Source of the DNA: a virus | DNA: 43,403 nucleotides | IMG/VR virus record: IMGVR_UViG_3300046557_000856 | Coordinates: 1-43,403 of that record | Direction: 5' to 3' (one strand) | Part shown: positions 1-43,403 of the stretch, in pieces | How the letters are laid out: each line of letters opens with the position of its first letter | Position numbering within the stretch: the first letter of the stretch is position 1 | Translations under genes and position numbers: made by a program | The notes under the pieces: model-generated | The model's input: the letters and a program-made list of their open reading frames with translations, nothing else | What the model was told of the DNA's origin: nothing | Databases searched by the model: none

Positions 1-231
1 CTAGGCAGGCAGTGGCCGCACAGCCAGGCCGTGGAAGCGAAGCATGCTGTCGATGCGCTCCCAGATCCACTGATCGTGTTCGTTGCCGCCAGCCCAGCGG
101 ATCTGGTCAGCAAGGGGTGCGAACTCAGGCCAAAAGTCGCAGGCATCTGGATATTGTCGCTGCAGCCCGGGGAGCCTCTCCTCGAGATCATGCAGCATCA
201 ACAGAAGGTCTTCGCGGGTAGCCATGCGCAA
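1..231 (-). CDS. Small hypothetical protein (76 aa)
   Basis: I do not recognise this 76-residue protein. It is soluble, acidic and rich in Trp, Leu and Asp, with no signal peptide or membrane segment. The start could be Met1 or Met3 (MATRED); neither has a strong ribosome binding site. Its stop codon is the first triplet of the window. It follows the 108-aa gene by 6 bases, so the two are probably co-transcribed. If the genome is circular, the integrase would be the next gene downstream. Confidence 0.6.
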   Translation of the reverse strand: MRMATREDLLLMLHDLEERLPGLQRQYPDACDFWPEFAPLADQIRWAGGNEHDQWIWERIDSMLRFHGLAVRPLPA

Positions 232-237
232 AGGGTA

Positions 238-564
238 TCACCGGTATCGACGGCGTGTCCGCCGCGGGCGCTTGACCTCTTCCCGGGGAAGCCCGGTCAG
301 GTGATCACAATTGCCGGCGGTGGTCCAAGGCGCCGGGGCGCCGGCGAGCTCGGCCTCACGCGGGCGCAGGTATCGCATGATATGCGCCTTGGCGTGTTCG
401 AAGTCCTTGTAAGGGTGCGGACCAGGATGGGCGGCGCCGCGATAGAACAGGACCTCCCAGCCGTCGCCCTTCCGCGCCAGTTCGCAGATGGGAGTTTTGC
501 CGTTTGACGAGCGGAAGTAGTACCGCTCCTCCGACTCGTACACATTTTGCTCATAGACGATCAT
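238..564 (-). CDS. Small hypothetical protein (108 aa)
   Basis: Unrecognised protein. The N-terminal 70 residues look like a folded domain with many aromatic residues (YYFRSS, GWEVLFYRG). The last 20 residues are a basic Arg-rich tail (PRRTRRRYR) that could bind nucleic acid. The ATG at 564 is preceded by a GGCGG-like sequence. It is divergent from the acyltransferase gene across 119 bases, so both may have promoters there. It forms a likely two-gene unit with the 76-aa gene. Confidence 0.6.
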   Translation of the reverse strand: MIVYEQNVYESEERYYFRSSNGKTPICELARKGDGWEVLFYRGAAHPGPHPYKDFEHAKAHIMRYLRPREAELAGAPAPWTTAGNCDHLTGLPREEVKRPRRTRRRYR

Positions 565-683
565 GCCGCCAGCGTACGCCGGCCGTGTCTCACCCTTTGC
601 GAATCTCCAGGCCGTCTACGCGATCATGGGTGCGAGCGGGTTTTGGCGGCTAGAATTGGCGCTTCAGACGACTTTGGAAAGTC

Positions 684-1730
684 ATGGAAGCTACGACAAA
701 GGGCACGCATCGGGATGGCATCCAAGCATTGAGAGCAGTGGCGTGCATGCTCGTCATCTTTCAGCATGTGACCTATTACGCCTGCGAAACGCGCGGCATT
801 CCCTACCAACCGTTCCTGCCCATCAACTTTGGCCGAGCCGGTGTCGACCTGTTCTTCGTGATTTCAGGCTTTGTCATGGGTCAATGCCTATCCCAGGGTG
901 GAGCATTCATCGTTCACCGAGCTGCTCGCATCCTGCCCCCCTACTGGATAGCCATTGCCATCAGCTTTGCAGTTCTGGGCACATCCGTTGGTGCCTGGCA
1001 TTTCGACTTCTGGTCGGCGCTGCTGCTACCTGCGACGGATCTCAACAACTCGTACATGATTCCCTACTGGACGCTTTGCTATGAGGCGGCGTTTTACATC
1101 GCCACTTACGCAATCATCCTCACAAAGATCCCAAGGAGCACGATTCCATGGGTCTGCGTGGCTTGGATCGCGGCGATCGCTCTCTTCAATATCTATCGGC
1201 CGCTTGGAAATTTTGACGACGCCGTTGCAAACAGCTTCATCTTTCAACCGGGATGGTTGATCCTGTTATCGCCAGTGACGATGCTATTCGCGTTCGGACT
1301 GCTGATCGCTACTGCCCCAGCCATCCCATCATTCAGCGTGCCGCCGGTCTATTTGCTGCTGCTTTCCGTTGGATTATTCGCGGTTGGGACTAGCGATCAA
1401 TTCGCTACGGCGGTGCCTAACTACATTATGCTTGGATTTAGCTACTCCATAGCACTCGTCGCCTTCATGCGCATGCCGTTTCCTGACCTGGTTTCGCGAC
1501 TAGGCGACTACTCGTACGGCATGTACCTCATTCACGTTGTAGCGATTACGGCAGTGATGCGAGCCTTTAAGGTGGCTGACCCCACGGCCAGACTTTCGAT
1601 CATCTGGCCCACCATGATGATCGCAGCACTAGTGGCCGGAACTGCTTTCGGCTGGTTCGAGTATCAACTCCACACCAAGGTGTTCAAGCGCGGGCCTCAA
1701 CGCAATCGCTCACTTCCCCAAGCCGCCTAA
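684..1730 (+). CDS. Membrane O-acyltransferase (acyltransferase 3 / OafA family)
   Basis: A 348-residue polytopic membrane protein of the acyltransferase-3 family, which transfers acetyl or similar groups to surface sugars such as O-antigen. Family signatures are visible: GIQALRAVACMLVIFQHV near residue 12 with the usual R and H, then GVDLFFVISGFVMG near residues 52-65, and a C-terminal region with SYGMYLIHV. About ten hydrophobic segments follow one another. It is the only plus-strand gene at this end, facing the tail-fibre operon, with GGAAAG just before the ATG. Base composition looks more AT-rich than the neighbouring virion genes, suggesting separate acquisition. Probable role: lysogenic conversion, changing the O-antigen receptor so that related phages cannot adsorb. 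The family is clear; the substrate and role are inference. Confidence 0.9.
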   Translation: MEATTKGTHRDGIQALRAVACMLVIFQHVTYYACETRGIPYQPFLPINFGRAGVDLFFVISGFVMGQCLSQGGAFIVHRAARILPPYWIAIAISFAVLGTSVGAWHFDFWSALLLPATDLNNSYMIPYWTLCYEAAFYIATYAIILTKIPRSTIPWVCVAWIAAIALFNIYRPLGNFDDAVANSFIFQPGWLILLSPVTMLFAFGLLIATAPAIPSFSVPPVYLLLLSVGLFAVGTSDQFATAVPNYIMLGFSYSIALVAFMRMPFPDLVSRLGDYSYGMYLIHVVAITAVMRAFKVADPTARLSIIWPTMMIAALVAGTAFGWFEYQLHTKVFKRGPQRNRSLPQAA

Positions 1731-1766
1731 GTGAACCCGTGACCTAGGCCGATGGCGTCGCCCCGA

Positions 1767-2192
1767 TCAAGTTGGGTCGTTGGAAGCAGGAGGCGGTGAA
1801 GTCGGCCAAGTAACCGACGCGGGCCACCCAGACTGCTTGGAAATATCGCGTAGCGCCTGCCGATAGGTGAGCCAGGCCGTGTACTGGCTGCTGGTGAGGG
1901 TCGTCCCGCCCCCTGCATCCGTCTGATCACGGTGCCGGTTGACCACCCAGTCACTTTCGAGCATCAGAGCATCGCGGCTGGCGCGCGCATTCTCGGCCTG
2001 GAATGCAGCTACCTGCGCAGCCGACGGCGCCGGAGGTGCAGCATACGGAGCGACCGCCACGCCACCGTCGGCGATGAGCGCCTGCAACTGCGCCCATTCA
2101 TTCGGCGTATCCGCGGCGGTGCAGTGGAACGGGTAGCCCTGGTACTCGCAGAGAACGCCACCGTTGGCGTCATACACGCAGTTCTCGAACAT
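1767..2192 (-). CDS. Tail fibre assembly chaperone (phage tail APC-like)
   Basis: A 141-residue protein placed directly after the tail fibre gene. The C-terminal half carries the pattern of phage tail assembly chaperones: R-x2-LM-x2-SDW, then L...QY.AW..YRQALRDI, then a WP-rich end. These proteins help fold or trimerise the fibre tip and usually lie next to it. I chose the ATG at 2192 because it overlaps the fibre stop codon (TGATG). The longer open frame to 2342 runs inside the fibre gene and is a shadow. The middle is Ala/Pro-rich. Last gene of the late operon. Confidence 0.8.
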   Translation of the reverse strand: MFENCVYDANGGVLCEYQGYPFHCTAADTPNEWAQLQALIADGGVAVAPYAAPPAPSAAQVAAFQAENARASRDALMLESDWVVNRHRDQTDAGGGTTLTSSQYTAWLTYRQALRDISKQSGWPASVTWPTSPPPASNDPT

Positions 2193-3070
2193 CACTGAAT
2201 CCTCCAGCCGAAGCCATACCAAAAGAAGCCTGCCGTCGCGGGGCCGATCACGGTGCTTCCAGCCGCCACGCCCGATACGGGGAGCGGCGATCCTGTCGAC
2301 GCCTGGCCGCTGCTGTTGTATGGCACAGCGAAATAGGCCCAAGACCCGCCCGATGGGAGCGGCAGACCGACGCCGGACGCGGCCGTGAGCACGCCGAACT
2401 TACCCAGCGTCGACGTGTTTACCGGCTTTGGCGCCAGCGACTGACCGACAGCCGATGACAGGAACTGCGCGGAGCCCCACATGGCCACCCACGCGCCTGC
2501 TGGCCCGGACTTACCGATGACGAGGGTGTCGCCCTGCCCCATGGCAATGGATGTCACCGAAGAGCCATTGACGAAGACGACATCGGCTCCTGCGCATTTC
2601 ACGTTGAAGCTTGCTGCCGCTCCCGACCAAATGTACAAGGTCGCACCATCTGCGACCGCGCTGAGCGCCGGGAGCGTGATGTCACCGCTGTACGTCGCAC
2701 CAAGGTCGATAAAGCTACCCACCTGCGAGGCGGTGAGCGTGAGCGGACCAGCTCCCGCGAGGTACTGCGTCGTGCTAGAGAACTGAAACCCAGCTGTCTT
2801 GATGATCTTGTTGATCGCTGCCGTCAGATTCGTCAGCAGCGTGCTCGTGGTTCCGTCATCTACTGCGTTCTGCCCCGTGTTGTTCACGATCAGCTGAGCA
2901 AGGACCGAGGACATAATCGACGACTGCCGCCACGCCTTGTTGCAAGCAGCTGATGGTGCGACACCAGACGAAAAGCCTGCACCCAGAGCGCCCAGCGCGA
3001 TCCAGTCGGTCTGGCTTAGTACGTTGGCTCCCGCCCCGACCGCAAAGGTCTGAAAATCGTTCGTTGCCAT
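2192..3070 (-). CDS. Tail fibre protein
   Basis: A 292-residue protein with the low-complexity, beta-rich, Gly/Ser/Ala/Thr-heavy composition of tail fibres, directly upstream of the fibre chaperone. The N-terminal part (to about residue 95) mentions baseplate-proximal features such as QTDWIALGALGAGF; the middle (about 110-200) resembles repeated beta-strand modules with SFIDLGATYSGDITLP; the C-terminus is Gly-rich and probably the host-contacting tip. It begins after a terminator that closes the DUF2612 gene, so expression depends on readthrough or antitermination. Receptor is unknown. Fibre tips are usually variable, so weak database similarity is expected at the C-terminus. Confidence 0.8.
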   Translation of the reverse strand: MATNDFQTFAVGAGANVLSQTDWIALGALGAGFSSGVAPSAACNKAWRQSSIMSSVLAQLIVNNTGQNAVDDGTTSTLLTNLTAAINKIIKTAGFQFSSTTQYLAGAGPLTLTASQVGSFIDLGATYSGDITLPALSAVADGATLYIWSGAAASFNVKCAGADVVFVNGSSVTSIAMGQGDTLVIGKSGPAGAWVAMWGSAQFLSSAVGQSLAPKPVNTSTLGKFGVLTAASGVGLPLPSGGSWAYFAVPYNSSGQASTGSPLPVSGVAAGSTVIGPATAGFFWYGFGWRIQ

Positions 3071-3091
3071 GTTTGGCTATCTCCAGAAACG

Positions 3092-3114
3092 AAAAAGCCG
3101 CCCGAAGGCGGCTT
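3092..3114 (-). terminator. Rho-independent terminator between baseplate and tail fibre genes
   Basis: Read on the minus strand there is a GCCGCC / GGCGGC stem with a TTCG tetraloop followed by five T. It lies between the stop of the DUF2612 gene (3135) and the start of the tail fibre gene (3070). Because the fibre genes follow in the same direction, it acts as an attenuator inside the late operon or is bypassed by an antiterminated polymerase. Confidence 0.8.
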
Positions 3115-3134
3115 GGTGTGGATGGTTGCAGAGG

Positions 3135-4646
3135 TTAGAGAGGCGAGCCCCAGGCTCCGACGTCGAATCCCGACACGAACATGTTTTCCATGTCGAAGCC
3201 GAAGATCGGGTTTCCGGTCACCGACGTCACGACATAGTCTCGAACCATGACGCCTTCAGGCTTGATCGGGATGTAGCCGCCCGACAGGAGAGCCAAGAAC
3301 AGCGCAGACGGAATCGTTCCGGCAACGCCAAACGTGATCGACATGTCCTGGTTGTCTTCGATGAATACTTGCGTGCCTGACGGGTAGGCATCTCCTGATC
3401 CATTCCATGTAAGCACTGCTCCGGATGCAGGCTTGGACGAAGGAGTTACAAGACCGGTGGCGCTCAGAGCGTAGTCTGTGACGGTAACGTTTGAGCTAGT
3501 CGTCGCTATGTACTTACCACCGCAATTCTGTACTCCGAAGACATTGATCGATGTGCCGAGCGCGCCACCGCGAGCCGTGAGCGAGTTCGGGACACCAATG
3601 AATGGCGATACGATCGCCGCATTAGGCAGTGGCGTGAATCTCCATGACAGCCGCCACCATCCATTCACGAGCTGAGCCGACAGATTGCTGAACCCGTTTA
3701 GCGGGTTTGCGCCCACTGCGAACTCGCCACCCCACACGCCATGGGCCATGTCGAAGTTGATACACGACGCCGCTATCAGCGCATTTCCCGAGTCATTCTG
3801 GTTTGCCTGAAAACCCACAAACCCAGCGCTAACGTCCTGCACCGAGGTGCTGAAGTTATAGCCACCCGCAGGATCAGCAAAGATCGCCGTAGAGTTTCGG
3901 GGTACGGAAATCTGAGGTGACGTCGTTGCAGTGACGACCGTTAGCGTGCTGTATGACGCCGACCCATCAGGAGCCGTGCCGGTCGTGGTCGTGCGCGTCA
4001 AGTTCGTTAGACTGCCGCTAGAAATCGTAGCCGAGTTGGTCACGGTGTTCGTACGCGATGTCGGATATAGCTGTTGCGTGCCCTGCCAGTCGTTGCGACA
4101 GATCGAAGCAACATTGATATTTTTGTAGACCGGTACACCGGCAACGGTCAGCTGGAACGCACCCGCGACACCATTTCCAACTCCGAACTGCTCGTTCGTG
4201 GCAGTCAGGTGCCGCGGAGTCGTCCCGCCTTGGAAGATCAGGTTGAGAATGGCCGCAGACGAGGCAAGCGTACCGTCCCAGTGATTGGCGCCGATCTTGG
4301 CGCGAATCAGTAAGCGGTATGTGTCGTCATCGAGCAACGTGATGCCGGTCGAAGGATCGAAAGGCCCTTGCCATACGCCCTGGTCAAAACCGACGCCAGC
4401 CATGTCGAAAGAGAAGTAGACGCCGGTCAAAGGCGTGCGGACGCGCCGGCTAATGCCTACCCACGCACCCAGTGTGTCGAGCTGGTCGCCGACAGCCTCA
4501 TCGAGGTCAAAGGAAGGGATGAAGGTGCCCAGGGCATTCTGCTGATCGACGAAGCACTGCGCCACGGCAGAAACCATGGCATTGAACTTCGGTTTGTCGG
4601 CGTGCTCCGAGGTAATAAGCCCCGTGTACTTCGAGACATCAGCCAT
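3135..4646 (-). CDS. DUF2612 baseplate/tail protein with inserted beta-sandwich-like domain
   Basis: A 503-residue protein. Residues 1-140 match the DUF2612 family of baseplate-proximal tail proteins (DQLDTLGAWVG, then GVDQGVW-type segment and DDDTYRLLIRAKI). Residues about 429-492 are the end of the same family (DNQDMSITFGVAG, GGYIPIKPEGV, IFGFD). Between them, about 150-395, is a long Ser/Thr/Asn-rich beta region with the DWQG...LYPTSRTN signature seen in phage fibre modules and a GFxGFQAN / GWWRLSWRF core like carbohydrate-binding sandwiches. The start overlaps the stop of baseplate protein J. The likely role is linking fibres to the baseplate, perhaps with direct receptor binding by the insert; this last point is inference. 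Confidence 0.8.
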   Translation of the reverse strand: MADVSKYTGLITSEHADKPKFNAMVSAVAQCFVDQQNALGTFIPSFDLDEAVGDQLDTLGAWVGISRRVRTPLTGVYFSFDMAGVGFDQGVWQGPFDPSTGITLLDDDTYRLLIRAKIGANHWDGTLASSAAILNLIFQGGTTPRHLTATNEQFGVGNGVAGAFQLTVAGVPVYKNINVASICRNDWQGTQQLYPTSRTNTVTNSATISSGSLTNLTRTTTTGTAPDGSASYSTLTVVTATTSPQISVPRNSTAIFADPAGGYNFSTSVQDVSAGFVGFQANQNDSGNALIAASCINFDMAHGVWGGEFAVGANPLNGFSNLSAQLVNGWWRLSWRFTPLPNAAIVSPFIGVPNSLTARGGALGTSINVFGVQNCGGKYIATTSSNVTVTDYALSATGLVTPSSKPASGAVLTWNGSGDAYPSGTQVFIEDNQDMSITFGVAGTIPSALFLALLSGGYIPIKPEGVMVRDYVVTSVTGNPIFGFDMENMFVSGFDVGAWGSPL

Positions 4647-5824
4647 CAGGACACCGTCAATGCCACAGCGGAGGGCGTACAGGTCGATACCTGATTGAAG
4701 GCGAGCGGAACGTCAGGAACGCCAGCTCCGCTAGGACCTGTAAGGGTCAGCGCGGTCAGCTTGAACGTGTTGCTGTTCGGGACGCTGTTGGCCGCAGTGA
4801 TCGCATCAGCCCACTCCACCGTGCCGCTCGCACCTCCCCCGATATCCACACCATTGACGTAGTCGGATACCGCCTGTTGAACGGCCTGACCAACCGACGT
4901 GCTATAGCCGGACAAGGCCTTGAGCGAAATGGCGACCGTGATCGCCTGCGACGCAGGCCTGAAGAACTTGATGGCAATGGGTCGGCCATAGATGTCCGTC
5001 ACGGTGACCGACGTCGTTCCGAACGTGCCCGCGCCAGGCGTCTTCTTGGTGGCGATGGCATTGGCGATCGCCGTGGCGTCGCCGCCGTCTACTACCAGAG
5101 AGATGGAGTGCGACGGAATGCCATTGGCGTCCGTAGTGTCCGTGTCGTTTTCGTAGGCACGCAGGCGATCCACGCCGGTGACGGAAGACACCGCGCCCAC
5201 AATGCCATCAAGGACCGTAAGCGAGGGAATGGCCGTGGATACGGTCTGACGGAAGCGGAGGTCCGCGTCCGACTCGACGGGCTCACCAGGAGCCGCATCA
5301 GCCGCATTGGTTACTGACTGCCATCCAAGCGTTGGCGTCTTGATCACGGTCACCGATCCAGCCGTGGCGGATATCGCGCCCACAGCCGTACATGTGGCGG
5401 TTACCGTGATCTGCCCGGAAGGCGGGATAACCACGAGTGAAGGAAGCGCCCATTGATTGCTGTTGCTGTCTTGAACGATGCCGTTGTTGATCGTCGTTCC
5501 TGCCTGACCCGTGAGCAGGACATCGACCGTCGAAAAGCTGGGCGACGCCCGCTTGATGCCATTGAGCATGACGTTGTTCGAGAGTGCCGCCCCTTGGGAC
5601 GTGGCCGGACTCATGCTCTGGTAGATCTGGATGGCGACAGCGTTGGCGTCGTTGATCGAACTCGCGACGATGGCCAGGAATTGGCCATCCTGGCTGTCTG
5701 GATCGAGATACACATCCGCGCCATAGATCGACTGAAACTGGCTCTGAAGAAACGCCAGGACGTCGGAAAACGACGGCGCGCTGATGCCGGTGGACGAGAT
5801 GGTGGGAGCCGTTGTCGTGATCAC
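4646..5824 (-). CDS. Baseplate wedge protein, J/gp47 family
   Basis: A 392-residue baseplate J-like protein (P2 gpJ, Mu gp47 family), a wedge component that triggers sheath contraction. Recognisable segments are SFSDVLAFLQSQFQSIYG near the N-terminus, DSQDGQFLAIVASSINDANAV around residues 43-62, and the AAPGEPVESDADLRFRQ segment at about 176-192, which is typical of the family. The start is GTG at 5824, overlapping the previous stop by four bases (GTGA). The stop overlaps the ATG of the DUF2612 gene. The gene order spike, wedge, J, tail-linking protein is standard for myoviruses. Confidence 0.92.
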   Translation of the reverse strand: MITTTAPTISSTGISAPSFSDVLAFLQSQFQSIYGADVYLDPDSQDGQFLAIVASSINDANAVAIQIYQSMSPATSQGAALSNNVMLNGIKRASPSFSTVDVLLTGQAGTTINNGIVQDSNSNQWALPSLVVIPPSGQITVTATCTAVGAISATAGSVTVIKTPTLGWQSVTNAADAAPGEPVESDADLRFRQTVSTAIPSLTVLDGIVGAVSSVTGVDRLRAYENDTDTTDANGIPSHSISLVVDGGDATAIANAIATKKTPGAGTFGTTSVTVTDIYGRPIAIKFFRPASQAITVAISLKALSGYSTSVGQAVQQAVSDYVNGVDIGGGASGTVEWADAITAANSVPNSNTFKLTALTLTGPSGAGVPDVPLAFNQVSTCTPSAVALTVS

Positions 5825-6174
5825 AGGGTCGTCTCTACCGTAGCCGTTCCGTAGATGGTGGTGATGGTCGCCTGGACACTGAAGCGGCGCGTGTTCGGAT
5901 CAATGGAGCTGCTGTACGAGTCCAGCGACTGCACACCCTGCGTATTCACGATCTGCTGCTTAAGCACGAAGTCGCGCACGTTCTGCGTGTACTTGCCCAA
6001 CACCTGAGTGCGCCACGGCGTTCCGGCGGTCGTATCGAGGAACCACTCGCCCGTGAAGAGCTGAAGACGGGTCTCTACCGCCTGAGCCACGGCTTGGGGT
6101 GAGTTCCGGTAGAAATCAGACTGACCGTGTCCGAAGGTGTAGTCACCATTGGCGTCGAGCTTGCGATAGCGCAC
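5821..6174 (-). CDS. Baseplate wedge subunit (Mu gp46 / gp25-like position)
   Basis: A 117-residue protein directly before baseplate J, where small wedge subunits of the Mu gp46 / P2 gpW group lie. Visible segments are FYRNSPQAVAQAVETRLQLF and GEWFLDTTAGTPW, followed by DFVLKQQIVNTQGVQSL, which fit this family. The start is GTG at 6174, chosen because AGGAG lies five bases upstream and because the longer open frame to 6432 runs through a terminator and the neighbouring gene in an Arg-rich, non-coding-looking stretch. It would pair with J in the wedge. Confidence 0.8.
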   Translation of the reverse strand: MRYRKLDANGDYTFGHGQSDFYRNSPQAVAQAVETRLQLFTGEWFLDTTAGTPWRTQVLGKYTQNVRDFVLKQQIVNTQGVQSLDSYSSSIDPNTRRFSVQATITTIYGTATVETTL

Positions 6175-6189
6175 GGAGACTCCTAAACG

Positions 6190-6211
6190 AAAAACCCGCC
6201 TTTCGGCGGGT
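6190..6211 (-). terminator. Rho-independent terminator after the secreted four-cysteine gene
   Basis: On the minus strand: CCCGCC-GAAA-GGCGGG followed by five T. It starts 7 bases after the stop of the 118-aa secreted protein gene and lies 16 bases before the start of the wedge gene. A terminator here inside a baseplate operon suggests that the secreted protein gene entered as a unit. Confidence 0.85.
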
Positions 6212-6217
6212 CTTGGA

Positions 6218-6574
6218 TCACTGTAGGTCGGCCCTGTCTTTGGCCAATCGTATGCACTGGTTGTAGGTGTGAAGGTCAAGCGTCTCCCGAAACCCCGTCT
6301 CGAAATCGCACCGCTCCCAAACCGCCTGACTGATCGTGTCGTCCGCATAGAAGCCTGACCAGATCTTCCATTCGCCCTTCTGGAAGGCGATGCACTTATC
6401 GTACAGATCGGCCTTTCCTTCGGCCTTGGCAAGCGTTTGACACTGCTCCTTGATGCCCTGCCAGATCGATCTGACCTGGTCGGCTGTGTACAGGCTGCGC
6501 TTCTGCTGCGCCTGCGCTTGTGGCGCTATCGACAGGAAGGCAGATATCAAGAGAATCAAGTAGGTCGTCTTCAT
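6218..6574 (-). CDS. Secreted four-cysteine protein, possible moron
   Basis: A 118-residue protein with a clear signal peptide: MKTTYLILLISAFLSIAPQAQA, probably cut after Ala22. The mature part is about 96 residues, charged, with four Cys (45, 61, 89, 107), which could make two disulfides in the periplasm. I do not recognise the family. It interrupts the baseplate operon between the spike and the wedge gene, overlaps the spike stop by one base, and has its own strong terminator immediately downstream. These are marks of a moron (cargo gene). Periplasmic phage cargo often blocks superinfection or inhibits lysis; that role is only an inference here. It could also be a virion-associated periplasmic factor. 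Confidence 0.75.
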   Translation of the reverse strand: MKTTYLILLISAFLSIAPQAQAQQKRSLYTADQVRSIWQGIKEQCQTLAKAEGKADLYDKCIAFQKGEWKIWSGFYADDTISQAVWERCDFETGFRETLDLHTYNQCIRLAKDRADLQ

Positions 6575-7230
6575 CAGTTCACCGGTGTGGTGATAGCCGT
6601 GGCGCCTTGCGCCGTGTGGGTGTGGGTGTTGTCGATGCGCTTGCCGTTCGCTGATACCTGGCCGGTGAACACCGTGTTTCCGTTCACGTTGACAGGTCCA
6701 ATCAGGTTGATCCCGCCGGGTGCCACGATGTTGACGATGTGACCGACTGGATCAAGCTCGATGTGAGCAGCGCCATCATCGGACCGTAGTTGCACCGTCG
6801 TCGTGCTGATCGAACTGATCTTCTTCGCTTGCGACATCGGTCCGACGTGACACACAGCATCGGAAAGATCGTGACGGCGAGAGTCGTTTGGAGGTTGTAT
6901 TCCACCCGACTGCTTCCAGCCGCCAATCGCTCGGCAAGCAAACGATACCCAGCACTCATCGCCATGCGCAATGGGGAAGGTGAGTGTCGCCCCTCCCCCT
7001 CGGGGAAAAATCACAGGAACGCCAGAAAGTACTGGGTAATTGACACTTTGAGGGGCCTGATCAGGGCCTGCGATCTGCCCCTGAACACCCAATTGCACTG
7101 TCGCCGTGTTCGTCGACGCGTCGTAGGCAACGATGTAACCGGGAAGCGAAGTCCACACTTGCGTCAACAGACCGTCGATGGCGACGCGAAGCATTTCCTC
7201 TTCGTCGTTCCAGCGCTGCCGGTTATCCAT
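6574..7230 (-). CDS. Baseplate spike / assembly protein V (Gp138-N / gp45-like)
   Basis: A 218-residue baseplate assembly protein V-like spike. The N-terminal region has an OB-fold pattern (PGYIVAYDASTNTATVQLGV, GVPVIFPRGGGATLTFPI, GDECWVSF) typical of the Gp138 N-terminal domain. The C-terminal part is a short beta-helix-like stretch (INLIGPVNVNGNTVFTGQV) ending in THTHTAQG, whose histidines suit a metal-binding membrane-piercing tip. I start at Met 7230 (MDNRQRW), eight bases inside the previous gene. The gene sits between the tail hub and the cargo gene. Confidence 0.87.
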   Translation of the reverse strand: MDNRQRWNDEEEMLRVAIDGLLTQVWTSLPGYIVAYDASTNTATVQLGVQGQIAGPDQAPQSVNYPVLSGVPVIFPRGGGATLTFPIAHGDECWVSFACRAIGGWKQSGGIQPPNDSRRHDLSDAVCHVGPMSQAKKISSISTTTVQLRSDDGAAHIELDPVGHIVNIVAPGGINLIGPVNVNGNTVFTGQVSANGKRIDNTHTHTAQGATAITTPVN

Positions 7231-8146
7231 TCTCAGGCACCTGCTCGACAAAGCTGCTGGTAAGTGGCGCCGTTCCGTCTACGGCGGCGCACACGCAATC
7301 CGTGTACCAAGTGTTTCCACGCGTATCTCCCGCATGTAGGACCTGGAACGTCCGGTAGAAACCATCGGCATCGAAGCTAGGAACAACCTCTGCCTTCTGG
7401 AACTTGCTGGTCAGCGTGAGCGAAGCGATGTCCTGGTTGTTCAACTGGATTTTGCTGCCTGCTTTCACAGCTGGATTGAGCAGCATCCGGACAACCAGGC
7501 CGCCGATGGTCTGCTGTGGCGTACCGATCATTCCGGAGGCCGCGTTCACCTGCGGAACAAGACCGGGAAGAAAGCCCTTCACTGGAACGAAATTGAGCTT
7601 CCCGTCCTCGATGCTCCAGGTGCAGTTCTGTTGCTCAGCCAGCGTCCGAAGCACGTCGCGCGTCTGCGCGTGGACGGTCTTCGCATCCGGGGCCGCATTG
7701 TTCTGGAAGTCCGGCTTGAACCCGGCGGTGATGCCAAAGGGCGCCAGGTCCTTAAGACAGTGCTGGTAGATATCGTCAGCGGTATAGCCCTTGCCGATCG
7801 TCCAGCTCGAGGTGGACCAGCCGAAGGCCTTGTCACCGTCCTGCGCCTGGATGTCGATGAAGGTGTCAGTGGCTGACTCCTTGCCTCGGCGGACCATGGT
7901 GATCTCGCCGGTGAAGATCTGAGCGATGTTTCCTTCGTATCCAGCGCTTAGCTTGACCGACGTGAACTCATTCTGGATCAGCTTCGCGAGCGCATCGGAT
8001 ACGTTGAAGACCCTCGCCTCCAGCGTCTTGAGCGTCTGTACCGTGGCGTTCTTGACCTCGAACCTGACATGCAGATCCGACAGGTCAAAGGCCTGAGTCT
8101 GATTGCCCACGATCAGCGAGCATGCCCGAAGGTACTGCTGCGTCAC
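7223..8146 (-). CDS. Tail hub protein (gp27 / Mu gp44-like)
   Basis: A 307-residue protein with the features of the baseplate hub family (T4 gp27, Mu gp44): an N-terminal segment LSDLHVRFEVKNATVQTLKTLEARVFN, the region LSAGYEGNIAQIFTGEITMV, and a middle TVHAQTRDVLRTLAEQQNCTWSIEDGKLNFVP followed by a GMIGTPQQTIGGLVVRMLLNP stretch. It forms the hub on which the spike sits at the tube end. It overlaps the plug gene by four bases at the start and the spike gene by eight at the end. Confidence 0.82.
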   Translation of the reverse strand: MTQQYLRACSLIVGNQTQAFDLSDLHVRFEVKNATVQTLKTLEARVFNVSDALAKLIQNEFTSVKLSAGYEGNIAQIFTGEITMVRRGKESATDTFIDIQAQDGDKAFGWSTSSWTIGKGYTADDIYQHCLKDLAPFGITAGFKPDFQNNAAPDAKTVHAQTRDVLRTLAEQQNCTWSIEDGKLNFVPVKGFLPGLVPQVNAASGMIGTPQQTIGGLVVRMLLNPAVKAGSKIQLNNQDIASLTLTSKFQKAEVVPSFDADGFYRTFQVLHAGDTRGNTWYTDCVCAAVDGTAPLTSSFVEQVPENG

Positions 8147-8451
8147 GGCGTCACCGCGTACAGATGCGACTGTGTTCCCAGGTTGGCGAACGTCGGAACT
8201 GCGTCAGGGTCGCCGTCGGTGGCTACCCACAGTTGGAAGCCAAGGCGGAGATAGCCGAACTGCCCCAGCAGGTCGCATCCGGTGACCAAAGCGAGTCCCT
8301 GCACCAGCGGGTTGCTATTGGCGTCGGCGATGTCGAGCACCCATTCCGACGCAGCGTCCCGCCAGATCAGCGTGAAGACATAGGTGACGTTGAGGATGAG
8401 AACCTGGAAGGACTGAGCCTGGCCCGATAGGGGGATCTCGAACGTACTCAC
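8143..8451 (-). CDS. Baseplate plug-like protein
   Basis: A 102-residue protein between the Dit-like protein and the hub. Segments such as FEIPLSGQAQSFQVLILNVTYVFTLIWRD and the C-terminal FANLGTQSHLYAV match small phage proteins called baseplate plug proteins (cyanophage Pam3 gp18 type). They close the channel at the tail end or brace the hub. Start and stop both overlap neighbours by four bases, so it is translationally coupled. Assignment rests on position and overall pattern. Confidence 0.65.
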   Translation of the reverse strand: MSTFEIPLSGQAQSFQVLILNVTYVFTLIWRDAASEWVLDIADANSNPLVQGLALVTGCDLLGQFGYLRLGFQLWVATDGDPDAVPTFANLGTQSHLYAVTP

Positions 8452-9044
8452 GATCCGCCACCTAGGAATCCAGCAAACGAGGAAAGCACGCTTTGTGATA
8501 CCGGCTTAGGCTGGACCGTTCCCTTATTCACCACTGGCGCGGTTTGCTCGGGGCTAGCCTGGTTTGCCGGGTCAACCTGGACCTCTTGCACATTGACGAT
8601 GAAGATCTCTTTGAACGTCACCGTGACGCTGAGAACGTTTTCCGTGCTCTTGTCGGTGATCTGCTCGATCGCCTGGATAAGCATGTTGCTGTAGGGACGC
8701 TTGCCCGTCTGAAGGACAAAGGGCTGGCGTGAAGCCTGTAGAGTCAACAGCTGGTTGTAGATGTCCACCGGATCGGAGCTGATGATGCCGCCGCCAGTGA
8801 TATCGAAAATCGCCCCGCTATTGCTCCACCCATAGCGAGCCGTAACGACCGCCTGCAGCTTGTAGGCATGGTCAGTGATCGCCGCGCCGTTCTGGATCGG
8901 ATGCTCGGTGATTGCCAGTTCGTCGCGCGCCCGTTCCTCGATCGTGCACTGCGGGATGATCGTCCCGATGGATCGGCTGGTGCGGAGAAGGATGTCCTCC
9001 ACGGTGCCAGCAATGACGAGTCCGAGCGAAGAAAGGATGCTCAC
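8448..9044 (-). CDS. Dit-like baseplate protein
   Basis: A 198-residue protein placed after the tape measure gene, as is usual for distal tail (Dit-like) proteins. The N-terminal domain shows EHPIQNGAAITDHAYKLQAVVT and a GWSN segment; the middle has YNQLLTLQASRQPFVLQTGKRPYSNMLIQAIEQITDK, a pattern of the Dit-like phage tail protein N-terminal family. The C-terminus (about 155-198) is Pro/Val/Gln-rich and flexible. It probably forms the ring between tail tube and baseplate. Confidence 0.75.
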   Translation of the reverse strand: MSILSSLGLVIAGTVEDILLRTSRSIGTIIPQCTIEERARDELAITEHPIQNGAAITDHAYKLQAVVTARYGWSNSGAIFDITGGGIISSDPVDIYNQLLTLQASRQPFVLQTGKRPYSNMLIQAIEQITDKSTENVLSVTVTFKEIFIVNVQEVQVDPANQASPEQTAPVVNKGTVQPKPVSQSVLSSFAGFLGGGS

Positions 9045-10867
9045 ATCGCCGCCGTGGTCTGAAAGTTGCGGACAAGCCGCTGGTTCACCGAGTCCTGCTC
9101 GCGACCGACTGCCGAGGCCGTCTCCTGCGGATTACCCGGGCCGTAAACGTTGATCGTTGTCTGCGTGCTCAGCTGGGCGCCCGCGGCTTGCTGGTACTGG
9201 GCATCGCTGTACGGGTTGCGTCCCTGCTCGTGGAGCGTGATGGCCTGCATGAGCTTTGCCTTGGTCGCCACGTCGTTGAGGTTCAGCTGCGCATCGGGGC
9301 TCACCCCAAGACGCCCAGCGACGTCCGCGATATATGCCGGCGTGTTGTTCTCACTGGACGGCGCGTACTTGGAAATGATGTCGCGGATGGTCTGGAGCTT
9401 CTGGAAGCCCGCGGCTCGAGACTGGCCATTGAAGTACAGCCCCAGCTGATTGCTTAACGCGTTCAGGCCTTCCTGCGGTGTGGCGTAGGAACCGAATGTG
9501 CCTCCGGGCCCAGTGCGGAGATTGCCCGGGTTGTTCTGCCGGATACCCAATGGCTGAGAACCGTCCGCCGGTGCAGGCGCACCAGGCTGACCATGCTCGT
9601 AGGGCTTGCCGGTGATCTGGTTCCAGATCTGCGACGCGGCATTGCCGAACGCCGCAGCGTCCTTCTTGGCGTCAGGCGTCATGCCCGCATCAACGCTAGC
9701 CTTGAGCCATTGGAAACCCTTCGAGTAGGCCGCACCGACCGCATCCCTCGTTCCCTGGGTCTTCTCAAGAACCCACTGGACGGCCTTGCTGCCCTCGACA
9801 GCATGGACCACCTTCATCACCCATTCGTAGGCTTCTTTGACCGCCTCGGTGAGTTCGTGCCAGCCTTCGACGATATGTGGCCATGCGAACTTGGCAATGG
9901 CCCACAGATTGTTCAGGCCGTCGCCAATCATGTCGATGCCAGCCTTGGCAAGGTCGATCTCAGGCTTCCACTTGCCCCAGTCGATCAGGCTCTTCCCGCC
10001 CTCCTTCCATACCTTGAAGTCATCCCAGAGAAGCGCGATGGCCGCGGCGAGCGCCCCAATCCAAACGACTGGACCGCCCAGGATGATAGCCATGCCAGCG
10101 ACCAGACCCGCGACCCACTCCGCAACCGTCTTGATGTTGTCCTTGGTCGAAGCGTCGATCGAATCCCAGCGGTATTCCAGTTCGTTGAGGATGCCGATGA
10201 TGCGCGTACCAACGACCGTGCCAAGAACTTCGAAGTTGGCCTTGAGGTCGCGCAGGCTGATGTTGAACTGGTGGTACAGCTCTGTTGCCTTGGTGACGTC
10301 CAGGCCGTATCGGGCAAGGATCTGCTTGTAGCGATCACTGAACTCGTCGGTGCCTTTGATGAGCGCCTGGAGCGTCTTCTCGTCGATGCCGAGGACGTTG
10401 GCGCGAGCATAGGCCTGGGCGTAGGGCATCGAACGGAACAGCTTGCCCAAGTCTGTAAGGAGAACCGCCGTGTCCCGCAGCTCTCCATTCGCATCGCGCG
10501 TCTGGATGCCCCACGACTTCAGCAGGCTCTCGCCGCCGGGATTGATGCGCAGGAACTTGGCCAGCGCTTCGATCGAGCCGCGCGCGGCGTCCGATGAGCT
10601 GCCGAGGTTGTCGGCAGCGAATCCGAGGGCCTTGATGTTCTCGGCGGATGCCCTGGTGCGCTGGCTGGTGAAGTACAGCTCTTCCAGGCCGTTGGCCATC
10701 TTTGTCACGCCCGCCATCACGGCGGTCGCGGTGGCCACGGCAGCGACGCCAAGCGCAGCTACCTCTTTGGAGACGTTCTTGACGCCGTCGATGAACTTGC
10801 GCTCGCCGGACGAATCGACCTTGTAGCCGAGAGAGACCAAAAACTCTCTGATCACCTCGGTACTCAT
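9041..10867 (-). CDS. Tape measure protein with C-terminal P5/lysozyme-like domain
   Basis: A 608-residue tail tape measure protein that sets tail length and probably helps DNA cross the envelope. Residues about 30-60 and 195-250 are helical; 252-281 form a strong hydrophobic segment (GLVAGMAIILGG...GALAAAIALLW). Residues about 441-530 are a separate domain beginning GIRQNNPGNLR and continuing YATPQEGLNAL, II.KYAP..ENNT and YIADVAGRLGV, the pattern of the structural protein P5 / peptidoglycan-hydrolase-like family. A fusion of a tape measure to a murein-acting module is plausible for tail-tip penetration. Start ATG overlaps the chaperone frame stop by ATGA. Confidence 0.9.
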   Translation of the reverse strand: MSTEVIREFLVSLGYKVDSSGERKFIDGVKNVSKEVAALGVAAVATATAVMAGVTKMANGLEELYFTSQRTRASAENIKALGFAADNLGSSSDAARGSIEALAKFLRINPGGESLLKSWGIQTRDANGELRDTAVLLTDLGKLFRSMPYAQAYARANVLGIDEKTLQALIKGTDEFSDRYKQILARYGLDVTKATELYHQFNISLRDLKANFEVLGTVVGTRIIGILNELEYRWDSIDASTKDNIKTVAEWVAGLVAGMAIILGGPVVWIGALAAAIALLWDDFKVWKEGGKSLIDWGKWKPEIDLAKAGIDMIGDGLNNLWAIAKFAWPHIVEGWHELTEAVKEAYEWVMKVVHAVEGSKAVQWVLEKTQGTRDAVGAAYSKGFQWLKASVDAGMTPDAKKDAAAFGNAASQIWNQITGKPYEHGQPGAPAPADGSQPLGIRQNNPGNLRTGPGGTFGSYATPQEGLNALSNQLGLYFNGQSRAAGFQKLQTIRDIISKYAPSSENNTPAYIADVAGRLGVSPDAQLNLNDVATKAKLMQAITLHEQGRNPYSDAQYQQAAGAQLSTQTTINVYGPGNPQETASAVGREQDSVNQRLVRNFQTTAAM

Positions 10868-11004
10868 CGCTTCATCCTTTCCGCTTTGATTTCGTTTTCG
10901 GTGACCACGTCGATTGCATCATTGGCCCAGGCGATTGCCTCTAGGTCCAATGTCCCATCGATTAGGCTTTCCATCCGGCAATAGCCTTTGATCACCGGAC
11001 GCAT
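10864..11004 (-). CDS. Tail assembly chaperone, second frame (DUF6889-like; T part of a G/GT pair)
   Basis: A reading frame that ends in ATGA overlap with the tape measure start. From an internal ATG at 11004 it gives 46 residues (MRPVIKGYCRMESLIDGTLD...), matching the small DUF6889 type of phage protein found between the tail chaperone and the tape measure. The frame stays open upstream without a stop, back past the slippery site at 11088-11094. A -1 shift there would give a fused protein of 193 residues from start 11444. Independent initiation at 11004 is possible (GAGG eight bases upstream). As in lambda G and GT, the fused form would bind the tape measure protein. Confidence 0.8.
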   Translation of the reverse strand: MRPVIKGYCRMESLIDGTLDLEAIAWANDAIDVVTENEIKAERMKR

Positions 11005-11039
11005 CAACCAATCCTCGCCATCAGGCAAGGAGGCCCAAA

Positions 11040-11444
11040 CTACGCTGCCGCCGTCGGGGTACTCAGTAGGGACGCGGCGCTTCCTTGAAAAAAACCGCCG
11101 AGGTTCTCCGTGATCACCTTGGAGGCGATCTGGAGCATCACACCCATGTCGATGTCATCAAACATCTGCGCCTTGTTGACGAAAATGTTGGCCCACGTCG
11201 AACCCTGCTGCTGCCGCTGGACGCTTGCGAGGCAGGTGTCCAGGACATAGTCACAGTCCGCGTCGGACATGCCTGCTATGGCGTCGGCGATGGGCTGCAG
11301 GAACGTGGCGAAGTTGTCGGTCTTTCCCTGCGATGCCGTGGCCAGGCCGCCCAGAACCGGCGCCAGACGCCGGGCTACATGGAACTGCTGGCGCGCATTG
11401 AGCTTGCCGCTACGGTAGTGCTGGCCGTTGATCTCGAATTCCAT
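11040..11444 (-). CDS. Tail assembly chaperone, first frame (G part)
   Basis: A 134-residue protein between the tail tube and tape measure genes. It begins MEFEINGQHYRSGKLNARQQFHVARRL, a common opening of phage tail assembly chaperones. It ends with a short low-complexity tail after a slippery run of seven T. I start at 11444, which overlaps the stop of the tube gene by TGATG; the longer frame to 11558 runs inside the tube gene. The gene order tube, chaperone, chaperone-extension, tape measure is universal in long-tailed phages. Confidence 0.85.
   Translation of the reverse strand: MEFEINGQHYRSGKLNARQQFHVARRLAPVLGGLATASQGKTDNFATFLQPIADAIAGMSDADCDYVLDTCLASVQRQQQGSTWANIFVNKAQMFDDIDMGVMLQIASKVITENLGGFFQGSAASLLSTPTAAA
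11047..11094 (-). promoter_or_regulatory. Programmed -1 frameshift signal in the tail chaperone gene
   Basis: On the minus strand the zero frame reads GGT TTT TTT CAA, a perfect T_TTT_TTT slippery heptamer (11094-11088). Nine bases further a stem can form: GCCGC-GTC (11078-11071) with GAC-G-GCGGC (11055-11047), with a 15-base loop and one bulge. The -1 frame is open from here to the stop at 10864. Site, spacer and stem fit the standard -1 recoding layout of tail G/GT genes. Efficiency cannot be judged from sequence. Confidence 0.8.
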
Positions 11445-11887
11445 CAGTACGTACCGAGGATCTGATCGATGAAGCCAGCGTCGAACACCCACTCGTTTGT
11501 GCCGCCGTCTTTGCCGTAAGTGTTCTTCGGCTGCTTCTTGAAGGCCACAGCACGACATCCGTCGTTGTCACCGCTCGCCGTGTTGTTGATCGTGATGATG
11601 TTGTTTCCCCACAGGGCGGACGACGTGCTCTGCAGGTCGTACATCGCCTGCAGCTGGGCGTTCACCGGCGAGGTCTTCAGGAGGCGAACGGTGACCGTGC
11701 CGGACTTTCCTGCATGCAGGCTGTGCATCGGCGTGCCGTCGGAACCAACGGTCATCGTGTTCTTGTCCTCGGTCATTTCGATATCGATACCCTCTTCAGC
11801 AGTACCGGCACCGTTGCCGAGATTGAACGAACCGCCAGGACCCGTAATGGTCGCCTGGACGTCGAGAAAACTATAAGCGCGGCCCAT
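11444..11887 (-). CDS. Tail tube protein (DUF3277 / KPP10 Orf10-like)
   Basis: A 147-residue protein of the DUF3277 family, the tube subunit in KPP10-like and related myoviruses. It begins MGRAYSFLDVQATITGPGG and continues EEGIDIEMTEDKNTMTVG and HSLHAGKSGTVTVRLLKTSPVN, typical of tube proteins. It follows the sheath gene by 9 bases and precedes the tail chaperone, the usual tube position. Expected to be one of the most abundant virion proteins. Confidence 0.88.
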   Translation of the reverse strand: MGRAYSFLDVQATITGPGGSFNLGNGAGTAEEGIDIEMTEDKNTMTVGSDGTPMHSLHAGKSGTVTVRLLKTSPVNAQLQAMYDLQSTSSALWGNNIITINNTASGDNDGCRAVAFKKQPKNTYGKDGGTNEWVFDAGFIDQILGTY

Positions 11888-11896
11888 GGCGGCTCC

Positions 11897-13378
11897 TTAG
11901 CGGTTGACGGAGATGAGAACGTTGGCGAAGTGCACGGCGCCGGCGAGCTTGACGGCGACCTGTGCGGTCGGTGCCTTGCGCGCCTCGCGGTCGGCCTGGC
12001 TCTGGCTGGCCACCGGCGGCATGAAGACGTAGTAGCCCTTGGTCAGGGTCTGGCCGGTAGAGATCGCGCCAAAACCCGGTGCGTTCCAGACACCCGGCGC
12101 CAGCAGACCGTTGTTGACGCCTTCCTCGCAGGCCTGCTCGATCGCTCCTGCGATCTGGTTCGTTCCGGCATCGGTTTGCGGGATCTTTGTCGGGCTCGTG
12201 TACAGCAGGTTGTAGACGTTGGTCTGGACAGCGTTCTGCAACCAGTCGAGGCCGTGGCGCTCATCGAAGAAGTCGCCGCTGCACATCACGCCCTGCTGGA
12301 CGATGGCCGTGGCGTTGTTGAAGTTCACGAAGACATTGCAGTCCTTCGCGTCGATGGTTGCCGCCTGGGTCTCGTTGAGAGTTTCCGGCGTAACCGTCGG
12401 CTCCTGCTTGAACTTCAGGGTGATCGTGCTGTTGTTCGCGGTGAAGTCGACCGTGAACGCGCGGCCATAGAGCGACGCGGCTGCATAGGGGCTGCTGCTC
12501 GAATACTGGATGAAGGTCCGGCCAAAGTTGGCCGCCGACAGCTTCGAAGCCAGGTCGGTCGTCTGGGTCGGATCGAGAATGGCGCTGGAGGACGACGTGA
12601 TGCCATAGATGCGGCTGGGCGAGGCGGCCTCGATATAGGTGGCAACGGCGATGTGGTCGTTGTCCACCACCGCCGCATCAGCCACCGTCAGGCCGTACCA
12701 GTCGCCGAAGGGCGCGCACGCCAGCACGCCCGCCAGTAGGGTCTCGGCGACGATGCCCTGGACCGGCACGGAGGCTACACCAGTGACCAGGCCCATCAGG
12801 CCTGAAATGTCCGTGCCCGATCCCGGATTGCTTCCGTAACTGACGCTTGAGGTTGCACCGGTGGTCGAACTGACGACGTCGAAGCGGTTGAAGCTGGCGT
12901 TCCAGGTGACCGTCGCGGCGCCGGCGAGAGCGGTGGTGACCGCCGATGCCACACCGTTGAGATTGGTGACCGACGACAGGTTGATGGCCGTCAGCGTCTT
13001 CAGCGTGCCGTCCACGGTGACCTTCAGGCCGCCGGAGCTCACCGCGGTGAAGTTGGCGATCGCCTGCTGAGCTGCGGATAGGACGCCACCATGGAGCACG
13101 CCCGAGGTCGCAGTCTTGGCCCAGCGTCCGATATACAGAACCGACGGTTGCGGCGACTGCGAGAAGAACAGGGTCGCGGCCAGGTATTCCGGCGCCGTCG
13201 AACCGAAGTCCGCAACGACACCGGCGATGGTCGTGTACTGCCTGACTCGCTCGTTGGTGTCGATGACCGCCGACGAGCCGAGAATCAGAAGCGCACCGAA
13301 GTTCCGTACAGCCGCTGCAAGTGGATTGAGCGTGACCTGTACGTTGACGACGTCGCTGACGGAAAGACCTTTCGACAT
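11897..13378 (-). CDS. Contractile tail sheath protein (DUF3383)
   Basis: A 493-residue DUF3383 protein, the sheath of a group of myoviruses. The N-terminus LSVSDVVNVQVTLNPLAAAVRNFG and the region YLAATLFFSQSPQPSVLYIGRW are characteristic. The C-terminus has GYYVFMPPVASQSQADREARKAP and a strand-rich end. Its presence directly before the tube gene shows the tail is contractile. The start is ATG at 13378, 12 bases after the stop of the upstream gene. Confidence 0.92.
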   Translation of the reverse strand: MSKGLSVSDVVNVQVTLNPLAAAVRNFGALLILGSSAVIDTNERVRQYTTIAGVVADFGSTAPEYLAATLFFSQSPQPSVLYIGRWAKTATSGVLHGGVLSAAQQAIANFTAVSSGGLKVTVDGTLKTLTAINLSSVTNLNGVASAVTTALAGAATVTWNASFNRFDVVSSTTGATSSVSYGSNPGSGTDISGLMGLVTGVASVPVQGIVAETLLAGVLACAPFGDWYGLTVADAAVVDNDHIAVATYIEAASPSRIYGITSSSSAILDPTQTTDLASKLSAANFGRTFIQYSSSSPYAAASLYGRAFTVDFTANNSTITLKFKQEPTVTPETLNETQAATIDAKDCNVFVNFNNATAIVQQGVMCSGDFFDERHGLDWLQNAVQTNVYNLLYTSPTKIPQTDAGTNQIAGAIEQACEEGVNNGLLAPGVWNAPGFGAISTGQTLTKGYYVFMPPVASQSQADREARKAPTAQVAVKLAGAVHFANVLISVNR

Positions 13379-13390
13379 GGGGATGCTCCG

Positions 13391-13954
13391 TTAGTCGTGA
13401 GAATCCGTGCCGATCTCGAAAGGAGCCGACAGGATGTTGAGAATGGGATAGCTGCGCTCCACCTTTCGGCGGAATCGGATCGCGACGTCATAGCGCCGGA
13501 TCCACTGCTGGTTGACGATTTCGGCAGCCGCGACGGGCTTGCCTACGTCGGTCACGGTCATACCCTGACCGGTCAATTGCTCGCGGTTCTGCGCGATGTA
13601 CAGGCCGTCGCGCATGAGCTTGGCGAAGGACATGCTGTTCGGTCCGTAGAAGCTGGCCAGGACGATCAGCGTTTCATGGACGGCGTAGTTGTCATGGCCG
13701 TCACCGGTGCCGTCATGGATCTCGACCGGATAGTCATCTGGGTCCATGTTGGTCACGCCAATGGCACACCAGTTAACGGCGGGCTCCGGCTGCTTCGGCA
13801 CTGTCGGTTGCCAGCGCGGGCGGACCATGTCGCCGGGCAAGCCCGTCACGCCAACAACGACTCCCTGCAGAAGCGCATCAAGCGCGGCGTCTTCCAGAGG
13901 CGCAGGACTGCCCGCCGGCAGGATGTAACCGCCGGTGGAGGAGTCATTGGGCAT
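13391..13954 (-). CDS. Neck/tail terminator protein (gp12-like)
   Basis: A 187-residue protein upstream of the sheath, where phage neck terminator proteins lie. It contains GLPGDMVRPRWQPTVPKQP, NWCAIGVTN and a C-terminal RRYDVAIRFRRKVERSYPIL segment typical of this family (LIC_12616-type neck terminators). It would cap the tube end and join it to the head. It lies 3 bases after the preceding gene. Assignment depends on pattern plus position. Confidence 0.75.
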   Translation of the reverse strand: MPNDSSTGGYILPAGSPAPLEDAALDALLQGVVVGVTGLPGDMVRPRWQPTVPKQPEPAVNWCAIGVTNMDPDDYPVEIHDGTGDGHDNYAVHETLIVLASFYGPNSMSFAKLMRDGLYIAQNREQLTGQGMTVTDVGKPVAAAEIVNQQWIRRYDVAIRFRRKVERSYPILNILSAPFEIGTDSHD

Positions 13955-13957
13955 GGA

Positions 13958-14332
13958 TCAGCTACCGGAGAGTTTGACGGGCGTGCACAGCGCGACCGTG
14001 AAGCCAGGGCCGTACGTGGTCCAGTCAGAGATGTTGAAGACGGTGAACCAGCTGCCGTTCCACTGGACCTGATCGGCATCAATGCCGTCGGCGCCAGCGG
14101 TAAGCGGAAACTTCGAATGGACCATGATCGATCCGGTGACGTACGACCCTTCTGGAAACCGCTTGAGGATGTCGCCCTGGTCGTTCGTGACCACACCCGA
14201 GAACGGCGTGTCCGTCGTAGTATTGGTGGCGATGCCACCATTGCTGACGGTCTGTACGCCTCGACGGCACACCAGCGATCGATCGACAAACTCGCGCGAT
14301 GACAGCACGCGAGTCACGTTGAGTCGTGGCAT
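13958..14332 (-). CDS. Head-tail connector protein
   Basis: A 124-residue beta-rich protein located between the tail-completion protein and the neck terminator. Similar small proteins in this position close the head or form the stopper (VTGSIMVHSKFPLTAGADGIDADQVQWNGSWFTV). I do not recognise a specific family. Genes on both sides are 3 bases apart, so it is part of the tightly packed connector cluster. Confidence 0.6.
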   Translation of the reverse strand: MPRLNVTRVLSSREFVDRSLVCRRGVQTVSNGGIATNTTTDTPFSGVVTNDQGDILKRFPEGSYVTGSIMVHSKFPLTAGADGIDADQVQWNGSWFTVFNISDWTTYGPGFTVALCTPVKLSGS

Positions 14333-14335
14333 GGG

Positions 14336-14815
14336 CTACTTCTTCCGCAGAACGTAGGTAATGGCGTTGCGCAGTGATCCGGTGTCGATCAGTGGCGTCG
14401 TTCCGGTGCGTCCACGCCGGCGGCGTGCCGCCAGTGTGGACAAGGCCAACTCAGGTGCAATCCCTGAATTGATCTTCGCCTTCACCGAGTTCGAAGCAAT
14501 GATTCCTGCCCTGTGCAAGGCCTTGTCGGCGGCCTGCGCGTTACCATCCATCGCATCGTCCGCGCCCTTCTTTAGCTCGTCCGTCGCTGCCTTCTGAGCC
14601 GACTCCACGCCAGGCACGAGGAACGGACGCGCCGGCAGGTTGTTCACCGGCGATCCCGTCTCCTGGATATACCCAATCGTCGCGTTGTTGATCGGCTCGC
14701 CGTCTTGGCGCTCGGTGGTGGATGCCGGGATGCCGATCAGGACCTCATTCGACGCAAGCTGCTGGATCGACCGCAGGACAACCGACACGTTGTCCTTGGT
14801 CATTTTCACGCCCAT
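14336..14815 (-). CDS. Tail completion / virion morphogenesis protein (gpS-like)
   Basis: A 159-residue protein with the features of phage morphogenesis proteins of the gpS/HK97 gp10 kind: VLIGIPASTTERQDGEPINNATIGYIQETGSP, then LPARPFLVPGVESAQ, and a C-terminal PLIDTGSLRNAITYVLRKK. The 'PARPFL' and 'DTG.LRNAI' blocks are family hallmarks. It helps join head and tail. Position within the connector cluster supports this. Confidence 0.82.
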   Translation of the reverse strand: MGVKMTKDNVSVVLRSIQQLASNEVLIGIPASTTERQDGEPINNATIGYIQETGSPVNNLPARPFLVPGVESAQKAATDELKKGADDAMDGNAQAADKALHRAGIIASNSVKAKINSGIAPELALSTLAARRRRGRTGTTPLIDTGSLRNAITYVLRKK

Positions 14816-14818
14816 GGC

Positions 14819-15208
14819 TTAGAACTGCCGACCGCCGGCGCCTATCATCCGGGCGAACTGAAGGTACTGGATGCCATACCGGCTCATGTTCCAGAAACCG
14901 CCATCCGTGAGGCTGACGGTGCTGGGGTCATAGCTGACCGATACCTTATCCACCGCCTTGGCCGACGTGGCGCCGGTGACCTCACCAGGCGTATTGCCAT
15001 CGGCGACGTCTTCCGAGGCGAGAGCGGCAAGCACCAGGTGATGGCAGGCGAACAGCTCCTGTCCCAGCACCCACCACGCACCCCAGAGATCCTCTGGGAG
15101 CGTGACGGCGGCAATGCCCAGCCACAGATTAACGCCCGAGTCTGGATACGCAGTGGTATCCGTGAACTCAGGGAAGTCGGTCCGTAGCTGGTCGGCGGTG
15201 ACGGTCAT
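14819..15208 (-). CDS. Head-tail adaptor (DUF4054)
   Basis: A 129-residue DUF4054 protein: N-terminus LRTDFPEFTDTTAYPDSGVNLWLGIA and the block ELFACHHLVLAAL are typical, as is the C-terminal YGIQYLQFARMIGAGG. The family is found immediately after the major capsid region and is thought to be a head-tail connector of the gp6-like type. It lies one base from the neighbouring 81-aa gene. Confidence 0.82.
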   Translation of the reverse strand: MTVTADQLRTDFPEFTDTTAYPDSGVNLWLGIAAVTLPEDLWGAWWVLGQELFACHHLVLAALASEDVADGNTPGEVTGATSAKAVDKVSVSYDPSTVSLTDGGFWNMSRYGIQYLQFARMIGAGGRQF

Positions 15209-15209
15209 T

Positions 15210-15455
15210 TCAGCTCTTGGCCGGAGTCTTGGCAGCAGCAGCGGCGGCCTTGGCAGCAGCAGCGGCCTCAGCCTCTTCGTCCGTCTGGGTCACCCCTTCC
15301 GGCACGTCCGCCGAGTGTGCCTGCGTATACCAGTGCTCGGCAATCTCTTCCTCCAGGCGCTGGATGCCCGCCACGATCTTCTCTTCGACCAGCTGACCAT
15401 CTCGGACGATGGTCAGGGTGAAGGCCTTCACGATGTTGACGAGTTTGCTGGCCAT
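15210..15455 (-). CDS. Small phage structural-region protein (STY1053-like)
   Basis: An 81-residue protein beginning MASKLVNIVKAFTLTIVRDGQLVEEKIVAG, then an Ala-rich helical C-terminus with repeated AAAAAK units. Comparable small proteins (STY1053 family) follow the major capsid gene in many phages. Function unknown; the N-terminal half is probably a small beta-domain with a helix (IEEEIAEHWYTQAHSA-like). Start overlaps the capsid stop by one base. Confidence 0.7.
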   Translation of the reverse strand: MASKLVNIVKAFTLTIVRDGQLVEEKIVAGIQRLEEEIAEHWYTQAHSADVPEGVTQTDEEAEAAAAAKAAAAAAKTPAKS

Positions 15456-16456
15456 CAGATGCCGTCCACGTAGTTGATGGTCTCGGGGTACACCACTTCC
15501 ACCACGCCCAGGCGGCCGAAGTAGGTGGTCAGCTGGTGGATGCCGCGATATTCCAGCGGGGTGCGCTGCAGCGGGACCAGCGGGAAGCGGACCAGGTTGC
15601 GGTCATTGGTGTAGGCAACCATGCGGTCCTTGCCGGAAGCGCCGCGGCCCGTGAGCCACTTCAGCGGCTGAACGTCCAGCGGGCGGCCATTGATGCTGTT
15701 GCAGATGGAGTTGTTCTTGATGAACTCCAAAATGCTGATATTGCCCGCCGAGCTGATCAGCGTGCTGACCAGGTAGGAGAACTTCAGCGGGGGGAGCAGC
15801 AGCTTGTCCGGGCAGCGAGCAAAGCCGGATGCGGCCCAGTTCGCCTGGAGTTCGGCGTTGACGTCCGCCAGAATCTGCAACGGCGTGGTGGTGCCGTTCG
15901 TCCAGTTGCCGGTCACGGCGTTGGTGACGGTCACACTGGTGTTGTTGACCAGTCCGGAGAAGCCCAGCGTGGTGTCACCGATGTAAACCTGCTCATCGAT
16001 GTCCATGTTGTACTTCAGCTGCAGGCCTTCGTACTTCTGCTGGTCGACCGGGCGGCCGAGCTTCTGTGCCGATTCCAGCTCGGGGATGGTCCATCCCAGC
16101 TGCTGGCCCCAGAGGGTCAGCGGATTGGCCGTCTTGCCGATGTCCAGCTGAATGCCGGTGATGGCATTGGCGTCTTTGCCGATCCAGCTCTTACCACTGG
16201 GCGAAGGACCGCCGGCGGCAGCGAACGTGGAGTTCGTGAAGCTCGACACCTCATCGGCGATCGAGACGTCTTCACGCAGTTGGATGTCACGGCCCCAGGT
16301 CACGGCGGCCAGCGGCATGTGAAGGGTCTGGTCCAGACGTTCCAGCTCGCCGATCAGGAACGAGCCCGAGCTGTCGATGGTGGCCGCGTCGAAAGTCATC
16401 AGACTATCGCGCGTGTAGGCGCGCTTCACCGAGCGCGGCAGGATCAATTCTTTCAT
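15455..16456 (-). CDS. Major capsid protein (DUF2184)
   Basis: A 333-residue DUF2184 protein, the HK97-fold major capsid protein of this phage group. Recognisable blocks are ERLDQTLHMPLAAVTWGRDI near residue 40, LDIGKTANPLTLWGQQLGWTIPELESA, and the C-terminal RFPLVPLQRTPLEYRGIHQLTTYFGRLGVVEVVYP. I start at ATG 16456 (MKELILP) because GGAGA lies eight bases upstream; the extra 62 codons upstream run through the terminator and are not coding. Length agrees with the family. Confidence 0.9.
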   Translation of the reverse strand: MKELILPRSVKRAYTRDSLMTFDAATIDSSGSFLIGELERLDQTLHMPLAAVTWGRDIQLREDVSIADEVSSFTNSTFAAAGGPSPSGKSWIGKDANAITGIQLDIGKTANPLTLWGQQLGWTIPELESAQKLGRPVDQQKYEGLQLKYNMDIDEQVYIGDTTLGFSGLVNNTSVTVTNAVTGNWTNGTTTPLQILADVNAELQANWAASGFARCPDKLLLPPLKFSYLVSTLISSAGNISILEFIKNNSICNSINGRPLDVQPLKWLTGRGASGKDRMVAYTNDRNLVRFPLVPLQRTPLEYRGIHQLTTYFGRLGVVEVVYPETINYVDGI

Positions 16457-16482
16457 GTGTTCGGTCTCCGAATCGCGCCCAC

Positions 16483-16507
16483 AAAAAAACCGCCCGGAGG
16501 CGGTTTC
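16483..16507 (-). terminator. Terminator between capsid cement and major capsid genes
   Basis: On the minus strand a CCGCC / GGGCGG stem with a short TCC loop is followed by seven T. It lies between the stop of the cement gene (16533) and the capsid start (16456). In a co-directional operon it would adjust the cement-to-capsid ratio or be passed by an antiterminated polymerase. Confidence 0.8.
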
Positions 16508-16532
16508 AGTGCGTGGCAGCTTGTGGGTGGGA

Positions 16533-17018
16533 TCAGATGTTGTAGGCGATTTCGACGTTACCGGCGGCGTCAGCCGCACCCATGAAGGTGCAGTTGGCGA
16601 CAACGATGGTGTTGGTGCTATCGGGAGCGGCTTCGATGCCACCGATGGGCTTGCCAGCAGCGGCAGCGGCGACGCGGACGTACACCGGACCGTTCAGCGC
16701 GGCAGTGCCGGCGTTCAACTGCACCGTGGCATAGCCGCGGCGCAGGACGTTTGCCGGACCAGTGGTCGGCGGCACAGCGGTGCCGAGGCCTTCCTGGCTG
16801 GAGTTGGACGGGAACGGCTTCACCAGCAGGCCATAGATGGCCGTGGCAGCATCACCGGCGCCAACCGGATCGAGCTTGCCACTGACGATCTTGCCGAACA
16901 GGCCGAAGCCAACGAACGGAGCGGCGGAATCGAACGGGACCGTTTCGATGGTCTTGTTCTCTTCGCGAGACACCATGCCGGGAATGCCCGACGGCATGCG
17001 GAAAAGGTAAGCAGTCAT
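16533..17018 (-). CDS. Structural cement / head decoration protein (Gp24-like)
   Basis: A 161-residue protein with MPSGIPGMVSREENKTIETVPFDSA, APFVGFGLFGKIV and the repeat-like AGNVEIAYNI end, a pattern of phage structural cement proteins (Gp24 type). Such proteins stabilise the expanded capsid. It lies directly before the major capsid gene, separated by a terminator. The middle is Ala/Gly rich (VAAAAAGKPIGG). Confidence 0.8.
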   Translation of the reverse strand: MTAYLFRMPSGIPGMVSREENKTIETVPFDSAAPFVGFGLFGKIVSGKLDPVGAGDAATAIYGLLVKPFPSNSSQEGLGTAVPPTTGPANVLRRGYATVQLNAGTAALNGPVYVRVAAAAAGKPIGGIEAAPDSTNTIVVANCTFMGAADAAGNVEIAYNI

Positions 17019-17031
17019 AGTCGGAGATTCC

Positions 17032-17751
17032 TCAGCGCTTGGAGTAGTACTCGCGATTGCGAGTGTTGATGTCGGACACGGACGTCTGGCGACCGAAATC
17101 CTTGGTGGAGATGCTGGCGCGGTGGTTGCCGTCGTTGTTCTTGGCGCGCATCACGTTGGCGGCGCCGATGAAGGCTGCGTTGAGCACGGCCAGCGGGAGC
17201 TTGCCGAAGTTCGCGGCATGACCGCCCAGGAAAGGCGTGATGGCTTCGCGGCCAGCGTCGGTCTGGTAGGCCGCATCCAGAGCCTTGCGCTGGCACTTGC
17301 ACAGCGACAGGGCGCGCTGGGCGTCCGTGGTCTTGGCGTCGAAGGTCGGGATCTTGGTGCCCGGCGCGAGGATCTCGGCCAGGGCCGGAATGTTCTTGGC
17401 GCTGTCGCCCGTGTAGAGCTTCACGCCCGCATCGCTGAGCTTGCCGGCGGTCTCGGCGCCGATGACGGTGTCCATGGTCTCGTCACCATCTTCGTCATCG
17501 TCCTGGTCGTCGCCGCCTTCGTCCTTGGCTTCGATCTTGTCCAGGCGTTCGTCGATAGCGGCCAGGCGATCGAGAACGCGCTTGAAGCCGTCCTCGGTCT
17601 TCTTGTCCTTCTTGTCCTTGTCGTCGCCCTCGGACTCTTCGTCCATGGACTCCGCCTCTTCTGCGATCTTCTCGACCTCGTCCGCGTCCTTCGCCCTGAA
17701 GGCGCGCATCAGGAAGTCCGAGAACTTCGATTTCTTGGTGGGCTTTGCCAT
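17032..17751 (-). CDS. Putative nested scaffold protein from an internal start
   Basis: Same frame as the DUF2213 gene, starting at its codon 197 (MAKPTKKSKFSDFL). A GGAG eight bases before this ATG is a better site than expected by chance, and the start falls exactly at the border of the protease domain and the charged scaffold. A 239-residue product would resemble lambda Nu3, which is made from an internal start in gene C. This is inference; the full-length protein is certainly also made. Confidence 0.5.
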   Translation of the reverse strand: MAKPTKKSKFSDFLMRAFRAKDADEVEKIAEEAESMDEESEGDDKDKKDKKTEDGFKRVLDRLAAIDERLDKIEAKDEGGDDQDDDEDGDETMDTVIGAETAGKLSDAGVKLYTGDSAKNIPALAEILAPGTKIPTFDAKTTDAQRALSLCKCQRKALDAAYQTDAGREAITPFLGGHAANFGKLPLAVLNAAFIGAANVMRAKNNDGNHRASISTKDFGRQTSVSDINTRNREYYSKR

Positions 17752-18339
17752 TGCTTCGTCTCCGATTGCGCACCGCGGGCCGCAACGGCCTCGTTCAACC
17801 AGTGCGACGTGGTTGCCTAGGATGTTGCGCTGTACCGCGCGCCCCGGTTGCTGCTGTTCGTAATCGGCTTCGTAGCCGTTGCTTACTTCTTCGATGCCGT
17901 CTTTCTGAATGGCGTCGATGGCTGCTCGATCAGTGATGAGCAGATCGGCGAACATGAAGTCATCTTCGATGCCCGAGCCGCGCCGCACGTTGGACATGGT
18001 CCCGACGGCGTGCTGTTTGATGTTGTCCGGCGTGACGAACTCGTCGGGGTGACCGAGCGTGACCGGCTTGCCTTCGAAGCTGGCGATGGTCTCCGCGCGG
18101 AACAGGTCTTCCGGTCCGCGCGACACGCGGATCAGCTTGTCCGGGCCGCCCGTAATGGACTCTCCATCCTCGCCTGCGATCTCGCCCTCTGCGTAGAGCA
18201 TCTCGCCCGTGCGCGCCACGGGCACGTCCAGGCATAGCAGATATCCCTCAGGCGTCAGCGAGCGCTTCTCGCCAAGCTTCGACACGGTGTAGTAGCGCGA
18301 CGCGCCCGCCGTGTTGAAGTCGGTGGTCTTCGTGGTCAT
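17032..18339 (-). CDS. Prohead protease-scaffold fusion (DUF2213)
   Basis: A 435-residue DUF2213 protein that combines a head maturation protease with a scaffold. The protease part (1-195) shows the family motifs: PVTLGHPDEFVTP with the probable catalytic His97, and GIEEVSNGYEADY with the probable catalytic Ser153. Residues 197-290 form a strongly charged region with long Asp/Glu/Lys runs, typical of scaffolds. The C-terminal 150 residues are predicted folded and probably bind the capsid. An internal ATG at 17751 (Met197) has GGAG eight bases upstream and may produce the scaffold alone. The gene sits upstream of the cement and capsid genes, as expected. Confidence 0.85.
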   Translation of the reverse strand: MTTKTTDFNTAGASRYYTVSKLGEKRSLTPEGYLLCLDVPVARTGEMLYAEGEIAGEDGESITGGPDKLIRVSRGPEDLFRAETIASFEGKPVTLGHPDEFVTPDNIKQHAVGTMSNVRRGSGIEDDFMFADLLITDRAAIDAIQKDGIEEVSNGYEADYEQQQPGRAVQRNILGNHVALVERGRCGPRCAIGDEAMAKPTKKSKFSDFLMRAFRAKDADEVEKIAEEAESMDEESEGDDKDKKDKKTEDGFKRVLDRLAAIDERLDKIEAKDEGGDDQDDDEDGDETMDTVIGAETAGKLSDAGVKLYTGDSAKNIPALAEILAPGTKIPTFDAKTTDAQRALSLCKCQRKALDAAYQTDAGREAITPFLGGHAANFGKLPLAVLNAAFIGAANVMRAKNNDGNHRASISTKDFGRQTSVSDINTRNREYYSKR

Positions 18340-18342
18340 GAA

Positions 18343-19107
18343 TTACTCCGGCAGAACCGGCTCCGGGTAACACCGGCAGTTGTAGATCTGCCCGGCGTGC
18401 GTGGTCGTGCCATCGGAAAGCGTCGGCGGTGAATCCCACCGGACGAATTTCCCGTTCATTTGCTTGTGGCTGTGGCGCACATCCGAATCACCGGAAGTGC
18501 GCCAGATGTAGCCCTCTGACCCGACGTGCTCAGCGCGCGCCTGGGTCAGCGTTGAGGCTGTGCGAGCCACCTCGGTCCGTGCAATCAGGTTGGCGCGACT
18601 CGTGGCCACCTCCCCCGATCGCGCGATCTCCTTGGCGAACTCGCTGGCCCGGGTCGAGTCCTCAAGGCCCTTGATCGTCAGTTCGTGCACGCGCTGCGCC
18701 GCCTCCAAAGGGAGCGACTTGATCAGCGTCACCTGCTCAGCCAGCAGTGCCTGGAACAGCTCGCCAGTGGGAGCGGTCTGGATCTCCCGCCGAAGCTCAC
18801 GCGACATCTCCGCGGCGAGGTCCGACCAGGACTGGCGATCCCTGGCGTCCACCTCCGTCAGCATCCGCGTGGCCGTGCGTGTCGCCCAGCCCGTCAGTGC
18901 CTCGGAGTACTTCTGCATCATGTCCGTGATCGTCGGCACCGCCGCCGGGTCACCTGCAGGGAAGGCATCGATCAGATGCCCAACCTGCTGTGCTACGCGC
19001 CTAAGCTGCGCGGCGTACTGGATCTCCGCTTTCCGGCTTCGCACCTTCCCCCGGTTCTTGCGTCGATCCGTCGTCCGGAGGCGTTTCAGTGACGTCCGGA
19101 AGAGCAT
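18343..19107 (-). CDS. Head morphogenesis protein (Mu gpF / SPP1 gp7-like)
   Basis: A 254-residue minor head protein. The C-terminal region carries the classic pattern ARTEVARTASTLTQARAE, then W.TSGD.DVR.SH..MNGKFV.WD, then AGQIYNCRCYPEPVLPE, of the Mu protein F-like family. It is placed directly after the portal gene, where it assists capsid assembly or DNA ejection. The ATG at 19107 has GAGG six bases upstream and overlaps the portal gene by 107 bases. The N-terminal 30 residues are basic. Confidence 0.88.
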   Translation of the reverse strand: MLFRTSLKRLRTTDRRKNRGKVRSRKAEIQYAAQLRRVAQQVGHLIDAFPAGDPAAVPTITDMMQKYSEALTGWATRTATRMLTEVDARDRQSWSDLAAEMSRELRREIQTAPTGELFQALLAEQVTLIKSLPLEAAQRVHELTIKGLEDSTRASEFAKEIARSGEVATSRANLIARTEVARTASTLTQARAEHVGSEGYIWRTSGDSDVRHSHKQMNGKFVRWDSPPTLSDGTTTHAGQIYNCRCYPEPVLPE

Positions 19108-20476
19108 CTTCAGCCTCGTTGATCAGGTCGTCGGTGATGTTCGTCCAGTTGCCCGTGACCTCGCTGGACTGCTTCAGCTCCTGCAGGGCGGTCTTCTGGC
19201 TGATCAGGCCGGCGTCGTACGCATCTAGCACCGCGGCGGTGGTCTTCTGGTTGATGTCAGCCTTCTCGGTGTCGGACATCTGCTCGAGCGAATTGAACTC
19301 GAAGCCGAAATCGTCAGGCGGTGCAATGCCGAGTTCCGACCGGCACACCACGTCCAGGAGCTTGGTTACGCCAGGTCGCAGACGACGCTCCTGCTTGGAG
19401 GCGACGCCCTCGTGGTACTGCTTCATTTCTCCGCCGCCGTCGGAGTTGAGGCCGGTTGGAGACTGTCCGAACAGGCGTGTCAGCGGTGTTTCCGCAGCGC
19501 CCGATAGCTGCTGCCCGAACTGGAGCAAGACATCATCCAGGCCGGCAAATGTGTACTGGTGCGCGTCGAACTCATCTTCCGAGTCCAGCAGCGTCAGCCC
19601 TTCATTCGTCTGGAACCGGCGGATCATGTCGATGTTCTTGGTCAGCGCATCCATCGCCGGGCCGCCCATCGCAATGATCTCGCGCAGGCCTTTCACCTTC
19701 ACCGTACGCAGGTGGGCCTTGTAGACCAGCTGCGCCGCGCCCTGTGTCGTGCTGTCGAAAGCCAGCAGGCGATCGAATAGACGCTCAATGACCGACTGGC
19801 CCCATAGGTTCTCGGCGATCTTCTGCCAGTACGGAAGGTCGACACCGTCCACGCGAATCACGCGGCTGTGGTGGATTCGCTGACGCTTCAGCGCCATAGA
19901 GTCCGCCACCACGTCGTAGAACTCAGGCATGCCCATGTCAGGGCCGTACTCTTGGATCAGCAGGTTCAGCGTCGGCTGAACCAGCCAGCGATCGAGGACC
20001 AGAAGGCCTTTGAACTGCCCCTTCCCGATGGAGTCCAGGTTGAGCGGCGTATCCATCTTCTGGCCGTCGATCAGCATTACAGCGATCGACCCGCCATAGA
20101 GGCGCGCCCACTTGGTGTTGTCGCAGAGACGGTCCCAGAGGTGCATCCGCTCGAAGGCGGCGAGAATCTTGGTCTGTTGCTCCGGCTTGAGCGACGTATT
20201 CAAGTCGATGCCGGCGCGCGTCATGTCCTCCGCAATGCAGTCGACCACGGCGCCAACGATCCAGCTGGAGCGATACATCGCCTCCATCTGCACGCGGTTG
20301 CGGCTGATGAAGTCGAAGCCATACCCGCCAGCGGATGACTGGTTGTTCGTGCCGATACCGACCCGAGCTTCGAAGTTGGCGAAGCTATCGCCCACCATGA
20401 AACGCTTGCCTGACCCGGCGACAGCCTGCGCCTGAACCTTGGCAACCTGCGCTCGGCGCTGACGGTTCTTACTCAT
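19001..20476 (-). CDS. Portal protein (DUF1073)
   Basis: A 491-residue portal of the DUF1073 family. Seen blocks: [31 protein letters not shown] near residue 50, [14 protein letters not shown] at about 125, [17 protein letters not shown], and [24 protein letters not shown] about residue 340, which is the most diagnostic. Its C-terminal 40 residues are disordered and overlap the next gene. It forms the dodecameric ring through which DNA enters. Some databases label this family by the name of an anti-CBASS protein; I see no paired HxT motifs and treat it as a portal. Confidence 0.9.
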
Positions 20477-22068
20477 GAGGCCAGTTTGGTCCAGACATCC
20501 AGCGCACTGGCGCCGGGGTTGAATTTGATCATCACGGCGTCAGCCAAGTTCGGCGACCTGGTGCCTTCCGGCGCCTTGTCGATCACGATCTTGCCGACGC
20601 CATTGATGGTGTAGGTGGGCTGCGACAGCTCCATGATCAGCTTCTGCAGCAATGGCAGGCGGCTGGAGATGGAGATGATGCTGTCCGGGTCAACGGTCAT
20701 GCCCTCAACGACGGCGCGATAGGTCTGCTGGAACCGGATGCGCAAAGCCCACCAGGACTGCGCCTTGCGGTTGGCGAAGAGATCCTTGTTCTTCCGCTTC
20801 TGCACCATCTGGCCGTCCGGGTCATGGACTTCACCCGAACCGCGGAACGGTTCGGCGCGTCGTTGCGGTTCGCCCCGCTCGCGCCGTCCTTCATTGATCA
20901 CTCGTGCATCGCCGCGCGCGCCGGCGCCAAGGCCGTCAGCGTCGTAGTCGAATGCCGGATAGTCGTTGGCGTCGCACAGCGCGAAGGCCTGCTGCACCGT
21001 GCTGAAGATGTCTCCGCCCTTGCCGGACCACTCTTCCAGCACATCCAGAAGGATGCCCTGTCCGCCGGCGAAGGCGTTCTTGTCGTGACCCTCGTCCGCC
21101 ACATCGAGCGAACCGCGGGCCAAGCCTGTGATCGGGATGCCGAGCTTGGTATGCGCATCGATCGCTGCCTGCACCCAGGCCGACGGAATCACCACGCCCT
21201 CCACCGAGGCGGCGTAGTCGATGTCGACTTCCTGGGCCAGCGTCACCGGATCGAGCTTCTGACGCTGGCTTTCGTACCAGGCCTCATCCTTGCGCGGATC
21301 GTCGCGCCAGTGGAACGTGAAGACCTTTGTCTTGCCGCTGAACCGGCGATTGGCAAACGAGTTGCCACGACCGTTCGGCGTTGAAATGTCCTGCCGGCAG
21401 TTCGTCGTCGCGGAGAGCGACGCGTCCACCAGCTGCGGGCGGGCCAGAAAAGCGGACTCATCCACGATGTAAAAGCTTGACCGACCGCCGCGACCAATAC
21501 CGTCGCCCGCCTCGCCAGTCATGATCGAGCCCGTCTCCGGGAACTGGATCTTCATGTACGAGGCATGGGCACCGCGCTGCCAACCGCCGCGGAACTCCAC
21601 CGGCAGACCGGCCAAGAACATTCGCGCCTTCTCGAACAAGGAATCCGGGTCGCCGATGACGTCGACGTATTCCTCCTTGCGCGATCCGCATCCCACGGTG
21701 ATTTGTGGACGGAACAGGCATACCGTGCAAGCCAGCGCCATCGTGAGCCACGACATGCCCATGTCGCGGGTCTTCTCGGTGATGCCGTTCTCTTGCTTGA
21801 CCCATCGCTCCAGGAACCATGTCACCCACTCTTCCTGTTTCGGGAACAGAAGGAATGGAATGGTCGATGGCAGGCCGCGCTCCGGGTTTCGCGGGTCGAA
21901 CGTCACACCCCAATCGATGATGAACTGGGCCGGGTTGTCTCGGTAGAACGCCTTCAGTGCAGGCAGCTTGTCGGGCTGCTCGCGGATCCGCCTCAACCGC
22001 TCCATCCGCCATTCGAACACCTGGACGTAATCCGGGTTCTTGAAGTCGAACGGAAACGGGATCGGCAT
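20473..22068 (-). CDS. terL: Terminase large subunit
   Basis: A 531-residue terminase large subunit, the DNA-packaging motor. The ATPase has a degenerate Walker A (KTRDMGMSW, residues 99-107), a Walker B of FYIVDESAF with Asp203-Glu204, and a C-motif at about residues 221-231 ([11 protein letters not shown]). The nuclease part has probable metal-binding Asp322, Asp376/378 and Asp510 ([24 protein letters not shown]). The gene follows the small subunit with a one-base overlap and overlaps the portal by four bases. Lengths and motifs are complete. Confidence 0.95.
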
Positions 22069-22733
22069 TAACTCGTGCCGGCCATCAGCTCCTGGTAGGC
22101 CTTGGCCGCCTCTATGGGATTGGTAGGCATAGCGCCCGGCGGAGGAAGCGTCACTTCCACCTTCTTCGAATCGGCGATGTTGTAGGCCTCGCGCTCAAGC
22201 GTGATCAGCTTGTGCAGCGTGTCGCCCAGGTCTTTCATCACTTTGGTTCGACCGCCCAGTGAGATGGCGGCTTGAAATGCCTGCCAGCGCTTTGTCTGCG
22301 CAGCGCTCTCCTTCTCACCTTCCGATGTATCGAGAAGCAGATCAGCGAGTTTCTCGTAGAGATCCTGATTGCCAGTCTGGTGCGTCAGCTCATCAAGCAG
22401 CGACATGGCGAGCGCCCGAGCACGGCCAATGTCCTTGCGATGAGCCAACCGGACATTGGCGATGACCTCGGCGTTCGCCTCAATGATCGCCTTATCGGTT
22501 ACCGCACGCTCAGCGGTAACCTCGCTGGTAACCGTGCGACTGGTAACCAGCGCTTCGGCCTTGGCCTTGATCTTGGCGCCAAGGTCTCGCGTCCAACCGT
22601 CGCGCTTGGCGCGCTTGGCGATGGCTACATGGGAGACGCCCTGAGCTGCGCCGATCTCTCGCACCGACAGCAGGCCGGCCCGATAGTCGGATTCAACGCG
22701 CTCCCAGTCGGTTACCTTCTTTCCCTCAGCCAT
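22068..22733 (-). CDS. terS: Terminase small subunit (HTH)
   Basis: A 221-residue protein just before the large subunit. The N-terminus has a helix-turn-helix: [38 protein letters not shown] (residues about 10-47). A charged helical middle follows, and a C-terminal tail that probably contacts the large subunit. It recognises the packaging site. The DNA of this gene contains five GGTTACC/GGTAACC repeats, four within 52 bases. Confidence 0.85.
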
Positions 22734-22736
22734 ACA

Positions 22737-23030
22737 TCACTTTCCGAGCGACCTGATCGCATCCAACTGCTTGTTGCACTGGATCAGGGCGTCCTTGCGA
22801 GCCCGGGCAACCCTGACGGCTTCCTTCACCAGCAGCAACTGAGGCTTCTCGACTGGGCACGGCTTCGTCAGCTCAGCGGGGACGGACACATACTGCGTGA
22901 CGGTCTGCGTGACGACCGTAGGCGTCACCGGGACGATGGGCTTGGTCTGCTGGGCGCAGCCGTACTGGGCCAGCAAGGCTACGCACACGACCAGCAGCAC
23001 TACGGTGCGAATCACCCAGTGCCTGATCAT
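22737..23030 (-). CDS. Outer spanin-like protein (Rz1-like)
   Basis: A 97-residue protein starting MIRHWVIRTVVLLVVCVALLAQYGC, a signal-type hydrophobic segment ending in Cys24, possibly a lipoprotein attachment site although the residues before it are not a perfect lipobox. The mature part has PIVPVTPTVVTQTV and four Cys in all, a Pro-rich region typical of Rz1. It begins at the Rz stop codon (ATGA overlap). With Rz it would fuse inner and outer membrane at the last stage of lysis. Confidence 0.72.
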   Translation of the reverse strand: MIRHWVIRTVVLLVVCVALLAQYGCAQQTKPIVPVTPTVVTQTVTQYVSVPAELTKPCPVEKPQLLLVKEAVRVARARKDALIQCNKQLDAIRSLGK

Positions 23031-23437
23031 CAGTAGTCGCTGAGAGCGGGACACAGCTCCTCCTTCAGCGTGCCTGCGCATGCTGCGGTGGTTGATGCCT
23101 GCTTGAATTTGGTCTGCCAGGCGGCAGCATCGGACTGGGCTGAGGCCTTGTCCTTGTTCAGCTGCTCGATGGCGGCTTCGACTTGCCCCTGCTGGATCGC
23201 GGCCTTCTGCTTCTCTAGTTCGGCATTCGCGTTGACCTGCTGGAGCGCCTGGGCGGAGGCGTTCTTCTGGGCCGTGGCGTTGTCGAGCTCGGTATGCGCG
23301 TTGTCGATCTCGGTCTTGTCCGCTGCGGCCTGGAGCGCTTTGCCGTGGGCCACGACCTTGTCGTAGCCGTACCAGCCGAGGCCGATAAGCAGCATCAACA
23401 GAAGGCCATAAGCATAGAAACGAATGGGTATCCCCAC
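23030..23437 (-). CDS. Inner membrane spanin (Rz-like)
   Basis: A 135-residue protein with an N-terminal transmembrane helix (FYAYGLLLMLLIGLGWYGY, residues about 6-24) and then a long coiled coil (about 30-110) rich in Ala, Gln, Lys and Glu, as in Rz i-spanins, ending with two Cys near the C-terminus. I start at GTG 23437 because GGAG lies six bases upstream; the longer frame to 23533 runs through the preceding gene. Placed directly before the Rz1-like gene. Confidence 0.78.
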   Translation of the reverse strand: MGIPIRFYAYGLLLMLLIGLGWYGYDKVVAHGKALQAAADKTEIDNAHTELDNATAQKNASAQALQQVNANAELEKQKAAIQQGQVEAAIEQLNKDKASAQSDAAAWQTKFKQASTTAACAGTLKEELCPALSDY

Positions 23438-23438
23438 G

Positions 23439-23666
23439 TCAGGCTCCAGGTTCCGCTTTGTACTTGAGACCGACGCCAGCGCCACCGCCTGCGAGCACGG
23501 CGCCGAGTCCGGTCCCATATGCCATGGGGTCAAACTGGTGATTGGCGATCACGTGCCAGCCAGCGAAACCGATGAACGAAACCACGCCGACAGCCCACAG
23601 GACACGTGCGACATCAGTGGTCTGGTTGTCCGGACCACTGAAGATGTGAAGGAGAAGGAGCTTCAT
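23439..23666 (-). CDS. Small membrane protein, holin candidate
   Basis: A 75-residue protein with two probable membrane segments, about residues 19-41 (VARVLWAVGVVSFIGFAGWHVI) and 48-69 (Gly/Ala-rich), and a short charged C-terminus (KYKAEPGA). Position in the lysis cassette between another small membrane protein and Rz makes it a holin candidate. Two membrane segments would fit a class II holin. Not recognised by family signature. Confidence 0.55.
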   Translation of the reverse strand: MKLLLLHIFSGPDNQTTDVARVLWAVGVVSFIGFAGWHVIANHQFDPMAYGTGLGAVLAGGGAGVGLKYKAEPGA

Positions 23667-24004
23667 TTGAGCTTCCCTACCTGCTGCAGCTCATGGATGT
23701 CTTCGGTGTTCCGCTGGGTCTGGACCTTCAGCGTCGCGACATCACTGGTGAGCTGCGGAACGTTGGCCATGGATGTGGTCAGCTGGTCGAGCTTGGAGTT
23801 CGTGACTGCCTGCTGGGTCTTGATGTCGGAAAGCGTCTGACCCTGCGTGGCCTGCGTACTGGTGACAGCGTTGAACACCCAAACCAGAAGGGAGCCGGTC
23901 AGCAGAACGACAATGCTGACAATCCACTTCTCGATCGGCCCTAGCTTGAAGTGCCAGTGGCCGTCGGGTCCGGTTTGGAGGTCCATAGGTTCAGGCGCCG
24001 TCAT
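23663..24004 (-). CDS. Membrane-anchored coiled-coil protein, lysis cassette
   Basis: A 113-residue protein with one membrane helix (about residues 27-48, WIVSIVVLLTGSLLVWVFNAV) and a C-terminal coiled coil (about 50-105) with repeated Gln/Thr/Leu. It lies between the endolysin and the holin candidate, overlapping both by four bases. It may be a holin or an antiholin; I cannot choose between this and the 75-aa neighbour. Confidence 0.55.
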   Translation of the reverse strand: MTAPEPMDLQTGPDGHWHFKLGPIEKWIVSIVVLLTGSLLVWVFNAVTSTQATQGQTLSDIKTQQAVTNSKLDQLTTSMANVPQLTSDVATLKVQTQRNTEDIHELQQVGKLK

Positions 24005-24498
24005 GCCACCACGCCGCCGGCTGAAACGTAGGCTGCACGCAGTGAGTCAAGGTTGTTCTCGTGCTGGCCGTAGCCAGCGCCTGGAAGGCTTGCCCAAATA
24101 TTCTTCACAGCCGCGATGGCCTCTTCGAAGTGGCCTGCAACGACCAGGTTGAACGCCCGGCGCTCGTTGATCTGCTGGATGGCGATACGGTCCTGGCTCT
24201 CGGGACCGAAGCCGGGCAATCGAAGCTGATCGCGGTAGGCTGGCCAGTACCGGCGAAGCAGCTGGTAACGACCTGAAGCACTGCTCACCGACGGGGGCGA
24301 CGGATAGAACCCATCCGCGTACGGGTGACTGGCATAGCTGTGGAACAGCAGCGGCTGCTCGGGGGTCGCACCTTGCAACACGTTGTAACCGTCGTCGCTC
24401 TTGACCAGCAGTTCCGCGCCGATCTCCGACAAGGCCAGCATGTCCAGGAAGGCGCAGACGTTGATGCCGCCTGCGGCCTTCGGCGAGATGCGAGCCAT
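24001..24498 (-). CDS. Endolysin, lambda R-like transglycosylase (GH104)
   Basis: A 165-residue protein resembling the lambda R lytic transglycosylase. FLDMLALSEIGAELL carries the probable catalytic Glu25; further blocks are YNVLQGA, ASGRYQLLRRYWPAYRDQL, FGPESQDRIAIQQI and IKNIWASLPGAGYGQ-like text, all in the order of this family. It cleaves peptidoglycan at the end of infection. I start at ATG 24498 (MARISPK), 2 bases after the upstream stop; the longer open frame is a shadow. No signal peptide, so export needs a holin. Confidence 0.88.
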   Translation of the reverse strand: MARISPKAAGGINVCAFLDMLALSEIGAELLVKSDDGYNVLQGATPEQPLLFHSYASHPYADGFYPSPPSVSSASGRYQLLRRYWPAYRDQLRLPGFGPESQDRIAIQQINERRAFNLVVAGHFEEAIAAVKNIWASLPGAGYGQHENNLDSLRAAYVSAGGVVA

Positions 24499-24502
24499 CG
24501 AT

Positions 24503-24802
24503 TTACTGAGCCGGCTGCTCGGTGCCGTCGGCGGCGGGCGCCGGCGCGGGCTCCAGGGAGGCCGTCTCGGCATTGAGCTGCTCGATCAGCGTTTGCAGAT
24601 CGGCATTGGCCTGGACCACGTTCGGGTCATCGCTCGGGGAGGCGGACAGCTTGGCCGAGATGGCGGCCAGTTCAGCGGCCACGGCAGTCTTCAGCGCGGC
24701 GACGTTGTTGACGAGATCTTCGGATGCGGACATGACGCGTGACTCCAGATGGGCGAGCTGGTCCAGCACCGGCTTGTGAAACCAGCGGAGGAACCAGGTC
24801 AT
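24503..24802 (-). CDS. Coiled-coil protein at the start of the late operon
   Basis: A 99-residue protein with MTWFLRWFHKPVLDQL at the N-terminus, then a predicted coiled coil (about residues 12-80) and an Ala/Pro/Glu tail. Not recognised. It is the first gene after the late control region, upstream of the endolysin. The short amphipathic Trp-rich beginning could associate with the membrane; a lysis-related or small structural role is possible. Confidence 0.6.
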   Translation of the reverse strand: MTWFLRWFHKPVLDQLAHLESRVMSASEDLVNNVAALKTAVAAELAAISAKLSASPSDDPNVVQANADLQTLIEQLNAETASLEPAPAPAADGTEQPAQ

Positions 24803-24817
24803 GGGAATTCTCGAAAG

Positions 24818-24831
24818 CCGCCGTTTGGCGG
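24818..24831 (-). terminator. Weak stem-loop in the leader of the late operon
   Basis: On the minus strand CCGCC-AAAC-GGCGG followed by CTTTC lies 15 bases upstream of the first late gene. The T tract is poor, so it is at best a weak or antitermination-controlled terminator, similar in position to a late leader terminator in lambdoid phages. Confidence 0.35.
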
Positions 24832-24843
24832 AATAAGCGGGCA

Positions 24844-24878
24844 GATAATCACTAGGAATAATTCCTACATTGATTATC
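24844..24878. promoter_or_regulatory. 35-bp nested inverted repeat in the late control region
   Basis: An outer pair GATAATCA (24844-24851) / TGATTATC (24871-24878) encloses a perfect inner palindrome TAGGAAT-A-ATTCCTA (24853-24867). It is AT-rich in a GC-rich genome and lies between the divergent late operon and a small plus-strand gene. It is too AT-rich for a terminator. A protein-binding operator is the most likely use; a recombination site is also possible. Confidence 0.6.
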
Positions 24879-24900
24879 TAAAGGTCATCCACAAATTATT

Positions 24901-24922
24901 AACGCCGCACCAACGCGGCGTT
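24901..24922. repeat. Perfect 8-bp hairpin in front of the 48-aa gene
   Basis: AACGCCGC-ACCAAC-GCGGCGTT forms a perfect 8-bp stem 14 bases upstream of the ATG at 24936. On the plus strand the 3' arm runs into TT and then C, so terminator strength is low. It may be a leader hairpin or a barrier between the divergent units. Confidence 0.45.
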
Positions 24923-24935
24923 TCAGGACCTATAT

Positions 24936-25082
24936 ATGGCAACTAAGAAAAGCGGCGGCGGAAACAAGGGGCCGACAGACTTTCGCAACTCGAAAGACGG
25001 CAAGTTCGTCACTGAGGGCTATGCAAAAAAGCACCCTGCCACGACGGAGGGCGAGCACAATCGCAAACCGCCCAAAAAGTGA
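24936..25082 (+). CDS. Small basic protein (48 aa)
   Basis: A 48-residue plus-strand gene in a region where all neighbours are on the minus strand. The product has the pattern TDFRNSKDGKFVTEGYAKKHPATTEGEH, similar to a widespread class of very small proteins found in bacterial and phage genomes whose function is unknown. AGGA lies seven bases before the ATG and a strong terminator follows five bases after the stop, so it is a complete, independently transcribed unit. Confidence 0.8.
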   Translation: MATKKSGGGNKGPTDFRNSKDGKFVTEGYAKKHPATTEGEHNRKPPKK

Positions 25083-25087
25083 TGATA

Positions 25088-25114
25088 AAAGCCCCGGTCA
25101 ATTCCGGGGCTTTC
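25088..25114. terminator. Bidirectional rho-independent terminator
   Basis: AAAGCCCCGG-TCAATT-CCGGGGCTTT: a 10-bp stem with flanking A and T runs on both sides, so it can work on both strands. On the plus strand it ends the 48-aa gene; on the minus strand it ends the early operon after the zinc-finger gene (stop at 25164). Confidence 0.9.
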
Positions 25115-25163
25115 TTCACTGGTAGCTGTCACTAGGCGCGAAGATACTCATTTTTTGATGGGT

Positions 25164-25832
25164 CTAACACCCACCAATCGCATCCACGAATTGTCGATGG
25201 GCTCGGAGCAGGCTCTGGCTACACAGTTCCGAAGTCCATTCGTATACGCGCTGCCAGTCATCGTGGAATGTCTTCCACTCGATCCCGCATGCTTCAGCAC
25301 GTGCCCTGCTGCTGATCGCCTGATGCCCACTGCCAAGGCAGGACGGGCATGCACTGACCCGGCCAAGATCGGTGATCACAAGCGTTCGCCCGTGGCATGT
25401 CGGGCACAGACCTGCGCCCTGCATTTCCCGGATGACAGCCTTTCGGATCTTTTGATATCCGGGCGCAACGCACGGAATCTCGGTCTTTACGTGGACCAGC
25501 CGAGGCCACCGGTGCGAATGGGCCGAGGCATAGATACCGCGCGCGCGGTCGCCGCGCTGGGCGACAGCCAGCATGGCATTGAGCATTTCGTCCTCACGCC
25601 GCTGCCATTCCTGCCGCTGGGCGTCTGCCAGAACCTCGTGCAGATGATGCTCGGTCAGCTTGGCGCCATCCGGCCACCAGACTTGGCAAAGCATCTCGCG
25701 ACCGATGCCATCCTCGACCATACCGAGGGCGGCAGCGATGTCCTGCGGCGTTAGCTCTGGAATTCCGCCGCTACCCACGTCGAAGCGAACATTCTTCGGG
25801 TTGAGCCGAGCCATCATTTTGCCTACGTGCAT
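25164..25832 (-). CDS. Zinc-finger protein, candidate late antiterminator (Q-like)
   Basis: A 222-residue protein at the end of the early operon. A zinc-binding pair CPTCHGR...CPSCLGSG lies at about residues 143-169, as in antitermination protein Q of phages such as 82. The N-terminus FDVGSGGIPELTPQDIAAALGM is a conserved opening in related phage proteins. Position fits: after replication and nin-like genes, just upstream of the late operon on the same strand. Start at 25832 is supported by AGGGG seven bases upstream. The name Q-like is a judgement from zinc finger and position. Confidence 0.65.
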   Translation of the reverse strand: MHVGKMMARLNPKNVRFDVGSGGIPELTPQDIAAALGMVEDGIGREMLCQVWWPDGAKLTEHHLHEVLADAQRQEWQRREDEMLNAMLAVAQRGDRARGIYASAHSHRWPRLVHVKTEIPCVAPGYQKIRKAVIREMQGAGLCPTCHGRTLVITDLGRVSACPSCLGSGHQAISSRARAEACGIEWKTFHDDWQRVYEWTSELCSQSLLRAHRQFVDAIGGC

Positions 25833-25833
25833 C

Positions 25834-26019
25834 TCACTTCCCCTTGTTCGCTTCGTTTATTGCCTGGCGCAGCTTGCGCTTGCGCCTCTTAATCTCTCGC
25901 CGCATCTGACTAGCCAGCCTCTGGTCTGCGCTGGCGCGCGCCTGCACGTGGATGGCCATGTGCTGCAGCTCGTCGTCAGTCATGGCGTGGATGACGATGG
26001 ATTGGGCTGGGTCGGTCAT
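25834..26019 (-). CDS. Small hypothetical protein (61 aa)
   Basis: A 61-residue protein with a helical, Arg/Lys-rich C-terminal half (MRREIKRRKRKLRQAINEANKGK) suggestive of nucleic-acid binding. Start overlaps the RusA-like stop by four bases and it ends one base before the zinc-finger gene start. Not recognised. Confidence 0.65.
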   Translation of the reverse strand: MTDPAQSIVIHAMTDDELQHMAIHVQARASADQRLASQMRREIKRRKRKLRQAINEANKGK

Positions 26020-26348
26020 GCTGCTTCGTCCTCAATCCGAACCCGCACGGCATACCGCTTGGGTCTGGCGATCTCTTGGGCATAGCGCCACTCGACAGCA
26101 GGGTCCCGGTCATCCACGCCAAGCCGGTCCGCGATCCCATCCCGCAGGCCCTTGCAGGCATGCTGCATGTTGTCGCCGTCCAGCATCTTTGGACCGATCC
26201 GGGTGATGGTCACGATGCACGGCACGGAGTGCTTAGGGACGGCAATGGCTGCGCGCCGGTGCGCCTTTGTCCGCGCCGCCCTCTTCGCCCAATGCTCGCG
26301 GAGATTGGCGACGGAGAACAGGCGAAGTGGAAGTTCGATCTCGATCAT
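26016..26348 (-). CDS. RusA-like Holliday junction resolvase
   Basis: A 110-residue protein with the RusA-like outline: MIEIELPLRLFSVANLREHWAKRAARTKAHR at the start, MLDGDNMQHACKGLRDGIADRLGVDDRDP in the middle (Asp-rich, including the D.DN and D.R.GIADxLGVDD pattern that holds the catalytic acids), and a short C-terminal strand. RusA resolves recombination and replication junctions. I start at 26348, which overlaps the YbcO-like stop (ATGA); the longer frame to 26495 is a shadow of the neighbour. Confidence 0.82.
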   Translation of the reverse strand: MIEIELPLRLFSVANLREHWAKRAARTKAHRRAAIAVPKHSVPCIVTITRIGPKMLDGDNMQHACKGLRDGIADRLGVDDRDPAVEWRYAQEIARPKRYAVRVRIEDEAA

Positions 26349-26683
26349 GCCGCCATACCCTTCACCGTGATGATCCCCTTGGCCAGCATCCGTAGATGCG
26401 TCCGGACCAGCGCGCGCACCGCGTAGAAGTTCCGGTCGGCCTCGTAGGTATCGTTGCGCTCTGCCGGTGTCGGGCTGTCGGTCCAGCGATTGCACTCGGA
26501 ACAGCCATAGGCCGCCTGGAGGTCAGTCGGCTTGATACCGGCGCCACAGTCGCCAATCCAGCGGAAGTGGGTAAGGACGACGGTCTCCGGGTTGTAGTTG
26601 CACACGCCCGCGACATTGAGCGTGCAGTCCTCTCGCTCGGCGCTGCGCCGCGCTGGCGTCATCTTGGGGACGGAGCGCTTCAT
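26345..26683 (-). CDS. YbcO-like nuclease (DUF1364)
   Basis: A 112-residue protein of the DUF1364/YbcO family: AEREDCTLNVAGVCNYNPETVVLTHFRWIGDCGAGIKPTDLQAAYGCSECN. The Cys residues and the His in TH-F are typical of an HNH-like zinc-bound nuclease. It is commonly found in the nin region of lambdoid phages beside RusA and NinB, as here. Start overlaps the upstream gene by four bases. Confidence 0.85.
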   Translation of the reverse strand: MKRSVPKMTPARRSAEREDCTLNVAGVCNYNPETVVLTHFRWIGDCGAGIKPTDLQAAYGCSECNRWTDSPTPAERNDTYEADRNFYAVRALVRTHLRMLAKGIITVKGMAA

Positions 26684-26922
26684 GCTCCGATCCTTTTGAC
26701 CGTCTGGATGCCCTTCAGCACGTCATTCATACGGCCAAGGCACTCAGCCGCTGCGCTGGTCGGTGTCGGATGTCCAAACTCAGAGCGGATCTTGAAGTCC
26801 GCACCCGTGGCATTGACGTGCATCTCGATCGCCGCATGCCAACCATCATTCATGCGACCTACGCGGGGATGGCCATAGGCGTCCATCTCCAGGAGCATCT
26901 GTTCTAGGGTCGCGGCACCCAT
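26680..26922 (-). CDS. Small hypothetical protein (80 aa)
   Basis: An 80-residue protein with no recognised family. It contains GRMNDGWHAAIEMHVNATGADFKIRSEFGHPTP, a mixed alpha/beta outline. It is part of the nin-like run between NinB and the YbcO-like nuclease and shares the overlapping-stop arrangement with its neighbours. Confidence 0.65.
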   Translation of the reverse strand: MGAATLEQMLLEMDAYGHPRVGRMNDGWHAAIEMHVNATGADFKIRSEFGHPTPTSAAAECLGRMNDVLKGIQTVKRIGA

Positions 26923-27348
26923 TCAGGCCCTCCTTCCTTCCGACCAAACAACGCCATGCTCAGCACCGAACGCTTGTGCCAAATCGATCAGTTCGCACAT
27001 CTCGCCGATGCTCATCTGGCTGGTACGCTGCCCGAGAATGACGAAGCCGCCGTCAACGCCCTGGGCGACGCGCTGGTGCCGCTTCAGTCCGGCGCTGAGG
27101 ATGTGCTTCCAGTCCTCCGGCTCGACGAACTGCATCGCCCCGTCAACGGCCCATTGGACCTGCCGGGAAATGTCCGTCAGCACTGCCCACATCTTGTCGT
27201 TCTGCTCCAACGACCGCGTGGCCTTCTTCTCGTCGATGCGGACGCGAACGGACTTGCCCTGAGAGAGCATCTCCGTGGCGTAGCGCCAGGCATTCGCCAT
27301 CCGCTCGCGGGCGTGGTCGGAGTCGAGGAACAGAGTGCGCGGGGTCAT
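26923..27348 (-). CDS. ninB: NinB-like recombination protein
   Basis: A 141-residue NinB family protein, which in lambda (Orf) helps RecBCD-independent recombination by binding single-stranded DNA. Motifs: RIDEKKATRSLEQNDKMWAVLTDISRQV, DWKHILSAGLKRHQRVAQGVDGGFVILGQRTSQMSIGEMCELIDLAQAFGAEHGV. The family-wide 'K.TRSLEQN..MWA.L.DIS.QV.W' block is clear. Position next to YbcO-like and RusA-like genes is typical. Confidence 0.9.
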   Translation of the reverse strand: MTPRTLFLDSDHARERMANAWRYATEMLSQGKSVRVRIDEKKATRSLEQNDKMWAVLTDISRQVQWAVDGAMQFVEPEDWKHILSAGLKRHQRVAQGVDGGFVILGQRTSQMSIGEMCELIDLAQAFGAEHGVVWSEGRRA

Positions 27349-27602
27349 CCAATGATCCCCACTCGGCGCGGATGGACAAGACCGGAGATCATCCCGTAGA
27401 GCTCGGCATCTGCCTTCGCACTGGCGAGGCGTGCTGCCCGCTGATCATCCGTCATGGCTCGCCATTGCGCTGCCACCATCTCCTGCCTGACACGCTCCGC
27501 CTGCTCTTCACGCATGCGACGCTCGTGGTCGATACGGGCCCGCTCCAGCAGAGCTTGGCTGACCCGCTCATCTCGACTTCCACGCAGTTTTGCCTGACCC
27601 AT
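27345..27602 (-). CDS. Small coiled-coil hypothetical protein (85 aa)
   Basis: An 85-residue protein starting MGQAKLRGSRDERVSQALLERARID, then a Glu/Arg helical stretch. 'MGQAK.RG' is a recurrent opening of short phage proteins of unknown function. Start overlaps the zinc-ribbon gene stop (ATGA); the longer frame upstream is Arg-rich shadow. Confidence 0.7.
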   Translation of the reverse strand: MGQAKLRGSRDERVSQALLERARIDHERRMREEQAERVRQEMVAAQWRAMTDDQRAARLASAKADAELYGMISGLVHPRRVGIIG

Positions 27603-27820
27603 CACCCACCCCCCAGCTTCTTCATGCCAAACACGCAGGCGAAGATGATCGCAATGGCCATGATGATGGCGACGCGCTGGGCGAACTTCGACGGCTGGCC
27701 GCGGTACTGGTCTCCGCGCAGGCGCATATGCTCCAGCTCGCACTTCTCGCAGGTGTGGCCGTAGTACATGACCTCGTCATGCGTCAGGCGGGTTTCGCAG
27801 TGGGCGCAGCGCGGGGTCAT
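27602..27820 (-). CDS. Zinc-ribbon membrane protein (72 aa)
   Basis: A 72-residue protein with an N-terminal zinc ribbon (CAHCETRL...CEKCELEH) and one C-terminal membrane helix (about residues 50-66, VAIIMAIAIIFACVFGM). The combination suggests a membrane-attached adaptor of unknown role. It overlaps both neighbours by four or one bases. Confidence 0.65.
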   Translation of the reverse strand: MTPRCAHCETRLTHDEVMYYGHTCEKCELEHMRLRGDQYRGQPSKFAQRVAIIMAIAIIFACVFGMKKLGGG

Positions 27821-28026
27821 GCGGCATACCTCATTGGGATAGCGTGGGTCCCGCGCGCGGCGTGCCAAGCGGCAAGCCAGTTGTAGGCGGTAGCACGGGA
27901 TACGCCGAACTGGCGCATCACGTCGTGGAAGTTCGGGGCAGTCGGGCGACCATCGCACCAGTCAGCGAAGCGGATGGCCTGCTCGAAGGTGCTGCAGACG
28001 CCGGCAGTGAGTTCGTAGCGCTTCAT
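27817..28026 (-). CDS. Small helix-turn-helix protein (69 aa)
   Basis: A 69-residue protein with a helix-turn-helix pattern: FHDVMRQFGVSRATAYNWLAAWHAARG (residues about 33-58), a typical recognition helix. Possibly a regulator of early or middle transcription. Placed after the P-like replication gene. Confidence 0.7.
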   Translation of the reverse strand: MKRYELTAGVCSTFEQAIRFADWCDGRPTAPNFHDVMRQFGVSRATAYNWLAAWHAARGTHAIPMRYAA

Positions 28027-28676
28027 GCTGCCCCGCCTCCGCCAATGCGCTTTAGCGCGGATGCGACAGCGGTCTTCGAGTCCGTGATCTGAAGACCAGG
28101 TTTTGCGGATCCCGCTTCGATGACGCGAGCAGCCTTCTCAGGCGACCCGATTAGCACCGGCGCCGGCTTGTACGAATAACCATTGAGCCTGTTGTCGGAT
28201 TCGTGGCCGCCAACCAGGTACGGCTGGAACTCAGGGAGTTCGCGGCGCGCGCGATAGCCTTGGTAGCGCTTCTCGAAATCGCGCGCTTTGAACGGCAGAT
28301 CGTCATCGTTGCACGAGCACAGCGCGTACCAGCCACCCATATCACTGATCACGGCATGGATGAGTGGGTCGTCGAAGGCCACCGAACGCATCTTTCCAAC
28401 CGAGCCGATCGCCTTCTGAACCTTGCTCCAGGCGAGCATGCCCTGCGTCTGCGTCGATCCCTCGATCATCCGCATGATGTCGGCGACCTTCGGTGCGAAT
28501 TGACCGCTGTCCGGGTTCTGGGCGTGCACGGTGAAGGCGCGCGACACGTCTTCGATGTCGAAGCGCTTCAGCGAATCCCAGAAGATGCTGAGCATGAAGT
28601 CGGTGGCGTCTTTGCCGTAGTAGGCCATGACGTCAGTGAGCAGGTCAGCGAAACGGGATTTGTCGGAATCGTGCAT
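28023..28676 (-). CDS. P-like replication loader candidate (DUF6475-like)
   Basis: A 217-residue protein next to the O-like gene, in the position of lambda P. Blocks typical of the DUF6475 type are present: FMLSIFWDSLKRFDIEDVSRAFTVHAQNPDSGQFAPKVADIMRMIEG, then AWSKVQKAIGSVG...VAFDDPLIHAVISDMGGWYALC and FKARDFEKRYQGY. It probably loads the host helicase at the phage origin. I start at 28676 (MHDSDKS); the longer frame is not supported. The C-terminus has a short Gly-rich tail. Confidence 0.75.
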   Translation of the reverse strand: MHDSDKSRFADLLTDVMAYYGKDATDFMLSIFWDSLKRFDIEDVSRAFTVHAQNPDSGQFAPKVADIMRMIEGSTQTQGMLAWSKVQKAIGSVGKMRSVAFDDPLIHAVISDMGGWYALCSCNDDDLPFKARDFEKRYQGYRARRELPEFQPYLVGGHESDNRLNGYSYKPAPVLIGSPEKAARVIEAGSAKPGLQITDSKTAVASALKRIGGGGAA

Positions 28677-28690
28677 GTCGCTTGTCCTGG

Positions 28691-29467
28691 TCAAAGACGG
28701 GTTCGTGACGCGGGGGAATCGCCGTTGACCCAGGCGCTTGCCACTCGCTTGTTTCGGTCTTCGAGCTGTTGTTGCTTGTTGCCCAGTGGCGTGCGGTGAC
28801 CTGTGGCAGAGGAATCCACCTTTGGCGCGTACAGGCCCTGCCAGCCGCACACGATGGCGTTCTCGATGACTTGCTTGGGGGTGAAGCCCTTGGACCGGAG
28901 GTCGTCAAGCTGGACGATGGACAGTTCAGCGGCGCGCTGGGTCATGGGTTTGCGAATCGACTTGCGGTGATCGACCCAATCGGACCAGAGGTCAGCAGGA
29001 AGCCAACTAGGCAGCACAACCTGAATCGCATCCGCGCCCTTTTGACGGTTGCTCTTCTTGACGGTTCTTGATGGTTCTTGATGGTTAGTGTGCGGCTGCT
29101 GCACCGGTTGGTGCGGGAGATGCACCGGTTGGTGCGCCTGCTGCACCGGTTCCGATGCGTCTGCCGCACCGGTGCGGGAAACGCACTGGTGCGCCTGCTG
29201 CACCGGTTGGACATAATCGGAGGGAGTTACAACGTAGGTCGTATGGCGACCATTCGTCCGGTCAGCGGCAAGAATTCCCTGCTGCTCTAGCCATGCAATG
29301 GCATCGATCACTGCCCGCTTGCTGAAGCAGGTACGGTCGCAGATGGTCGATATCGAAGGCCAGCAGAAGCCCTGATCGTTCGCGTTGTCCGCAAGAGAGA
29401 TGAGCACCGACTTGGGAGTCGGCGGCATCTTCAGGGGCCAACACAGGGCCATGATCGTCGTGCTCAT
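28691..29467 (-). CDS. O-like replication initiator with embedded origin repeats
   Basis: A 258-residue replication protein. The N-terminal 85 residues have a winged-helix pattern (KSVLISLADNANDQGFCWPSISTICDRTCFSKRAVIDAIAWLEQQGILA) like lambda O and RepO proteins. The middle (about 86-125) is a repetitive PVQQAHQPVHLPHQPVQQPH region that is encoded by DNA iterons, as in lambda where the origin lies inside O. The C-terminal half (about 145-235, with LWSDWVDHRKSIRKPMTQRAAELS and QVIENAIVCGWQGLYAP) probably contacts the P-like loader. Strong case for the initiator. Confidence 0.85.
   Translation of the reverse strand: MSTTIMALCWPLKMPPTPKSVLISLADNANDQGFCWPSISTICDRTCFSKRAVIDAIAWLEQQGILAADRTNGRHTTYVVTPSDYVQPVQQAHQCVSRTGAADASEPVQQAHQPVHLPHQPVQQPHTNHQEPSRTVKKSNRQKGADAIQVVLPSWLPADLWSDWVDHRKSIRKPMTQRAAELSIVQLDDLRSKGFTPKQVIENAIVCGWQGLYAPKVDSSATGHRTPLGNKQQQLEDRNKRVASAWVNGDSPASRTRL
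29041..29086. repeat. Tandem 10-bp repeats beside the iterons
   Basis: On the plus strand CTTGACGGTT (29057-29066) is followed by CTTGATGGTT (29067-29076) and CTTGATGGTT again (29077-29086), with a related TTTGACGGTT at 29041-29050. The 10-base unit equals about one helical turn and the repeats are more AT-rich than their surroundings. They lie right next to the iteron cluster inside the O-like gene. Confidence 0.6.
29100..29210. repeat. Iteron cluster, probable replication origin
   Basis: About six related copies of TGCACCGGTTGGTGCG lie in the O-like gene: near 29100, 29121, 29142, 29165, 29181 and 29199. The first three are exactly 21 bases apart, two helical turns. Each copy has an internal inverted symmetry (GCACC..GGTGC). 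In lambda and its relatives such iterons inside O bind the O protein and form ori. Together with the initiator gene this strongly suggests the phage origin. Confidence 0.75.
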
Positions 29468-29468
29468 C

Positions 29469-29831
29469 TTAGGCCGCTGCCTTCATCCCCGGATCGTTCG
29501 GATACCACGGCTCCGCCATCCGTCCGGTCACTGAGCAACGCCTTTTGAGGCCCCGGAAAACGGAGCCGGCGGTTTCACACTCGGAGATGCGGCGACTAAG
29601 CATGTAGCGATCGAGGCCGGTCTCGCGGGCGAGCTCTGCCATCGTCCTGCCGGGGAATCGGCGGACGGCACTGGTCGTTTGTGACTGCTGGAAGGCACGC
29701 AAGCCGGTGGCATTGATCTCGGCCTCAGCGTCAGCCGAGGTGCTGGGATCAGTCGCACGCGAGGCTGGAGTCTCGATCAGGCGCAGGCGGCTGTCGCGAT
29801 CCCAGTGGGTTTCGAGGCGAATGGTGTTCAT
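29469..29831 (-). CDS. Winged-helix-like DNA-binding protein (120 aa)
   Basis: A 120-residue protein with a helix-turn-helix-like segment: GRTMAELARETGLDRYMLSRRISECETAGSVFRGLKRRCSVTGRMAEPW (residues about 62-108). It lies just before the O-like gene. Similar proteins in this place in other lambdoid-like phages look like replication or transcription regulators. Stop and start of neighbours overlap or lie one base apart. Confidence 0.7.
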   Translation of the reverse strand: MNTIRLETHWDRDSRLRLIETPASRATDPSTSADAEAEINATGLRAFQQSQTTSAVRRFPGRTMAELARETGLDRYMLSRRISECETAGSVFRGLKRRCSVTGRMAEPWYPNDPGMKAAA

Positions 29832-30061
29832 GTCGGGTCACCTTCCACATCGTGGGCATAGCCCGTGGCGCGCGTGAGCCAGCCAGCATCAAGCCATGCG
29901 TCTGCTGATGCTTTGCGGGGATTGGGCGAAATGCGATACGAAACGCCGGACTGCGTGTTTGGTGTGAGCTTGCGCGCCAAGATCACATGCACGGTCTTCC
30001 GACCGTCGAAGTCGGTTTCAACGTGATCGCCAGCGCCAAGGTTTAGAGGTGCCTTGCTCAT
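29828..30061 (-). CDS. Small hypothetical protein (77 aa)
   Basis: A 77-residue protein, not recognised. It contains GRKTVHVILARKLTPNTQSGVSYRISPNPRKASADAWLDAGW, a strand-rich outline. I start at 30061 (MSKAPLN), which overlaps the next gene's stop by four bases; the longer frame to 30223 is shadow. Part of the early operon. Confidence 0.65.
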   Translation of the reverse strand: MSKAPLNLGAGDHVETDFDGRKTVHVILARKLTPNTQSGVSYRISPNPRKASADAWLDAGWLTRATGYAHDVEGDPT

Positions 30062-30330
30062 CATTCGTTGGCCGAAAGGATCGGATAGCCCTTGTAGGTC
30101 ACCGTCGCGAGTGAGCGCTTGCCGGCGGACAGGTTGGTTACCTTGGCGTTGATGTCCACCCAGTCGGCATGCTTCAGGCGCACATTCGGCGGCTTCTTGT
30201 TCGCCAGCGCCAGATAGCGGCACACGTCGTCGAACTTGGCGAACAGGGCCTTTTGAGGTTTCGTCAGCTCGTAGTCCATGACCGACGAGCTATCGACCGC
30301 TGATGCGGCCACTTTGGCAACGGCATTCAT
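30061..30330 (-). CDS. Small hypothetical protein (89 aa)
   Basis: An 89-residue protein with LTKPQKALFAKFDDVCRYLALANKKPPNVRLKHADWVDINAKV and a C-terminal strand region. Unrecognised. Possibly a nucleic-acid binding helper given its basic middle; this is only a guess. Start overlaps the upstream small gene stop (TGATG). Confidence 0.65.
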   Translation of the reverse strand: MNAVAKVAASAVDSSSVMDYELTKPQKALFAKFDDVCRYLALANKKPPNVRLKHADWVDINAKVTNLSAGKRSLATVTYKGYPILSANE

Positions 30331-30494
30331 TGGGCATTCCTCTCGTCAGCCTGGAACGGGGCGATTTCTCGCTGCTTCAGACGCATCTTCAGATCAAGCA
30401 ATTCGTGGTCATCGACTCGGATCGAGCCGTCAGGCAACACGCGGCTGTCGTGCTGATGCGCGTCCTGGGTGCGGAAGTCGATGACGGTGTGCAT
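30327..30494 (-). CDS. Small hypothetical protein (55 aa)
   Basis: A 55-residue gene between two overlapping neighbours: ATG at 30494 in a TAATG overlap, stop at 30327 in a TGAATG overlap. Product opens MHTVIDFRTQDAHQHDSRVLPDG and ends with charged helices (LLDLKMRLKQREIAPF). The perfect fit into the chain of coupled starts and stops is the main support. Confidence 0.7.
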   Translation of the reverse strand: MHTVIDFRTQDAHQHDSRVLPDGSIRVDDHELLDLKMRLKQREIAPFQADERNAQ

Positions 30495-30688
30495 TACTTC
30501 GGTTCTCTCTTGAGGCCCTGAAAAGGCAGGACCTGGGCCTGCGCGCTAGGCAGCAGAAAACGACGGCGAATCACTTCTTTCGAAAGCTGGAGCGCGGCCT
30601 CTTCAACGGAGATGCCGCGCTCTACTGCTACGGCGCGAATGCGCTCGTGTTCCTTGGCGGTCAGAAAGACCGTTGAGTCATCAATCAA
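30494..30688 (-). CDS. Small DNA-binding-like protein (64 aa)
   Basis: A 64-residue protein with TAKEHERIRAVAVERGISVEEAALQLSKEVIRRRFLLPS, resembling ribbon-helix-helix or AbrB-sized regulators. Not recognised by name. Its start lies 30 bases after the RHH gene stop and its stop overlaps the 55-aa gene start. Confidence 0.65.
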   Translation of the reverse strand: MIDDSTVFLTAKEHERIRAVAVERGISVEEAALQLSKEVIRRRFLLPSAQAQVLPFQGLKREPK

Positions 30689-30718
30689 AGGGCCTCCCCG
30701 GGACCTCGAATGGGTCCT

Positions 30719-30907
30719 TCAAGCAGCGCGCTTCGTTTCGGTACTCTGTTCAAACATCGCAAGGCCCTGGAGAACAAGGTCGCGAAGCAGCACGGCGGGC
30801 TGACGTTTGTTGAGTCGAGCCAGAACGGCGACCAGCTCGCGCTCGTCGTCGTTGAGGCGAACCTTGATCACCTTGTTACGCAGGTGGGTCGGGTCTTCGT
30901 ATGACAT
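30719..30907 (-). CDS. Ribbon-helix-helix protein (Arc/CopG-like)
   Basis: A 62-residue protein with a ribbon-helix-helix pattern: NKVIKVRLNDDERELVAVLARLNKRQPAVLLRDLVLQGL, the strand RxR and two helices in the right spacing. It follows the Cro-like gene, where lambdoid phages place cII-like regulators, though the fold is different. A repressor of early or late transcription is plausible. Confidence 0.75.
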   Translation of the reverse strand: MSYEDPTHLRNKVIKVRLNDDERELVAVLARLNKRQPAVLLRDLVLQGLAMFEQSTETKRAA

Positions 30908-30981
30908 GAGTCAATCCTTTGGAGAATCACTTGGCAGTGGGTATGGGTGAAGCTGGTGTTGCGGGCACAGCGAAGCAGCGG

Positions 30982-31263
30982 TCAGGCCGCTTTCTTTCGT
31001 CTCGACGTGTGCGCTTCGGCGTTTGCCGGCGCGTCCCAGGGAAACGCCGGGAGCGTCACGCGGCGGTTCACTACCTTGCGCGTGGCGTATTCGATGTTCG
31101 CGGCCAGCTCAGGACTGGCGGTCTTGTGACCGGCGGCGAGCTGGCAGAGGTAGTACGGAGACACGTCGCAGAACACAGCTATGCGACGCAGCTCCCTGCC
31201 CTCGCGAAGAAGTTTGCCGTCGTGTGCAACGAGATAGGTTTTCAGGTCCATGGCCCATAACAT
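30982..31263 (-). CDS. Cro-like antirepressor (first gene of leftward early operon)
   Basis: A 93-residue protein with a helix-turn-helix (residues about 28-55: RIAVFCDVSPYYLCQLAAGHKTASPELAANIEYA), similar to Cro/YdaS-type regulators. It is divergent from the repressor gene across 75 bases that hold three operators. The start at 31263 has GGAGG six bases upstream; this GGAGG is part of the operator ATACCTCGGAGGTAT, so binding would also cover the translation start region. Met5 (31251) is the alternative start. Expected role: shut off repressor synthesis in the lytic cycle. Confidence 0.8.
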   Translation of the reverse strand: MLWAMDLKTYLVAHDGKLLREGRELRRIAVFCDVSPYYLCQLAAGHKTASPELAANIEYATRKVVNRRVTLPAFPWDAPANAEAHTSRRKKAA

Positions 31264-31276
31264 ACCTCCGAGGTAT
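31262..31276. promoter_or_regulatory. Operator A (Cro/repressor binding site)
   Basis: A perfect 7+1+7 palindrome, ATACCTC-C-GAGGTAT, covering the GGAGG ribosome binding site of the Cro-like gene. It resembles the other operators in its ACC/GGT core. Confidence 0.65.
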
Positions 31277-31295
31277 TGCTATATGCAAGCACCAT

Positions 31296-31310
31296 TTACC
31301 TTGGTGGACA
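31296..31310. promoter_or_regulatory. Operator B (imperfect)
   Basis: TTACC-TTGGT-GGACA: one perfect half-site and one degenerate half, between operators A and C. Weakest of the set. Confidence 0.45.
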
Positions 31311-31311
31311 T

Positions 31312-31326
31312 TTACCCTAAAGGTAA
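31312..31326. promoter_or_regulatory. Operator C
   Basis: TTACC-CTAAA-GGTAA, perfect half-sites with a 5-base spacer, one base after operator B and 12 bases upstream of the repressor ATG at 31339. Well placed to autoregulate the repressor gene. Confidence 0.7.
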
Positions 31327-31338
31327 GGCCATTGGACC

Positions 31339-31914
31339 ATGGTCTATATGATGGATATCAATGAAATCAGGCACCGGAACGTCCGGATGCTCGTGGCCCA
31401 GCTCGAGGACGCTGCCGGTAAGAGCGGCGACCGTGCTGGCGGCTTGGTCATGCTCGCGGCAAAACTGAACAAGGCCGCGCCTCAAGTGAGCCATTTCGCA
31501 GCCGAGAAACCTACGAAGAACATCGGAGAGAAGATCGCTCGCGAGATCGAGGACGCATTTGGCCTCGAGCGGGGCTGGCTAGACTGGGCCCAATGGGCGC
31601 CGTCACCAGGTGAAGGTCCGTCGCGCTCCATGAGATTCGATAGGGAGATGCTTGAGGACGTAATCTCAGTCCTGGCGAGACGAGCAAAGTTGGCGGGCGT
31701 GGAGTTCGATCAGCGCCCTATTCTTGAGTTCGCCGAAGTCTATGAGATGAGGTCCGCAATGCCGACCGAAGTGCTCACACCACAGAACGCGCTTTCTTTG
31801 GCGTTGAGCTTTAAAAGCAATACGCCACAGGGGTTTGATAGAGATGAGCGAAGCACATCGGTGCCAGCTAATGGCACTCCTGGATCAAAAGTGGGGAAAA
31901 ATCGAAGGCGCTAG
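31339..31914 (+). CDS. Prophage repressor without S24 peptidase domain
   Basis: A 191-residue protein with an N-terminal helix-turn-helix related to phage CI proteins: GGLVMLAAKLNKAAPQVSHFAAEKPTKNIGEKIAREIEDAFGLERGWLDW (about residues 34-83). The C-terminal 100 residues do not show the Ser/Lys peptidase (S24, LexA-like) domain, so ordinary RecA-stimulated self-cleavage is not expected. It is divergent from the Cro-like gene with operators in between. Several start codons (31339, 31348, 31351) are possible. Induction must work by another route, for example an antirepressor. Confidence 0.82.
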   Translation: MVYMMDINEIRHRNVRMLVAQLEDAAGKSGDRAGGLVMLAAKLNKAAPQVSHFAAEKPTKNIGEKIAREIEDAFGLERGWLDWAQWAPSPGEGPSRSMRFDREMLEDVISVLARRAKLAGVEFDQRPILEFAEVYEMRSAMPTEVLTPQNALSLALSFKSNTPQGFDRDERSTSVPANGTPGSKVGKNRRR

Positions 31915-32050
31915 GCCTAAGCTGTCTATTGTGGAAAAGGAGGATCCGCCCCAGACCAGAACGCCGCTATGGGCCGAAACAAGACCCGAGCCAGGCGCAC
32001 GAATGCCGACCAGAAAGGCCATCGAGCCAATGGCAATCGGGGAGAACTAA
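31844..32050 (+). CDS. Possible small gene overlapping the repressor end
   Basis: A 68-residue frame that starts inside the repressor gene (+1 frame), MSEAHRCQLMALLDQKWGKIEG..., and runs 136 bases past its stop. AGGGG lies ten bases before the ATG. The first 25 residues look plausible, the C-terminal part is low-complexity and Pro/Arg-rich. Could be a small antirepressor or nothing; there is no family match that I recognise. Confidence 0.3.
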   Translation: MSEAHRCQLMALLDQKWGKIEGARPKLSIVEKEDPPQTRTPLWAETRPEPGARMPTRKAIEPMAIGEN

Positions 32051-32113
32051 AAGAACACCTGGGCGGTCACGCTCCGAAGCCAGTAAGTCGCAAACCAAAG
32101 CTATGCCGTCCAG

Positions 32114-32140
32114 AGCCCGCCCACCCAAGCGGGCTTTTTT
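32114..32140 (+). terminator. Terminator after the repressor gene
   Basis: AGCCCGC-CCACCCAA-GCGGGC followed by six T. It lies about 200 bases downstream of the repressor stop, before the operators and promoter of the rightward operon. It insulates the rightward early operon from repressor transcription. Confidence 0.88.
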
Positions 32141-32160
32141 GTGCAAGAAGAAAAACTAAT

Positions 32161-32175
32161 TTACCTTTGGGGTAT
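32161..32175. promoter_or_regulatory. Operator D
   Basis: TTACC-TTTGG-GGTAT, same TTACC...GGTA pattern as operators B and C. Its last base is the first base of the TTGACA -35 box of the rightward promoter. Confidence 0.65.
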
Positions 32176-32203
32176 TGACACAGACTTACCCCACAGGTAA
32201 CTT
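32175..32203 (+). promoter_or_regulatory. Rightward early promoter with overlapping operator (PL-like)
   Basis: A consensus -35 TTGACA at 32175-32180, 17-base spacer, and a weak -10 TAACTT at 32198-32203 (or one to two bases later). Operator E lies exactly in the spacer and -10. This is the standard design of a repressor-controlled early promoter. The transcript would start near 32210 and the first gene begins at 32240. Confidence 0.7.
32186..32200. promoter_or_regulatory. Operator E
   Basis: TTACC-CCACA-GGTAA, perfect half-sites, inside the promoter spacer between -35 and -10. Center-to-center distance from operator D is 25 bases. Confidence 0.7.
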
Positions 32204-32239
32204 TATCTCCGCACCGCCAATACCGGCCGGAGATATGCC

Positions 32240-32449
32240 ATGCAAACCTGGACTTCCGAAACCATCCAGATCGACGCCGCCATGCAGGTGGACGTCAAGG
32301 CCAATGAGAAGGGCGTCGTTCTCGGCCAGCACAACGATGTCTGGTTCCACGACCTGCACGTGAACCCGCAGAAAGCCTGCGCCATTGGCTTCGCGATGAT
32401 CCAGGGCGCCATGGCCTGCCTCCAGGCTCAGCTGGAGGCGAAGGCATGA
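32240..32449 (+). CDS. Small hypothetical early protein (69 aa)
   Basis: First gene of the rightward operon: 69 residues, TSETIQIDAAMQVDVKANEKGVVLGQHNDVWFHDLHV..., then a helical C-terminus. GGAG lies seven bases upstream. Not recognised. Position matches early lethal or host-takeover genes such as lambda kil, but nothing in the sequence shows this. Confidence 0.65.
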   Translation: MQTWTSETIQIDAAMQVDVKANEKGVVLGQHNDVWFHDLHVNPQKACAIGFAMIQGAMACLQAQLEAKA

Positions 32450-32631
32450 GCCGCTTCCCCGGAAAGTGGACGGTCCGCGCCGAGCAGGAATTCGGCTTTG
32501 AAATTTCCCGCGCGCTTGGCGGGTGGCAAAGCGAGTGGCTCAAGGACGCCAACGGGGACGACCTCGTATTCGACACGCAAGCCGAGGCGCAACTCGCCTG
32601 TGACAGAGCTAACGGTGAGGTGTTCGCATGA
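32446..32631 (+). CDS. Small hypothetical early protein (61 aa)
   Basis: A 61-residue protein, mixed strand/helix with conserved-looking Trp residues (FPGKWTVRAEQEF, GGWQSEWLKDANGDDLVFDTQAEA). Starts inside an ATGA overlap with the previous gene. Not recognised. Confidence 0.6.
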   Translation: MSRFPGKWTVRAEQEFGFEISRALGGWQSEWLKDANGDDLVFDTQAEAQLACDRANGEVFA

Positions 32632-32987
32632 ACGCCCTGCCCTGCTTCGCCTCCCGCGCCGCAGCCGAATACGCGCGCATCCAGGACATGGCCGCCAACC
32701 GCACCGCCGCTGAATTGGACGCCCTCGAAGAGATGCGCGGCAATCGTGCCTGCGTCGAACTCTTCCTGTGCGACCCGAACGAAACGCCTGATGTCGCCGG
32801 CCTCGTCGCACTCTTCCTCGACTACGGCACGCCGCTGCGTTGCAAGACGCCGAGCGATGACGCGCTGCTGACGAAGTACGAGGACCGCCGTGACCAGCTC
32901 ACCGCCCAGTTCGACGCATGGGCCCGCAAGCGCACGCCGATGCTTCACACCTCTCCCCTGCAACGCTGGATGGAGATCTCCGTATGA
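32628..32987 (+). CDS. Small hypothetical early protein (119 aa)
   Basis: A 119-residue, mostly helical, acidic protein (AAEYARIQDMAANRTAAELDALEEMRGNRACVELFLCDPN). Not recognised. ATGA overlaps at both ends. Confidence 0.6.
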   Translation: MNALPCFASRAAAEYARIQDMAANRTAAELDALEEMRGNRACVELFLCDPNETPDVAGLVALFLDYGTPLRCKTPSDDALLTKYEDRRDQLTAQFDAWARKRTPMLHTSPLQRWMEISV

Positions 32988-33271
32988 GCGCATTGATCAT
33001 TTCCAACACCGCCCTGCAGTCTCGCCGCTTCACCAAGCGCTACGACGTGGCGAAAAAGGGCCTCACGTTCGTCTACCCGTCCGACCTGTTCGCCGTCCGC
33101 AGCGATATTCGCCGCTACTCCGTCGCTCCTGCTGACGTGACCAAGCAGGCCGAGCGCATCGCCATCGACACGATGCTCAAGGGCATCTCCAAGGGTCAGG
33201 CGCTGAACGTGGCGAAGGCATTCCTTTGGAACTACGCGAACCGTGGCTATGAACCGGGGAACGCGGCGTGA
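32984..33271 (+). CDS. Small hypothetical early protein (95 aa)
   Basis: A 95-residue basic protein with SRRFTKRYDVAKKGLTFVYPSDLFAVRSDIRRYSVAPADVTKQAERIAIDTMLKGISKGQALNVAKAFLW. I start at 32984 (MSALIIS) in an ATGA overlap. No known family seen. Confidence 0.6.
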   Translation: MSALIISNTALQSRRFTKRYDVAKKGLTFVYPSDLFAVRSDIRRYSVAPADVTKQAERIAIDTMLKGISKGQALNVAKAFLWNYANRGYEPGNAA

Positions 33272-33414
33272 GGACAGCAATCAACCTGACGCTCTTGGTG
33301 TTGATGTCGCCCGTCATTGTCGCCGCCTTCTTTTTGTCGGCTGTCGCCGGTGGCTATCGCATCGGCTCCAGACTGTTCGACGGATTGGCCGCATGGCTGG
33401 AGAACGCGCCGTGA
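33268..33414 (+). CDS. Tiny membrane protein (48 aa)
   Basis: A 48-residue gene starting GTG at 33268 (GTGA overlap). The product has one strong hydrophobic segment (about residues 3-24, LTLLVLMSPVIVAAFFLSAVAGG) and a short charged tail. Probably an inner membrane peptide. Too short to give a family; real because it fits the chain of coupled overlaps at both ends. Confidence 0.65.
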   Translation: MRTAINLTLLVLMSPVIVAAFFLSAVAGGYRIGSRLFDGLAAWLENAP

Positions 33415-33620
33415 GCCGACCCTCCTTCTATGACCTCCCCGACATTCAAAAATCCGAGATCGAAGCTGCGCGCGTCGAGCTGGTCAAGCGACTGAAGCTA
33501 TTTCGCATCACCTTCCTTCTCAACAGTTTGCCGGCCAGTGCAGACCCATCACCCCTGGATGGTGGCGTTACCCCTGACGCCGCACTGACCGGCAATCCTC
33601 ACCTGGAGTCGATCGCATGA
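33411..33620 (+). CDS. Small hypothetical early protein (69 aa)
   Basis: A 69-residue protein starting GTG (SRPSFYDLPDIQKSEIEAARVELVKRLKLFRITFLLNSLP), then a disordered tail. Helical and basic N-terminus. Not recognised. GTGA and ATGA overlaps with neighbours. Confidence 0.6.
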   Translation: MSRPSFYDLPDIQKSEIEAARVELVKRLKLFRITFLLNSLPASADPSPLDGGVTPDAALTGNPHLESIA

Positions 33621-33793
33621 ACGCCTTCTCCATCACCCGCACGCGCCCCAAGAGTTTCGAAGGCTGCACGCCGTTGAGCAATGACGAGCGCCGCGCCGAG
33701 TGGGCCGCCCGCTACTACAGCGGCGGCCACCACCACCGGCAGCGCAAACAGCGCGTCCGCGTCAAGCCTCGCATTCGCATCGTCAACGACTGA
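33617..33793 (+). CDS. Small basic protein (58 aa)
   Basis: A 58-residue, very basic protein. The second half has GGHHHRQRKQRVRVKPRIRIV, suggesting nucleic-acid binding. Starts in an ATGA overlap with the previous gene. Not recognised. Confidence 0.6.
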   Translation: MNAFSITRTRPKSFEGCTPLSNDERRAEWAARYYSGGHHHRQRKQRVRVKPRIRIVND

Positions 33794-33804
33794 AGGAATC
33801 GATC

Positions 33805-34317
33805 ATGCCCAATCATGTCACCCACAAAATCTTGTTCGCTTCTGATCAGCTGCCGGAAGTTTTGGCGCGCATTGGTGATGGCGACAACTTCGACTTTGCT
33901 CGCTTGGTGCCGATGCCGTCGCAGATGTATCACGGCGCCCTGTCATCTGAAGATGAGCAGGACTTCAGCTGCAACTGGCTGAACTGGAGTCGTGAGAATT
34001 GGGGCACTAAATGGAATGCCTACGACTTCTCGTCCGGCATCGAAGGTGACCGCGCCTTTCTGAGCTTTGATACCGCCTGGACCGTTCCGTATCCGGTTAT
34101 TGCCGCATTCAACAACGCATTCCCCGCGATGCCCTTCGAGCACCGGTATTTCGACGAAGGGCATAACTTTTGGGGAATCGAGACTTGGTCGATCGTGGAC
34201 GGTCGTAGCGAGCGCGTCCGCAGGACGAATAAGCGCTTCAAGAATTCCACCGACGAAACACCGCTCTGCGTCGAGCTGAAAGGCTACGACCCCGCCACCG
34301 TCGACGCTGAAGCCTGA
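33805..34317 (+). CDS. YubB / Api92-like ferredoxin-fold protein
   Basis: A 170-residue protein with the outline of the YubB (Api92) family: MPNHVTHKILF at the start, NWLNWSRENWGTKWNAYD in the middle, and a SFDTAWTVPYPVIAAFNNAFP segment. These proteins are found on plasmids and phages and are predicted to have a ferredoxin-like fold; the role is unknown, with antirestriction or protein-interaction roles often suggested. AAGGA lies before the ATG. Confidence 0.75.
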   Translation: MPNHVTHKILFASDQLPEVLARIGDGDNFDFARLVPMPSQMYHGALSSEDEQDFSCNWLNWSRENWGTKWNAYDFSSGIEGDRAFLSFDTAWTVPYPVIAAFNNAFPAMPFEHRYFDEGHNFWGIETWSIVDGRSERVRRTNKRFKNSTDETPLCVELKGYDPATVDAEA

Positions 34318-34421
34318 TTTCACCGGCGGCAGGCGCTTGCTGGGCAGCAAGGTCAAAGGTCCGACCAGCTTGCCGCCACCTCTTACATCACGCCGGTCGC
34401 GCATCGGCAAAGGACTTAAAG

Positions 34422-35006
34422 ATGGGTTGTGATATTCACGCCTACAAAGAAAAGTTCGTCGACGGCCGCTGGCTCACTGCTGATGTGTGGGAAGCGTACG
34501 ACTACGGAGACGACGACAAGGGACAGTCCGTCCCTTACGAAGAGCGCGCCTATACCGGTCGCAACTATGTCCTGTTCGGCATCCTATCCAAGGGCGTTCG
34601 CTCGGAGCACGCCATTTCCTTCCCTGAGCGCGGCGCCCCCTTCGATGCGTCGAGCGAAGTGGCGGCGGAAAACGAGCGCTGGGACTGCGACGGTCACTCG
34701 CACAGTTACCTCTATTTGCACGAGATACGCCAGCTCCGCCTCGCATGCGAGTCAAGGACTGTCGAGATTGAGGGCATGAAGGACCCCGAAGAGCTGGCTG
34801 CGCTGCAGAAGTCGATCGCAAGCGGCGCTACGGACTGGAACCTGCTGTTCCCCTACTGCCAGTGGGCGAGTGGTGGCAACTACCAGAAGTTCAAGTTTGA
34901 CGTACCGATGTCCTTCTATGTCGGCTCCGATCTCGACCGAATCATTGCCAGCTTCGATGGCATCGAAGCCGATAACCACCGCCTCGTCTTTTGGTTTGAC
35001 AACTAA
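34422..35006 (+). CDS. Conserved phage protein, MGCDIH family (194 aa)
   Basis: A 194-residue protein beginning MGCDIHAYKE, a conserved start of a phage protein family of unknown function (Cys, Asp, His could bind a metal or be catalytic). Later blocks: WEAYDYGDDDKGQSVPYEERAYTGRNYVLFGIL and HSHSYLYLHEIRQL with further His. AAGGA lies seven bases upstream. The upstream 104 bases (34318-34421) hold no gene. Confidence 0.7.
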   Translation: MGCDIHAYKEKFVDGRWLTADVWEAYDYGDDDKGQSVPYEERAYTGRNYVLFGILSKGVRSEHAISFPERGAPFDASSEVAAENERWDCDGHSHSYLYLHEIRQLRLACESRTVEIEGMKDPEELAALQKSIASGATDWNLLFPYCQWASGGNYQKFKFDVPMSFYVGSDLDRIIASFDGIEADNHRLVFWFDN

Positions 35007-35048
35007 TCCAACACACCCAGCGCACGGGTTAGTGCGCGGAGATTCCTA

Positions 35049-35990
35049 ATGGACGCAAACGCACTGATCCCGCTTGAGTCTGTCAACGCGGTTGAGCTGT
35101 TCACCGGCAAGTCGCTGGACGAACTGCTGGCACAGATTCGCCAGGAGACGGCAACGATTGTCCCCGACGTATCGACGGACAAGGGTCGCAAGGAAATCGC
35201 CTCGCTGGCGTACAAGGTGGCGCGGTCCAAGACCACGATCGACGAGGCCGGCAAGACGCTGGTCGCCGAATGGAAGCAGAAGTCTGCCGAGGTTGACTCG
35301 GCACGCAAGAAGGCCCGCGACTACCTGGACGCGTTGAAGGATGAAGTACGCGCGCCGCTGACCGAATGGGAAGCGGAACAGGAGCGCATCAAGCAGGCCG
35401 CCATCGAGGCTGAGCGTCTCGCCATCGAGAAGGCCGAGGCGGAACGCCGTGCTGAACTGGAGCGGAAGGAAGCGGAGCTGCGCGAACGTGAAGCAGCGAT
35501 CGAGCGTGCAGAGAACGAGCGCCGCGCCCGCGAAGCTGCCGAGCAGGCCGAACGCGACCGTGCAGCCCGCGAAGAACAGATTCGCAAGGACGCCGCTGCG
35601 AAGGCGGAACGCGATGCAGCTGAAGCTGTGGCCCGGGCCGAACGCGAAGCGGCGGAAGCCAAGGAGCGCGAGCGACTGGCGGCAGAGCGCGCTGAGCGCG
35701 AACGCGTCGAGGCTGAACAGCGTGCCGAACGCGAGAAGCAGGAAGCCATCCGCCAGGCCGAAGCCCGCGCCCGTCAGGAAGCCGACGACCGCGAACGCGA
35801 CCGTCTCGCTGAAGAGGCCCGCATCAAGGCCGAAGAAGCGCGCCGTGCCGCTGACCGCGAACACCGCAAGACCATCAACCTCGCCGCCGTCGCCGCCTTC
35901 GAAAAGGCCGGCATCAGCGCGGACTTGGCCAAGCAGGTCATCACTCTGATTGCATCCGGCCAGATCCCGGCTGTGTCGATTAACTACTGA
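35049..35990 (+). CDS. Long coiled-coil protein of the recombination operon (313 aa)
   Basis: A 313-residue protein. Residues about 110-270 form one very long charged coiled coil with repeated Ala/Glu/Arg patterns (EAERRAELERKEAELREREAAIERAENERRAREAAE). The first 90 residues are a folded helical head with a DVSTDKGRKEIASLAYKVARSKTTIDEAGKTL block; the last 40 form a helix pair (FEKAGISADLAKQVITLIASGQIP). Similar proteins occur next to phage exonuclease and annealing protein genes, as here. Its job is not known; a scaffold for the recombination complex is possible. Confidence 0.75.
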   Translation: MDANALIPLESVNAVELFTGKSLDELLAQIRQETATIVPDVSTDKGRKEIASLAYKVARSKTTIDEAGKTLVAEWKQKSAEVDSARKKARDYLDALKDEVRAPLTEWEAEQERIKQAAIEAERLAIEKAEAERRAELERKEAELREREAAIERAENERRAREAAEQAERDRAAREEQIRKDAAAKAERDAAEAVARAEREAAEAKERERLAAERAERERVEAEQRAEREKQEAIRQAEARARQEADDRERDRLAEEARIKAEEARRAADREHRKTINLAAVAAFEKAGISADLAKQVITLIASGQIPAVSINY

Positions 35991-35997
35991 GGCCGCC

Positions 35998-36852
35998 ATG
36001 AGCAACCTTGTCCCCATGACCCAGCAGGCCGTCGCCGTCTACGGCGAACGCAGCCTGACTGCCGCTGACGTACGTGCGCAGGTCAATTTGATCCAAGACG
36101 TGATGCGATCCGTGATGCAGGAAGGTACGCATTACGGAAAGATTCCCGGCACGCAGTCGGTCAGCCTCTACAAGCCAGGCGCGGAGAAGCTGATGGCAAC
36201 CTTCCGCTTCGGCTCCGACGTCGACGTGGAAGACCTGGGAACACCTGGTGAAGTCCACTACCGGGTGAAGTACAAGATCCTCGCCGGTGACGGACGCGTC
36301 CTCGGCGTGGGTGTGGGCGAATGTGGTAGCCAGGAAGAGAAGTACGCCTGGCGCCGTCCGGTGTGCAACGAAGAATTCACCGACACGCCGGAGAACCTTC
36401 GCCGCATCAAGTACAAGTCGTGGCAGGGCCGCGTCGAGAAACAACAGCAGGTTCGAACAAACCCTGCCGATGTGCGCAACACCATCCTCAAGATGGCGAA
36501 GAAACGCGCCATGGTGGATGCGGTGCTCACGGTTACCGCTGCATCGGACATCTTCACGCAGGACATCGAAGACCTGCCGGACGAGTTGCGCGACCAGATT
36601 GCGGAAGAGAATCGCCGCCGCCCCGGCCACCAGGCCGCCGCCCAGGCCATCCCGAAAGACAGTCCCGAGCGGGATGCCGCCATCGCGGCTTGCAAGGCAG
36701 AAGCAGCCAAGGGAGCGGATCACTTCCGTAAGTGGTGGAAGGATTCCTTCCCGAAGGAATCGCGCGCCCTCGTGATCGACAAGGTATCCGAGTTCCAGCA
36801 GATCGCGGAATCGGCTGATGACATGACCGCTGACCAACAGGAGGCCGAGTAA
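35998..36852 (+). CDS. Recombination-associated protein, candidate single-strand annealing protein
   Basis: A 284-residue protein with a segment LIQDVMRSVMQEGTHYGKIPGTQSVSLYKPGAEKLMATFRFGSDVDVED and a later RNTILKMAKKRAMVDAVLTVTAASDIFTQDIEDLP, seen in a common family of phage proteins beside YqaJ exonucleases. Position suggests a single-strand annealing function (partner of the exonuclease), but I do not see a proven RecT or Erf signature. I start at 35998 (MSNLVPM). Residues 200-284 are charged and helical. Confidence 0.7.
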   Translation: MSNLVPMTQQAVAVYGERSLTAADVRAQVNLIQDVMRSVMQEGTHYGKIPGTQSVSLYKPGAEKLMATFRFGSDVDVEDLGTPGEVHYRVKYKILAGDGRVLGVGVGECGSQEEKYAWRRPVCNEEFTDTPENLRRIKYKSWQGRVEKQQQVRTNPADVRNTILKMAKKRAMVDAVLTVTAASDIFTQDIEDLPDELRDQIAEENRRRPGHQAAAQAIPKDSPERDAAIAACKAEAAKGADHFRKWWKDSFPKESRALVIDKVSEFQQIAESADDMTADQQEAE

Positions 36853-37472
36853 TGGACCAGGGAAGCAATGAATGGCTGGCTATGCGTGCCGGCAAGTTCA
36901 CGGGATCACGCTTTGCGGACCTGATGGCAGTGACGCGATCAGGTCCGTCAGCATCACGCGCCAACCTCATCACGACGCTGGCCATTGAGCGCCTGACCGG
37001 TGAGCCGGAGACCACATACCAGAACGATGCCATGCGCCGCGGCACTGAGTTGGAGCCGTTCGCTCGTGGCGCCTATGAGGCCCATACCGGCGAACTGGTC
37101 GAGCAGATCGCGTTCGTCGTGCACGAGACGATGCCCTATGTGGGTGTCTCTCCCGATGGCTATCTCGGCACTGAAGGCCTGATCGAGATCAAGTGCCCTG
37201 CCAGCCTGGCCAAGCATGTCGACGCGCTGCGTGATGGAAAGCACGCAGATGAATACCGCTGGCAGATCCAGGGCCAGCTGTGGGTGACCGGCCGCAAATG
37301 GTGCGATGCCGTCAGCTTCGATCCGCGATTCCCCGAAGGCCTTCAGCTGGCAATCCATCGTGTTGAACGCGATGAAAGCGCAATCGCCCAGCTCAAGGAG
37401 GCATGCATCAAGGCTCACGCCGAGGTGAATCTCCTTGTCGAAGAGCTTCGCCACATGAGGCAAGCCGCATGA
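36852..37472 (+). CDS. YqaJ-type exonuclease (lambda Exo fold)
   Basis: A 206-residue YqaJ viral recombinase with the PD-(D/E)XK core: Glu66-containing MRRGTELEPFARGAYE, VGVSPDGYLG with Asp102, IEIKCPAS with Glu112 and Lys114, and HADEYRWQIQGQLWVTG with Gln138/Gln140. It digests 5' ends to leave single strands for annealing. Overlaps the previous gene by one base (TAATG). Complete by length. Confidence 0.92.
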   Translation: MDQGSNEWLAMRAGKFTGSRFADLMAVTRSGPSASRANLITTLAIERLTGEPETTYQNDAMRRGTELEPFARGAYEAHTGELVEQIAFVVHETMPYVGVSPDGYLGTEGLIEIKCPASLAKHVDALRDGKHADEYRWQIQGQLWVTGRKWCDAVSFDPRFPEGLQLAIHRVERDESAIAQLKEACIKAHAEVNLLVEELRHMRQAA

Positions 37473-37663
37473 ATCCAGACCTCTTCACCGGCTGGTACGA
37501 CAACAGCGCCACCAAGCAGCGCGAGTACTGGGACAACGGGAAGCGAGGACGGTACGCGGCGAAGAACTGCTGCGGCTATTCCTCAGCCGTATGGCCCGAG
37601 CTTCGCCCGACCTGGGGATCAAATCCCGATCTCCCGAGCAATGCGCAACAGCAAGCCGCCTAA
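37469..37663 (+). CDS. Small hypothetical protein (64 aa)
   Basis: A 64-residue protein, MNPDLFTGWYDNSATKQREYWDNGKRGRYAAKNCCGYSSAVWPELRP. The start lies in an ATGA overlap with the exonuclease. The pair of adjacent Cys and the aromatic-rich beginning are notable. Not recognised. Confidence 0.6.
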   Translation: MNPDLFTGWYDNSATKQREYWDNGKRGRYAAKNCCGYSSAVWPELRPTWGSNPDLPSNAQQQAA

Positions 37664-37690
37664 CCCTTCACCAACCAAAGGACCATCGGA

Positions 37691-37918
37691 ATGGAAAGCA
37701 ACTGGAAGACGCACAACAACGAGAAGAACAAGGCATTTAAGTTCGAACTTGGCCAGCGAGTGAACGTCGTGCTCAATGGCGACGCTGTCGCTCATGGCCC
37801 GGTGATCTCGCGCTGTGACTACGACCGCGCCGAGAGCACGTATGAGGTTCGCCACCTGCTTGCGAACGGAAACCAGACCCAGAAGTTCTACACCGAGTCG
37901 AACCTTCAGGCGGTATAA
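37691..37918 (+). CDS. Small hypothetical protein (75 aa)
   Basis: A 75-residue protein with a short beta-barrel-like pattern (FELGQRVNVVLNGDAVAHGPVISRCDYDRAESTYEVRHLLANGN). This resembles small SH3-like or KOW-like domains, but I make no firm call. AAGGA lies eight bases upstream. Confidence 0.65.
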   Translation: MESNWKTHNNEKNKAFKFELGQRVNVVLNGDAVAHGPVISRCDYDRAESTYEVRHLLANGNQTQKFYTESNLQAV

Positions 37919-37930
37919 CCACAAGGCCAG

Positions 37931-37954
37931 CGCCTGCGATGCGGGCGTTGTCCT
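37931..37954 (+). repeat. Leader hairpin between early genes
   Basis: AGCGCCTGC-GAT-GCGGGCGTT can fold into a nine-pair stem (two G-T pairs) in the 66-base gap between the 75-aa and 93-aa genes. No T tract follows, so it is not a simple terminator; it may protect or pause the mRNA. Confidence 0.4.
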
Positions 37955-37984
37955 GGTGATTACGCAGATCACAAGGGAAATCGC

Positions 37985-38266
37985 ATGAACGCGCAGTTTG
38001 AGAAGTGGTACGCCGATGAATATCCGGAGGTCGTTAGCGTCGCCAACATGGGCGGAGTGCTTTCGCAGCTTGAGATATACCGAAGCGGTAAGTCATGGCA
38101 AGCCGCCATCCAGTCGCTAGAAGTGACGCCGCAACTTGCAGCCATTGGATTTACTGCATTCAACAATGAATGGATCGCTTACAAGACACCTCACGAAAAT
38201 AGGCTTGCACAGGTGGCAGCAGCACTAACCGCCGTCCTCTCTGCGTTGAAGGAGCAGGCGAAATGA
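37985..38266 (+). CDS. Small hypothetical protein (93 aa)
   Basis: A 93-residue protein, MNAQFEKWYADEYPEVVSVANMGGVLSQLEIYRSGKSWQAAIQSLE. Helical and mixed. Pattern 'FE.W...' followed by 'W.A' is common in phage early proteins of unknown function. AAGGGA lies before the ATG. Overlaps the next gene start (ATGA). Confidence 0.65.
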   Translation: MNAQFEKWYADEYPEVVSVANMGGVLSQLEIYRSGKSWQAAIQSLEVTPQLAAIGFTAFNNEWIAYKTPHENRLAQVAAALTAVLSALKEQAK

Positions 38267-38616
38267 ATGATCTGTTGCATATCCTTCAGCACTCGCTTGG
38301 CGTCAATCAGTACGGCCAAGGTAACCAGTACCGTAACCACTTCGTTACCAGTAAAGGTTCCAAGGACTACGACGGGTGCATGGAGCTAGTAGCCAGAGGC
38401 CTGATGACTCGACGCGCTGGCAATGCGCTGAGCGGTGGCGATGACGTGTTCTTTGTCACGCCTGCCGGCATTGACTATGTGGCGCTCAATAGCCCCGCAC
38501 CACCGCCAGAAAAGAAGCTAACGCGGTCACAGCGGCGCTACCGCGATTGGGTTCGCGCTGACAGCGGCTTGGATTTCTCCGAATGGCTTGGCATCAAGCC
38601 GAAGGTATGGCCATGA
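38263..38616 (+). CDS. Conserved phage hypothetical protein (117 aa)
   Basis: A 117-residue protein, MNDLLHILQHSLGVNQYGQGNQYRNHFVT, with GSKDYDGCMELVARGLMTRRAGNALSGGDDVFFVTPAG and a basic tail (KKLTRSQRRYRDWVRADSGLDFSEWLG). This resembles a family of early phage proteins of unknown role. Overlaps neighbours at both ends. Confidence 0.65.
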   Translation: MNDLLHILQHSLGVNQYGQGNQYRNHFVTSKGSKDYDGCMELVARGLMTRRAGNALSGGDDVFFVTPAGIDYVALNSPAPPPEKKLTRSQRRYRDWVRADSGLDFSEWLGIKPKVWP

Positions 38617-38960
38617 CCCCCGACAACCGCGCTCTGTGGGAGCTGGTGGATGTGGCGAATTCATGCATAAGGCCTGAGCAAGACCTTTATACGTTTGGAT
38701 ACTCAGATGCGTCTCGTAAGTTTCGAGATTCCCTAAGAGCCATTCTTGAGCGACCCAAAGTGCTCCGTGAGGTACGCCTTTGGGATACGCAATGGATGAA
38801 CATCGTTAACCACGACAACTGTTATCGCGACTGGTCGAAGGAGGACGCTATCGCGCATGCCGTGAAGACGACAGAGGAAGCTATCGCACGGAACGTCGCT
38901 GACGGAAAGTTGCCTCCACGAAAAGACAAGAACGAATCGATGGTGAGGGGGAAGTCGTGA
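38613..38960 (+). CDS. Small hypothetical protein (115 aa)
   Basis: A 115-residue protein starting MTPDNRALWELVDVANSC. I chose 38613 because of an ATGA overlap with the preceding stop; the longer frame starts inside the neighbour. Helical, with a charged C-terminus. Not recognised. Confidence 0.6.
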   Translation: MTPDNRALWELVDVANSCIRPEQDLYTFGYSDASRKFRDSLRAILERPKVLREVRLWDTQWMNIVNHDNCYRDWSKEDAIAHAVKTTEEAIARNVADGKLPPRKDKNESMVRGKS

Positions 38961-39700
38961 GCGGTCTTCGTTGCTACTACAACGAGATCGATCCTCATTG
39001 TGCACAGTGGCTACAAAACCTGATGGACGCCGGGGAAATATCAAGAGGCGACATCGACACCAGGAGCATCGAGGATGTCACTCCGTCCGACCTTAAAAGA
39101 TATGACCAATGTCACTTCTTCGCCGGACTTGGCGGCTGGTCATACGCGCTTGGATTGGCTGATTGGGGCGACCGTCCCGTGTGGACCGGTTCCTGTCCTT
39201 GCCAGCCTTTCAGCGCGGCAGGTAAGGGAAATGGGATGGAAGACCAGCGGCATCTATGGCCCTCATGGCAGTGGCTCATCAGCGTCTGCCGACCTCCTGT
39301 TGTTTTTGGCGAGCAGGTTGTCGGAGCCGTTAAACATGGCTGGCTTGATCTCGTGGCGTCTGATTTCGAAGCCCATGGTTACGCCTTCGGGTCGGCCGCT
39401 ATTCAAGCGTCGTCCGTTGGTGCAAAACACCGACGCGAACGGATTTTCTTTGTTGCCGACGCCGAGTGGAACGAGCAATCACGGGAAGAATCACGTAGCG
39501 GGTCGCTTGGACGAATGGGGCGGATCGAGCAACCCATTCCGTGGAACGAGCCTTGGGAAAGTGCATTGTCCAGGTTTCGAGCTTTGGGTGATGGGTTACC
39601 CCGAAGCGTGGCTGGAACAGATGCCGCTCGCAACGCCATCGTCCCGCAAGCAGCGGCCTACTTCATCAAAGCCTATTCATCAAAGGACAACAACCCATGA
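38957..39700 (+). CDS. C5 cytosine DNA methyltransferase (phage type)
   Basis: A 247-residue DNA (cytosine-5) methyltransferase. FFAGLGGWSYALGLADW (motif I, residues 54-70), SCPCQPFSAAGKG (motif IV, catalytic Cys82), FGEQVV (motif VI, Glu119, with Gln where Asn is usual), and KHRRERIFFVAD (motif VIII) are all present; the end (NAIVPQAAAYFIKAY) fits motif X. The N-terminus (CYYNEIDPHCAQWLQNL...GDIDTRSIEDV) looks like motifs II and III placed before motif I. Target recognition region is very short. It probably protects phage DNA from restriction. Start is GTG at 38957. Another frame of 212 codons overlaps it. Confidence 0.88.
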   Translation: MSGLRCYYNEIDPHCAQWLQNLMDAGEISRGDIDTRSIEDVTPSDLKRYDQCHFFAGLGGWSYALGLADWGDRPVWTGSCPCQPFSAAGKGNGMEDQRHLWPSWQWLISVCRPPVVFGEQVVGAVKHGWLDLVASDFEAHGYAFGSAAIQASSVGAKHRRERIFFVADAEWNEQSREESRSGSLGRMGRIEQPIPWNEPWESALSRFRALGDGLPRSVAGTDAARNAIVPQAAAYFIKAYSSKDNNP

Positions 39701-39713
39701 CCACCGAGCGTAG
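39075..39713 (+). CDS. Overlapping reading frame inside the methyltransferase gene
   Basis: A 212-codon frame (MSLRPTLKDMTN...) that lies entirely over the methyltransferase gene except for the last 13 bases. AGGAG is nine bases before its ATG. The residues are not random: SGIYGPHGSGSSASADLLLFLASRLSEPLNMAGL, then a FSLLPTPSGTSNHG block, then CPGFELWVMGYPEAWLEQMPLATPSSRKQ. Very similar blocks (GTYGP...SSASA, the W.MG.P..W and ATPSSRKS ending) recur in proteins of other phages beside or over their cytosine methyltransferase. This suggests a conserved second gene rather than a shadow. Function unknown. Confidence 0.55.
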   Translation: MSLRPTLKDMTNVTSSPDLAAGHTRLDWLIGATVPCGPVPVLASLSARQVREMGWKTSGIYGPHGSGSSASADLLLFLASRLSEPLNMAGLISWRLISKPMVTPSGRPLFKRRPLVQNTDANGFSLLPTPSGTSNHGKNHVAGRLDEWGGSSNPFRGTSLGKVHCPGFELWVMGYPEAWLEQMPLATPSSRKQRPTSSKPIHQRTTTHDHRA

Positions 39714-39987
39714 TGGGATGAGTTTGGATGACAAGGTCGCTGAGTTTGTCGGCGCAGTTGCCTGCAACGGCTCTCTTTCATCGTGGGCCGTCGATGGTAT
39801 ATGCGAGTTGTTCCGCGAACACCTATCCCGCGATGCGGTCGTGGTAATTCCTGACGCGATGATGGTCAATCTAGGCGAAGGTACGGTAATGGGCGAATAC
39901 AGCAGCAACGGCGACATCGTCACCGGCTGGAACGCCTACCGCAAAGCCATGCTCGCGCAACGGGATGGGGGTAACCATGGAACTTGA
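39697..39987 (+). CDS. Small hypothetical protein (96 aa)
   Basis: A 96-residue protein, not recognised. It has helical N-terminal text (LDDKVAEFVGAVACNGSLSSWAVDGICELFREHL) and an AVVVIPDAMMVNLGEGTVMGEYSSNG strand region. Starts in an ATGA overlap with the methyltransferase stop. Confidence 0.6.
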   Translation: MTTERSGMSLDDKVAEFVGAVACNGSLSSWAVDGICELFREHLSRDAVVVIPDAMMVNLGEGTVMGEYSSNGDIVTGWNAYRKAMLAQRDGGNHGT

Positions 39988-40204
39988 AGTGTCTAACGGA
40001 GTGCCGACTCTCTACATGAATCGCAGAGAGGCTTCTGACCTGATATCCAAGCTCGCTGGAGTGATCGGCTACCTAGGTGACTCGTCGTTTCCCATTGCCG
40101 TATCAGTACAGATCGAGGAAGACATCGGATTCAAACAGATGCGCTTCGACATTGAAGACGATCAGCTAAAGCGACAGTTGGCGATGAGCAAGGATCAGTC
40201 ATGA
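39977..40204 (+). CDS. Small hypothetical protein (75 aa)
   Basis: A 75-residue acidic protein, MELEVSNGVPTLYMNRREASDLISKLAGVIGYLGD. Start 39977 is chosen for GGGGG five bases upstream. Overlaps both neighbours. Not recognised. Confidence 0.55.
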   Translation: MELEVSNGVPTLYMNRREASDLISKLAGVIGYLGDSSFPIAVSVQIEEDIGFKQMRFDIEDDQLKRQLAMSKDQS

Positions 40205-40779
40205 ACGACAAGACCGCCGAGCAGCTTAGGACGTTTCGAAGGAATCCTTCTATGTGGGTATCTGTAGCTAAAGAAATCATGTCAAACGCCATCGGCAAGG
40301 GCATTGTGATGGAAGGTTCTAACATGTTGTGGCGCGTTGTTAGCGCTGAACTTGAAAGCGGATTCGGATCAAGCGGAAACGCACCGAGTGCCCTGTGCGA
40401 GTTGACCGCGGTATTCGGCAACGGTGATAGGAAACTCCACGTTTCCATCGACGACTTGAAGCGAGCCGTAATCCTAGGACCTGACTCGTCCAGCTCCAAC
40501 ACCCGCGCCGATAGCGGTGAGGCGGTTGCTGCGCGGGATGCGGAGTCTCAACAAGACCTGCGCAACCTGATCTATGCAAGCGTCCAGTTCGACAATCGCG
40601 GCGAGACCGATCTGACGTGGAGCGACATATCTCGCCTAACTGATCGCGGCTGGATGGTCGAAGGCGAAGACAACGGAACCTACGACATCACCGATGAAGG
40701 GCAAGCTGCCATAGACGCCGCCATCGCCAGCCGCGAGGGGGAGGGAAATGGTGGTGCGCAGTTAAGGGGGCCCGTCTGA
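40201..40779 (+). CDS. Hypothetical protein with C-terminal winged-helix-like segment (192 aa)
   Basis: A 192-residue protein. N-terminal part MNDKTAEQLRTFRRNPSMWVSVAKEIMSNAIGKGIVMEGSNMLW contains a helix-rich region; residues about 125-180 (TDLTWSDISRLTDRGWMVEGEDNGTYDITDEGQAAIDA) look like a winged helix. Not recognised. The middle (about 98-115) is a Ser/Ala/Asp linker. Confidence 0.6.
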   Translation: MNDKTAEQLRTFRRNPSMWVSVAKEIMSNAIGKGIVMEGSNMLWRVVSAELESGFGSSGNAPSALCELTAVFGNGDRKLHVSIDDLKRAVILGPDSSSSNTRADSGEAVAARDAESQQDLRNLIYASVQFDNRGETDLTWSDISRLTDRGWMVEGEDNGTYDITDEGQAAIDAAIASREGEGNGGAQLRGPV

Positions 40780-41057
40780 TGGGATACCGCAATCCTCTCC
40801 TGGATCTGCCGGCTGGCCGTGCACTTGCCTCCCTGCCAGCCGATCAGCGACGCCCACTCGTTGCCCTGCTCCGTGAGTTGCGCAGCCAAGCCAATGCTGA
40901 GGCGGAAAAGGCATGGGCCAAGCGCAAAGGGCCGATGGCAGCTTACTGGCGCGCCGTCTCTACTTACGCCCGCCACACGGCGCACGCGCTTGACCAGGTG
41001 GCGGAAAACTCGACCGTGGATGCATCAACCCACCACAGCGTCAGGGAGGCGGCTTAG
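40779..41057 (+). CDS. Small helical hypothetical protein (92 aa)
   Basis: A 92-residue all-helical protein, rich in Ala, Arg, and Leu (FNPLLDLPAGRALASLPADQRRPLVALLRELRSQANAEAEKAWAKRKG in outline). Last gene of the rightward early run; its stop lies 2 bases from the end of the minus-strand zinc-ribbon gene. Not recognised. Confidence 0.6.
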   Translation: MGYRNPLLDLPAGRALASLPADQRRPLVALLRELRSQANAEAEKAWAKRKGPMAAYWRAVSTYARHTAHALDQVAENSTVDASTHHSVREAA

Positions 41058-41059
41058 TG

Positions 41060-41284
41060 TCAGTCGTCCGCCAAAACACCAATGACACGGATCACGCCCT
41101 GTATCTGCGGCTGCTCCACTTCATTCAGTGCACCGCAATCAGGGCATTGAATGATGTTCTTCCCATCGATCGAGCTGAGTTCCGGATCTCGTATGTTGTG
41201 CGCCCAAGTCATCGGAGCCATTTCCTCGTAATGCCGAAGAACGCCGCCGCAACCGGCACCGCATTTAACCGTATGAATTGCCAT
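41060..41284 (-). CDS. Small zinc-ribbon-like protein (74 aa)
   Basis: A 74-residue minus-strand gene converging on the early operon. Product opens MAIHTVKCGAGCGGVLRHYEEMAPMTWAH and has a later CPDC, together a four-Cys zinc-ribbon-like arrangement (CGAGC and CPDC). GGGAG seven bases upstream of the ATG at 41284 supports this start; the longer frame to 41605 is shadow. It is divergent from the excisionase gene. Function unknown; a small regulator or DNA-binding protein is plausible. Confidence 0.7.
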   Translation of the reverse strand: MAIHTVKCGAGCGGVLRHYEEMAPMTWAHNIRDPELSSIDGKNIIQCPDCGALNEVEQPQIQGVIRVIGVLADD

Positions 41285-41353
41285 GCGTAATCTCCCTCCA
41301 CCATTTGGCGCGAACATATCCGTGCCCATTTTTGATTGCAAGGAGTTTTCTCG

Positions 41354-41551
41354 ATGAGCGAGAAACGATTGATCGACCTGGCCGAAGTCACCCGTCTGAC
41401 GGGACTCAAGCGGACGGCCATCTATGAGCGCATGGCTCGCAAGGACTTCCCGCAAGCCGTTAAGCTTGGCACGGCGTCCCGCTGGGTCGATGCAGAGATC
41501 CAGGCATGGATCGATAGGCAGATCGAGCACAGGGACAAGATCGCCGCATAG
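41354..41551 (+). CDS. AlpA-family excisionase / regulator
   Basis: A 65-residue AlpA-type protein: RLIDLAEVTRLTGLKRTAIYERMARKDFPQAVKLGTASRWVDAEIQAWIDRQIEHR, with the winged-helix pattern and the 'SRW...EI..W' end of the family. Such proteins act as excisionases or as transcription activators of the integrase. AAGGAG lies eight bases upstream. It stands two genes from the integrase, which fits an excisionase. Confidence 0.85.
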   Translation: MSEKRLIDLAEVTRLTGLKRTAIYERMARKDFPQAVKLGTASRWVDAEIQAWIDRQIEHRDKIAA

Positions 41552-41559
41552 GGGTGACG

Positions 41560-42192
41560 ATGAACACCATGGCACAGTTCTTTCAGTTGCTTGGGATGAC
41601 TGCAACGGCGGCCGCGCTTATCGGCGTCTTCCTGTACTTTGCTCTGAAAAGATACTTCGGTAGCTACCTTGACAAGAAGGCAGCTAACTTGGCAGACAAA
41701 GAGGATATTGGCGATATAACCAGGATCGTAGAGTCCATAAAACTCGACCATGCTCGTGAAGTCACGCAGCTTGCCGAGCTTCTCCGATCACGAACTTCTA
41801 TGCGACTGGTTGCCGCAGAAAAGCGTCTTGAGGCTCACCAAAGAGCGTATGCCATAGGCATCACCATGCAAATGTATGCGCATATGTCCGACACACAAAA
41901 ACAAGCGTCCTTACGTGAAGAGTGGGGGGTTTTCTGGCAGCAGAATAGCCTGTATCTCGAACCCGCCGTTCGGTCAGCATTTCTCGATGCCTACTCGGCA
42001 TTCGATCTGCACATGACGTTTCGAGATATGGGTACGCATGATCCTGAAAAGCAGGCCCGCGACGCGATTGCCAGAATGGAAACGATGCGGAAGTTGACGG
42101 AGGTCGCCACTGAAGCCGTCCGGCTACCTCCAATTGCTAACGAACAGGAAATGGCACAACAAGCGCTCAGCGCGCCCGGTGGCGCGCCTTAG
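41560..42192 (+). CDS. Membrane-anchored helical protein beside the integrase (possible cargo)
   Basis: A 210-residue protein with one N-terminal membrane helix (about residues 11-33, LLGMTATAAALIGVFLYFALKRYFG) followed by about 170 residues of helical, partly coiled-coil sequence (ADKEDIGDITRIVESIKLDHAREVTQLAELLRSR). No known family recognised. It follows the excisionase by 8 bases with AGGGG six bases before the ATG at 41560; GTG at 41554 is an alternative. Composition looks more AT-rich than most of the window. The stop overlaps the integrase stop by three bases (convergent). Possible immunity or superinfection-exclusion gene, unproven. Confidence 0.7.
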   Translation: MNTMAQFFQLLGMTATAAALIGVFLYFALKRYFGSYLDKKAANLADKEDIGDITRIVESIKLDHAREVTQLAELLRSRTSMRLVAAEKRLEAHQRAYAIGITMQMYAHMSDTQKQASLREEWGVFWQQNSLYLEPAVRSAFLDAYSAFDLHMTFRDMGTHDPEKQARDAIARMETMRKLTEVATEAVRLPPIANEQEMAQQALSAPGGAP

Positions 42193-43403
42193 GAAGCCGA
42201 CCGGAGGTGAACAACTTTGGCTCCGTTGCGAAGGTCGTCGAGCAAATCGGCCCACGCCTGCATCATGCGCCGGCGGTCCGGTAGGTATTCGGCATAGTTG
42301 TAGGCGCCGCGCACCTTGTCCTTCTCGCAGTGGGCGAGCTGCCGCTCGATCCAGTCCCCATTCCACCCTTCCTCGTTCAGCAGCGTGCTGGCCATGCTGC
42401 GGAAGCCGTGGGCGGTCATGTCAGTGTTCGCGTATCCAAGGCCGCGCAACGCATAGTTGACGGTGTTCTCTGACATGGCGCGCGCTGCCGTGCGGGCGCC
42501 GGGGAATAGGAACCTCCCCTGCCCGGTCAACGGGCGAAGCTCCGCGACAATCGCTTGAGCCTGCCTCGACAGCGGGACGATATGCTGGACCCGCATCTTC
42601 ATTTTTGACGCTGGGATTCGCCATTCTGTGCCGTCCTCGGAGATCTCCTTCCACTCCCAGGCCCTAAGCTCGCCGGGCCGGGCAAAGGTGAGCGCCGACA
42701 GCTTCAGGGCGCAGAGGACGACAAAGCTTCCGCCGTGGCCGTCGATGGCCCGCATCAGGGCGCCAACGCGGGCACGGTCGGTGATGCTGGCGTGGTGCTG
42801 GACCCGGACGGTCTTCAGGACACCGCGGAGGTCGGCGGTAGGGTCGCGGTCGCATCGACCCGTAGGGATGCCATACCGGAAGATCTGGCCGCAGCGCTGC
42901 TTGAGGCGCTGGGCCGTCTCGATCTTTTCCTGAGACTCGGGTCGGCGGATCAGCTCGAGCATGTCGGACGGGCTGATCGATCGCATAGGTCTGTGGCCGA
43001 TCCATGGATAAGCCCAGTTCTCCAGCATGGCGATGGTCTTCTCCATGGTGGCCGGCGACCAGGCGCCCTGCTTGGCCAGCCACTCCAGCGCCACCGTCTT
43101 GAACCGGTCATCGTGGTCGGCGGCCTCTTTGCGCTTGGCCAGCTTGCGGGCGGCGGAAGGGTCGGCCCCAGCCCCCAGCAGCTCCTTCTGGCGGTCCCGC
43201 TCGCGCCGGGCGTCCTGCAGGGACATACCTGGATACTCACCCAGGCCAATCATGTTGGCCTTGGCGCCAGCCCGGTAGCGGAAGCGCCAGAGTCGGGCGC
43301 CGGTAGGCCGGATCTCGATGCACAGGCCGCCGGTGTCGGCCACCCGGTAGACCTTCGGGCGGGGCTTCAGGGTGCGCAGTTTGGTATCGGTGAGCAGGGC
43401 CAT
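42189..43403 (-). CDS. int: Tyrosine integrase (P4-like, DUF4102 N-terminal domain)
   Basis: A 404-residue tyrosine recombinase that integrates and excises the prophage. Residues 1-90 form the DUF4102 arm-binding domain (GLCIEIRPTGARLWRFRYR, GLGEYPGMSLQDARRE). The catalytic domain shows Arg242 (ARPGELRAWEW), Lys267 or Lys269 (ASKMKMR), His332-x-x-Arg335 (AHGFRSMASTLLNE), His358 (LAHCEKD) and nucleophile Tyr368 (GAYNYAEYL). All active-site residues are present. The ATG is the last triplet of the window, so a longer start cannot be ruled out, but the length is normal for this family. Confidence 0.95.
   Translation of the reverse strand: MALLTDTKLRTLKPRPKVYRVADTGGLCIEIRPTGARLWRFRYRAGAKANMIGLGEYPGMSLQDARRERDRQKELLGAGADPSAARKLAKRKEAADHDDRFKTVALEWLAKQGAWSPATMEKTIAMLENWAYPWIGHRPMRSISPSDMLELIRRPESQEKIETAQRLKQRCGQIFRYGIPTGRCDRDPTADLRGVLKTVRVQHHASITDRARVGALMRAIDGHGGSFVVLCALKLSALTFARPGELRAWEWKEISEDGTEWRIPASKMKMRVQHIVPLSRQAQAIVAELRPLTGQGRFLFPGARTAARAMSENTVNYALRGLGYANTDMTAHGFRSMASTLLNEEGWNGDWIERQLAHCEKDKVRGAYNYAEYLPDRRRMMQAWADLLDDLRNGAKVVHLRSAS

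Follow-up and report, generated by a model that had tools for sequence, protein, structure and literature searches.

The slippery heptamer of the lambda tail chaperone gene is G_GGA_AAG. In lambda (gpG and gpGT) and in P2, a short and a −1 extended chaperone are made in a ratio that is important for tail assembly, and such frameshifting, long established in these two phages, is widespread among tailed phages (PMC5009743). The role ascribed to the long form, to supply the chaperone-coated tape measure with tube subunits, comes from lambda (PMC5009743). In Vandenendeviridae (Pseudomonas phage Adele) and in Andersonviridae, an invariant GTTTTT close to the 3′ end of the TAC-N gene is the site of the −1 frameshift, and the extension is often annotated as a hypothetical gene (PMC12846349). 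Closer to the locus described here, a frameshift product of a homologous chaperone is entered in the Mulock and Magia records, and for Magia it is also stated in a paper (PMC7883833). A frameshift tail chaperone of this type is therefore already known, both in kind and in homologous phages; the one reported here is real and not new in kind, and our understanding of tail assembly is unchanged by it.

The window, that is, the whole stretch of DNA analysed, is a 43,403-base IMG/VR virus record whose nearest matches among named genomes are to Dyella; its virus is a temperate myophage. The chaperone gene sits between the gene for a PF11681 structural protein and the tape measure gene (Table 1), with its ATG at 11444–11442 and its TAG stop at 11042–11040 on the minus strand. 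Its zero-frame product matches the PF21822 (Phage_TAC_15) profile with an E value of 2.1e-30 (106.3 bits, curated cut-off 22) and phrog_1688 (tail assembly chaperone) with an E value of 1e-37; a search of NCBIfam gave no match. An earlier note, made from the sequence alone, had placed a perfect T_TTT_TTT in this frame at 11094–11088, and the reading there (CTC GGC GGT TTT TTT CAA GGA) bears this out. It had also described a −1 frame that is open from the heptamer to a stop at 10864, ends in DUF6889-like sequence and yields a 193-residue fusion. This, too, is what we find, with 119 residues before the slip and 74 codons after it (about 75 in the note). The −1 frame ends with TGA at 10866–10864, which overlaps the tape measure ATG at 10867 (ATGA). 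Within it, DUF6889 (PF21829) is matched with an E value of 1.1e-12 (48 bits, curated cut-off 23.9), and phrog_4364 matches residues 25–72 with an E value of 7e-17.

Table 1 Features of the chaperone locus and its neighbours in the window
Feature	Position	Strand	Remarks
Dit-like protein gene	8448–9044		
Tape measure protein gene	9041–10867	minus	Weak PF10145 match; annotated tape measure at same place in Magia and BgManors32
−1 frame extension (TAC-C, gpT-like)	10864–11088	minus	74 codons plus TGA stop; base 11088 read twice
DUF6889 domain (PF21829)	10867–10980	minus	Residues 37–73 of −1 frame; the 74 codons end at 10867
−1 frame ATG, potential independent start	11002–11004	minus	GAGG before it
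Tail assembly chaperone, short form (TAC-N, gpG-like)	11040–11444	minus	134 aa, zero frame; PF21822, phrog_1688
Possible stimulatory hairpin	11044–11081	minus	7 to 9 nt after heptamer; minimum-energy structure, −12.1 kcal/mol
Slippery heptamer T_TTT_TTT	11088–11094	minus	Last base of G117 plus codons F118–F119; zero-frame phase
GGAG, possible internal Shine–Dalgarno-like stimulator	11106–11109	minus	11 nt upstream of heptamer
KPP10_Orf10-type structural protein gene, PF11681	11444–11887		Family named after phage KPP10 ORF10
Sheath-like DUF3383 protein gene	11897–13378		

The locus has the G/GT layout: its two frames overlap, the second is in −1, and the tape measure gene comes right after them. 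The same order is found in annotated relatives. The likeness to lambda that the earlier note had drawn is apt, although the lambda heptamer is a different one and the phage of the window has a contractile tail. Mulock and Magia resemble the window in having a homologous chaperone with its extension in the same gene order; they differ in the slip sequence, which at the aligned codon is T_TTT_ATC in Magia, T_TTT_TTG in Mulock and T_TTT_TTT in the window. Vandenendeviridae share the arrangement, and the chaperone of Moogle is only a weak structural match to that of the window.

On these grounds and those below, the chaperone gene very probably undergoes programmed −1 ribosomal frameshifting that adds the DUF6889 domain. 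The window sequence by itself is only suggestive of this: two runs of seven T are seen in its 43 kb against 1.4 expected, and the 74 codons stay open in 3.4% of shuffles of the extension. It is because of the comparison with relatives that the heptamer and the open −1 frame lie far beyond chance. The comparison covers 114 distinct loci, the window among them, which come from two viral-contig scans, one genome-contig scan and 18 phage regions. Of these 114 loci, 98 carry a heptamer of the form X_XXY_YYZ, placed either at the aligned codon or at the one before it, against a background of 64 in 15,540 in-frame codons (0.4%) elsewhere in the same genes. After thinning to pairs below 70% identity, 46 of 57 loci have the heptamer and 52 of 57 at least T_TTT at the codon.

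The slip site, whose conservation the earlier note had proposed to test, is thus kept among relatives, though the run is not always one of seven T. T_TTT_TTT alone is found in 31 loci, A_AAT_TTT overlapping T_TTT_TTG in 26, A_AAT_TTT alone in 12 and C_CCT_TTT in 11, the remainder being mixed; in all, the forms found are T_TTT_TTT, T_TTT_TTG, T_TTT_TTC, T_TTT_TTA, A_AAT_TTT, A_AAT_TTC, C_CCT_TTT and G_GGT_TTT. In the 26 overlapping cases (L039, L041 and L128 among them), the sequence GGA AAT TTT TTG makes up two heptamers one codon apart. A strict heptamer is missing from 16 loci, most of which retain T_TTT at the codon, reading CCT TTT ATT or similar; on this T_TTT, a single tRNA-Phe might slip. 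One locus from a beta-proteobacterial bin (L097, positions 2300–2500) has a PF21822-type chaperone with neither extension nor heptamer and with the tape measure gene immediately after it, which suggests that this lineage has naturally lost the long form.

Coding constraint on the −1 frame was analysed in the 110 loci with at least 60 open codons in the extension; of the four left out, one is fused, one has no extension, one is cut by the contig end and one is cut or has no stop before the contig end. In none of the 110 loci does a stop interrupt the −1 frame, whereas the remaining two frames contain 519 and 506 stops. In the stretch that separates the zero-frame stop from ATG 11004, the substitutions counted in 11 close relatives number 100, 74 and 271 at −1 codon positions 1, 2 and 3, respectively (pairs are not independent), and variable sites 4, 3 and 10 in 12 codons. 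Inside the frame overlap, substitutions are even (259, 243 and 225), as expected if either two frames are read or neither is strongly held. The −1 coding constraint is clear from the zero-frame stop onward. The −1 frame protein is conserved from LPDGEDW on, and in several phages the tblastn alignment of the −1 frame reaches back to the slip site, with residue 1 or 2 as its first. Both the protein conservation and the third-position substitution extend upstream of 11004, into the stretch whose conservation the earlier note had proposed to test.

AlphaFold2 predicts a helical extension with a mean pLDDT of 92.7 that is confident from its first residues. A helix at residues 26–33 spans residue 29, the position of ATG 11004, so that a protein begun at this codon would start inside the helix. 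For most of the chaperone the model is confident, though less so at about residues 31–50, and pLDDT falls to 57–59 in the zero-frame tail past the slip site (after about residue 120). In a fold search of a viral library, several proteins named tail assembly chaperone matched the first domain, and nothing was found for the second, DUF6889. No credible relative of either domain came up when solved structures were searched by sequence and by fold; for DUF6889, this is a point of difference from the lambda and P2 systems. The most plausible structure match to the N-terminal domain, 5ir0, was rejected as not credible at an E value of about 1.

Several records annotate DUF6889 as a separate gene, and a small gene that began at ATG 11004 (or TTG 11007), had a ribosome-binding site to itself and was translationally coupled to the chaperone would make the slippery run incidental. 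The GAGG before ATG 11004 gives a Shine–Dalgarno duplex of −6.1 kcal/mol, comparable to those of other genes here. However, these same bases are paired in a predicted hairpin and code for the conserved GED of the LPDGED motif, the coding constraint reaches upstream of the start, the predicted fold would be cut within a helix, and the heptamer is conserved; moreover, ATG, GTG and TTG are all absent ahead of DUF6889 in 17 of 110 relatives. The open −1 frame, the upstream constraint and these start-less loci exclude separate initiation from a usual start as a general explanation. Some separate product from 11004 is possible in this window, but a small gene in place of a frameshift is very unlikely.

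We give even less credence to slippage of RNA polymerase, which by adding or dropping a U on the seven-T run would join the frames in a fraction of transcripts. The window does have the homopolymer of seven T. Relatives often lack one, reading A_AAT_TTT, C_CCT_TTT, G_GGT_TTT or T_TTT_ATT, and still keep the −1 frame; transcriptional slippage is unlikely because what they conserve is a codon-phased heptamer, which is a ribosomal requirement, and not a homopolymer. A third rival reading is that one continuous gene has been split by an error of sequencing or assembly, and the chance of this is close to nil. Homopolymers are error-prone, and in one relative (L053, IMGVR_UViG_2846523622_000001, locus at about 2360–2420), both frames lie in a single 204-aa ORF that reads GGA AGT TTT TTT GCA at the site, where its own relative L042 reads GGA AAT TTT TTG CAC. 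This single ORF may come from an error in the homopolymer or be a constitutive fusion that arose naturally. The error reading is refuted by 110 relatives, drawn from isolates, genomes and metagenomes, that show the same break. Taken together, the heptamer, the lack of stops, the start-less loci and the codon-position substitutions give strong comparative support to the −1 frameshift that the earlier note had read from a single sequence.

From the arrangement, the conservation, the coding constraint and the predicted folds, we infer a ribosomal slip, its frequency and the roles of the two chaperone forms as follows. With programmed −1 frameshifting, the majority of ribosomes would stay in the zero frame up to the stop at 11040 and make the 134-aa short form. 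At T_TTT_TTT, a minority would slip, both tRNA-Phe re-pairing one base back, and these ribosomes would read the −1 frame to 10864 and make the 193-aa form with DUF6889. By analogy with lambda gpG and gpGT, the short form would coat the tape measure protein; the long form, which would be rare, would use its DUF6889 end to recruit tail-tube subunits.

A downstream RNA structure or an upstream Shine–Dalgarno-like sequence is a common, though not universal, stimulator of such frameshifts. A stem nine bases after the heptamer, pointed out in the earlier note, is present in the sequence as the local minimum-energy fold (GCCGC-GTC/GAC-GGCGGC, with one bulge and a 15-nt loop), but as a stimulator it is no more than possible. 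Its stability is matched by 64 of 200 shuffles (z = −0.45). In 11 close relatives, 83% of cells are paired and two pairs are changed on both sides, a weak covariation that is reached by 16 of 500 shuffles (14 to 78 of 500 across measures). When the 60 nt that follow the site were folded in 110 relatives, the mean z was −0.73; control segments taken from these loci gave −0.44, and this difference was too small for RNA structure to serve as a frameshift diagnostic. A search of Rfam returned a single chance-level match, far under the gathering score. Upstream of the heptamer, GGA is invariant and GGAG is present in 10 of the 11 close relatives; family-wide, a Shine–Dalgarno-like tetramer is found in only 45 of 110 loci. 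A further hairpin, CCTCCTTGCC TGAT GGCGAGG, is predicted in the −1 frame at window positions 11007–11038 (minus strand), where it pairs the Shine–Dalgarno-like bases of the alleged start at 11004.

The best reading of DUF6889 is as the C-terminal domain that frameshifting adds to chaperones of the PF21822 family. More broadly, it is probably nowhere a gene of its own but always the frameshift-encoded, tube-recruiting C-terminal domain of this chaperone, its signal being kept while the heptamer changes (T7, A_AAT_TTT, C_CCT_TTT, G_GGT_TTT) and moves by one codon, and L097 having lost extension and heptamer together. This would provide a likely function for a domain of unknown function, for which a literature search gave no result. 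In a sample of 369 genomes, DUF6889 had one match over the cut-off, in a known Dyella prophage, and one below it, too few to judge standalone occurrence. The earlier note had stated that the second part is usually annotated as a separate gene. This holds for 6 of 16 annotated relatives, which give it a small gene of its own; another 8 have no annotation for it, and the last 2, Mulock and Magia, list the product of the frameshift. Reading the extension as part of the chaperone thus corrects a recurrent annotation error, as 14 of the 16 split or omit it. The naturally varying heptamers at one homologous site also form a set for comparing efficiency.

The second run of seven T in the window (16483–16489, minus strand) lies in an intergenic gap, after a GC-rich inverted repeat, CCGCCTCCGGGCGG, and before a gene that opens at 16456 (MKELILPRS...). 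Together with the inverted repeat, this run is likely to be an intrinsic terminator upstream of that gene.

Follow-up and report, generated by a model that had tools for sequence, protein, structure and literature searches.

The stretch of DNA analysed (43,403 nucleotides, positions 1 to 43,403 of IMG/VR virus record IMGVR_UViG_3300046557_000856; hereafter the window) raised the question of whether a cytosine methyltransferase gene also encodes a second protein in another frame and, if so, what that protein does. The 43.4-kb record contained genes for integrase, excisionase, portal, terminase and YqaJ exonuclease and was therefore assigned to a temperate phage. The initial annotation had placed a 212-codon frame with its own AGGAG over the methyltransferase, and the coordinates, the ATG and the spacing of that frame were all reproduced. 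The methyltransferase frame is referred to as alpha and the second frame as beta (ORF2). Of the genes searched in the neighbourhood of the pair, none was recognised as coding for a restriction enzyme. The features of the locus were as follows:

38957..39700, + strand: alpha, C5-cytosine methyltransferase, proposed catalytic subunit, 247 aa, GTG start (PF00145, phrog_363)
38975..39139, + strand: N-terminus of alpha, in which motifs II and III precede motif I, a permuted order (M.HhaI alignment, alignments A3 and A4)
39062..39066, + strand: AGGAG Shine-Dalgarno sequence of beta, within alpha codons Arg36-Ser37 (codon enrichment)
39075..39713, + strand: beta (ORF2), embedded second frame, 212 aa, ATG start (phrog_1008, stop depletion, codon-position constraint)
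39357..39419, + strand: predicted beta hairpin in beta, residues 95-102 and 108-115 (AF2 model of alignment A2)
39450..39617, + strand: C-terminal block of beta, LPTPSGTSNHGKNHVAGRLDEWGGSSNPFRGT..HCPGFELWVMGYPEAW, proposed to combine a target-recognition module with motif IX (invariant columns, beta identity above alpha identity)
39585..39611, + strand: motif-IX-like core of beta, WVMGYPEAW (consensus in 53 homologues)
39626..39664, + strand: motif X of alpha (ARNAIVPQAAAYF), with the +1 reading ATPSSRK... in beta (alignment A3, AF2 helix)

The beta frame was offset by +1 relative to alpha (118 mod 3 = 1) and shared 626 nt with it. From its ATG it contained 212 open codons, with the AGGAG 8 nt 5' of the ATG, and its sequence includes the peptide LDEWGGSSNPFR.

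The two encoded proteins

Alpha matched PF00145 (1.8e-16, residues 76-170 only) and phrog_363 (1e-65) and contained motifs I-IV, VI, VIII and X, including PCQ (Cys82) and RxR, with motif VI in the ENV-like form EQV. It is a PF00145 C5-cytosine DNA methyltransferase with a Rossmann catalytic domain. Motif IX was absent from the alpha frame, unlike in 16 single-chain controls, and the PF00145 and PDB sequence matches of alpha both ended at motif VIII. The AF2 model of alpha superposed on M.HhaI with a Z score of 15.3 over 174 residues (rmsd 3.2); the resemblance extended in sequence from motif IV to motif VIII and in fold over most of the length, motif X helix included. This helix occupied residues 230-242 of the model, and the preceding R225 and N226 were invariant in alignment A3. 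The model of alpha alone was confident except mainly at residues 177-191 and 206-223; low confidence there, together with a PDB match stopping at motif VIII, is what one would expect of a region that a partner protein completes.

The N-terminal region of alpha (residues 7-83, 38975-39205) showed the motif order II-III-I-IV, with YYNEID... and GDIDTRSI preceding FFAGLGGW, and model residue 2 aligned to residue 32 of M.HhaI. The other alpha clade carrying the same beta block had the normal motif order. The Rossmann domain of the window alpha appears to be permuted in sequence, and the clade of phage methyltransferases to which it belongs is very common.

Beta matched phrog_1008 (1.5e-10), as did all 53 of the 53 beta sequences in alignment A2. 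The end of these 53 aligned homologues had the consensus W[LMV]MG[LYF]P..W, with W171 and G174 invariant, and sat where single-chain enzymes have RLQGFP/RLMGLP. The single-chain enzymes carried such a motif in their own frame, with no counterpart in +1. No profile match was obtained for beta against Pfam and PDB sequences, methyltransferase small domains included. The end of beta is therefore called motif-IX-like, an assignment suggested by the nine-residue pattern, by where it lies in the gene and by the fact that alpha lacks just this motif. The AF2 model of beta alone was weak (pTM 0.30; best part residues 101-110, pLDDT 92); fold searches with it gave no usable PDB match, which is no sign of a new fold. 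Beta has the look of a subunit supplying the motif IX that the methyltransferase lacks, a resemblance that the initial annotation had missed.

Coding constraint on the second frame

Stops in the +1 frame were counted and compared with synonymous shuffles in which the alpha protein and its codon usage were held fixed. For the window alone, 0 stops were observed against 2.1 expected (P = 0.024), so that the openness of the frame is only mildly unusual when judged on this sequence. Across 98 related loci, 3 stops were observed from motif IV to the ORF2 end motif against 200 expected, a pooled count that carries no probability of its own, the loci being related. The initial annotation had expected stops in relatives if the second frame were not a gene; 95 of the 98 loci contained none, against 10.8 expected, and the three loci with stops had them far on the N-terminal side, ahead of the conserved part of ORF2. 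Openness across relatives is thus far beyond chance. The +2 frame, used as an internal control in 76 loci, behaved as by chance (804 stops observed, 749 expected), and 16 ordinary single-chain methyltransferases with an in-frame motif IX gave 191 stops in +1 against 188 expected. Among these 16 controls the median longest open run in +1 was 23% of the length, and a motif-IX-like end was found in none. The loci with an open +1 frame ranged from 43% to 69% GC, including those at 43-51%.

Divergence at codon positions was compared among the window, L070-L073 and L001. The proportion of 4-fold sites of alpha that differed was 75% (99/132) in the region before beta, 55% (338/619) in the middle and 16% (69/425) in the C-terminal third, and this fall along the gene bears out the constraint at second positions of ORF2 that had been proposed. 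In the C-terminal third, position 3 of alpha (position 2 of beta) differed in 0.13-0.35 of comparisons versus 0.27-0.45 for position 1, which, as position 3 of beta, was the freest position. An ungapped block of 33 codons from 40 distinct loci was also compared in both frames: beta positions 1, 2 and 3 differed in 0.21, 0.22 and 0.42 of comparisons, identity was 71% in beta versus 53% in alpha, and beta identity exceeded alpha identity in 99% of pairs. Conservation of RLDEWGGSSNPFRGT..FELWVMGYP was likewise higher in the ORF2 frame than in the alpha frame, and 26 of the 28 invariant columns of alignment A1, which covers both alpha clades, fell at beta residues 128-179. Beta is under coding constraint exceeding that which comes from alpha.

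The start site of beta gave a further line of evidence. The alpha codon Arg36, which forms the Shine-Dalgarno sequence, was AGG in 32 of 67 loci (48%), whereas AGG made up 6.8% of the remaining Arg codons in these genes (Fisher P 2e-17), and Ser37 was AGC or AGT in 48 of 64 loci versus 40%. Much of the clade has thus kept the start site; roughly half of the loci have a codon other than AGG, and beta may start elsewhere in these.

The initial annotation had relied on four blocks described as recurring in proteins beside phage cytosine methyltransferases (GIYGP..SSASA, SLLPTPSG, LWVMG.P.AW and ATPSSRK). All four were present, but three of them, all except LWVMG.P.AW, proved to be +1 readings of alpha stretches, RHLWPSW giving GIYGPHG, FFVADAEWN giving SLLPTPSG and RNAIVPQ giving ATPSSRK. 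Conserved alpha motifs have conserved +1 shadows, and therefore recurrence of such blocks alone proves no second gene. What does show a second gene is the pattern of divergence over codon positions, along with the RLDEWGG block and the codons at the start site. That both frames are genes, an arrangement that the initial annotation had called unusual, is supported by the depletion of stops, the controls, the codon positions and the start-site codons.

Occurrence of the overlap and its interpretation

Homologues of beta were found in phages of Paracoccus, Vibrio, Pseudomonas, Salmonella, Xanthomonas, Edwardsiella and Microcystis, and the beta profile search returned 47 viral contigs. The profile scan of genomes gave 3 bacterial loci only, and the bacterial spread therefore rests on the controls and the plasmid hits. 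Alpha was in the -1 frame of beta at every fetched locus in which the alpha region was present and not frame-broken, and among the fetched loci beta was found solely over an alpha. The split layout was also present on plasmids of Lacticaseibacillus paracasei, Paenibacillus polymyxa and the archaeon Methanomethylovorans hollandica (L131, L136 and L078). Enzymes without an in-frame motif IX, from the Lacticaseibacillus plasmid, Pseudovibrio and the Methanomethylovorans plasmid, had a long open +1 frame ending in TMMGFPKGW, WMMGFPDRW and WLMGLPTNW, respectively. In two enzymes that were first sorted as lacking motif IX (L132 and L149), the motif turned out to be displaced or variant and the +1 frame was not open, and so they fit the rule linking a missing motif IX to an open +1 frame. 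The former, from an Acinetobacter indicus plasmid, is a circularly permuted single chain with motifs IX and X N-terminal, before motif I.

Gene callers often retained one frame of the pair. Beta alone was annotated ("hypothetical"), and the methyltransferase was lost, in Vibrio phages 1.236.O and 1.291.O and in Pseudomonas phage phPA-G; among the public records, L003, L004, L006 and L007 list beta only, as "hypothetical protein", with the methyltransferase unannotated. Neither frame was annotated in Salmonella phage SAP012 (L013), and in other records it was beta that was lost. Two viral contigs carried frameshifts in a G-rich stretch: in L095 (match 2501-3108) the alpha N-terminus is thereby fused to the beta C-terminus, and in L126 (match 2501-2660) the frame switches from beta to alpha; each is either an assembly error or a real mutation.

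The C-terminal third varies independently of the catalytic part of alpha. Within the permuted alpha clade, members with differing beta types had 59% identity in motifs IV-VIII and 26% in the C-terminus. Where two alpha clades share a beta type, identity between them was 36% in motifs IV-VIII and 46% in the C-terminus, and 66% in the beta block. From these comparisons the C-terminal third seems to be a specificity module. The odds are about even that a two-frame DNA module of roughly 200-250 bp, encoding the alpha C-terminus and the recognition part of beta, has been swapped whole between permuted and normal catalytic domains. If so, methyltransferases with an embedded beta would be among the commonest long same-strand overlaps in prokaryotes and phages, mostly unannotated.

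The best explanation is that the two frames encode one C5-cytosine methyltransferase, naturally divided into two subunits in the manner of the M.EcoHK31I alpha/beta enzyme, which would function as a heterodimer (probability about 0.83). Alpha would form the catalytic large domain, with the SAM pocket, Cys82 in PCQ and motifs VI, VIII and X. Beta would be translated from its own Shine-Dalgarno sequence and ATG inside the alpha message and would supply motif IX and in all likelihood also a portion of the target-recognition domain. Made from one mRNA, the two would assemble into a heterodimer whose DNA-binding small domain is completed by beta; beta would be required for activity, and the C-terminal module would set the target specificity. 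The heterodimer may methylate the phage DNA, probably to escape host restriction.

Other explanations were weighed against the same evidence. That the +1 frame is a shadow, open merely through GC-rich codon usage and the conserved methyltransferase motifs, would account for three of the four cited blocks and for the modest P of 0.024 in the window; it is extremely improbable in view of the synonymous-shuffle test over 98 loci with its +2 and single-chain controls, a C-terminal position constraint inverted relative to single coding, the enriched Shine-Dalgarno codons and a frame that is open at 43-51% GC too. A programmed +1 frameshift after motif VIII, by which motifs I-VIII and IX would be joined in one chain with no separately started beta, is very unlikely. 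Motif X, conserved downstream in the alpha frame, would then be lost, and the beta frame stays open a long way upstream and has an enriched Shine-Dalgarno sequence and start; conservation of beta that is strongest in its C-terminal third and the fusion in L095, natural or assembly-made, are the observations that such a frameshift would fit.

Beta could also be a real protein that does something else, such as regulation, inhibition or anti-restriction, and simply occupies the same DNA as the methyltransferase, as its lack of a profile match to methyltransferase small domains and the weakness of its isolated model would allow. This is unlikely, with beta found only together with alpha, alpha lacking exactly the motif at the end of beta, single-chain relatives having no beta, the beta type changing along with the alpha C-terminus, and M.EcoHK31I as a precedent. 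With beta as the second subunit of the methyltransferase, cloning that destroys the second frame, such as by codon optimisation, would probably yield a dead enzyme, and the two-frame recognition module would be an unusually clean case for the study of dual coding.

Comparison with known systems

The beta coding region of EcoHK31I is reportedly embedded in that of alpha, in another frame. According to PMC3404938, M.EcoHK31I (an alpha/beta C5 methyltransferase, YGGCCR; Lee, Kam and Shaw 1995) has a large subunit with motifs I-VIII and X and a small subunit with motif IX. Escherichia phage K1G (ORF31/ORF30, C-specific methylase and "Mte8-like protein") and Xanthomonas phage PhiXhv-5 have the same +1 overlap with both coding sequences annotated. 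The layout, from M.EcoHK31I, and the dual annotation, from K1G and PhiXhv-5, are thus already known. The beta C-terminal type of these two phages differs from that of the window (WPTP repeats, ...SRWLMG), and their records are silent on a subunit relation. In PHROGs, phrog_363 (alpha) and phrog_1008 and phrog_31772 (beta), the families matched by the window proteins, are separate "DNA methyltransferase" families whose descriptions omit the overlap. No description of the overlap in phages was found in the open-access literature, where a K1 phage paper names just "Mte8-like"; nor was one found there for the spread, the two-frame recognition module or the permuted II, III, I, IV order in the alpha clade of the window, and the search having covered open-access literature only, a missing description is weak evidence.

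M.AquI (CYCGRG) is another C5 methyltransferase naturally split into two subunits (PMC3404938). Its chain is simply cut into N- and C-terminal halves, so that the smaller subunit has motif X as well as motif IX, and it has no motif-X alpha with an embedded beta, unlike the window. The pair in the window resembles M.EcoHK31I and the related M.EaeI in layout, with two predicted polypeptides, of which the larger has motif X but no motif IX and the smaller ends in a motif-IX-like pattern. It differs from them as an orphan on a temperate phage, with no restriction enzyme recognised among the genes searched, and in its RLDEWGG-type C-terminal module, and its alpha has permuted N-terminal motifs; no EcoHK31I-like restriction-modification system was recognised among the plasmid neighbours of alpha relatives either. 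The predicted target-recognition domain lies in the large subunit of M.EcoHK31I, according to PMC3404938, whereas much of the likely recognition region in the window appears to lie in beta. Enzymes of this kind have been described as exceptions, and the layout is seen here in 98 viral, plasmid and bacterial loci.
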